Source: Candidatus Moraniibacteriota bacterium
GTDB lineage: Bacteria; Patescibacteriota; Minisyncoccia; Moranbacterales; UBA1568
Length of the DNA: 36,337 nt
Assembly (NCBI GenBank): GCA_018062205.1
Contig: JAGOSP010000011.1
Location: forward strand, 1 to 36,337
Direction of reading: 5' to 3'
Within the stretch, counting starts at the first letter, position 1. Each line of letters begins with the position of its first letter. A program made the translations under genes and the position numbers. The notes beneath the pieces were generated by a model that searched no databases, was not told the origin of the DNA, and saw nothing but the letters and a program-made list of their open reading frames with translations. Positions 1 through 36,337 of this stretch are shown piece after piece.

Positions 1-36
1 ATCTACAACAGTAGAAATCTTATAGAAGGATTCGAC
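1..36 (-). CRISPR. Leader-proximal type V-A CRISPR direct repeat (array continues off the left edge)
   Basis: Read on the minus strand this 36-base unit starts GTCGAATCC and ends TTTCTACTGTTGTAGAT, the conserved 3' end of Cas12a repeats. TCTAC and GTAGA form the 5-bp stem with a TGTT loop that Cas12a binds and cuts next to when it matures its own crRNA. It lies downstream of cas2, in the usual V-A order, and its 3' end is exactly the window edge, so the first spacer is at position 0 and beyond. Only one copy is visible. The repeat call rests on the hairpin and the neighbouring cas genes, not on repetition inside the window. Confidence 0.9.
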
Positions 37-235
37 AGGTCGTCTGGCTTATTTGAGCCGAAAAGATACAAATGACATTTTGAAGAGGTCACGACTTTTG
101 GCTCAAACAAAGGAATCCCCTTTTAAGGACACTCGGGTTTTTCCGAGCATCAATGCGCAAAAAATGCGCTTCTTAAAATACTTCCACAAAGATTTACACC
201 GTTATTGCAATTGTTAAGAAACCTAAAATCAAACA
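37..235 (-). promoter_or_regulatory. CRISPR leader region between cas2 and the array
   Basis: This 199-base non-coding stretch separates the cas2 stop from the first repeat, where leaders that drive array transcription and direct spacer integration sit. It is AT-rich on the cas2 side and holds three possible hairpins: GCGCA/TGCGC around 155-169, CTCGG/CCGAG around 132-147, and a longer inverted repeat at 52-107 close to the repeat. I see no second or degenerate repeat in it and no clear -35/-10 pair, so the array promoter is not assigned. The hairpins nearest cas2 could also end the cas transcript, but they lack a good U-run. Confidence 0.65.
52..107. repeat. Inverted repeat inside the CRISPR leader
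   Basis: Arms TTTGAGCCGAAAAG (52-65) and CTTTTGGCTCAAA (95-107) are reverse complements except for one unpaired base, giving about 13 base pairs around a 29-base loop. The structure starts about 15 bases from the first repeat, in the zone where leader-anchoring sequences and integration-host contacts lie in other systems. Its role is unknown. Confidence 0.6.
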
Positions 236-517
236 TCAACAGAAAACAACAATGTCCGACTCCTCATTCTCCGCATACCCATACCTCACAACACCCTTTT
301 GGCATCCCTTGCACACCTGAAAAATGAGTATACTGTCCGCTCCTGTGAACTGCTTTCTATACTTTAATTCTATCTCATCGAGGATATTTTGCAAGACCCG
401 GCCGCTATTGCGGATTTCAAAGACCGAATACTGAACGCGCCGCCCGTATTTCTGAATAAACTTTGAGAAACGGGCTCTTGTCCGGTTTGACCCGAAATCA
501 TAGGAAATAATCAGCAT
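236..517 (-). CDS. cas2: CRISPR-associated endoribonuclease-fold protein Cas2
   Basis: 93-residue Cas2, the structural partner of Cas1 in the spacer-integration complex. The ferredoxin-like fold signature is clear: an N-terminal strand ending in ISYDFG with the conserved Asp7, then the RxRFSKFIQKYGRRVQYSVFE segment, and a second strand ADSILIFQV. This is the usual Cas2 length. It is last in the cas12a-cas4-cas1-cas2 operon: the cas1 stop lies 13 bases upstream and the leader follows. No strong SD is seen before the ATG, so translation may depend on coupling to cas1. If cas1 is truly frameshifted, ribosomes would stop well before cas2 and coupling could fail. Confidence 0.93.
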   Translation of the reverse strand: MLIISYDFGSNRTRARFSKFIQKYGRRVQYSVFEIRNSGRVLQNILDEIELKYRKQFTGADSILIFQVCKGCQKGVVRYGYAENEESDIVVFC

Positions 518-530
518 ACAGGTTCTCTTA

Positions 531-1515
531 TTAAGTCTTCACTAAAAAAAATGGCAGGTCATCCGTTTCATTCAGCACCGCATAATAATACGCCCGCACG
601 TATCCGAAGATACTTTCTTTCTCCTCAAGCAAGGCTTCTGTGAAGAGCTGTGCATAGTGGCTGCTGTATTCATATTGCAAGACATACTGTTTCCGCTTCG
701 GAAAATACGCAAAATGCTCTTTATGCACCTGCCCAAGGTGATACATTTTTAGAAGCTTCTTCTCAATCAGACAACGGAAGGGCTCTTCAATATCACAAGC
801 AAGAGACTTCCGCTGGAAGAACAGACGATGATAGACACCCTTATAGGTATCAAATCCGAACAAACGGAGGAGCGAGTCAATATAGTTGAAAAGTATCGTG
901 TATCCGATATCTAGGAGGATATTTTCCGGATCAGTTTTTCCTCGGGGCACTCTCCTTCGCCATCCGATATCTTGAAAATACAAACCGAAAAACTGTTTAC
1001 TTGATTCCCCTTCCCTTCCGAGAAGTGTCTGATTATCCATGGCTTGTTCAACTTTGGCCTCCATACTTTTTTGATACTCTTCAATGGGTATTTCTTGTGC
1101 GCCCAGAGTTTTTACCCCCCCGCTGCTTGAGGAGAGCAAGTTGATTCTGAATTTTATTCTTCACAATGTGACGGGCGATTTGCGCCTGGCGGTGTTCGGA
1201 CATCTGATATTGACGTTCTCGAAGCAGGTAATTCCCAGCCGCCTCGGCACCAACGGCCGCATACACCTGAAAATTCTTTTTCAAAAAAAACACCGAAACG
1301 CCATTTTCGAGACACGTGCGAAGCAAGACGCTGGTGAAAGTCAGGTCTCCCAAGACAAACACCGCCAACACCCGTGAACAAGAAAGTTGATTCACGACTT
1401 TCCCCTCTTCTTCATAAGCAATGTTCTGATTCTTAATTCTCAATTTGTACTCTTTGCCAAGACTCGGTTGTACAAACAAAATCTGTTTTTCACGGAAATC
1501 GGGCAGTGTGAACAT
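531..1515 (-). pseudogene. cas1: CRISPR integrase Cas1, interrupted by a one-base frameshift
   Basis: Cas1 catalyses spacer integration. Starting at ATG 1515 (MFTLPDFREK), ten bases after the cas4 stop, the frame runs to about residue 133 and then leaves the Cas1 frame at a run of seven Gs (plus-strand Cs 1115-1121), ending after a short tail (SGRTRNTH). The Cas1 sequence resumes in the next frame (VKTLGAQEIP) and runs to 531. With six Gs the gene would be one 327-residue protein, the normal Cas1 length. All metal ligands lie after the shift in the repaired frame: Glu168 (LLGREG), His229 (GVYHR) and Asp241 (LACDIEE). The unrepaired product is therefore only the N-terminal beta domain. A separate start (TTG 1139) for the C-terminal part is possible but has no SD. 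Causes may be a real mutation, slippage/phase variation, or a homopolymer assembly error. Confidence 0.85.
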
Positions 1516-1525
1516 AGGACTTTTT

Positions 1526-2089
1526 TCATTCTTGAATGATGATATCTGGCCGACAAAGTGATTGATAGATGCAGTGCGCGCATTTCTTGAGATTCTCTTC
1601 GAGAGGTGCTTCGCGAATATCGAAAGCACGCATATGGTGTAATGTGGTTTCAAACTCTTCAAGTGCATCGCCGACTGGCAAGTCAACCTCGTAGCGTTTA
1701 TTATCTTCGAGCGAACGCAGAACCAGCCGCTCGACCGGATATCCCATTTCAGTCAAAGCAAAATACTGAGCATACAACTGGAAACGATACCCGGGGTAGA
1801 CGACCTGTATTTTTGTCTTTCGTTCAATCAGTGTCTTCGTTTCTTTCTCATAGAGATCGATTTTCCCCACCAATCCATACCGATCCGAATACACTTCGAG
1901 ACCCTGGAGATAACTCTTCTCCGAGGCATATCGACCGGTATCGATAGTGGCATGGTTCAGGCGGCCACGCGTCTGCGGTGAAGCATGATACGTGGCTGTG
2001 GAAAAACTTTCGTAGAGAGAGTGGAAGTAGAGCGAACGCGGACAAAAGAGAAAATCATTGATCTTGGAGATCTGAATATACTCTTCCAT
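1526..2089 (-). CDS. cas4: CRISPR-associated exonuclease Cas4
   Basis: 187-residue Cas4, the RecB-family nuclease that trims prespacers and helps select PAM-adjacent fragments for Cas1-Cas2. Visible landmarks are Cys16 (FCPRSLY), His46, the RecB nuclease core GKIDLY with Asp78, Glu89 and Lys91 (IERKTK), the Q-motif region YRFQLYAQYF, and a C-terminal CAHC-x5-C set (Cys170, Cys173, Cys179). With Cys16 these make the four ligands of the iron-sulfur cluster, so the protein looks intact. Its ATG overlaps the cas12a stop by one base (TAATG), which suggests translational coupling, and cas1 follows ten bases after its TGA. Confidence 0.95.
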   Translation of the reverse strand: MEEYIQISKINDFLFCPRSLYFHSLYESFSTATYHASPQTRGRLNHATIDTGRYASEKSYLQGLEVYSDRYGLVGKIDLYEKETKTLIERKTKIQVVYPGYRFQLYAQYFALTEMGYPVERLVLRSLEDNKRYEVDLPVGDALEEFETTLHHMRAFDIREAPLEENLKKCAHCIYQSLCRPDIIIQE

Positions 2090-5000
2090 TACTTCTTTTG
2101 TTCATCATCATACTGTTTTTGAACGAAACGATCCCAATCATCATTTCCTATATACAAATCGGGTTTATCAGGATTCTTAGAGATGCGTTCTTTCAAGATA
2201 ATTGCTCCCTTGCGTGCAATGTTATAGGCACCATTAGCATCACCGTTGAACGTAGAAAGGAATACTTCTTTCTTTGTTATTACACCTCTGTAGCGCTTTT
2301 CAAACTCAGACAAGCGAGACTGATCGACATATCCGGCCGCGATAGTTGCAAAGAACGGTTCAACCGGAGAGGCGATAAAGTCGATATCGGCTCCCACTTC
2401 TTCATACGTCCCTTCTTTGTTTTTCACAAACTGTTTTGAGGCAGAATTACGTAACTGAAGAATAAGTCCATCAATAATGTAGGCTATCGAGGAGAAGAAG
2501 CCTCTTGACTTGCCCATAAATGGACGCTCTCCTCCAAGCAGCTTTTGCGATGCGCGTTCTTGTATTTGATCTAAGATGTCTCCATGCACATGGTCGAATT
2601 CCCAAAGCCGAAAGAGTTCTTCGAGCAAGGTGTTAGGATCAACCTGATCGGTCTGCCAATATCCACCGCGCAACTCGCGGCGAATACGCGGGACCTTAGC
2701 ATACACCGTCCATTCTTTTGAGAGAATCTCTTTGGCCTTCTTCCTCTTTTCTCCCGAAAAGTCCGCCTGATTATAGGTGAAAAAATAACTTTTCTTCGCC
2801 TCATCCCAGGCGAATGATTGAAATTTCGTTATATTATCAAGGATCTTTTTTTGAGACCAAGAAGATTTCAAAGAGAACATCTTGCGGAATCCCGTCAATG
2901 GATCGGTAACCGAGGTATATGCAGCTTGCGTATAGAACATGATACCGGTTTGGTTAACCAGCTTTTGAAATGATTCAAATGGGGCCGCAAGCTGATAGCC
3001 ATTTAAAGCACCCCCGATTTCATTTGATTCTCGATCTTTGAATATCAGATAGCCAAGCTTATCCATGAGTTGTTTTTCCAATTGCTGATAGACACTTCGT
3101 TCAATTCCGCCTCTCACCTGTTTGAAACGCATATTGAGGTTTTCAAGCACGACGATAGCGTTGTGCTCGATGGCAAGGTCGCAAATTTTTCGTACAACAG
3201 CCGCCACATACCCCTTCTTCAGATCTTTGATTTTTACGACTGGCTCCCAAGATTGCCGATTGATGAGGCGTTCTTTCTCGAGGGTGCGCAATTTAGTGTA
3301 GTAATCAACAATGAGAACTCCTCCCCGTGTTTTCTGTTCAATAGTGTTGAGGCTTCCAGAATCAAGAATATTGCCTGTCTGATCTATGACGCTATAGTAT
3401 GCTAGATGCTTTTCGCCTCGATCAATACCGATAATATTCACTGCCTCTCCCTTCTGTTTGAGCAAATTGTTCAACTTTTGGTTAAAAGACTTTGCTTTAC
3501 CGGCGGCAGTATTTATTCCTATGGGAAGATGGAAAAGATATTTTCCTTCAGTATACCGACCCAGGCGAGTAGCATGAGCGATGGTCCTTTGATTCTTCAG
3601 GGTCGTAACCAGAAGCCTTTCCTTTTCAAAAGGACGACGAAAAAAGACTTCGGCTCCACCAAGCAAGTCGAGGGCACTCTTACTTTCGGGCGAGAAGAGT
3701 CTCTCGAAATAAAGAGTGTGAATATTCTTCATTCCCTCTTGCCCTTGCTTCTTTTTGAGGTCTTTATTGCTGATTTCAAAGAGATAGAGTGTGGGAAGCT
3801 GTTTATTTTTATTCTTTTTCCCTGTCTCTTCAATACACTGCTTTTCTACCCAGTCTCGTGAAATTTTTCTAAACGTAATACCACCCACAGGAATCTGCTC
3901 AAAGGCTTCTCGCATAACATTCGGTGATTCAAATTCCTGCAGAAGAAAGTCTGTAAGTTGTGGATAGCGAGAAACATACTTATCACGGATAAGCTCCCGA
4001 AGAAACTCCGCATGATCACGCGGAGTGATAAATACGGCTTTATGTTCCTTGAAGCTTAATCTCTTACCAAGCTTCTCACGGGTATAGGACGGGTAAACTT
4101 GTCCGCCAACGATATTCTTTCCCCAGTCTAATGATTGAAACTCCATTTTCTCATATCCGTTCTCGGTATCTTCTCCGATTTCAGGATATCGTACGTGGTC
4201 TAAGTAATGAGAAGAACTTGAAATGCCAAGATACATGGCTCCTTCTCTACGAAGAAAGTATCCCTGAAATTGAGCATTCCCTTCTGGACTTTCTGCCCAC
4301 CCATCGAGAAGATTTCCCTTCCCAAAATTTAATTTGAGCTTGTCCTTTTCATCAGGCTTCCGTGTAAGGAAATTGCGAAAGGCATTATATGAACGGACAA
4401 TATCAATGGACGATCCTTCATATGAGAAAGAGAATCGATCATAAAAAATGACATCTTCATCTGTCGGAATATCATCCAGATTCTTTGCTTCCAAAGAAAA
4501 GTAGGACAATCGTTGCCATACAGAAAGCACTGCATCTGCGTATCCCTTCATGATAGCCACTTGCTCTTTCCGATCTTCACTCCCCTCATCAGCTCTGCTT
4601 AGGTATTCATGTGCCGCTTTTAATGCCTCAGAAAAACCCGCGCGTTCAGTCAGGCCATTCTCATCAAGCTTGTTTTCAAACAACGCCTTCCAGTCATGTT
4701 CTATCAAGGCCAAGAACTGCTCAATCAAACTACGACTATCCTTCTCATCAAAAAATGCAGGTACCTTGCCTCTGGACTCATAAAAACGGTTCTTAAATAC
4801 GCGCGCTGGTTTCTGATCACCATTTCCGTTCTGCATCCCTAGCTTTACTGACTCCAGCGCGTTGGAAATATCTTGCAAAGAAATGAAAAACGCGATCTTC
4901 GGATCTTCGGGATTGACTTTTTTAGTTCTCTGAGGAAGCGAGACTAAGAATGTCTGTTCGTCAGAAAGAAAGACGTGTGCTAAGGAATTAAGGGCCTTGT

Positions 5001-6183
5001 GATTCAGATAAATACTATCAAATCCTTCCGAAAAATTACCCCGAAACAAATCGACCATAAGCGCATTAGCTTCCTCAATACGCTTCTCGGTCTCAGAACA
5101 GAACAGGCGAAAATGCTCAAGACAACCCTTGTTGTCCGTAATCAGTTCTTCATGCTTTTGCACCTCACCAAGAATCTGTTTCTTCATTCTGGCGAGCATC
5201 GGATAGTCAGACTCGCAATATTCTTTTTTGGTAGTCTTACTTTCTGATTTCCTTTGGTCACGAAGTTCCTTAACGCGCTTATTGATAGAACCAATCACAA
5301 GATTATACTCACGAATCCCTTCTTGTAAAAGACACCCCGCGTGGTATCCGTCTGAAAAAATCACCGTATCCTGATCTGAAAGACCAAGATTTTCTGCGTT
5401 TTTGGCAAGATACGTTTGAAAAAGATGTTGGTTTCGAAGAAACAGAAGATGATTTTGTACAATACGCGAGGCTACGGCCGTTGCCTCTCCTCCGGCCGAA
5501 TAAAAATTCTTTCGAGTTTCTTGAAAATTAGAAAGATAGGTCGTAAGGCCATCAAAACTATCAAAAATGTACCGTTGTTCTCCGGAAACATCTTCCTGTT
5601 CTACGAAAAGCGACGGATTCCCCCGCTCTTGCTCTTGAGCATCACTCTCCTTTGGATAGCGCTCCTTCAAAATAGGGAGAATATTTTTCGAATAGATAAA
5701 TCCTATACCCTTACTCTTTTCCTCATTTTCCAATTCATCGTCTTCTCCTTTCTTTTTCTTTTTGAATAAATGAGCGTATTTCTTGGATTCCCAATTCTCT
5801 GCCGTCTGATTAAAGAGAGCTACAATACTCTGCCTGAATACTTTTTGGGCATCTTTCCACTTCGGGTCATAACGTTGTTCTTTCTTTGGGAGCGATTGAT
5901 ATCGAACGAAGCCGTCTTCAAGCGCACCAAATGGTAGTCCCTTCGCATGCTCTTCGGAAAGGGCTTCTCGAATAAAATCTCTGTGAAGCGCGTCAAAATA
6001 GAATTTCGCGTTTCGATAACTAGCATCGATAGTCAAATCTTTCTCAAAAACTTGGTGTTCTTTCAGAAGTGCCTCTGTTTTCCCCACCGGTCTCAACTCA
6101 AAACGAAGCGTTTTGGAAAGTGCATACCTCTGAGTAAACGAATCAAAAATTCCCTCTTCTTTATCTTGTTTATGTGACGACAT
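2089..6183 (-). CDS. cas12a: Type V-A CRISPR effector nuclease Cas12a (Cpf1)
   Basis: 1364-residue single-protein effector that processes its own crRNA and cuts crRNA-matched DNA, somewhat longer than the well-known Fn, As and Lb enzymes (about 1230-1310). The N-terminus (YALSKTLRFELRPVGKT) is the typical Cas12a start, followed by an alpha-helical REC lobe. The WED/PI region holds KLKLNF (Lys617, which appears to match the PAM-contacting Lys) and LDGWAESPEG. KYLFHLPIGIN (His885) matches the crRNA-processing segment. RuvC-I is IIGIDRGEKH (Asp921), RuvC-II VVLENLN (Glu1014), Nuc-domain arginine LQLRNS (Arg1245), RuvC-III NGDANGAYNIA (Asp1315). All catalytic residues are present, so it should be active. 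A Lys-rich insertion (about 141-157) lies in REC1. No SD precedes the ATG, and I see no promoter between it and the hairpin at 6214-6292. Residue matches to structures are from memory of the family, not an alignment. Confidence 0.97.
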   Translation of the reverse strand: MSSHKQDKEEGIFDSFTQRYALSKTLRFELRPVGKTEALLKEHQVFEKDLTIDASYRNAKFYFDALHRDFIREALSEEHAKGLPFGALEDGFVRYQSLPKKEQRYDPKWKDAQKVFRQSIVALFNQTAENWESKKYAHLFKKKKKGEDDELENEEKSKGIGFIYSKNILPILKERYPKESDAQEQERGNPSLFVEQEDVSGEQRYIFDSFDGLTTYLSNFQETRKNFYSAGGEATAVASRIVQNHLLFLRNQHLFQTYLAKNAENLGLSDQDTVIFSDGYHAGCLLQEGIREYNLVIGSINKRVKELRDQRKSESKTTKKEYCESDYPMLARMKKQILGEVQKHEELITDNKGCLEHFRLFCSETEKRIEEANALMVDLFRGNFSEGFDSIYLNHKALNSLAHVFLSDEQTFLVSLPQRTKKVNPEDPKIAFFISLQDISNALESVKLGMQNGNGDQKPARVFKNRFYESRGKVPAFFDEKDSRSLIEQFLALIEHDWKALFENKLDENGLTERAGFSEALKAAHEYLSRADEGSEDRKEQVAIMKGYADAVLSVWQRLSYFSLEAKNLDDIPTDEDVIFYDRFSFSYEGSSIDIVRSYNAFRNFLTRKPDEKDKLKLNFGKGNLLDGWAESPEGNAQFQGYFLRREGAMYLGISSSSHYLDHVRYPEIGEDTENGYEKMEFQSLDWGKNIVGGQVYPSYTREKLGKRLSFKEHKAVFITPRDHAEFLRELIRDKYVSRYPQLTDFLLQEFESPNVMREAFEQIPVGGITFRKISRDWVEKQCIEETGKKNKNKQLPTLYLFEISNKDLKKKQGQEGMKNIHTLYFERLFSPESKSALDLLGGAEVFFRRPFEKERLLVTTLKNQRTIAHATRLGRYTEGKYLFHLPIGINTAAGKAKSFNQKLNNLLKQKGEAVNIIGIDRGEKHLAYYSVIDQTGNILDSGSLNTIEQKTRGGVLIVDYYTKLRTLEKERLINRQSWEPVVKIKDLKKGYVAAVVRKICDLAIEHNAIVVLENLNMRFKQVRGGIERSVYQQLEKQLMDKLGYLIFKDRESNEIGGALNGYQLAAPFESFQKLVNQTGIMFYTQAAYTSVTDPLTGFRKMFSLKSSWSQKKILDNITKFQSFAWDEAKKSYFFTYNQADFSGEKRKKAKEILSKEWTVYAKVPRIRRELRGGYWQTDQVDPNTLLEELFRLWEFDHVHGDILDQIQERASQKLLGGERPFMGKSRGFFSSIAYIIDGLILQLRNSASKQFVKNKEGTYEEVGADIDFIASPVEPFFATIAAGYVDQSRLSEFEKRYRGVITKKEVFLSTFNGDANGAYNIARKGAIILKERISKNPDKPDLYIGNDDWDRFVQKQYDDEQKK

Positions 6184-6491
6184 ACAGGTGTCGTTAATTT
6201 ATTTAAAACCATCAAAAAAAGGACGACGGTTGTCGCCCAACAAGAATGCTTGCCAAAAAGCGAAGCGTTGCCGGAACCGCCGCCCTTTTTTTGAATACAA
6301 AAAGACGAAAAAACGGTGCTTGTTTTGGCAGGTTCATTCTATATTGTTGAGCGACACTTCGAGTGTACCAAATGCTTCCTCTCTATGCAAACTTCCTTAT
6401 CTCTTCCCAGTTTCTGATATTGCGAATTCAGTGATCGAGTGCTCCACTTTCAAAAAAATTCCGAAAACGAATACCTGGAATTTGTTTAAGA
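6184..6491. other. Intergenic region between cas12a and the M23 peptidase gene
   Basis: This 308-base gap contains the strong U-tailed hairpin annotated separately (6214-6292). On the rest (6293-6491) I see only AT-rich sequence with isolated TAGAAT/TATAGA-like hexamers near 6336-6343 and no matching -35. I found no sequence complementary to the CRISPR repeat, so no tracrRNA-like element, as expected for Cas12a. The frame open on the plus strand here shows no protein-like features. Confidence 0.5.
6214..6292 (-). terminator. Large U-tailed hairpin between the M23 gene and cas12a
   Basis: In minus-strand RNA the arm A7-GGGCGGCGGTT pairs along its whole length with AACCGTCGTCC-T7: 11 bp with two G-U wobbles plus seven A-U pairs, around a loop of about 43 bases. 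Read from the plus strand the wobbles become A-C mismatches, so the element is built for minus-strand transcripts. It fits an intrinsic terminator for the M23 gene. However, its U-run ends only about 30 bases from the cas12a ATG, so it could also act as an attenuator if the cas promoter lies upstream. Confidence 0.7.
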
Positions 6492-7775
6492 TTATGGGAG
6501 ATAATTTCTTGGATTGACGGTAGCTCCGACTGGGATATCTTTCAGACTAGAGACGTATTTGGAAGGAACGGTTTCAAAAGATTTAGCTGAAAAAACCGTG
6601 AAGTGAAGATGTGGCCCCGTGGAATTTCCTGTATTGCCACTCTTAGCAATAGTATCCCCTGCTTTGACGGTATCTCCCTTGGATTTTACATAGGCACTCA
6701 GATGACCATACATAGTCACAATGCCATTCCCATGATCGATAGCCATCCATCGGCCATATGCATAACGACCGTTATTTCCCGTTGCGATTACTTTGCCGTT
6801 GGCAGCGGCAAGCACCTTCGTCCCAATCGGCAGAGAGAAATCGAGTCCGTTATGAAAGGCTGATTTTCCATAGAATTTTGATGTCTTTGCAAAGGCGGTT
6901 TTTCCATACCCTTGAGAAAAAATGACATCTGAAATCGGATATTTCAAAAGACCCTTCTTAAAAGATGGCATGTCTTTCAGATTCAACTCACCAATCTTAT
7001 CCGATTCGAGAGATTCAATTTCATTTTCAATAGAGTCTTTCTCATCTTGCAACTGATCAACAACGGTGTTGTATTTTTTTACCTCGGTCTGCGTCCTTGT
7101 CAGAAGTACTGCCTTGGAGTCTTTTGTCGAATCAAGATAATCACTTTGTTTATCAAGCTGTTCTTGAAGTGTATCGGCCTCGGATTTCTTGTGAAGAACA
7201 AGTGCTTGCTCGTTTTCAATGCTCTGTTTGGTAATACGTATTTCAGACAAAAGCGTGCTCAATCGATTATGCGTCTGAACGGCCCACTCCTCGTTCTTCA
7301 AAGAAAGACCGGCTTCCGTTGAAGATTCAACCACCAAGCGTATTAATCCCGTTTCAGTAACCCCCGATACGTCACGCATCATTTCAATAAGCAGGAGTCT
7401 TTGAGAAAGAATCATGCGCTCTTTTTCATCAATGCGCGCCTGAAGTGAGTCAATATCTACTTTCAGCTGGCCGATACGATCTCGATTCTGCCCGACCTCA
7501 AGTTCAAGCTTGCTTGCTTGCGCCTCGAGAGATTCAATTTGGGTTTGAAGGGTCGAGCCTTGGCGTTGTTTGAGATTAATAATATTGCCATAGGCCTTAA
7601 TTTTATCCCGAATTTCATCAAGACGATCTTGTTTTTCTTTGAGAGTCTTTTTTTCTGCTGTACTCAAAGTGGTAATACTCGTATTGTCCGCCCGAACCAA
7701 AACAGCGGATACAGAAGGTAATCCCAGAAGAAGAAAAAGAGACCAAGATAAAAATATTTTTTTGTTTCTTTGCAT
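6492..7775 (-). CDS. Secreted coiled-coil M23 metallopeptidase (EnvC/NlpD-like)
   Basis: About 427 residues from ATG 7775. The start was chosen because it begins a clean signal peptide (MQRNKK, then a hydrophobic FLSWSLFLLLGLPSVSAV core); a further 33 in-frame codons upstream look non-coding. Residues about 35-270 are a long charged coiled coil (LEAQASKLELEVGQNRD region). The C-terminal third is a LytM/M23 domain with the zinc ligands in HNGLDFS (HxxxD) and HLHF (HxH). Such proteins cleave peptidoglycan crosslinks or activate amidases during cell separation. Zinc ligands are present, so it may be active. A TGG-TATACT extended -10 lies 7 bases before the ATG, which suggests a leaderless or nearly leaderless mRNA. 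The strong hairpin downstream should end the transcript before cas12a. Confidence 0.88.
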   Translation of the reverse strand: MQRNKKIFLSWSLFLLLGLPSVSAVLVRADNTSITTLSTAEKKTLKEKQDRLDEIRDKIKAYGNIINLKQRQGSTLQTQIESLEAQASKLELEVGQNRDRIGQLKVDIDSLQARIDEKERMILSQRLLLIEMMRDVSGVTETGLIRLVVESSTEAGLSLKNEEWAVQTHNRLSTLLSEIRITKQSIENEQALVLHKKSEADTLQEQLDKQSDYLDSTKDSKAVLLTRTQTEVKKYNTVVDQLQDEKDSIENEIESLESDKIGELNLKDMPSFKKGLLKYPISDVIFSQGYGKTAFAKTSKFYGKSAFHNGLDFSLPIGTKVLAAANGKVIATGNNGRYAYGRWMAIDHGNGIVTMYGHLSAYVKSKGDTVKAGDTIAKSGNTGNSTGPHLHFTVFSAKSFETVPSKYVSSLKDIPVGATVNPRNYLP

Positions 7776-7782
7776 ATCATCC

Positions 7783-7791
7783 AGTATACCA
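7783..7791 (-). promoter_or_regulatory. Extended -10 promoter element of the M23 gene
   Basis: Minus strand TGG-TATACT. The hexamer ends 7 bases before the chosen ATG, so transcription would begin at or next to the start codon. No good -35 is visible, as is common for extended -10 promoters. The same GGTATACT word precedes ftsA, pgk and the gene at 31488. Confidence 0.55.
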
Positions 7792-7807
7792 CAGAAACTC
7801 CTCGTAA

Positions 7808-7836
7808 TTGACGTAAATAAGAAATTATGCTCTAAT
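7808..7836 (+). promoter_or_regulatory. Promoter for the small membrane-protein pair
   Basis: TTGACG (7808-7813), a 17-base spacer and TCTAAT (7831-7836), each one mismatch from the sigma70 consensus. It lies about 60 bases before the 42-residue gene and faces away from the M23 promoter. Confidence 0.65.
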
Positions 7837-7899
7837 AGAAGAGTAGTTCGTTGTAAATCCATATCATAAATCATTTTTTTCTGAGAGGAGATTCAAGCT

Positions 7900-8028
7900 A
7901 TGTACGAGTTCATAGTCAGTGTCCCTTGGTGGGTATGGTGCACACTTGGTGTTCTTGGCATTCTGGTATTCTTAGGAAGCGTCTGCCAGTCAGCCCAAAG
8001 CGTCCTTGATGGCGAACGGATGACATAA
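7900..8028 (+). CDS. Small single-pass membrane protein, 42 residues
   Basis: ATG 7900 is preceded by a strong SD (GAGAGGAG at 7883-7890, 9 bases away), in a region where many genes lack one. The product starts MYEFIVSVPWWVWC, continues through a hydrophobic helix (about residues 4-28: TLGVLGILVFLGS) and ends in a short polar tail (QSAQSVLDGERMT). I do not recognise a family. It is the first gene of a two-gene unit with the next membrane protein, 26 bases downstream, behind its own promoter at 7808. The clear promoter, SD and hydrophobic product make it real rather than chance. Function unknown. Confidence 0.7.
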   Translation: MYEFIVSVPWWVWCTLGVLGILVFLGSVCQSAQSVLDGERMT

Positions 8029-8054
8029 TTTTTTCACACGGAGGTGGTAGTAGA

Positions 8055-8414
8055 ATGCACGGATTCACTTTCTTCTGCGGGATTATTCTTCTCGCTACAT
8101 TCCTCTTCCTGCTGTACAAGCAGGAACGAGGCGAAGTCACTCAGAACATGCGGTTCTGGAACATCTTCCGAACATTGGCGTTTGCGGGAATGCTCCTAGA
8201 ACCAACTGTCCGGATTTTCGAAGGCTGGATGAATGGGATTTTCCTGTCCGGCATGGCAGGAGTAATCTTCTTTCTCCTGATCACAAGGTCCGAGTTAACA
8301 TGGAAGTCTCATTTTTTTCACTGTGACGAGGACTCGGTGATCTGGCCAAATGCCAATACGTTTGAACAGCATGTAATCCGTCGGCAGGATACCGAACAAG
8401 ACCAAGCCCCCTGA
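8055..8414 (+). CDS. Hypothetical membrane protein, 119 residues
   Basis: ATG 8055 has a strong SD (GGAGGTGG about 8 bases upstream). The N-terminal half holds two or three hydrophobic stretches: residues about 3-20 (FTFFCGIILLATFLFLLY), a weaker one around 37-50, and about 61-77 (GIFLSGMAGVIFFLLI). The C-terminal 40 residues are soluble, with His and Cys (FHCDEDSV, HVIRRQD). No family recognised. It is the second gene of the pair that begins at 7900, and a strong intrinsic terminator follows at 8450-8490. The downstream frame ends cleanly at TGA 8412-8414. Confidence 0.72.
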   Translation: MHGFTFFCGIILLATFLFLLYKQERGEVTQNMRFWNIFRTLAFAGMLLEPTVRIFEGWMNGIFLSGMAGVIFFLLITRSELTWKSHFFHCDEDSVIWPNANTFEQHVIRRQDTEQDQAP

Positions 8415-8415
8415 C

Positions 8416-8490
8416 GAAGAAACGCAGTGCCAGCGTTTCTTCACACAACAAGAGCCCCGGGGATTCCCACGGGGCTCTTCTTCTTTTTTT
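8416..8490 (+). terminator. Tandem hairpins with intrinsic terminator after the membrane-protein pair
   Basis: A first perfect hairpin, GAAGAAACGC/GCGTTTCTTC (8416-8442), is followed by a second, AAGAGCCCCG/CGGGGCTCTT (8450-8479), then a T-rich tail with seven or eight Ts to 8490. The U-tract lies on the plus-strand side, so it ends the plus transcript and would also keep it out of the convergent gltX gene. Confidence 0.85.
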
Positions 8491-8504
8491 GGAATACAAT
8501 TTTC

Positions 8505-10007
8505 TTAGATAGCACACTGCGCCTGCGCAAACTGAATGCGAGCCAGCGAAATCTGCCGGCCGAGTACCCAAGCGCAATCAAATGGCGAGGGTGAACGCTG
8601 GGCCCCAGACAAAGCGACACGGAGCGGCCAGAGAAAGTCCCCTCGCTTGTCGCCAGCGGCTTCGAGTAAAATTCTCTCAAGCTCCGCATGATTGTTCCAT
8701 ACTGCTGTATCGAGATTGACGAGTATTTCATACGATTTTTTCAGCGCTACTTCTGAAAGAGCAAGCGTATTCTCTTTCCAGCAAAGTAATTCCTTCTCAT
8801 AGTGTAGGGTTTCGGAAAAGAAGAAGGGATTTTGTTCCCCGAATTCTGAAAGTTTTGTGAGGCGGTCTTGCTCGATGGTCAAAACCCGCTTCAGAAATTC
8901 CTCTGTCTGCAGAGCGGCTGGTGCGTTCCGAATTAATTCTTTTTCCAAAAAATTTCCTTCTTGAATGAGATCAAACAGCGTGTCAATATCTGAATTCTTT
9001 ATATATTCCGCATTCATCCAGTCGAGTTTTTTGCTATCAAAAACAGCTCCAGCTTTATTCACCTGAGCAAGATCAAATTTTGTTATAAGCTCATCAAGAG
9101 TAAACACTTCCTGAGTTTCACCCTTACCTGGATTCCATCCAAGGAGTGCGACAAAATTAATCAATGCTTCTTTGAGATACCCCTTCGCAAGGTAATCTTC
9201 TACGGCGACATCGCCTTGCCTCTTGGAGAGCTTTGATTTGTCTGGATTAAGAAGAAGTGGTAAATGCCCAAATTCCGTTGGCTGCCATCCAAAAGCCTCA
9301 TAGAGAAGTACATGCTTGGGAGTTGACGGGAGCCACTCTTCACCTCGAATCACGTGCGTAATTTCCATCAGGTGATCGTCTACTACTACTGCCAAATGAT
9401 ACGTCGGGAAGCCATCTGATTTAATAATCACTTGATCGTCCATATCACGCGTATGGAATTTTACCGTCCCACGAATCAAATCAACAAACTCAATATCACG
9501 ATCATCAGGAATACGAAAACGAATCACCGACACTTCGCCAGCTTCTTTTTTTGCTGCCACTTCTGCGGACGAAAGAGCGAGGCAATGACGGTCATAGCGA
9601 GGAGCACGTTTGGCTGCAATTTGTATTTCACGCATTGCTGTTAAACGCTCGGCTGAACAAAAACAGTGATAGGCCATACCTTTTTCTACAAGGTCATTGG
9701 CATATTTTTGATACAATGCTAGTCGCTCAGATTGCATATAGGGCCCATGGTCTCCGTGCGATGCACACACACCCTCATGCGAAGCAAACCCTTCATCACA
9801 AGACAAGCCGACTTTTTCAAGAACAGCAACGAGTCCTTCGACGGCACCTGGCACCAGACGCTTCTGATCGGTGTCTTCAATACGTAAAACGAAGTCACCT
9901 CCGTGTTTTTTGGCAAAAAGATAGCCATACAAAGCTGTTCGCAATCCTCCTACATGAAGAAATCCGGTTGGAGATGGGGCGAATCGAGTACGAATATGTT
10001 GATTCAT
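8505..10007 (-). CDS. gltX: Glutamyl-tRNA synthetase
   Basis: 500-residue class I synthetase that charges tRNA-Glu (and possibly tRNA-Gln in organisms relying on amidation). The HIGH-type motif is SPTGFLHVGG near residue 13 with FVLRIEDTDQKR just after, and the KMSKS motif is KLSKRQGDVAVEDYL near residue 260. Length is normal for bacterial GluRS. The central Cys/His positions (YHCFCSAERL) resemble the SWIM-like zinc region of many bacterial GluRS, though the full ligand set is not certain. A TTGATT-17-GATAAT promoter lies about 40 bases upstream, back to back with the promoter of the structured RNA. No SD before the ATG. It may be non-discriminating, but this cannot be judged from sequence alone. 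Confidence 0.96.
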   Translation of the reverse strand: MNQHIRTRFAPSPTGFLHVGGLRTALYGYLFAKKHGGDFVLRIEDTDQKRLVPGAVEGLVAVLEKVGLSCDEGFASHEGVCASHGDHGPYMQSERLALYQKYANDLVEKGMAYHCFCSAERLTAMREIQIAAKRAPRYDRHCLALSSAEVAAKKEAGEVSVIRFRIPDDRDIEFVDLIRGTVKFHTRDMDDQVIIKSDGFPTYHLAVVVDDHLMEITHVIRGEEWLPSTPKHVLLYEAFGWQPTEFGHLPLLLNPDKSKLSKRQGDVAVEDYLAKGYLKEALINFVALLGWNPGKGETQEVFTLDELITKFDLAQVNKAGAVFDSKKLDWMNAEYIKNSDIDTLFDLIQEGNFLEKELIRNAPAALQTEEFLKRVLTIEQDRLTKLSEFGEQNPFFFSETLHYEKELLCWKENTLALSEVALKKSYEILVNLDTAVWNNHAELERILLEAAGDKRGDFLWPLRVALSGAQRSPSPFDCAWVLGRQISLARIQFAQAQCAI

Positions 10008-10045
10008 AAGTTAGATAGATGCAGAAAAAATAGGTTATTTCTTGT

Positions 10046-10074
10046 ATTATCCCCTTTTTGAAGCCATAAATCAA
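10046..10074 (-). promoter_or_regulatory. gltX promoter
   Basis: Minus strand TTGATT (10069-10074), 17-base spacer, GATAAT (10046-10051), upstream of the gltX ATG at 10007. Its -35 is only four bases from the -35 of the divergent RNA promoter at 10078, so the two promoters cannot easily be bound by RNA polymerase at once. Confidence 0.6.
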
Positions 10075-10077
10075 GTA

Positions 10078-10106
10078 TTGACAATAGTCAGATTTAAGAG
10101 TATAAT
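10078..10106 (+). promoter_or_regulatory. Perfect-consensus sigma70-type promoter of the structured RNA
   Basis: TTGACA (10078-10083), exactly 17 bases, TATAAT (10101-10106): the best promoter in the window. Predicted start near 10113. No protein gene follows on this strand before the terminator at 10263-10288. Confidence 0.85.
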
Positions 10107-10112
10107 TAACTT

Positions 10113-10288
10113 TCGTTCTTTATTTTAAAAAGGAGATCGGCATGCGACGATAAATAAGTCGGGCATACCACCCGGCACAGGAGAGAGGCATCGTCCACCT
10201 CGCGTTCAGACTTCTGGGAGCTTCCGGCTTCCGCGTCACAAAATGACTATCTGAACACCCCTAAGAATCGCCCCCAAGCGATTCTTTT
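10113..10288 (+). ncRNA. Structured small RNA of unknown family, about 175 nt
   Basis: The transcription unit runs from the consensus promoter to an intrinsic terminator and has no real protein gene. Possible helices: GTCGGG/CCCGGC with a 7-base loop around 10158-10176; a long-range GACGAT/ATCGTC pair enclosing it; and a three-way junction with outer stem GTTCAGA/TCTGAAC (10204-10210 with 10250-10256) holding hairpins GGGAGC/GCTTCC (10216-10232, UUCCG-type loop) and GTCA/TGAC (10235-10247). Near the 5' end AAAAAGGAG precedes ATG-CGA-CGA-TAA (10142-10153), a possible three-codon ORF (Met-Arg-Arg). I looked for the hallmarks of tmRNA, RNase P RNA and SRP RNA and did not find them; a divergent 6S-like RNA is not excluded. 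Its 3' end overlaps the tagA stop codon on the other strand. Confidence 0.65.
10263..10288 (+). terminator. Intrinsic terminator of the structured RNA
   Basis: AAGAATCGC pairs perfectly with GCGATTCTT around a CCCCAA loop, followed by TTT on the plus strand. The minus strand has no U-tract, so this serves the RNA unit and not the convergent tagA gene. Confidence 0.75.
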
Positions 10289-11010
10289 CATTTGTCTGTA
10301 AAACTTCGATAGAGGAAAACTCCCGTTGCCCTCCAGACTCTTCCAATACGGTGTGGCTGCATCACGAGTCGCCAAAACCATTCGAGACCGAGTTGTCGCA
10401 TCCATTTTGGAGCTCGAGTGAGCTTGCTGGTAAGATAATCAAAACTTCCACCAACTCCCATAGCAAGACGGATACTTTTTGATTCCTCTCGAAGATGCTC
10501 CGCAAAATATTCCTGTTCTGGCGCACCAAAATTACAAAAAACGATTTCTGATTGTTTTTTACAAGCACAAGATGATGAATGATTTGTCGTGGATGTCCAG
10601 TGCTGGGCATGCATATTCTCACCGTCAATGACCAGTCTTGGATAGCTCTGCATCAGTGATTGCTTAATGTCTTCGTACGAAGAGAGTCCGTCTTGACGAA
10701 TGGCCAGAAAAACCGAGTACTGCTTCTTTTCCGCCTGAGCAAGTAGCATTTGAAGAAGATCGGCTCCTGGCAAGCGACGAACATGTTTTCCAAAGAACCA
10801 GGCAACTAATACGATACCAAATCCATCGATACTCCGAAGGTCTGCCAATCGAAGATTTTCCGCAAATACAGAATCTTCTCTCGCTCGTAAAAGAAATTCT
10901 GGATTCACAGTCGAAATTCGATGAAAATCATTTCCAGAAAGCCAGGCAGTACATCGAACCAGAAGCTCTTTATGAGAAAGACTCTCGAGCTTGATACCAA
11001 AGAGTTCCAT
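10288..11010 (-). CDS. WecG/TagA/CpsF-family glycosyltransferase
   Basis: 240 residues from ATG 11010. Family hallmarks are the N-terminal STVNPEFLLRARED segment (normally T-x-N-x-x-hydrophobic), IDGFGIVLVAWFFG with the catalytic-type Asp, RRLPGADLLQMLL, and the C-terminal SEIVFCNFGAPEQEYF and AMGVGGSFDYLTSKLTRAPKWM segments. Members add N-acetylmannosamine-type sugars to lipid-linked precursors of wall polymers or surface polysaccharide at the inner face of the membrane. The C-terminal GLEWFWRLVMQPHR is also typical. An upstream GTG (11100) would add a hydrophobic, Cys-rich 30-residue segment overlapping the thpR stop; I prefer 11010 because homologues start near MELFGIKLE. Sugar substrate unknown. 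Confidence 0.88.
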   Translation of the reverse strand: MELFGIKLESLSHKELLVRCTAWLSGNDFHRISTVNPEFLLRAREDSVFAENLRLADLRSIDGFGIVLVAWFFGKHVRRLPGADLLQMLLAQAEKKQYSVFLAIRQDGLSSYEDIKQSLMQSYPRLVIDGENMHAQHWTSTTNHSSSCACKKQSEIVFCNFGAPEQEYFAEHLREESKSIRLAMGVGGSFDYLTSKLTRAPKWMRQLGLEWFWRLVMQPHRIGRVWRATGVFLYRSFTDK

Positions 11011-11093
11011 GAGATAACTCTTAATACAAATTACTACTCCAATACAGAGGAATATCCTCCTCAAACAGAAGAGGCTCCAAGCCAAAAAAAAAA

Positions 11094-11648
11094 TTAGCAC
11101 GAGGCCAATGGAACAGATTCGAGTGGGCTGTACTTGCGCTCACCATCTTCGATGACACTCTCGTACACCACCACTGTTTCAACTGGTTCGACAAGATGAA
11201 CGCTTTTTTCGATATCTGGTCTGGGATCAAGCTTACGGAAAGCAGACTTTTTGATACGAGCAAGCGTGATGTGTGGACGATAGATTTTTGGATCTGAAGG
11301 AACAACGAAAGAAAGCTCGCGTTTAATAGCTGTCGTGAGGTCACGCAGAGCATCACTTGGTTCGCCAGCCAACCAAACCATTTTTGGATCTTCGACGGTT
11401 GGAACAAGGCGTATCCCCGAAAAAGCAATCTCAAATGAATCTTCAGTTTCACACAATCTTCGTACTTTTTCACAAATATCAGGCACCATTGCTTCGGGAA
11501 TAAACCCGAGAAAAAAGAGCGTCACATGAAGATTTTCCTTTACTGTTTTCAGGAACACTTCTTCCGGCCACGAAGAAATTTCTCGCGCCAATCGGGACGC
11601 CAGTGCGGAAGAGAGCGGAATTCCAACAAACAGTCTTCTTTGAAGCAT
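11094..11648 (-). CDS. thpR: RNA 2',3'-cyclic phosphodiesterase (2H family, ThpR/LigT)
   Basis: 184 residues from ATG 11648 (MLQRRLFVGIPL). The two catalytic HxT motifs of the 2H superfamily are HVTLFFLG (about residue 41) and RPHITLARIK (about residue 129). The family opens 2',3'-cyclic phosphates on RNA, historically seen as 2'-5' RNA ligase. Length is typical. A TTGCAA-17-TACAAT promoter lies just upstream and faces away from priA. It is followed by tagA on the same strand, 83 bases from its stop to the preferred tagA start. A second 2H protein with a different layout is at 34928-35536. Confidence 0.92.
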   Translation of the reverse strand: MLQRRLFVGIPLSSALASRLAREISSWPEEVFLKTVKENLHVTLFFLGFIPEAMVPDICEKVRRLCETEDSFEIAFSGIRLVPTVEDPKMVWLAGEPSDALRDLTTAIKRELSFVVPSDPKIYRPHITLARIKKSAFRKLDPRPDIEKSVHLVEPVETVVVYESVIEDGERKYSPLESVPLASC

Positions 11649-11660
11649 ATATGTAGCAGA

Positions 11661-11689
11661 ATTGTAGCTTGAAAAAGCCAAAATTGCAA
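11661..11689 (-). promoter_or_regulatory. thpR promoter
   Basis: Minus strand TTGCAA (11684-11689), 17-base spacer, TACAAT (11661-11666), 12 bases before the thpR ATG. Short or absent 5' leader expected. Confidence 0.6.
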
Positions 11690-11746
11690 GCGATTGCGAA
11701 AGGAAACTCAAAAGAAAGACATACAGAAGAAAGGAAACTTGATACA

Positions 11747-13726
11747 ATGTACTTGTACCATCCTCTAAAGTACTCTATGCCTGACACTCCATTTTATCGT
11801 ATTGAGGTGGCACCCTTAACCATACTCCCCCTCAAGCGCTCTCCTCTTTTTTCGTATTTTTCACGAATTGAACTTCCTCTCGGAGCTATCGTGTCGGTAC
11901 CATTCGGAAAGCAACAGCTCCGCGGAGTTGTTTTTGCGTGTGCTCTGTTTACCACGAAACCTGCTTTCTGGATCAAAGAAATCTCAACTATTCTGATACG
12001 AAACGGCCTCACCGAAAAACAGCTTCGTCTGGCAGAGCAAATTAGTTTTGAATATTTTACTCCACTCGGAAAGACGCTTGTCCACTTCCTCTCAGATGAA
12101 ATCAAAACCCCACTCACTTCTCTTCAAGAATCTCTTTCGCCCGACATTCCTTCATCTCATATTCTGGCGTCCATCCAGCTTAAAAAAATACTCCTCCCGC
12201 TTCTCAAAAAGAACCCGCAAGCCCTGACAATTCATCCAAAGGATCGTGCCCTGGCTATTGCTCTTCTCATAAAAGAAAAACAAAAGAAAGCAAAAACCAA
12301 AGAGTCTCTTCTTATTCTTGTTCCAGAAATATTCGGTGCCGAACTCCTTTCTGCCAAACTCAATGGTTTTGGTGTAGAGCACACCCTTCTCTCAAGCTCG
12401 CTTACACGTAAAAATTTCCTGTCAGCCTGGAACACAGCGCGCACGCCAGGAACTGTCTTCGTTGGGACTCGCCAGGCGCTTTTTGCTCCTTTCGCAAATC
12501 TCAAAACAATCATCCTAATTGATGCCGATGATGATGCCTACAAACAATGGGATATGAGTCCCCGTTATGATGGTCGACGTGTCTCGGCAATGCTCGCGAC
12601 TCTTTTTCGTGCCCACCTTATCTCAGTCTCCTCTTTTCTCGATACTGCTCAAACTCACGAAAAAACCTCTCTTCGACTGACGCATACTGATTTGGTTTCG
12701 TCACTTCCTCTGGCGCCACTTGATATCGTCAATCTCCGTCTTGAACGCTATCGAAAAAATTATTCCCCTCTTTCTGTTGCGTCGCGAGAGCATATCAGTC
12801 ACGCTCTTATACGAAAAGAGAAAATCGTCCTTATCGCAAATCAGTCTGGGTATTCAAAAATTACGGTTTGTGAAAGCTGCAAGAAAATTTTCCGTTGCCC
12901 GGAATGCAAAGCCCTTCTTCATCCAGAAAAATCAGGCTTCTTTTCTTGTGGCGCATGTGCCTATAAAACACCTTTATTCCCGAGTTGCTTCGAATGCGGA
13001 CACCTTGGATTGAAACAAATTGGTTTTGGAACAGAACGTATTGAAAGAGAAATTCGAAAACTTTTTTCAAGCGCCAAGACACAGCGTATCGATAAAAATA
13101 CACTCGAAAAAAAGAGCGCCCGAGCACAACTCATTGAGCAGCACATCACGCATGAGGCAGATATTATTATTGGGGTTCCTTCTCTCTTGAATATTCTCGA
13201 TGATATAAACATCCAAACAGTAGTTTTCATCGATGCTGATTCAATGCTCACCTGGAGTGACTTTCGTACTGATGAACGTTTTGCCCTTCGAATTTTCCGA
13301 GCCAGACTTCTCGCTGGATCTCGAGGAAAGGTGTTTCTCGAAACCTTCCAACCAGAGAATATTTTTCTCAAAAAACTCGCTACAGAATCCTATGAACATA
13401 TCGAACAGACCTGCCGAGAAGATCGAGACCTCCTCTCCTATCCGCCTTTCTCAAGACTGATTAATATAGAAATACTGCGTGATACACGAACGCAGGCCGA
13501 TAAAACAGCAAAAAAGCTTGAGGAAAGCCTTCGAGCATTGCCAAAAAGCGAAAAATGGCGTATTTTCATACAACAAGCCTCCGAACGTCATTTGCGAGGA
13601 AAATATGCGGCGCACATTCTTTTGCGCATCCAAGAAGACACTCTCCCACCGCTCCTCACAGATTGGCTTTTAGCTCTTCCTAAGGATACCTTTATTGATC
13701 GAGACCCATTATCAATTCATGTATGA
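11747..13726 (+). CDS. priA: PriA-like primosomal protein with degenerate helicase motifs
   Basis: 659 residues from ATG 11747, chosen for the AAGGAAA SD about 10 bases upstream. The N-terminal DNA-binding domain (IELPLGAIVSVPFGKQQLRGVVF) matches PriA. Eight cysteines in four CxxC pairs (375/378, 384/387, 401/404, 414/417) form the usual double zinc module, followed by GFGTERIEREI; YPPFSRL near the C-terminus is also PriA-specific. The ATPase motifs are eroded. No GxGKT Walker A precedes LLILVPEIF; the DEEHD box reads DADDDAYKQ at about 259; motif V reads GVPSLLNILDDI in place of GTQM-KGHDF; motif VI reads RIFRARLLAGSRG in place of QVAGRAGR. It may load DnaB or recognise forks without unwinding. 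First gene of priA-def-fmt-rhodanese. Confidence 0.88.
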   Translation: MYLYHPLKYSMPDTPFYRIEVAPLTILPLKRSPLFSYFSRIELPLGAIVSVPFGKQQLRGVVFACALFTTKPAFWIKEISTILIRNGLTEKQLRLAEQISFEYFTPLGKTLVHFLSDEIKTPLTSLQESLSPDIPSSHILASIQLKKILLPLLKKNPQALTIHPKDRALAIALLIKEKQKKAKTKESLLILVPEIFGAELLSAKLNGFGVEHTLLSSSLTRKNFLSAWNTARTPGTVFVGTRQALFAPFANLKTIILIDADDDAYKQWDMSPRYDGRRVSAMLATLFRAHLISVSSFLDTAQTHEKTSLRLTHTDLVSSLPLAPLDIVNLRLERYRKNYSPLSVASREHISHALIRKEKIVLIANQSGYSKITVCESCKKIFRCPECKALLHPEKSGFFSCGACAYKTPLFPSCFECGHLGLKQIGFGTERIEREIRKLFSSAKTQRIDKNTLEKKSARAQLIEQHITHEADIIIGVPSLLNILDDINIQTVVFIDADSMLTWSDFRTDERFALRIFRARLLAGSRGKVFLETFQPENIFLKKLATESYEHIEQTCREDRDLLSYPPFSRLINIEILRDTRTQADKTAKKLEESLRALPKSEKWRIFIQQASERHLRGKYAAHILLRIQEDTLPPLLTDWLLALPKDTFIDRDPLSIHV

Positions 13727-14214
13727 ACACACTTACTCTCGTGACCGGCGCCAACACCGATGTCCTAAACCGAAAGGCATTCCCTGTGGCTCTGCCTTTT
13801 CCTGATGAAATATACTCCTTGCTGGACGAAATGGTTATTACCATGCGAAAGGAAAAGGGCATTGGATTGGCCGCGCCACAAGTTGGCATCTCTCAAAGAA
13901 TTTGCGTCATTGAAATCGATGGCACTGTCACCAAATACCTCAATCCGGAAATTACTACACGCTCCCAAGAAAAGATTTTTTTTGAAGAAGGCTGCCTGAG
14001 TCTCCCTGGGGAATTTTTTCCTATTGAACGCCACGAAGAAATCACTGTCAAATACTGGAACGAAAAAGGTCTTCCAAAACGGATTCGGACTCGAGGTCTT
14101 TTGGCGATAGTTCTCCAGCACGAAATAGACCATCTTGATGGTATACTGATATGTAAGCGTTATCAAAGACAAAAAAGTAAAGAAGGAAAAATCTATGGAA
14201 GAATCGTCGAATAA
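13723..14214 (+). CDS. def: Peptide deformylase
   Basis: 163-residue metalloenzyme that removes the N-formyl group from new proteins. All three signature motifs are present: GIGLAAPQVG (about residue 47), EGCLSLPG with the metal-binding Cys, and HEIDHLDG with two His ligands and the catalytic Glu. Its ATG overlaps the priA stop (ATGA), and its 3' end overlaps fmt by 20 bases, so the three genes are probably translationally coupled. Length and motifs are normal. Confidence 0.97.
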   Translation: MNTLTLVTGANTDVLNRKAFPVALPFPDEIYSLLDEMVITMRKEKGIGLAAPQVGISQRICVIEIDGTVTKYLNPEITTRSQEKIFFEEGCLSLPGEFFPIERHEEITVKYWNEKGLPKRIRTRGLLAIVLQHEIDHLDGILICKRYQRQKSKEGKIYGRIVE

Positions 14215-15202
14215 TAACGGTACGTCTGTTGCAATACACATACAGGAAAAAGTTCCAAAAATACGCATCGTGTTCATGGGGACGCCTCAATTTTCCGCAA
14301 CCATACTCGAGAACCTTATTGATCATCACTATCAAATAGTCGGCGTTGTAACGCAGCCAGACAAACCAACTGGGCGCACACAAGAACTTCAACCAAGCCA
14401 AACAAAAGAAGTGGCCCTTCGCCACAAAATCCCCCTTCTTCAACCAAATAAGTTTGATTCGGAAGCGTATTCAGCTTTGAAATCTTGGAAGCCAGACCTG
14501 ATTATTGTAGCTGCTTACGGGAAAATTCTCCCGCCAAACGTCCTCTCGCTCCCTGGGTTTGGCTGTGTTAATGTTCATGCCTCAATACTTCCCAAGTGGC
14601 GAGGAGCGTCGCCTATACACAATGCCTTGCTCTCTGGGGAAACCGAGACTGGCATAACACTCATGTTGATGGATAAAGGTGTTGATACCGGAGATATCAT
14701 TGCGATTAAAAAAACTCCTATCGATGACAACGAAACAAGACTTGATCTTGAAATAAAATTAGCTGCTCTTGGTGCAGAGCTACTCTCTCATACCCTTGCC
14801 GCATTTATTGAAAGGAAAATTGTTCCGCAAAAACAAGACGGAGAGGGAGCAACACTCTGTCAACTCATCGATCGTGAAGATGGACATATTTTTTGGAATG
14901 ATGATTCTCAGGCCTTGTACAACCGTTACCGAGCCCTCGCTCCCTGGCCGGGCGTTTTTACGTTTTGGAAAAACAACAATGCGCTACAGCGACTCAAACT
15001 GCTTTCTCTTTCTCACATCAAACAACCCCCCCAAATCAAACATGCTACGGGAGAAGTTTTTGAAATCGGAGAATCCATAGGCGTACAGACTCGAACAGGA
15101 ATTCTTCTTCTTGAAGAAGTTCAACTCGAAGGGAAAGAGCGAACCGACATACGGACGTTTATTCGTGGATACCGAAATTTTATCGGGAGCATTCTTCAAT
15201 AA
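14195..15202 (+). CDS. fmt: Methionyl-tRNA formyltransferase
   Basis: 335 residues. Formylates Met-tRNA(fMet) from 10-formyl-tetrahydrofolate, the counterpart of the deformylase encoded just before it. Visible signature: IRIVFMGTPQFSA at the start of the Rossmann domain, then VTQPDKPTGR, IIVAAYGKILP, and the folate/catalytic segment NVHASILPKWRGASPI with the conserved Asn, His and, downstream, Asp (KGVDTGDI). The C-terminal OB-like domain (ALAPWPGVFTFW) is present. The start at 14195 is supported by a GAAGGAAAAA SD within the end of def. It carries about 22 extra residues before the core, which may be a real extension or a too-early start; the next Met candidate lies at VFMGTP and is too late. 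Confidence 0.96.
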   Translation: MEESSNNNGTSVAIHIQEKVPKIRIVFMGTPQFSATILENLIDHHYQIVGVVTQPDKPTGRTQELQPSQTKEVALRHKIPLLQPNKFDSEAYSALKSWKPDLIIVAAYGKILPPNVLSLPGFGCVNVHASILPKWRGASPIHNALLSGETETGITLMLMDKGVDTGDIIAIKKTPIDDNETRLDLEIKLAALGAELLSHTLAAFIERKIVPQKQDGEGATLCQLIDREDGHIFWNDDSQALYNRYRALAPWPGVFTFWKNNNALQRLKLLSLSHIKQPPQIKHATGEVFEIGESIGVQTRTGILLLEEVQLEGKERTDIRTFIRGYRNFIGSILQ

Positions 15203-15205
15203 TAT

Positions 15206-16066
15206 ATGGAGCGTCATTTCAAACAACGTTCGCATCAACGAGAAAGTGCCGTCCTTTTTGTCGGAACACTGGCCATCTTGTGTGTGGGTATTTTTATTTT
15301 TTTGAAACCATTCTTCAAAAACGCCTCGGTCTCTCTGTCGAATGACCCGGCCTCAAATCACGAAGATCAGAGTTCCCTCTCTGACGAGAGGGAACTCCCT
15401 TTTGTTTCCGTTCAAGATATCTGGTTGGCACTCGGACAAGGAAAAGATCTTCAATTTCTTGATATCAGAAGCAAAGAAGCTTTTGACAAATCTCATATTC
15501 CCCATTCTGAACATACCACCGAAGAAGAAATTTCCAACTATATTACCAAAAAGAAAAGTAATTACGTCATTGTCTTTTCCCTTGACCAAGCCGAATCACT
15601 CCACAAGGTACATCTAACCCTCCAGAAACAAAATATTACACATTTTTTTGTTACCGGAGGAATAGTCGCACTTGAAAAAGAGTACTATCCGCTCATCTCT
15701 TTTGGTGATCCAGATTCTTTTATCGATCGCTCAAAAGTAACCTACTTTACTGCCACAGAGGCAAAAAAATACATAGATGAACAGAAAAATACCCGATTTA
15801 CTTTTCTTGATGTACGGAGCGCCCAAGAGTTTTCCTTCGCGCATGTAAGTGGAGCTGTCAGCATTCCACTTGAAATGATTGAGGAAAAATCCGATTCCCT
15901 CGATCGATCAACCACGTTTTTGGTTTATGGCAACAACATGCTTGAAGCTTTCCAGGCGGCAGTTCGCTTGTCAGACCTAAACTTCTCGCTCGTTCGTGCC
16001 ATTTCTGAGACACCACCCGAAATTGAAAAGGCTGGCATTCCTATCGAGAAGGGATCTGGTCGCTAA
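15206..16066 (+). CDS. Membrane-anchored tandem rhodanese-like protein, no catalytic Cys seen
   Basis: 286 residues. An N-terminal membrane helix (about 16-34: VLFVGTLAILCVGIFIFL) with a basic cytoplasmic end is followed by an acidic linker and two rhodanese folds. Domain 1 (about 68-158) begins VSVQDIWLAL and has LDIRSKEAFDKSHIP; domain 2 (about 178-275) has FLDVRSAQEFSFAHVSGAVSIP. In active rhodaneses the persulfide Cys starts the loop after the YVIVF/FLVY strand. Here those positions read SLDQAES and GNNMLEA, so neither domain has it. It is probably a binding or scaffold protein facing the outside, but that is inference. Fourth gene of the priA-def-fmt run, three bases after the fmt stop, and closed by a terminator. 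Confidence 0.82.
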   Translation: MERHFKQRSHQRESAVLFVGTLAILCVGIFIFLKPFFKNASVSLSNDPASNHEDQSSLSDERELPFVSVQDIWLALGQGKDLQFLDIRSKEAFDKSHIPHSEHTTEEEISNYITKKKSNYVIVFSLDQAESLHKVHLTLQKQNITHFFVTGGIVALEKEYYPLISFGDPDSFIDRSKVTYFTATEAKKYIDEQKNTRFTFLDVRSAQEFSFAHVSGAVSIPLEMIEEKSDSLDRSTTFLVYGNNMLEAFQAAVRLSDLNFSLVRAISETPPEIEKAGIPIEKGSGR

Positions 16067-16096
16067 TCATAATCATAAAAAATCTTTTTTCTCCAA

Positions 16097-16138
16097 AATA
16101 AAAATTCTCCTGAGCCTTTACTCAAGAGAATTTTTATT
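16097..16138. terminator. Bidirectional terminator between the rhodanese gene and groES
   Basis: AATAAAAATTCTC pairs with GAGAATTTTTATT, with a further CTGAG/CTCAAG extension toward the loop. Both strands have a U-run after the stem, so it can end the plus-strand priA unit and the convergent groES transcript. Confidence 0.8.
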
Positions 16139-16178
16139 TACTGCCAAGAAAATAAAGAGGTTCTCGTACACTTGCTAC

Positions 16179-16460
16179 TTAATCAAGGGAAATCACAGCC
16201 AGAATATCCTTGCTCGCGACGAGAAGATATTCTTCTGTGCCAATTTTCACTTCTGTCCCGCCGTACCGATTGAAGATAACCTTCTGATTGACAGCGACTT
16301 TGATTTTCTCGCTTTCACCAATAGCCATCACGCGTCCTTGTTGTGGACGCTCCTCACGAGCAGTGTCTGGCAAAAAAATTCCAGCTGATGTTTTTTGTTC
16401 AAGTTTCTCAGGTAAAATCAATACATTCTCTCCGAGCGGCTTGATATTCGGTTTTTTCAT
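16179..16460 (-). CDS. groES: Co-chaperonin GroES
   Basis: 93 residues. Typical GroES: IKPLGENVLILPEKLEQKTSAGIFLPDTA with the mobile loop, then GRVMAIG, a KVIFNRYGGTEVKIGTEEYLLV beta segment and the DILAVI end. It caps GroEL for folding of client proteins in the cytoplasm. groEL is not adjacent: the next genes are alaS upstream and a convergent gene downstream, so groEL is elsewhere or absent from this window. Regulated by the CIRCE operator and promoter just upstream (16484-16524). The TATAAT lies inside the operator loop, so HrcA binding would block transcription until heat or folding stress. ATG 16460 has no obvious SD. Confidence 0.97.
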   Translation of the reverse strand: MKKPNIKPLGENVLILPEKLEQKTSAGIFLPDTAREERPQQGRVMAIGESEKIKVAVNQKVIFNRYGGTEVKIGTEEYLLVASKDILAVISLD

Positions 16461-16483
16461 ATACCATTACATTAATCCTGTTA

Positions 16484-16524
16484 GTAGCACTCTCAATTAT
16501 AGAGTGCTAAATTTTAGACGTCAA
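16484..16524 (-). promoter_or_regulatory. groES promoter with embedded CIRCE operator
   Basis: Minus strand TTGACG (16519-16524), 17-base spacer, TATAAT (16496-16501). The inverted repeat GTAGCACTC-N9-GAGTGCTAA (16484-16510) is the CIRCE element, 17 of 18 arm bases matching TTAGCACTC-N9-GAGTGCTAA. The -10 lies at the edge of the N9 loop, so bound HrcA repressor would occlude polymerase. The -35 overlaps the 3' end of alaS (stop at 16521). Confidence 0.93.
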
Positions 16525-18404
16525 GCATCGCTAAAAATAGCCTTAATTCGCCGAATTCCAGACGAACAAGCTTCTTCTTTTTGTATCTTAAAGCGACCAA
16601 ATGTTGCGATATCTGCCATATGCTTTACATGAGGACCCCCACATAATTCCTGAGAATAAAGCGTGCCATCCAACCCTTCTACCTGATAGACCGTAACTTT
16701 CTCTGGATATTTTTCCCAGAAACTTCCTTCAACACCAGTGGTTCGCGCCACTCTTTTGTCCATGATAGTTGATTTGACGACTGCGCCAGAGTCAATAGCG
16801 GAATTGACATACGCCTCTACATGGTCAAGGACATCTCTTGATACTTTTTCTGGAAAGGTAAAATCAAAACGCGTTCTTTCTTCGGTAATATTTGATCCAG
16901 CTTGATGAACGCCTTCACCCAACTCTTGACGGAGTCCGGCAAGCATCAGATGTGTTGCGGTATGGAAAGCAGTTACCTTCTCGCTATGATCAGCCAGACC
17001 TCCTTTGAATTTTCCTGCACTAGCGGTACGCGATAGATTCTGATGTTTTTCAAGCTCTTGACGGAACGAAATCACATCAACTGATTTCCCTGATTCCTTC
17101 GCCAATTCTTCAGTAATTTCAATCGGAAAACCATACGAGGAAAAAAGCACAAAAGCATCGACGCCGCTAATAGTTTTTCCGGAAAGTTTTTGGAATTCCT
17201 TGAGCCCAGTCTCGAGCGTTTTGCGAAATTTTGCCTCTTCGCGTGAAAGTTCTGCCGTGATAGACGCAGCGCTTGAAGAGAGGTTTGGATAGGCCACGGC
17301 ATAGGTTTCAATAAAAGCGCCCCCCACTCGAGCAGTGAAATCATGTTCTATACCAAGCGTATTTCCAAAACGGACAGCCCGACGAACAAGTCGACGAACA
17401 AAATATCCCTGATCTTTATTTGATGGGACAATGCCATCTCCAATCAAAAAAACGACTGCTCGAATATGATCGAGGACGACCCGATAAGCGTATGTTTCAT
17501 TATCATTTTCACCATACTTTTTCCCCGAGAGAAGACCGAGTGTTTTTCTTGCATTTTCAAAAAAATCCAAAATAAAGACATCTGGTTTGTCCGAACAAGC
17601 TGCTGCTAGTCTTTCAAGACCACCACCAAAATCAACATTTTTCTGCGCAAGTTCTTCAAAACCATCGGCCGTCTTCCGATACTGCATAAACACATTATTT
17701 CCAATTTCCATGAAACGCCCGCAATCGCAATTCACATGACAAAACTCCCCCGAAAATGGCGTTCCTGGGATGCAGCTCTGACCAAGATCTGGTCGGAAGT
17801 CAAAGAACATCTCTGTATCAGGACCACCCGGTTCACCAATCGGCATATGCGAAGGAGAACCGACCCGGCTCCACCAGTTCTTCTTCTCATCATAATAAAA
17901 TATTTTTCCGCCCTGCATTCCATCTCGTTCTGAAAAATCAACGATTTTTGCATCAATACCAACTGAAGCAAAATGCTGCTTCCAGAGTTCTGCAGATTCG
18001 GTGTCCTTGGTAATCTTCAAATCTTCATTGCCACGAAAACAAGTAAAGAAAAGGCGATTGGGATCAATTTGAAGTTCTTGAGTCAGAAACTCCCACATCC
18101 AAGCGATTTGTTCTTTTTTGAAATAATCCCCAAAGGACCAATTCCCAAGCATTTCAAAAAACGTCGTATGACGATTGTCACCCACTTCCTCGATATCCTG
18201 CGTTCGAAAAGATTTCTGGGAATCGGCAATTCGTTTACCAAGCGGGTGAAGCTCTCCGAGAAAGTACGGGAGCATCGGCTGCATGCCAGACCCTGTAAAA
18301 AGAGTTGTCGGATCATTTTCCGGTCGAAGAGGAGACGATGGAACAATAACGTGTCCATGTTTTTTGAAAAAATCAAAGTATTTTTCACGGAGAGAATCAG
18401 CCAT
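16521..18404 (-). CDS. alaS: Alanyl-tRNA synthetase, short form without C-terminal C-Ala domain
   Basis: 627 residues from ATG 18404 (MADSLREKYFDFFKKHGH). The catalytic domain has PSSPLRPENDPTTLFTGSGM, then the FRTQDIEEVGDNRHTTFFEMLGNWSFGDYFKKE class II motif 2 stretch, and FGGGLERLAAAC as motif 3. The editing domain carries the zinc HxxxH (FHTATHLML) and CxxxH (CGGPHV), so mischarged Ser/Gly can probably be removed. The protein ends soon after, about 250 residues short of the usual 870-880, so the C-Ala oligomerisation/tRNA-elbow domain is absent. The stop is clean, with no leftover frame, so this looks like a genuine short form and not a break. Two small proteins precede it in an ftsA-type operon. 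Confidence 0.94.
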   Translation of the reverse strand: MADSLREKYFDFFKKHGHVIVPSSPLRPENDPTTLFTGSGMQPMLPYFLGELHPLGKRIADSQKSFRTQDIEEVGDNRHTTFFEMLGNWSFGDYFKKEQIAWMWEFLTQELQIDPNRLFFTCFRGNEDLKITKDTESAELWKQHFASVGIDAKIVDFSERDGMQGGKIFYYDEKKNWWSRVGSPSHMPIGEPGGPDTEMFFDFRPDLGQSCIPGTPFSGEFCHVNCDCGRFMEIGNNVFMQYRKTADGFEELAQKNVDFGGGLERLAAACSDKPDVFILDFFENARKTLGLLSGKKYGENDNETYAYRVVLDHIRAVVFLIGDGIVPSNKDQGYFVRRLVRRAVRFGNTLGIEHDFTARVGGAFIETYAVAYPNLSSSAASITAELSREEAKFRKTLETGLKEFQKLSGKTISGVDAFVLFSSYGFPIEITEELAKESGKSVDVISFRQELEKHQNLSRTASAGKFKGGLADHSEKVTAFHTATHLMLAGLRQELGEGVHQAGSNITEERTRFDFTFPEKVSRDVLDHVEAYVNSAIDSGAVVKSTIMDKRVARTTGVEGSFWEKYPEKVTVYQVEGLDGTLYSQELCGGPHVKHMADIATFGRFKIQKEEACSSGIRRIKAIFSDA

Positions 18405-18424
18405 ATACAAAAATCTAACGGAAA

Positions 18425-18643
18425 TTACCAACCAAGTTTTTTTGCTATTTCATCGTACTCCCAATCCTTAAGACGCCACTCAAAAATTCCTTTCAATGCT
18501 GCGATAGCATCTTCTGAAGAGGTTGAATAACCCACCTTACTCTTGATTTGGCTACGATTATAGTCTGAGAGATCTAACTTGTCAGACCGTCCTGCATTCA
18601 TTTCTTCGAGCAAAGACAATAATTTTTCATCTGTACCTGGCAT
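18425..18643 (-). CDS. Small conserved-looking hypothetical protein, 72 residues
   Basis: MPGTDEKLLSLLEEMNAG opens the protein, followed by a polar middle with KLDLSDYNRSQIKSK and an end rich in Trp/Leu (FEWRLKDWEYDEIAKKLGW). Predicted helical and soluble, with no membrane segment. It lies 18 bases after the 90-residue protein and 20 bases before alaS in the same run, which makes it a likely real gene. I do not recognise a family. ATG with no SD. Confidence 0.6.
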   Translation of the reverse strand: MPGTDEKLLSLLEEMNAGRSDKLDLSDYNRSQIKSKVGYSTSSEDAIAALKGIFEWRLKDWEYDEIAKKLGW

Positions 18644-18661
18644 AAAAAAATAGTCAAGAAA

Positions 18662-18934
18662 TTAATACTTTATTGCATTTAAACGTCGTTTTTGAATCGC
18701 TAAATCTCCCGAAATCCTCTGAAGAGCAGTCGCTTGTGTTCTGAGTAAACTCGCATTGCGATCAAGCTCTGATACGAGGCGCTTTTTTTGATTCTCAAGA
18801 GAACGATTCTCTGCTTGAAGTCCAAGTACTGTTCGTGTTATTTTTTTCATGTCTGATGAGAGCAGCATGATTTCTGTCTCGATTTTTCGCTTAAGAGCGA
18901 GCGAATTTGAATCTTTTATTGCACTAATTCGCAT
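18662..18934 (-). CDS. Coiled-coil hypothetical protein, 90 residues
   Basis: Almost the whole protein is a heptad-rich coiled coil (residues about 15-85, for example SLENQKKRLVSELDRN and TALQRISGDLAIQKRR). No signal peptide or membrane helix. It lies between the baseplate-J-like gene (61 bases upstream) and the 72-residue gene (18 bases downstream), all minus strand. Its position beside an FtsA-like protein would suit a small division or membrane-complex helper, but this is only context. No family recognised. Confidence 0.6.
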   Translation of the reverse strand: MRISAIKDSNSLALKRKIETEIMLLSSDMKKITRTVLGLQAENRSLENQKKRLVSELDRNASLLRTQATALQRISGDLAIQKRRLNAIKY

Positions 18935-18995
18935 AGTATTCTATCAGAAAGAAAATAGCTAATCAAGAGTCAGTGGCATGAGGAATATCTTGCTC

Positions 18996-21044
18996 TTATT
19001 CGGAAATCACCTGAACTGAAACTCTCTCTTCATTTTTTGGAATATTATGAAAAAGAAATTCCGGGGAGAAGTTTACTTCGATTCTTTTGATTTCCGCATG
19101 TTTTTCTAATATTGATTTAATTCCTTCTTCGTCCAAACCAAGTAATTCTTCCTGGAGCTTATCTGTCTCAATCACAGAAGAAAGCATCAGAGTTGAAAGA
19201 ACACTGAAAGTTACCTTGTCTTCGTCATAACGAGGAAGAACATTTTGAAAAGAAAGAGTCGCATCAGTTACACGAAATGAAATACCCTTCCTCTCAGGAA
19301 GGTTGCGATGAGCAAGTTTTTCTTTGAGAATTTTTTCAGAAACGACATAAGCACGTCCCGTGAATCCTCCCTTAATGTCAAAGCGTTCTCCGAGTGATCC
19401 AGCCAAAGGAAGCTCTCCCATTTGAGTATCAATCACTTCGATAGAGTCTATCAAAATACGTTCGTCAGGCAAAAGATCTTGTTCTATGGCGACAAGAAAA
19501 TCCTGCTTTGCCTGTTCTTTCAGTTTTTGGGCAGCAGAATCAATATTTTCTTTAGTAATACTCAGCATGCTCTCATCACTCCCTCCACCACCAGAGAAAC
19601 CTTTGCTTGATTTAGCGCGAATTTTTTCATACTTCACACCATTTTTAAACCCAGGAATCGTAAAGTCAGTGGGATTAATATTATATTCATCTCCAGGAGC
19701 ATCGGCAATCACGACTGCTTCAGCGATACCGGGCTGTCGTTTTCCATCGACTATTGTCATTCCGGGAACTGTTACTGATTCCGCTAAACGAAATATTTTT
19801 CCATCACTTGTTTCAAAACGAGTAGTTGCAATCAATGGCTGGGTATCACTCGAATATTCATTTGTAATAATCAATGTTCCTCGTGCTTTTTGATTTCCTG
19901 ACAACGCCTTTCCGCTTGCCTCGGTCGTTACCATGCTCTCATAATTTTTTTCAATCTTCCGAACGGGTACCACATCGTCATCCTGATTGCCAATCGGAGC
20001 AATAGTCCGACCTTCAAATTTTGCTTCAACGTCATGAGTTATATCATGTGGCGTAATCAATATAGAAGCTTTTGGGAGGAAAAAGTAGATTGCAGCGCCA
20101 ACACCGAGTAATACAATAATACCCCCCAAAAAAAAGAGTGGGATTTTCCAAGAAGATGTCTTTTTTGGTGAAGTCTTCACAGGTGGAGACATGGGTGGCA
20201 AAGAAACTGATTGAGAGGCAAGGGAACCCAATTGTGCTTGATCTTCCATTCCACCCTGATAAGATGCGGCTGGCGAAGTGCCGACTGGTTCACGTCGAAA
20301 AAATCTCTCAAGTCTTTGATTTCGACCCGAAGAGTCATCTTCCTTATTTTGTACTAGAGTTGGCATTGAATTTGACTGCTGACGAATCGGCGGTGCTGGC
20401 TGCTGAACTATACGTGGTTTCTCGGAATAGACTGGCTGCTGAACAGGCTTCGCTGATAGGACGGCTGGTGATTCGATATCACTCTGAACGGAATTCAAAG
20501 CTGTTTGATACCGAGGTGAAGTATCACGAATCCTCAGACGACGCGTATCCTGTGCCGGCATGCTCTCCTGTTGTTGAGGAAAAGTTTGGGGAGGACGCTG
20601 CGTTATTATTTGAGGTGAAACTGTTAGGGGCGCTCCTGATGAAGAAAATGTGTCTGATCCAAGATGACTCGAGAGCGGCATTTCTGGAGATCGCTCATCC
20701 CTTACGACTGAATTCAATTCGCCAGATGGCATCTGCCTTCCTCCTTTTTCTGTATTCAATCCACTCACCTCTGGACGCAAGGAATTTATTTCAGCAGCAT
20801 ACTCTTTCGTGGGAATACCAACGCGCTCTGCCAATTGTCGACCATTTTCATCTTGTGAAATAATAACAATCCGTTTCCCTTGCTTCTCGGCTTCACGCTG
20901 AAATAAACGAAGATTCACTGCGCTCTGAAGCACGAGCGACCGTTTTGGAAAGACAAAGCAATTTTCAATTTCTGGAGATTTTCTCAGATATCCAATAACC
21001 GAAATAATCTCTTCATCAGAATCAATAAAAAATGTTTGTGGCAT
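18996..21044 (-). CDS. Large single-pass membrane protein with baseplate-J-like C-terminal region
   Basis: 682 residues. N-terminal domain (about 1-85: FIDSDEEIISVIGYLRKSPE, IVIISQDENGRQLAERVGI) is a compact alpha/beta module, followed by a Ser/Pro/Gln-rich linker to about 300, a membrane helix (about 303-325: FFLGGIIVLLGVGAAIYFFL) and a 355-residue region with beta-rich character (GTLIITNEYSSDTQPL, RFETSDGKIFRL, GDEYNINPTDFTIPG). Such proteins are commonly named baseplate-J-like in CPR genomes, and the fold may form an outer-face ring or assembly platform. The gene ends nine bases before ftsA's run in the same operon. Function unknown; an envelope or pilus/secretion role fits better than a phage one since no phage genes surround it. 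Confidence 0.72.
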   Translation of the reverse strand: MPQTFFIDSDEEIISVIGYLRKSPEIENCFVFPKRSLVLQSAVNLRLFQREAEKQGKRIVIISQDENGRQLAERVGIPTKEYAAEINSLRPEVSGLNTEKGGRQMPSGELNSVVRDERSPEMPLSSHLGSDTFSSSGAPLTVSPQIITQRPPQTFPQQQESMPAQDTRRLRIRDTSPRYQTALNSVQSDIESPAVLSAKPVQQPVYSEKPRIVQQPAPPIRQQSNSMPTLVQNKEDDSSGRNQRLERFFRREPVGTSPAASYQGGMEDQAQLGSLASQSVSLPPMSPPVKTSPKKTSSWKIPLFFLGGIIVLLGVGAAIYFFLPKASILITPHDITHDVEAKFEGRTIAPIGNQDDDVVPVRKIEKNYESMVTTEASGKALSGNQKARGTLIITNEYSSDTQPLIATTRFETSDGKIFRLAESVTVPGMTIVDGKRQPGIAEAVVIADAPGDEYNINPTDFTIPGFKNGVKYEKIRAKSSKGFSGGGGSDESMLSITKENIDSAAQKLKEQAKQDFLVAIEQDLLPDERILIDSIEVIDTQMGELPLAGSLGERFDIKGGFTGRAYVVSEKILKEKLAHRNLPERKGISFRVTDATLSFQNVLPRYDEDKVTFSVLSTLMLSSVIETDKLQEELLGLDEEGIKSILEKHAEIKRIEVNFSPEFLFHNIPKNEERVSVQVISE

Positions 21045-21053
21045 AGGAAGAAA

Positions 21054-22316
21054 TTATTGCTGATCACCGATACGCTGCATACTTCTTTGGAGAATTTGCG
21101 TCAGCTCTTTCTCTTCATCCAAAATTCCAATCAATGCTAAATTTGCAAGACCGATCGGCGTTATGTCTTGAGGATTAACCAGCTCTCCAGTGGTATCCAC
21201 GATACGCGCTACGTCTTTCGGCTGCAGATAACTCACTTGCGGAGGCCGAGCAAAAGGCAATGTTTTTGCCCATTCCTGGGACAAGAGCGCTTCTCGAATA
21301 CCCGGAAGAGCAGAACCACCACCGCACAAAAAAATCCGGGATGGGAGTAAATCTGTTTCAGCGAATTCACTCAGCGACAGCTCAACTCCACCAAGCCAAA
21401 TACGACAATCATCAGAAAAAAGAGTTGCAATATGAGTCATATCTTCCGAGTGAAGCTTCCCATTCGCATAATCAATCTTCATCTGTTCGGCTACATCAAA
21501 AGTCAGGCCAAATTCTTGAGCAAGTCGCTTCGTAAAAGCACGTCCACCAAGAGCAAACATCTTCGTTCCTTCCAATCCGCCATTTCGAACAACTGCAATA
21601 TCGCTCGTTCCTCCTCCGATATCAATAAATATAGCGCTAAAATCGTTCATATCATTCACTTCCACTGATCGTGCCACCGCGTATGGCTCAGCAGCAATCG
21701 AAAGAAGATCCAGATTAAGAGCTTTTGCTATCGTTTCAAGCGCTCCAAGATGAATCAGTGGCGCATAGGCATTAAATATACTCATGGAAACCTCTTTCCC
21801 TTGAAAATTGGTTGGGTTTTGAACGTGATACCCATCAATACTCACACTCACCATTGCGGCATTAATCAGCTTTACTTCAATATTTTCTTGTCCTGTTTCC
21901 CATGCAAGCTGCTTCTTGATTCGATCAAAAGCTTTTTCCTGAACCTTCTTAATAATCATTTTGAGTTCCGATGATCCAATCTCAAGATTCTTATTTACTC
22001 GACTATAATGCACCGTTGTGGTTGTCCCCCGAACCAATTCTCCCGCAATACCAATAATACTTTTACCTATTTTTTTAACATGAGCATTCTCAGTTGCGAT
22101 ATTAATAGCCTGCCGAGATGATTCGATGACACCGTTGATATCAGCAACTGCGCCACTCCGCATATTTCCAGTTTTTTGCGCCACCCTTCCTACACCGATA
22201 ATAACACCGCGACCCTCATTTTCCTCAATACGTAATATCAAAGCCTTAACAACTTCAGTGCCTATATCAAGAGCGAGAACCACCTGTGGGCCATTCCCCC
22301 ACGAAAAAAATTTCAT
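21054..22316 (-). CDS. ftsA: FtsA/PilM-like actin-fold protein
   Basis: 420 residues. Actin-type ATPase: phosphate 1 motif LALDIGTEVVKALI, the SHS2-like insertion (GNMRSGAVADINGVIESSRQAINIA), phosphate 2 FIDIGGGTSDIAVV and adenosine motif IFLCGGGSALPG. FtsA links FtsZ to the membrane; PilM and related proteins anchor pili. The end (EELTQILQRSMQR-type) could be the amphipathic helix used for membrane binding. No ftsZ or ftsQ is adjacent; a large membrane protein follows instead, so the partner may differ from textbook FtsA. SD AAAGGAAAG lies 5 bases before the ATG, and the TGG-TATACT element is 33 bases upstream. Confidence 0.85.
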   Translation of the reverse strand: MKFFSWGNGPQVVLALDIGTEVVKALILRIEENEGRGVIIGVGRVAQKTGNMRSGAVADINGVIESSRQAINIATENAHVKKIGKSIIGIAGELVRGTTTTVHYSRVNKNLEIGSSELKMIIKKVQEKAFDRIKKQLAWETGQENIEVKLINAAMVSVSIDGYHVQNPTNFQGKEVSMSIFNAYAPLIHLGALETIAKALNLDLLSIAAEPYAVARSVEVNDMNDFSAIFIDIGGGTSDIAVVRNGGLEGTKMFALGGRAFTKRLAQEFGLTFDVAEQMKIDYANGKLHSEDMTHIATLFSDDCRIWLGGVELSLSEFAETDLLPSRIFLCGGGSALPGIREALLSQEWAKTLPFARPPQVSYLQPKDVARIVDTTGELVNPQDITPIGLANLALIGILDEEKELTQILQRSMQRIGDQQ

Positions 22317-22349
22317 AGCTTTCCTTTTTTGTTTTGAATCCTTTTAATA

Positions 22350-22358
22350 AGTATACCA
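22350..22358 (-). promoter_or_regulatory. Extended -10 promoter of the ftsA run
   Basis: Minus strand TGG-TATACT, 33 bases before the ftsA ATG, with no -35 match. Same word as the M23 promoter. It would start the ftsA to alaS transcript. Confidence 0.55.
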
Positions 22359-22452
22359 CAGATACCCTCAAAAACGACATCCCAAATACCGCCAAACAGA
22401 AGGCCTGTTTTCTCGTATCAATACAATATCCCTCTCGGATAAGTATCGTTTT

Positions 22453-23490
22453 TTAAAACTCTGAAGTCTGTACGTTGCCTAACAAGCGTTCACAGCTTAT
22501 TCTTGTTTGCAGGCCATCAACAGCGCCATATTTGGTTACAGCTCCGCCGCTATTCAGCATACCCATTGCTAAGAGTTCGCGAAGAGGTCTCTCTCTCACT
22601 CGACCAGCCAAAAAACCGGAGGAAAAGGCATCGCCAGCACCAGTACTATCAACCACTGGCCCAAGGGTGTGAATTGGGGCAAACAAAAAATCAGTCCCAT
22701 CTGCAGCCCATGCACCTCGCATACCATCAGTAAGCCCAACGCAACGCACTCCTTTCGCGAGCAGTGTTTCCAGAAGAAAGCGTTCATCATTTAAGAGGCT
22801 TTGTTCGCCTTCAAATCCGTACATCAGAAGCTCAATAGCTTCATCCTTATTTAACACCAGAACATCAGCTCGAGCCACCAATGCAAGAAGAAGCTTTGGA
22901 TCATCCTTTAAGTTATGCTGCCCTGGATTCAGAGCCAGTCGTGTAGATGACTGATCCAGATGAGAGACTACCTTTGAAATGTTTGATTTCCAATCGCCAT
23001 TCAATGCGCTCATAAAAATCCATTCCGCACCTGCCAATTTTTTTTCTTCAATCACTAACCGCTCATTCGCGTCTCGATTATGAAAAATAATCCGATCACC
23101 AGATTTCGCCAACACAACTACAGCCGAAAGGTCTGTTCTAATTCCTGATTCTCGTTGCACTAAATGCGTCAAAACAGATTCTTTTTCTAGTTCACGAAGC
23201 GCCCAATCGCCAAGTGTATCTCGCCCAATATGCGTATAACAGGCTGATACAATACCAAGCCGAGCAAGACCGATAGAGGTATTAGAAGCTACGCCGCCAA
23301 TTGCCTCATAACGATTCGGTACACGAAATTTTCCACCGACTTCAAAAGCAGCTTTTTGTTTTGAAGTAATATCTTCAGGCGTGTCATAAATAACATACTC
23401 ATCACTCGGGAAAAAAATGTCTTGGGAACACGATCCGATACAGATCACTTCGGGTGTTTTTGGTTGAAAAAACATAGGAAAAACAATCAT
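22453..23490 (-). CDS. PfkB/ribokinase-family sugar kinase
   Basis: 345 residues. The family signature is present: substrate-side EAIGGVASNTSIGLARLG, GRDTLGDWAL, and the C-terminal DSTGAGDAFSSGFLAG with the catalytic Asp. PfkB-family kinases phosphorylate sugars such as fructose 6-phosphate, ribose, fructose or nucleosides. It directly follows eno and pgk (17 bases from the eno stop), so a glycolytic role such as phosphofructokinase or an adenosine/ribose kinase is plausible but not decidable from sequence. The N-terminus MIVFPMFFQPK precedes VICIGSCSQD; the Met at 23475 is an equally good start. Confidence 0.85.
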   Translation of the reverse strand: MIVFPMFFQPKTPEVICIGSCSQDIFFPSDEYVIYDTPEDITSKQKAAFEVGGKFRVPNRYEAIGGVASNTSIGLARLGIVSACYTHIGRDTLGDWALRELEKESVLTHLVQRESGIRTDLSAVVVLAKSGDRIIFHNRDANERLVIEEKKLAGAEWIFMSALNGDWKSNISKVVSHLDQSSTRLALNPGQHNLKDDPKLLLALVARADVLVLNKDEAIELLMYGFEGEQSLLNDERFLLETLLAKGVRCVGLTDGMRGAWAADGTDFLFAPIHTLGPVVDSTGAGDAFSSGFLAGRVRERPLRELLAMGMLNSGGAVTKYGAVDGLQTRISCERLLGNVQTSEF

Positions 23491-23507
23491 CGAATGAAGA
23501 AATACCT

Positions 23508-24794
23508 TTAGACTGAATGTAATTCGGAGTAAATACGAAGGAGTCGATTATATTTAACGAGACGCTCCCCTCTCGAGAGAGATCCCGTTTTAATAAAACG
23601 CGAACCCGCTCCAACCGCAAGATCAGCAATAAAATCGTCACTCGTTTCGCCTGATCGATGTGAAACCACTGTATCCAATCCATTTGTATGAGCAAGCCGC
23701 ATACAGGCAAGTGTTTCAGAGAGTGTTCCTATTTGATTCGGCTTAATCAAAACACTATTGCAAGACTTTGCTGATAACGCTTTTTCGACTCGTTCAATAT
23801 TTGTCACAAGAAGATCATCCCCGATAATCAATAACTGCTTACCCCAACTTGCTGGTGAAACAGTGAGCTTTTCGCTCATTTCTCGCCAACCATCCCAATC
23901 TTCTTCGTGCAATCCATCTTCCAAAGAAACAATATGGTACCTTTCAATCCATTCGCGATAGAGATTTGTCAACCGATCACGAGAAAGACTCGCTCCTTCG
24001 GGCTGCATCTGATACAAATCTTGTTCTGGAACATAGAAAGAATTTGCTGCGACATCCAAACCAAGAAAGACCTGTTTTCCGGGTTCATATCCCGCTTCCC
24101 CAATCGCCTGATTTATTTTTTCGAGCGCTTGTGCATGGCTCTCCAAACGTGGTGCAAAACCACCCTCATCACCAACGCCCGTTGAAAAATGATCTGCCTC
24201 AAGAAGCTTTTTCAGTACATGAAAAATTTCACTTCCTGCTCGTAATTGCTCTGGGTAAGAAATAACGCCACTGGGTACCAACTTAAACTCTTGTGTAGAA
24301 AGCCCGGAATCACTATGCTTTCCGCCATTCAGAATATTAAACATCGGCGTTGGAAAACGGTTTGCATCAAGAGGGGTTCCTATGAGTTCGGCGATATACT
24401 GATACAGAGGCATCTGACGACTGAGAGCGGTTGCACGAGCTGCAGCGAGCGAAATACCGAGAAGCGCATTCGCACCAACACGAGATTTATTTGCTGTTCC
24501 ATCACATTCTTTCAAGATTGTATCCAAGGGAAGCTGAAGAGCGGCATCTGCTCCAATGACAGCATCTCGCAATTCTCCATTTACAAAACCAGCTGCCTGA
24601 AGAACGCCTAGTCCTCCATAGCGTCCTGTGTCACCATCGCGAAGCTCATGTGCCTCAAATGTTCCCGTTGAGGCACCCGATGGAACACCGGCAACCGCTA
24701 TGGTACCGTCTTCTAATGTAAGCGTTACTTCAACCGTCGGATTACCACGTGAATCAAGAATTTCACGTCCAGAAACATCTTTGATAATTGTCAT
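23508..24794 (-). CDS. eno: Enolase
   Basis: 428 residues from ATG 24794 (MTIIKDVSGREILDSRGNPTVEV), the usual start of the family; an upstream in-frame Met is less likely. Converts 2-phosphoglycerate to phosphoenolpyruvate. Loops and residues include SGASTGTFEA, KSRVGANALLG, GGKHSDSGLSTQEF, GDEGGFAP, VSLEDGLHEEDWDGW with the Glu, IGDDLLVTN, LIKPNQIGTLSE with the catalytic Lys, and VSHRSGET. All catalytic positions appear intact. Middle gene of pgk-eno-pfkB, 62 bases after pgk. No SD. Confidence 0.98.
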   Translation of the reverse strand: MTIIKDVSGREILDSRGNPTVEVTLTLEDGTIAVAGVPSGASTGTFEAHELRDGDTGRYGGLGVLQAAGFVNGELRDAVIGADAALQLPLDTILKECDGTANKSRVGANALLGISLAAARATALSRQMPLYQYIAELIGTPLDANRFPTPMFNILNGGKHSDSGLSTQEFKLVPSGVISYPEQLRAGSEIFHVLKKLLEADHFSTGVGDEGGFAPRLESHAQALEKINQAIGEAGYEPGKQVFLGLDVAANSFYVPEQDLYQMQPEGASLSRDRLTNLYREWIERYHIVSLEDGLHEEDWDGWREMSEKLTVSPASWGKQLLIIGDDLLVTNIERVEKALSAKSCNSVLIKPNQIGTLSETLACMRLAHTNGLDTVVSHRSGETSDDFIADLAVGAGSRFIKTGSLSRGERLVKYNRLLRIYSELHSV

Positions 24795-24856
24795 AGAAAT
24801 ATATTCATTCAATTCTTATTTTTGTGCTTCGTTACACGTAACAATGCTGAAAATTT

Positions 24857-25915
24857 CTACACTCGAGCATTTTTGAGTGCCGTTATCCCAGGGAGCTCAA
24901 CGCCACTCATATATTCAAGCATAGCTCCGCCACCAGAAGACACAAAGCTCACTTTACTCATAGCTCCGGCTGCCTCAAGCACCGCTAAAGACTCGCCTCC
25001 ACCAATAACTACTTCTGCCTCTGTATCGAGGATCGCATGCAAGATAGCGCCCGTTCCGATATCGTATGGCTTCTCTTCAAATTTTCCCATTGGCCCATTC
25101 CAAACAATCGTTTTTGCTGTTTTGATAATTTTCGAAAAATAAGCGATGGTCTGTGCTCCGATATCAAAACGTTCGGGAGCATTAAAGTCAATCGGGAGAA
25201 GTACCTTCTGAGAAAATTCGATTTTCTGATCAATTGCTTCATTTGCAATCATTCCTCCAACAAGAATGCAGTCATAATTTGGTTCAAGCGCCTTGATTAA
25301 AGGAAGCTTCGTCTCAATTTTTGCTCCACCAATAATAGCAATGGCTGGATGTTCAGGATAAAGTCTCGTCTGATCAAGCTTCTCCATCTCTTCAAGCAAG
25401 CGATATCCAGCAAAGGAAGGAAGGAATTTTGGAATAACAGTGACTGAGGCATGGTTTCGATGACAAACACTAAAAGCCTCATTAACAAAAACATCAAATG
25501 GACGCGCGAGATCTTTTGCTAATTCAATATCCCCCTCTTCTTCCCCTTTCTTAAAACGAACATTCTCGAGAAGGAGCAATTCGCCTGGCTGCTGATCCGC
25601 CAATGCTCTCATGACAACTTCTCCAGTACAATCAGGAACAAAAATTACCTTCTTTCCCGTTGCATTCGCGACACTCGCTACCAAACGCTCTGTCGAAGAT
25701 GCGGCATCATACACGCCTTCTTTCGGTCTTCCGAAGTGTGTAAGAAGGGCTATCCTTGATCCTTCTTGCTCACCTAGAAAACGAAGTGTTTCTTTGACAA
25801 CATGAAAACGAAAATGCTCATGTACGTTCTTGATGTCATCAAGTTCAACGTTGTAGTCTACTCGGACTAATATTTTCTTTCCCACGAAGTCTCCTTGGCG
25901 TAATGTCTTCAGCAT
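24857..25915 (-). CDS. pgk: Phosphoglycerate kinase (compact form)
   Basis: 352 residues, about 40 short of the common 390-400. Makes ATP from 1,3-bisphosphoglycerate. Signature segments are ILVRVDYNVELDD (usual VRVDFNVP), LTHFGRPK, LLLENVRFKKGEEE, NEAFSVCHRNHAS, AIIGGAKIETK, WNGPMGKFE, VIGGGESLAVLE and VSSGGGAMLEYM. The nucleotide-binding and hinge elements are complete. Shortening is spread over loops, and the usual DAFGTAHRAHAS is changed to EAFSVCHRNHAS. First gene of the glycolysis run. Tandem -10 elements lie 23 and 42 bases upstream. Confidence 0.94.
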   Translation of the reverse strand: MLKTLRQGDFVGKKILVRVDYNVELDDIKNVHEHFRFHVVKETLRFLGEQEGSRIALLTHFGRPKEGVYDAASSTERLVASVANATGKKVIFVPDCTGEVVMRALADQQPGELLLLENVRFKKGEEEGDIELAKDLARPFDVFVNEAFSVCHRNHASVTVIPKFLPSFAGYRLLEEMEKLDQTRLYPEHPAIAIIGGAKIETKLPLIKALEPNYDCILVGGMIANEAIDQKIEFSQKVLLPIDFNAPERFDIGAQTIAYFSKIIKTAKTIVWNGPMGKFEEKPYDIGTGAILHAILDTEAEVVIGGGESLAVLEAAGAMSKVSFVSSGGGAMLEYMSGVELPGITALKNARV

Positions 25916-25937
25916 ACGAAATACTCTTTTACTGTGA

Positions 25938-25965
25938 ATTATACACTTTTACTTAAAGTATACCG
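25938..25965 (-). promoter_or_regulatory. Tandem -10 elements before pgk
   Basis: Minus strand CGG-TATACT (25957-25965) and, 13 bases further, TATAAT (25938-25943). A TTGCTC sits 16 bases before the first, a weak -35. Either could drive pgk-eno-pfkB. Confidence 0.5.
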
Positions 25966-26014
25966 GGTATTCACTCCCGAGCAAAGCTCTAAAAAAACAA
26001 ACTGCATTCATTTT

Positions 26015-27085
26015 TTAACGTGGCCCCATACCAAGAATAGCAATAATAACTCCCAGCAACGATGTGACAGCAGTAAATATCCAGGCACGCATGACTACTT
26101 TCGGTTCAGGCCAGCCCTTTGCTTCAAAGTGATGGTGTAAAGGTGCTGCCAAAAATATTTTCTTTCCAAAAAATCGTTTACTTACCAACTGAATAACTAC
26201 GCTCAAAGATTCAAACCCATAAATAGCTACAATGACAAAAAGAGCAATTACTGAATTCGTCAGAAGAGCAACTACTCCAAGCGTAGTACCAAGCGCAATG
26301 GCTCCAGTATCCCCCATAAAAAATCGAGCTGGATAAATATTAAACCACAGGAAAGCTAAAAGCGCTCCGGAAATAGCCGCGCAAAATGCTGCAAGATCAG
26401 CTTTGTTGTGCATAAAAGCAATAAAGGTAAATGCTGTAAAAGCAATCAGGAGCACTCCGCCATTTAGACCATCAAGTCCATCAGTTTCATTGGAAGAAAT
26501 AGCGGTGTACAAGATAACAAAGATGAACAATGGGATATACCAGAAACCAATCGAGAAATCACCTATTGCCGGAATATGAAGAGAATCCCAACCAAGCTTG
26601 GCATAAAACCACCAGGAGCCGAGACCGGCAATCAAGAAAAGCCACCAAAAACGAAAAGCGAATCTCATTCCTCCGCCTTTATTCGAACCAATTTTTCTTA
26701 CGCTGTAATAATCATCAATAAGACCAAGAACACCGGCAGTAACCAAAGCGAAAAGTGGTAACCATGTTTCGCGACGACGAAGGAAATCAAGATTGGCAAT
26801 AAAATTTACTCCCGTCCAATCAGCAATGAACGGGAAAACATACTGAGAAGCAAAAATAAGAATCAGAACAGACATCCATACGATTACCCCTCCCATAGTC
26901 GGTGTTCCTTCCTTCGCTGCGTGCAATCGACTCACAAAAGTAAGTGCGTCACCCTGAACGCCCACTTTTTTAATCTTAATTCCAATTTTGTATCGGTAAA
27001 GAATGTGTGTCCAAAGAGGGGTGATCACGAAAGCCAAAAGAAAAGAAAGTACCCCCGTTAGAAGAATCTTAAAAACATTCACCAT
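26015..27085 (-). CDS. mraY: Phospho-N-acetylmuramoyl-pentapeptide-transferase MraY
   Basis: 356 residues from ATG 27085 (MVNVFKILLTGVLSF). Polytopic inner-membrane enzyme that forms lipid I for peptidoglycan. Family motifs are GTPTMGGVIVW, LGLIDDYYSVRK with the Asp-Asp catalytic pair, NETDGLDGLNGG and FMGDTGAIALG, plus the C-terminal APLHHHFEAKGWPEPKVV. About ten membrane helices are visible. Not in a mur gene cluster here: dacA is 141 bases upstream. Two in-frame Met codons upstream (27121, 27130) give slightly longer starts; no SD decides. Confidence 0.95.
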   Translation of the reverse strand: MVNVFKILLTGVLSFLLAFVITPLWTHILYRYKIGIKIKKVGVQGDALTFVSRLHAAKEGTPTMGGVIVWMSVLILIFASQYVFPFIADWTGVNFIANLDFLRRRETWLPLFALVTAGVLGLIDDYYSVRKIGSNKGGGMRFAFRFWWLFLIAGLGSWWFYAKLGWDSLHIPAIGDFSIGFWYIPLFIFVILYTAISSNETDGLDGLNGGVLLIAFTAFTFIAFMHNKADLAAFCAAISGALLAFLWFNIYPARFFMGDTGAIALGTTLGVVALLTNSVIALFVIVAIYGFESLSVVIQLVSKRFFGKKIFLAAPLHHHFEAKGWPEPKVVMRAWIFTAVTSLLGVIIAILGMGPR

Positions 27086-27226
27086 CTCCGGGGCATATTG
27101 TACTTGTGGGATATTGAACATACAGTACAAAAATATTTCTTAACAACACAACTACCAAAACTATATTTTCTCACTTTCTTCAAAAATACCCAGCCGAATA
27201 ATAAAAGGATATTTCTCTTTTCGCTT

Positions 27227-28258
27227 CTATTGCCAACTAAAAGACTGAAAGCTCCAATCAAACATTGAGCGAATACTTTGCCATCGATATTGGTCATCCA
27301 AAACAACGGCCACTACGCGGTGATTTGATTCGGGATGATGAGCAACTGCCAACAGTGTTCGTCCAGCAAGCGGGGTAAATCCAGTTTTAGTTCCGATAAG
27401 ATTTGGCATCTGTCCGAGTAATTCATCGGTATTAAAAATATCGTGCTGATATTTCCCGTCTATCGAAGAAATTTGGGCCTCTTCAAAACGCATTATTTGC
27501 CAGAGAACATCATATTTCAGAGCCTGAATGGTCATTTTAGCGATATCACGAGCGCTTGAATAGCACTCGTGCTCATGACCATCAAGTTCAAGACCCGAGG
27601 GTGTACAAAAGTGAGTCTCTGTCATACCAAGCTCACTCGCTCTCTTATTCATGATTGTAGCAAATCCCGATTGAGTTGTCCCAATATGTTTCCCTAGAGC
27701 GATAGCTGCGTCATTTGCACTATTCATCAAAGCTGCCTTGAGTAAATCCTCTACTCTAAGCTGTTCACCAATTTTTAATCGTTCACCAATACAATACCCA
27801 CTTCTCGGACAACCCACACGCGTCCCTTCGGCAAAGACAGCCTCTTTGTCAATTGTCACAACCTCATTTAAGTCTTTTATTGATTCAACAACGATAAGTG
27901 CCGTCATAAGTTTTGTTAATGAGGCAACCTGTCGATGATCATCAGCGTCGTTCTCAAAGAGTGTTTCTTGTGAATCTATATCGATAATAACAGCCGAATG
28001 TGCGGTGGGAACAGCAAACTTGGATGCCGATGGTTTCAAAACAGGTTGGTATGTCGACGAGAAAGCGCGATTTTCTAACGCGACTGGGTCAGTATTTTCC
28101 TTTGTTTCCATCTGACTCAAAACTGGTAAGATCGGCGTTGTTTCTGGGGCGCGTACTAATTCATGATTCCAGAAACTTCCCCAGAAAAGCCGAAGTTCAC
28201 CGGCATTTAACCAGAGCACTCCACCCAAAAAAATCGTAGCCAAAACTCTCAAATTCAT
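27227..28258 (-). CDS. D-alanyl-D-alanine carboxypeptidase (S11, PBP5-like)
   Basis: 343 residues from ATG 28258 (MNLRVLATIFLGG, a signal peptide or anchor). The penicillin-binding signature is complete: SLTKLMTAL (SxxK with catalytic Ser), SANDAAIALG (SxN) and KTGFTPLAGRTL (KTG). It trims the terminal D-Ala from peptidoglycan pentapeptides outside the membrane. A Cys pair (VGCPRSGYC) may form a disulfide. No C-terminal amphipathic anchor is obvious, so the N-terminal helix probably holds it at the membrane. Follows scpB by 11 bases, so they may share a transcript. Confidence 0.93.
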   Translation of the reverse strand: MNLRVLATIFLGGVLWLNAGELRLFWGSFWNHELVRAPETTPILPVLSQMETKENTDPVALENRAFSSTYQPVLKPSASKFAVPTAHSAVIIDIDSQETLFENDADDHRQVASLTKLMTALIVVESIKDLNEVVTIDKEAVFAEGTRVGCPRSGYCIGERLKIGEQLRVEDLLKAALMNSANDAAIALGKHIGTTQSGFATIMNKRASELGMTETHFCTPSGLELDGHEHECYSSARDIAKMTIQALKYDVLWQIMRFEEAQISSIDGKYQHDIFNTDELLGQMPNLIGTKTGFTPLAGRTLLAVAHHPESNHRVVAVVLDDQYRWQSIRSMFDWSFQSFSWQ

Positions 28259-28269
28259 AGAAGATACTC

Positions 28270-28875
28270 TCAAACAACAGGGGCTTCAATCGACGTGTCG
28301 GTACTTTCAGATTGCGTTAATTCTTTCTCTTGTTCGATGAGGCGAAGAAGGCGTTCATCATTTTTCAGCGTTTCAAAATCAGGCAAGTCTACAATCGAAG
28401 ATATTCCCAATGACTGCAAAAATTTGAAAGTTGGTTGATATAAATACCCACGACTATCCTGAGGATTACCGATGCGTTCAATTAAATCTCGCAAGAGAAG
28501 ATTTCGGAGTGTGAAGCTGCAATTTACTCCGCGAATTGCCTCAATTTCAGACCTAGCAATCGGCGCACGATATGCAATAATAGCCAAAACCTCCAGTGCC
28601 GCACGAGAAAGCGTTTCCTGAAGCGCTGCCTTGGTCATTTGTTCCATAAATGGCGCAAATACTCCCTTCGTGACAAGAGAGACTCCGCCGGCATGCTGTA
28701 TTACCCGGAGTCCCGATGACTCGTCGTGTTCTAATTTTTCTTGAAGCGCGGTCAAAAGTTCAGCAAGCTCGGTAGGTGTTGTATCAAGAATCTTTTCAAG
28801 ACGAACTAAAGCCACCGGTTCTCCACTCACAAATAATGCTGCTTCAAGAGCCCCAATAAGTTGTTTTTTCTCCAT
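28270..28875 (-). CDS. scpB: Segregation and condensation protein B
   Basis: 201 residues from ATG 28875 (MEKKQLIGALEAALFVSGEP), the family start. Two winged-helix domains: LVRLEKILDTTPTELAELLTAL in the first, and LEVLAIIAYRAPIARSEIEAIRGVNCSFTLRNLL in the second, followed by PQDSRGYLYQPTFKFLQSLG and a polar tail. ScpB dimers bind ScpA and SMC to form the condensin complex that compacts the nucleoid. scpA lies 49 bases upstream on the same strand. smc is not in the window. Confidence 0.95.
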   Translation of the reverse strand: MEKKQLIGALEAALFVSGEPVALVRLEKILDTTPTELAELLTALQEKLEHDESSGLRVIQHAGGVSLVTKGVFAPFMEQMTKAALQETLSRAALEVLAIIAYRAPIARSEIEAIRGVNCSFTLRNLLLRDLIERIGNPQDSRGYLYQPTFKFLQSLGISSIVDLPDFETLKNDERLLRLIEQEKELTQSESTDTSIEAPVV

Positions 28876-28924
28876 AGTATATAAAACATATAATTTGCTA
28901 CGAAACCCCAGGCGCCTTCTCTGA

Positions 28925-29647
28925 TTATTCTTTTTTTGATGCGCTCTCAATCCGACGGAGACGAATACCCTGAAAAAATTCATCTTGTTCAGCAATCAAA
29001 AAGCATTGCTTAACCAACTCGAGAAGAGCCAAAAAAGAAATAATAATATCTGTTTTACTTTTGGCAGAGTGAGAGAACTCTGCGAATGATGTTTCTATAC
29101 GTTCTGTCAGATGGTTTTGCAAATGAACGATCCTTTCTTCAAGAGAAACAACTTGTTCAACAATTTTCTCGGGTATTTTTTCGTATGGAAGAATATCCCC
29201 CAACAACGAACGAAAGTGCCGCGCCAAGTCATCAGCTGAAAAATCTTTTGGCGGATAAAATACCACTTGTGACCCCAAAAAACTTTCTCGGGTAAAAGAT
29301 TCATTCCGAGTCGCAAGCAGAGTGCCCAGAGTAACCGCCGCGTCACGGAACAATTTATATTGACGTAATCGCCATTCGAGGTCATCTACAGATTCTTCCT
29401 CTTCTTCCGTAAAAGTTAGTACCGGCAGAAGCGCTCGCGATTTAATGAGAAGTAATCGCGAGGCGACCGAAAGAAATGAGGCGAGGTTCTCTAGGGTGAC
29501 ATCCTTTTCCGCAGAAAGATATTCAAGATATTGATCAGTAATCTGAGCAAGACTTACCGTGGTAATATCGAGCTTTTCGCGCTCAATAAGCGAAAGGAGC
29601 AAATCCAGCGGCCCTTCAAAGTGATCTAATCGAAAATGATATCCCAT
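28925..29647 (-). CDS. scpA: Segregation and condensation protein A
   Basis: 240 residues from ATG 29647 (MGYHFRLDHFEGPLDLLLSLIERE), which matches the conserved kleisin N-terminus. The N-terminal helices bind the SMC head. VSLAQITDQYLEYL and LENLASFLSVASRLLLIKSRALLP are typical, the middle is linker-rich, and the C-terminal winged helix (IIISFLALLELVKQCFLIAEQDEFF) binds the other SMC head. An upstream in-frame start would add unrelated residues. Partner of scpB, next gene. A terminator (29675-29703) separates it from the MFS gene. Confidence 0.95.
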   Translation of the reverse strand: MGYHFRLDHFEGPLDLLLSLIEREKLDITTVSLAQITDQYLEYLSAEKDVTLENLASFLSVASRLLLIKSRALLPVLTFTEEEEESVDDLEWRLRQYKLFRDAAVTLGTLLATRNESFTRESFLGSQVVFYPPKDFSADDLARHFRSLLGDILPYEKIPEKIVEQVVSLEERIVHLQNHLTERIETSFAEFSHSAKSKTDIIISFLALLELVKQCFLIAEQDEFFQGIRLRRIESASKKE

Positions 29648-29674
29648 AAAATCAAAATGCTCACAGAAAGAGAG

Positions 29675-29703
29675 AAAAAACAAGGAGGGAAAGTACTCTC
29701 CTT
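29675..29703 (-). terminator. Terminator after the MFS gene
   Basis: On the minus strand AAGGAG pairs with CTCCTT around a 10-base loop, followed by TGTTTTTT. It lies between the MFS stop and scpA. Confidence 0.65.
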
Positions 29704-29782
29704 TACTGATTCAACGAACCAGCCATCCCCTAACATAGCATTTTTCTCGAAGCCAAGAAAGGCAGCCGACCAATGAGCTCTT

Positions 29783-31006
29783 TTACCCTGCAGGCTCTCC
29801 TTTGTGCTTACGTTCAAATTCGCTCTCAGTATCTGTTAATTCAAAAATATGGAACAAAGCGAAAAAGAGAACGACTACTATCGCATAAAACACCGAGGGA
29901 AGGCCAAAGAAAGAGAGTAATCCAACAGAAACGACGGCGCCAATCATATTAGCAGCTGGACGTGCCATACGAAAAAAAGCAATAATCTGTGTATCATCAG
30001 CGTCAATTTGTTTATAAAAATACGAGTCACGCAGCACTTCAATAACCGCTACACCGATACGCGATACAAAAAGAATCCCTGCCCATACCAAGAAACTCTT
30101 CCCTGAGTACAGAATCACACCGATTGTCGCTGTAATAGTCAGGAGAAATGAGATGGCGAGCATTTCTTTTTCTCCAAATCGCTTATCAGCTAATACACCG
30201 ACAGGATACTGGAGGAATACAAACGGAATGAGCATAATTGTAAAAATCAAACCTATCTCATTCCACGAAAATCCAATGTTCTGCAGATGCAAAGCCATGT
30301 AGATAATCATGATGGAATAGAAAAACTCGAGTGCAAATGACACAACAAAAATATGCTTCAAGGATGACCGGTGGAGTATTTCTCGCAATGTTTGAAAAAA
30401 ATACATCTTTGGATGATGCATTATCTGACGTTCGGATCGAAAAAGGAGCACGGAAAGGAGCAAAGCTACTATATACCCAATAAATACAATAATAAAAATT
30501 GCCGGATACCCAGAGCGCGAAAGAATCTGTGTCGAAAGATACGGGCCAAGCAAAAAACCAATATTTATCACTGTGAGATAAAAACCACGAATTCTCCCCG
30601 AGAGATTATCCTTTGAATAACTTTCCAAAAGAACATCTAGTGCTACCCAAACAGTAGCCGAAAATGCGAGATATGAGATACCAAAGAACAATCCGGCAAC
30701 ACCCGCTGACACACTTGGCAATATACCGATAGCCAGTGAGGAAAGCCCGAGACAAAAAATAAGGTATCGCACCCGCCCAATCTGTCTAATAAAAACATCA
30801 AGGGAAAGCAGCAATCCCAAGTGAATAGCAAAAATTACAAAATAAACTACCCCTACCAGTTGCTCTCCAACAATATTTGCAAAATAACTCGAAAGAGTAT
30901 AGACGATAAAGGCATCAATGAATCCCAACAAAAAAGAGAGCACAGAGATGCTCGATGTTTTTTTCTTGCTGTATTGCTCTTCGTGCTTGAGAGAAGGAGG
31001 AGTCAT
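29783..31006 (-). CDS. MFS-type transporter
   Basis: 407 residues from ATG 31006 (MTPPSLKHEEQYSKKK, a polar cytoplasmic start). About twelve hydrophobic helices in two six-helix halves, with loop motif GVLADKRFGEKEMLA between helices 8 and 9, which resembles the MFS GxxxDRxGRR signature; the equivalent in the first half (FIRQIGRVRYLIF) is weaker. Substrate unknown: sugar, drug and peptide carriers all fit. Follows the metal-binding-like membrane protein by 47 bases in the same direction. Ends with a terminator hairpin. ATG with no clear SD. Confidence 0.88.
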   Translation of the reverse strand: MTPPSLKHEEQYSKKKTSSISVLSFLLGFIDAFIVYTLSSYFANIVGEQLVGVVYFVIFAIHLGLLLSLDVFIRQIGRVRYLIFCLGLSSLAIGILPSVSAGVAGLFFGISYLAFSATVWVALDVLLESYSKDNLSGRIRGFYLTVINIGFLLGPYLSTQILSRSGYPAIFIIVFIGYIVALLLSVLLFRSERQIMHHPKMYFFQTLREILHRSSLKHIFVVSFALEFFYSIMIIYMALHLQNIGFSWNEIGLIFTIMLIPFVFLQYPVGVLADKRFGEKEMLAISFLLTITATIGVILYSGKSFLVWAGILFVSRIGVAVIEVLRDSYFYKQIDADDTQIIAFFRMARPAANMIGAVVSVGLLSFFGLPSVFYAIVVVLFFALFHIFELTDTESEFERKHKGEPAG

Positions 31007-31053
31007 GTTTTTTCTTATTGTACCGCGAGAATCTCTATTTCGACAAATACGGA

Positions 31054-31488
31054 TTACTTCATACACCCCTGCTTCAGCCCACGCGCCTCAGCTTCGCTGA
31101 TATTTTTAAAACACAGCTTATTGGCTGGCTTAATACGCTTTACTACTGCGCATGTTGATGCATGAAATAATTGAGAATTTCGACTCGCAACAAACGCACA
31201 GGCTCCTTCGGAGACATTCTTTATGTCATCAGGCACTGTTCCTCCGACAGTTTTTCTTGATTCTTCAGAAGTATTGACGGATTCATTTGTTGTTTTTGTG
31301 ATTTCCTCGGGTGCCAACTCAATACGGAGAGGTTCTTGATTCTTTGAAGCCCCCTGAATAAACCCAGCCTCAAATCCCAGCATGCCGACAGCAAGTATCC
31401 CGCAAAAAAGTATCCAAGCATCCTGATTTTTTCGAAACCATTTCCAAAGTCTCCTGGGCCACTGAATAAAATAAGAGCGGTATTCCAT
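31054..31488 (-). CDS. Membrane-anchored Ada-type metal-binding-like protein
   Basis: 144 residues from ATG 31488 (MEYRSYFIQWPRRLWKWF). A membrane helix (about 25-45: WILFCGILAVGMLGFEAGFI) follows a basic start, then a Thr/Ser/Glu-rich linker and a C-terminal module (about 98-144): ACAFVASRNSQLFH-x4-C, with IKPANKLCFKNISEAEARGLKQGC. That pattern (S-K/Q-x-F-H, C, N-K-x-x-F, E-A, GxKxxC) resembles the Ada N-terminal zinc-binding family and similar small domains in CPR proteins. Metal binding is inference; only some of the four Ada cysteines are seen. A GGTATACT element lies upstream, divergent from rpmA. Confidence 0.7.
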   Translation of the reverse strand: MEYRSYFIQWPRRLWKWFRKNQDAWILFCGILAVGMLGFEAGFIQGASKNQEPLRIELAPEEITKTTNESVNTSEESRKTVGGTVPDDIKNVSEGACAFVASRNSQLFHASTCAVVKRIKPANKLCFKNISEAEARGLKQGCMK

Positions 31489-31504
31489 AAAACAGGTGTA
31501 GATA

Positions 31505-31547
31505 TTGACAGTATCACAAAGCATGTTATACTCTTTCAGTATACCGT
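31505..31547. promoter_or_regulatory. Overlapping divergent promoters of rpmA and the Ada-like gene
   Basis: Plus strand: TTGACA (31505-31510), 16 bases, TATACT (31527-31532), about 46 bases before rpmA. Minus strand: GGTATACT (31538-31545) with no -35, about 50 bases before ATG 31488. The two -10 elements are only five bases apart, so firing of one should exclude the other. Confidence 0.6.
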
Positions 31548-31577
31548 ACAGGTGATAAATACGTAATATCTGAAACT

Positions 31578-31865
31578 ATGGCACATAGAAAAGCCGGTGG
31601 CTCAACTGACCTTGGCCGTGATTCGATTTCCAAGCGTCTCGGCGTCAAGATTTTTGGTGATCAACGAGCAGAAACTGGCAATATCATCCTTCGCCAACGT
31701 GGCACAAAATTCCATCCAGGCAATGGAGTTGCTCGTGCTGGTGACGACACGCTCTTTGCCATGATTTCTGGCAAGGTGCATTTCCAAGTAAAAAAAGTCA
31801 CCAGCTTTACCGGTCGCCTCGTCAAGCGTACTTTTGTTCATGTCATCACAGAGGAAGGAAAATAG
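31578..31865 (+). CDS. rpmA: Ribosomal protein L27
   Basis: 95 residues. L27 sits at the peptidyl-transferase centre of the 50S subunit. The standard start [24 protein letters not shown] is present, without the cleavable N-terminal extension seen in Firmicutes, and [20 protein letters not shown] is conserved. rplU (L21), the usual neighbour, is not adjacent; the divergent Ada-like gene takes its place. Strong promoter upstream (TTGACA-16-TATACT) and an intrinsic terminator downstream make this a monocistronic unit. No SD seen. Confidence 0.98.
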
Positions 31866-31907
31866 TCTTTCCTAAGTGCTCTACATATACTTTGTTGACA
31901 AAGTGAA

Positions 31908-31936
31908 AGCCCCTGCCTTGTTGGCAGGGGCTTTTT
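31908..31936 (+). terminator. rpmA intrinsic terminator
   Basis: AGCCCCTGCC/GGCAGGGGCT perfect 10-bp stem with a TTGTT loop, followed by TTTT. About 43 bases after the rpmA stop. On the minus strand only three Us follow. Confidence 0.9.
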
Positions 31937-31955
31937 ACTGAGATTCCAGCAAGTT

Positions 31956-32393
31956 TCAGAAGGAAAGCTTTTCAAAGGAAATTCCGAAATTTCCTCCCTT
32001 CGCCAGAGACGAAACAACCAGCCTGACACGTATCTCGCAAGCACGAAAGCTCACGAGGAACCCGTCTGATGATCTGGCCGGTATGGCTGAAGAAAGCAGC
32101 TGCTTCAGAAATGCCTCACGGCAGGACAGGATTTTCTCAGCATTTTCCTTGTCCCCCCCTTCTGCGTTATCACCAAACATGAACAGAAAGGTCAATGCGT
32201 CAACCCAGTGCATCTCAACAAGACGCGTCGTGGATTGTTTTTGAGAGAGAGTATACCCTACCCTCCGATACATCCTCACTGATTCGCATAGACAATCGTA
32301 AAACCCCGAGCTTGCAAACAGCTCTTGCATGAGCGCATGCACTTCTTGCGAACTAGATTCATCCCCTCCTTTGCGTTTCGGGTTCGATAACAT
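31956..32393 (-). CDS. Hypothetical soluble protein, 145 residues
   Basis: ATG 32393 has one of the strongest SDs in the window (AAGGAGGG, four bases away) and a promoter upstream (TTGACT-17-TATCAA). Mostly helical, Lys/Ser-rich start, then HALMQELFASSGFYDCLCESV, VEMHWVDALTFLFMFGD and ending FEKLSF. Four Cys are scattered (DCLC, SCRE, FRAC). No signal peptide or membrane segment. Family not recognised. It converges on rpmA and sits upstream of tRNA-Val on the opposite side of an AT-rich gap. The SD style matches the membrane pair at 7900-8414 and differs from most neighbours. Confidence 0.65.
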   Translation of the reverse strand: MLSNPKRKGGDESSSQEVHALMQELFASSGFYDCLCESVRMYRRVGYTLSQKQSTTRLVEMHWVDALTFLFMFGDNAEGGDKENAEKILSCREAFLKQLLSSAIPARSSDGFLVSFRACEIRVRLVVSSLAKGGNFGISFEKLSF

Positions 32394-32445
32394 TTTTCCC
32401 TCCTTCTTTGAAAAAAACTTCAGACTCTCGATTCAGAGTATCTTT

Positions 32446-32474
32446 TTGATACCATGAATACAGAGAAAAGTCAA
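32446..32474 (-). promoter_or_regulatory. Promoter of the 145-residue hypothetical gene
   Basis: Minus strand TTGACT (32469-32474), 17 bases, TATCAA (32446-32451). A small inverted repeat, ACTCT/AGAGT around GAATCG, follows in the leader before the SD. Confidence 0.5.
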
Positions 32475-32533
32475 CAAAAAAATCCCTCTCCCTCTAGAGA
32501 TTCCCGCTGCCAAAAAGATGAGGCTCCTTTAAG

Positions 32534-32607
32534 TGGTCGCACCTGGACTCGAACCAGGGACCTCTGCAATGTGAATGCAGCATTCTAACCAACTGAACTA
32601 TGCGACC
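32534..32607 (-). tRNA. tRNA-Val, anticodon CAC
   Basis: 74 bases folding as a cloverleaf: acceptor stem GGTCGCA/TGCGACC with discriminator A, D-arm AGTTCAGTTGGTTAGAAT, anticodon stem CTGCA/TGCAG with loop TTCACAT (anticodon CAC, reading GTG), and T-arm with GGTTCGAGTCC. The 3' CCA is not encoded, so a nucleotidyltransferase must add it. A TAGACA-17-TACAAT promoter lies 27 bases upstream. Confidence 0.95.
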
Positions 32608-32633
32608 AGAAATACTAGGTTTCCAACGTTCGT

Positions 32634-32662
32634 ATTGTAGGGAAAAGAAAGATCTTTGTCTA
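32634..32662 (-). promoter_or_regulatory. tRNA-Val promoter
   Basis: Minus strand TAGACA (32657-32662), 17 bases, TACAAT (32634-32639), each one mismatch from consensus. Start of transcription a few bases before the tRNA 5' leader. Confidence 0.65.
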
Positions 32663-32709
32663 GGGCAAATCGCGCCTCTCTTCATCAAATATACCGTATT
32701 CACTTTCAA

Positions 32710-33063
32710 TTATGATTTCGTGCTCACTGGCATTTTTCGCTTTTTCTTCGGCTTTGGAATCGGAAGGGCTTGATCGGTAAGCCGGATCAACTCTGAAAGC
32801 CACTCTCGATTCTCAATCATATCTTCATCAATTTGCATCGAGGGTCGCGCTCCTGGATAAGCAAGTCCTTCTTGGTAATATTCCCCTAGCCACTGCCGAC
32901 CAGATTCAGTGATTCTGACAAACAGAGTATCATCACACACGAGCGCCACTACTTTGTCTCCGCAATAGAGAGCATATTCACCAAACATTTTCTGTGACCG
33001 GATTTCTGGCACGTCTGAAAGTTGGTCTTCGATATATTCAATAGTTGATTACGTAGTCGCCAT
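32710..33063 (-). pseudogene. TfoX N-terminal-domain-like gene with an in-frame stop at codon 5
   Basis: The natural start is ATG 33063 with a good SD (GAGGAA, six bases away): MATT, then TAA (33049-33051), then STIEYIEDQL and RKMFGEYALY-type sequence (SQKMFGEYALYCGDKVVALVCDDTLFV) in the same frame to the stop at 32710. Homologues read MATxQSTxE/D at this point, so a CAA-to-TAA change (Gln to stop) is likely. A rescue start at GTG 33012 would give a 100-residue protein (PEIRSQKMFG) that keeps most of the fold. TfoX/Sxy-type proteins regulate competence or crp-dependent genes in Proteobacteria; the function of stand-alone N-terminal domains is not clear. It follows lexA by 40 bases, probably in one transcript. 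Confidence 0.75.
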
Positions 33064-33103
33064 AGATATTTCCTCAGCCAAAAGATACTAAAATTCGTGT
33101 TTG

Positions 33104-33754
33104 TTATTTTGGCAATTTCAACACATTCACTACCAAACCATTGATAACAAAATTATCTTCATCGGTCAGAAAGATTGGCTGATGCTTTTTATCGGTTGAT
33201 TCTGGAATAAGAGCAATGGTTTTGCCATCCACCGTTCGATAGGTCTTCACGGTTGCCAACCCATCAATCACTACCAATACCCGATCATTATTCTTGTACT
33301 CCTTCACAGCTCCGTCTACCAGCACAAAATCCCCACTCTCAATAGTTTTGCTATTCACCACCGCTTTGTTCATCGATGTCCCGTTCACTTGCACTGCAAA
33401 AATATTTCGATCTTTTACAAGGCGCTTGGATACACGCAAATACCCTTCCACATACTGATCCGCGAACATCGCTGCCGCTCCAGCGCTTGCCGAACCGAAA
33501 ACCGGCACCTGCACAAAATTGTCACTGGTCACTCCCTTGAGCAGTATCCCTCGGTCTTCACTCGTTCGTTCGATATATCCTTTTTCTTCCAGAGCATTGA
33601 GGTACAAGAAGAAACTCCGAACACTCTTGAGTTGCAAACCAAGATGAGAGCTTTCCTCTTTGATCTCTCGTACCGTCGGCATCTGCCCATGCTCAGCAAA
33701 AAACTGCTTGATCGCCTGCAACACAATCTTCTGTTTCTGCGTCAGAATTTCCAT
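33104..33754 (-). CDS. lexA: LexA-type SOS repressor
   Basis: 216 residues. N-terminal winged helix (LTQKQKIVLQAIKQFFAEHGQMPTVREI, LKSVRSFFLYLNALEEKGYIER) and C-terminal S24 peptidase: self-cleavage Ala-Gly in FGSASAGAA, catalytic Ser in VNGTSMNKAV, and Lys in LATVKTYR. RecA-stimulated self-cleavage would relieve repression of DNA-damage genes. A TATAAT (33832-33837) lies about 78 bases upstream with no clear -35; I could not identify its operator. The gene sits beside the TfoX-like frame. Confidence 0.92.
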   Translation of the reverse strand: MEILTQKQKIVLQAIKQFFAEHGQMPTVREIKEESSHLGLQLKSVRSFFLYLNALEEKGYIERTSEDRGILLKGVTSDNFVQVPVFGSASAGAAAMFADQYVEGYLRVSKRLVKDRNIFAVQVNGTSMNKAVVNSKTIESGDFVLVDGAVKEYKNNDRVLVVIDGLATVKTYRTVDGKTIALIPESTDKKHQPIFLTDEDNFVINGLVVNVLKLPK

Positions 33755-33882
33755 ATGTTTTCACTTACTTTTTTATTCTCAACAAATTTTTTTAAAATTC
33801 GCGAGTACTTCTTGTTTACCTTACTTACATCATTATATACACACTCTAAATGTTTCTCGAAAAATCGTCAAGTAGGCCCGAA

Positions 33883-33910
33883 CAAAAACAAAAATCCGGC
33901 ACCTGCCGGA
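33883..33910 (-). terminator. Terminator after the Nudix gene
   Basis: TCCGGCA-GG-TGCCGGA on the minus strand is a perfect seven-pair stem, followed by TTTTTGTTTTT. It ends the 2H-DUF1761-Nudix run before lexA. Confidence 0.88.
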
Positions 33911-33947
33911 AGAAGACGCTTCATTTTTGGTCTCACTTGAAGAATTT

Positions 33948-34430
33948 TTAGGGGGCCAATATCTCCAAAGCCTTGAGTGCATACTGTCGCACTCGCTCTT
34001 CAATACCCGTATGTGCCAACAGTGTTTCTTTCGTCAGCCAAAAGCACCCTCCGCTCTTTTCTCTTCCTTCTGGTTCAATAATTTCCATCGTCTGTGTCGT
34101 TGCAAAATACACATGATCCTCATGGCGATGTTCCGGAGAAATAAAATGGATATTCATACCTATCGGCGGAAGAATATCAGCATACCCATCATGCTTATAA
34201 TCAAATATCTGATTCCCACGCCAGAGACAAATATCCAAACCAACCTCTTCCTTGGCTTCTGCTTGCGCTGCCTCGGGAGCTGTCTGATAGTTTTCAATAT
34301 GTCCTCCCGGTGGGAGCAAAATATGATATTTATCATGAAGTCGAAGCAATACCTGCTTGCTCGATACGTGCACAATAAAAACACTCGCCGTCCGATCAAT
34401 CTCCCCTGGCTTTATATGAATATGCGGCAT
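33948..34430 (-). CDS. Nudix hydrolase
   Basis: 160 residues. Nudix box near residues 42-65: PPGGHIENYQTAPEAA followed by QAEAKEEVGLD. The core EE-x-G metal positions are intact, but the first Glu of GxxxxxE is replaced by Gln, and the canonical REx is AEA. Homologues hydrolyse nucleoside diphosphates linked to other groups (for example 8-oxo-dGTP, NADH, CDP-alcohols). Substrate unknown. Third of a run with the DUF1761-like and 2H genes, closed by a terminator. Confidence 0.9.
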   Translation of the reverse strand: MPHIHIKPGEIDRTASVFIVHVSSKQVLLRLHDKYHILLPPGGHIENYQTAPEAAQAEAKEEVGLDICLWRGNQIFDYKHDGYADILPPIGMNIHFISPEHRHEDHVYFATTQTMEIIEPEGREKSGGCFWLTKETLLAHTGIEERVRQYALKALEILAP

Positions 34431-34491
34431 AAAAACGTGTACATTAAAATCGAACAGCCCAAGAGAACACGCTTCTTTTTCTCAAGACAGC

Positions 34492-34917
34492 CTACTTCCA
34501 AAACTGCAGTAAAAGACCGTACAAAATAAACATCACCATTTGATACCCACCCTGGATACAAAAACGCGCCCATTTTTGCTGTCCTTTTTCATTGGTCCAC
34601 ATGACCGAACCAGCAAGAGTCGGGATCACAAAAGCTGCCCAAATCCAAAGCGAACGTTCGAGTCCCCCCGCTCGCAATGTATCTGCCACGAGATGCGCTA
34701 ACACTAATACCTGAAAAAGCGTGAGCACAAACTGAACGACATACAATGGCCCTGCTTCTCGCTGCATTTTTTTCCTCGCTTCCAAATCATCAGTCGTCGC
34801 ACCGATAATTTTAGACCAGCGTTTTCCAAACAACGGACCATACCAAATCGTCCCCAACACCATCGACAGCACCGCCCCCACACCTATCGCCGCATAATTC
34901 ACTGAGAGTGGTTCCAT
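34492..34917 (-). CDS. DUF1761-like integral membrane protein
   Basis: 141 residues from ATG 34917 (MEPLSVNYAAIGVGAVLSMVLGTIWYGPLFGKRWSK), with AAGGATA as a modest SD. Four hydrophobic helices: about 8-28, 59-78, 88-104 and 120-140. TIWYGPLFGKRW and KWARFCIQGGYQMVMF are the recognisable DUF1761 segments. Function unknown; the family is uncharacterised. A longer in-frame start would overlap the 2H gene. Ten bases after the 2H stop and 61 before the Nudix start, so the three genes are probably one transcript. Confidence 0.8.
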   Translation of the reverse strand: MEPLSVNYAAIGVGAVLSMVLGTIWYGPLFGKRWSKIIGATTDDLEARKKMQREAGPLYVVQFVLTLFQVLVLAHLVADTLRAGGLERSLWIWAAFVIPTLAGSVMWTNEKGQQKWARFCIQGGYQMVMFILYGLLLQFWK

Positions 34918-34927
34918 AAGAATATCC

Positions 34928-35536
34928 TTACTTTTTAGGTAACTCAAAAATCGCGAGGCAACGGGTGCAAGTCCCATGTTCACCCAGCTCGAACAGTCCG
35001 ACAAGGTCTGAAACAAAAGAGAAATTTTGCGGCTTCAATTCCGACACAACTTCTGGATTCGGTTGTACTAATCGTGAAAAAGTCAGATGTGGATCAAAGA
35101 GGTCTTCTGCTGCCTTCCAGCCATACTGTTCCAAGCTTTCCTGTTGTTCTTTAGACAACGCCTCTTCTTTTGCTGTCTCAATGATTTCCTTCACCCACAA
35201 TGGTGCTAGGGCTTGAAGCATGGATCGATGCAGCTCAAGGATGTATTCATCTTTCTCATACCCGACACTCACAAATCCTCGCTCACTTGATCGATACCCA
35301 ATCTGCTTGAGCGGCGCTGACTGGATATGAGACAATGCCTCTCGTAACATCTCAATCACTTCCTCCTCTTTGGTCGGATCAAGCGGCACATGATAGAGAG
35401 ATACATGCGGATAAGCATTCGTGCTATTGAGGGTAAATACTCCTCCCTGATCTACAAGCATCCGGCTCATCTCTATAGCCTGAATGCCAACTGCTTCCGA
35501 CGGAATCAAAGCGACATTGTATTGCTGATAAGTCAT
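34928..35536 (-). CDS. 2H phosphoesterase-like protein
   Basis: 202 residues. Two H-x-S/T catalytic motifs: PHVSLYHVPL (about residue 43) and DPHLTFSRLV (about residue 147). The rest is a two-lobe fold with a helical insertion (LSKEQQESLEQYGW). Related proteins act on cyclic or linear phosphodiesters of RNA or nucleotides; this layout differs from ThpR at 11094-11648 and may have another substrate. First gene of the 2H-DUF1761-Nudix run. It starts MTYQQYNVALIPS with no clear SD. Confidence 0.82.
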   Translation of the reverse strand: MTYQQYNVALIPSEAVGIQAIEMSRMLVDQGGVFTLNSTNAYPHVSLYHVPLDPTKEEEVIEMLREALSHIQSAPLKQIGYRSSERGFVSVGYEKDEYILELHRSMLQALAPLWVKEIIETAKEEALSKEQQESLEQYGWKAAEDLFDPHLTFSRLVQPNPEVVSELKPQNFSFVSDLVGLFELGEHGTCTRCLAIFELPKK

Positions 35537-35693
35537 AGTAGAGGTATAAGTCTGTCTCGTATCGAATAAAAAGTCTCTGCTGCATTGCCTAGCTACTACA
35601 CTCTAGCACTCAGTCCCGCCTCTCGCAATCTAGCGAGAAGATACGCACGTCCTATCGAAAAAGGCTCGCCCATACTACGCTAGAGATATATCT

Positions 35694-36287
35694 ATGGATG
35701 ATTGAGGAATCAAAACCGCACACGCTTACCCGAAATTCGAGGACACCGATCGCTATACCATCGAAATTGCCGTCGATAATTACGACGATATTTTCAATGA
35801 ATGGGATCGGGCGCCTTTTGAACGACGCGGGCTCGACCCGGAGCTTCAATGTTTTCTCGAAGAATGTTCGCGAGATATTTCCCTCGTGCACCCGCTCGCA
35901 ATCGTTTTTTCTCTGCCGACCATTGAGCACAATACCGACACCGAAGCGCGCTGCGTCGCCGGAGTCCGCAATCAATTTGCACTCAAAATTCACATCCTCA
36001 ACAAAGAACAACAGGCGGTCAGAATCTGAGTATTGCGCAATTTCCTCATCGGTATTAGCTTTTTATTCATCTCTTTTCTCTACGCCGAACCATTTGCCAC
36101 AATGCTCTTCTTGCAAGTACTAGGTACTGGTTTGTCTATCGGAGGCTGGGTATTCATTTGGGAAGCTCTTGCCACTATCGGATTCAAAAATCAAGCCCTA
36201 AACCATACACTCAAAGAATGGCGACGCTTCCTCGAAACCCCCATCGTCTTCAAACAAGAACCCCCCCTAAAACAAGACTCCAAATAA
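35694..36287 (+). pseudogene. Conserved soluble-plus-membrane protein gene broken by two in-frame TGA codons
   Basis: One reading frame from ATG 35694 to TAA 36285 reads MDD-TGA-GIKTAHAYPKFEDTDRYTIEIAV... then ...NKEQQAVRI-TGA-VLRNFLIGISFLFISFLYAEP. The soluble part (IEIAVDNYDDIFNEW, LDPELQCFLEECSRDI, RNQFALKIHIL) and the hydrophobic C-terminal half (about 36033-36190: two membrane helices, LSIGGWVFIWEAL) resemble a conserved bacterial membrane-protein family I know only as uncharacterised. Both TGAs fit CGA-to-TGA (Arg to stop) changes. The C-terminal half can start separately at TTG 36033 (84 residues), but its SD is poor. The first part has no usable start after the first TGA. Confidence is in the frame, not in the cause. 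Confidence 0.65.
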
Positions 36288-36337
36288 TCTCATTCCTCAA
36301 GTGGAACGATTGATTTCTGAGGTGATGTCCTCCACCT

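What the first reader, a model, noticed from the sequence alone, without database searches (positions are those of the whole stretch)
10078..10288. Unknown structured RNA with a consensus promoter, a three-way junction and a three-codon ORF
A perfect TTGACA-17-TATAAT promoter, a stable terminator and several mutually consistent helices define a roughly 175-nt RNA with no protein gene. A strong SD is followed by ATG-CGA-CGA-TAA (Met-Arg-Arg), which could be a leader peptide, a mini-gene that holds ribosomes, or chance. It matches none of the standard housekeeping RNAs I can recognise. It is the strongest unannotated element in the window.
Basis: partly seen in the sequence, partly recalled or inferred. 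Interest (0 to 1): 0.8.

Follow-up and report, generated by a model that had tools for sequence, protein, structure and literature searches.

The report
Genus-specific structured RNA with mini-ORF
Between two ordinary genes of a tiny uncultured bacterium lies a real, evolutionarily conserved folded RNA of about 175 letters, found only in its closest relatives, whose only 'gene' is a three-codon reading frame where the signals for a ribosome are preserved but the peptide is not; what the RNA does is unknown.

Summary
Window 10078-10288 is a monocistronic unit: an exact TTGACA-17-TATAAT promoter, a strong SD, a three-codon ORF (Met-Arg-Arg-stop), several helices and an intrinsic terminator. Rfam has no match. 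Homologues lie at the same place (between gltX and tagA) in two of three other species of the genus, and nowhere else in two model searches of about 380 Patescibacteria genomes each. The RNA is 72-77% identical between species whose gltX fourfold sites are only 37% identical, so it is under selection. Three base pairs show compensatory double changes, and the terminator stem is replaced wholesale. The SD, AUG, codon 3 (CGA) and a stop are kept; the spacer and codon 2 have diverged. This suggests that ribosome loading and termination 4 nt before helix 1, not the peptide, is selected. In other genera of the family the same gap is either empty or holds promoter-SD-protein-terminator cassettes, so the RNA may descend from such an mRNA. 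My best reading is a genus-restricted small RNA with a ribosome-occupied 5' end. Its target and role are not shown. Caveats: effectively two independent sequences (G001 and G002 share a recombined segment), and no transcript data.

The parts
10046..10074 (-). divergent promoter-like site TTGATT-17-GATAAT, probably for gltX; the block 10043-10083 around it is almost identical in three species
10078..10106 (+). exact sigma-70-type promoter TTGACA-17-TATAAT of the RNA (start of transcription about 10113, inferred)
10115..10121 (+). GTTCTTT leader motif (boxA-like core; also able to pair with the SD); present also behind the RNase P RNA promoter and in leaders of some relatives' cassettes; not kept exactly in G001/G002
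10129..10135 (+). Shine-Dalgarno AAAGGAG, invariant in three species
10142..10153 (+). three-codon ORF ATG CGA CGA TAA; homologues ATG AAT CGA TGA and ATG CTT CGA TGA
10158..10176 (+). hairpin H1 (10158-10163 with 10171-10176), starts 4 nt after the stop codon; stem invariant, loop varies
10185..10201 (+). hairpin H2 (10185-10188 with 10198-10201)
10204..10256 (+). three-way junction: H3 10204-10210 with 10250-10256 (two double changes), H4 10216-10221 with 10227-10232, H5 10235-10238 with 10244-10247 (one double change)
10263..10286 (+). intrinsic terminator; the stem sequence is replaced as a whole in G001/G002; its U tract runs up to the stop codon of the convergent tagA gene
8505..10007 (-). 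gltX (glutamyl-tRNA synthetase), divergent neighbour, used as synteny anchor
10288..11100 (-). tagA/wecG-family glycosyltransferase, convergent neighbour

Best explanation
A standalone, genus-restricted structured small RNA of about 175 nt whose 5' end is built to receive a ribosome. A strong promoter makes the RNA and an intrinsic terminator ends it. A ribosome initiates at the SD/AUG, adds two residues and terminates 4 nt before hairpin H1, so its footprint would cover the leader and the 5' side of H1. The peptide is not the product (codon 2 is free). The act of translation, or ribosome occupancy, most likely protects the 5' end or gates the folding of H1, while the conserved body (H1, H2, three-way junction) is the working part, presumably a regulator acting in trans by pairing or protein binding. 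Shown: the sequence signals, conservation, covariation and selection on SD/AUG/stop. Inferred: transcription, translation, stabilisation or gating. Not known: the target.
For: Exact promoter, 12 in the genome against 0 in the control. Terminator conserved in position but not in sequence. Homologues in two of three other species of the genus with the same synteny. RNA core 72-77% identical while gltX fourfold sites are 37-38% identical. Stem columns 47/54 identical against 46/75 unpaired. Three pairs with changes on both sides, 98.8% of cells paired, slid controls at or below 46%. Consensus fold z -1.9 (three sequences) and -3.4 (two) on an unfitted MAFFT alignment, -4.9 to -7.4 on a structure-guided one. 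SD, ATG, CGA and a stop kept while spacer and codon 2 differ. In G001 a longer insert with its own SD and a 49-codon ORF runs in frame to the same stop.
Against: Only three homologues, and G001/G002 share a recombined 3' half of the RNA plus tagA at 99-100% identity, so covariation rests on about two independent lineages. G003 of the same genus lacks it. There are no transcript or ribosome data. CGA URA AAU may be conserved for RNA reasons, making the stop codon incidental. The SD is predicted mostly paired in all three. Alternative pairings exist: helix CAGGR/YYCUG replaces H3 in the G001 fold.
Confidence: 0.5

Rival explanations
1. Relic or derivative of a small-protein gene: the tagA/gltX gap is a slot for promoter-SD-ORF-terminator cassettes, and here the ORF has shrunk to three codons; the rest is its old 3' UTR, either decaying or exapted.
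For: G003, G004, G008 and G010 hold such a cassette in the same slot and orientation with unrelated ORFs (81 aa in G003) and a terminator before tagA. Most other exact promoters in G000 drive SD-led orphan ORFs. G001 has a 49-codon ORF in the same transcript.
Against: Pure decay is excluded by conservation well above the neutral level and by compensatory changes. The short leader is shared by G000 and G002, so G001's ORF is more likely an insertion than the ancestral state. 1-nt indels show that the body was not under coding selection since the common ancestor of the three. Exaptation remains possible and is compatible with the best explanation.
Confidence: 0.2
2. Cis-acting unit: strong transcription towards tagA and away from gltX separates the two genes (in relatives they abut), acting by transcription interference or as antisense at the tagA 3' end; the RNA itself matters little.
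For: tagA abuts gltX on the same strand in G005, G011, G013, G014, G016 and others. Here the cassette faces tagA, and its terminator reaches the tagA stop codon. Divergent promoters are packed together and conserved.
Against: Interference needs only promoter and terminator, yet the body, SD and mini-ORF are conserved with compensatory changes.
Confidence: 0.12
3. Minigene trap in the manner of the phage lambda bar minigenes: translating a few codons releases peptidyl-tRNA and ties up a tRNA-Arg.
For: A 3-codon ORF with a strong SD and an invariant CGA before the stop. Minigenes and early codons are known to cause peptidyl-tRNA drop-off (PMC8012679).
Against: CGA is one of the commonest Arg codons here (13.4 per 1000) and tRNA-Arg(tcg) is present, so starvation is not expected. 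A trap would not need the conserved structured body.
Confidence: 0.06

Closest known systems
Dual-function bacterial sRNAs (e.g. SR1/SR1P of Bacillus subtilis, VcdRP of Vibrio cholerae)
   Same: A small transcript carrying both a regulatory RNA body and an SD-led ORF (PMC8501984, PMC8672173 abstracts).
   Different: Those encode a selected small protein; here the ORF is three codons and codon 2 is free, so no peptide product is indicated. No target is known.
STAB-SD 5' stabilisers (cry3A mRNA)
   Same: A strong SD near the 5' end where a 30S subunit can sit and block 5'-3' decay (PMC4113751).
   Different: [quoted passage not shown] here an AUG at proper distance and a stop are conserved as well.
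Phage lambda bar minigenes
   Same: Very short ORF behind an SD.
   Different: Inside a phage transcript and acting through peptidyl-tRNA; here a structured standalone RNA and a common codon.
Leader-peptide attenuators
   Same: Short ORF next to alternative hairpins and a terminator.
   Different: No gene follows on the + strand; the next gene, tagA, is convergent.

Membership tests
Any Rfam 15 family | covariance-model match at or near the gathering score | tested here: not met
   gathering: only a tRNA in the window; E<=10: only ST7-OT3_4 at 11.9 bits, gathering 80.
tmRNA / RNase P RNA | the genome's own copy would be here | tested here: not met
   Own tmRNA at C3:54089-54524 (94.6 bits) and own RNase P RNA at C15:12191-12611 (106.5 bits).
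6S RNA, small SRP RNA | model match; presence throughout the lineage | tested here: not met
   No RF00013 or RF00169 match in the genome, hence none here; this RNA is absent outside three species, unlike a housekeeping RNA. The large SRP model was not run on the whole genome.
Leader-peptide attenuator / riboswitch | a regulated gene downstream on the same strand | tested here: not met
   Downstream gene tagA lies on the other strand, convergent; same in G001 and G002.
Dual-function sRNA | ORF encoding a selected peptide | tested here: not met
   Codon 2 is CGA/AAT/CTT.
Dual-function sRNA | base-pairing regulation of a target mRNA | not tested
   No target prediction was attempted for lack of enough homologues.
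Minigene (lambda bar type) | SD-led ORF of 2-3 codons | tested here: met
Minigene (lambda bar type) | peptidyl-tRNA drop-off and starvation for the cognate tRNA | not testable with these tools
   Bench assay; CGA is common and tRNA-Arg(tcg) exists.
STAB-SD stabiliser | SD near the 5' end that binds 30S and raises RNA half-life | not testable with these tools
   An SD is present about 17 nt from the inferred start; half-life not measurable here.

The most novel reading that the evidence does not exclude
A class of otherwise non-coding small RNA in which a minimal ORF is kept by selection only to park and terminate a ribosome at a fixed place in front of a folded regulatory body, using translation itself as a 5' cap or folding gate.
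Probability: 0.28. Interest if true: 0.7.

Novelty: new variant of a known kind. Interest (0 to 1): 0.45.

Why it matters
Regulatory RNAs of Patescibacteria/CPR are, to my knowledge, hardly described. This one is compact, has a clear anatomy, and separates selection on translation signals from selection on a peptide, which makes the question whether ribosome occupancy can be the function of an ORF directly testable. The slot between tagA and gltX, where relatives carry unrelated promoter-driven small genes, is also a natural setting for watching small genes and RNAs come and go.

Tried and rejected
Weak model hits in G094, G120, G294 and G421 (16-20 bits): G094 and G120 were read and lie in what looks like coding sequence; all are far below the 115-153 bits of true members. 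Core pattern in IMG/VR viral contigs: 12 matches, about the number expected by chance by my own estimate, best 14 bits under the model. Phage and plasmid collections: no match. The 49-aa ORF of G001: the best weak hits overlap another frame of a LexA-like gene; no Pfam, no phage match. Stop-codon readthrough: the frame after the stop is open for about 30 codons, but 1-nt indels break it between species. boxA antitermination: GTTCTTT is over-represented behind strong promoters in G000 (4 against 0.29 expected), but it is not kept exactly in G001/G002 and only weakly enriched before SD-led ORFs, so I do not build on it. Pairing of CGA (mini-ORF) with UCG after H2: not supported by G001. Pseudoknot helix CAGGR/YYCUG: possible in all three, changes on one side only, left open.

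Full report
What is there. The unit at 10078-10288 was read and scanned directly. It has an exact TTGACA-17-TATAAT promoter, an inferred start near 10113, AAAGGAG at 10129-10135, ATG CGA CGA TAA at 10142-10153, and a terminator hairpin at 10263-10286 followed by a U tract. gltX diverges to the left and a WecG/TagA-family glycosyltransferase converges from the right. The window belongs to a 966-kb genome; a close relative is titled Patescibacteria group bacterium.

More than chance? Exact promoters of this form occur 12 times in the genome and the reversed control pattern 0 times. They drive groEL, SD-led small orphan ORFs and at least two other RNA-like units. The mini-ORF as a bare pattern is not rare enough to count (3 in the genome, 1.6 in shuffles); its weight comes from conservation.

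Relatives. DNA search in 95 relatives gave convincing matches only in G001 and G002 of the same genus. A covariance model R1 from the three sequences scored 115-153 bits in them and at most 19.5 bits in 378 others, and found nothing convincing in 380 genomes spread over the phylum, a partly overlapping set. An exact core pattern agreed. G003 of the same genus, about 90% complete, has no copy. In all three bearers the RNA sits between gltX and tagA.

Selection. gltX of G000 and G002 is identical at only 37% of fourfold sites, i.e. close to saturated, while the RNA core is 72-77% identical. Paired columns are more conserved than unpaired ones (47/54 against 46/75). The helices H3, H4 and H5 of the three-way junction, with H1, appear in the single-sequence centroid folds of G000 and G002. 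On the alignment, 3 pairs change on both sides and 98.8% of cells are paired, against at most 46% when partners are slid. Folding energy of the alignment beats column shuffles: z -1.9 and -3.4 without structure guidance, -4.9 to -7.4 with. The structure-guided numbers lean towards the structure, because I placed gaps with it in view. The terminator keeps its place but changes its whole stem sequence.

Limits of the comparison. G001 and G002 share a segment that covers the 3' half of the RNA and tagA at 99-100% identity while their gltX genes are about 77% identical in DNA. This looks like a recombination event and leaves about two independent lineages.

The mini-ORF. The SD, the AUG, the third codon CGA and a stop (UAA or UGA) are kept in all three. 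The spacer and codon 2 (CGA, AAT, CTT) have diverged. This is what selection on initiation and termination without selection on the peptide looks like. In G001 about 150 nt more lie between the -10 box and the SD: an insert with its own SD and a 49-codon ORF that runs in frame to the same stop; that ORF has no convincing relatives. So in every bearer translation would end 4 nt before H1. From the known size of a ribosome footprint (general knowledge), a terminating ribosome would cover the 5' strand of H1.

Setting. In several genera of the family tagA abuts gltX. In G003, G004, G008 and G010 the gap holds a cassette in the same orientation as the RNA: promoter, leader, SD, an unrelated protein ORF and a terminator. 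The RNA therefore occupies a slot used by small genes, and may have arisen from such an mRNA.

What it is not. The genome has its own tmRNA and RNase P RNA elsewhere; 6S and small SRP models match nothing; no Rfam family matches the unit. It is no attenuator or riboswitch of a downstream gene, since none follows on its strand. A minigene trap is unlikely: CGA is common and its tRNA is present.

Best reading. A genus-restricted structured small RNA with a ribosome-occupied 5' end, in which translation of three codons serves occupancy (protection, as proposed for STAB-SD elements, PMC4113751, or gating of H1) and the folded body is the working part. The body's partner is unknown. I put this at 0.5, with mRNA relic or exaptation, cis-acting interference and minigene trap as rivals.

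Noticed in passing
G000:C3:83218-83370 (L160, L254): Another candidate standalone RNA behind an exact promoter: about 165 nt, a long closing stem, -74 kcal/mol with terminator, no Rfam match above threshold; DNA-conserved in all four species of the genus (79-93%). Could be a diverged housekeeping RNA.
   Followed up: partly
G000:C24:31843-31870, minus strand (L168): Exact promoter followed by a G+C-rich structured stretch and a T run with no convincing ORF: possible further small RNA.
   Followed up: no
window 1-6183: Looks like a Cas12a locus: direct-repeat-like end ATCTACAACAGTAGAAAT at the window start, cas2 236-517, cas1, cas4 1526-2089 and a 1364-aa cas12a 2089-6183, all on the minus strand (names from recall of the sequences, not tested here).
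   Followed up: no
gap between tagA and gltX in L132, L134, L136, L153: Slot that in different genera holds unrelated promoter-SD-small ORF-terminator cassettes or nothing.
   Followed up: partly
window 10115-10121; RNase P leader in L197; L162, L187; relatives L132, L134, L136: GTTCTTT recurs shortly after strong promoters (4 against 0.29 expected): a boxA-like motif, or a leader that pairs with AAAGGA SDs.
   Followed up: partly
L111 / L112 (G002 / G001): Recombined segment: 3' half of the RNA and tagA 99-100% identical, gltX about 77% in DNA.
   Followed up: yes
G000 whole genome: No small SRP RNA (RF00169) found in a 97% complete genome; the large SRP model was not run.
   Followed up: no
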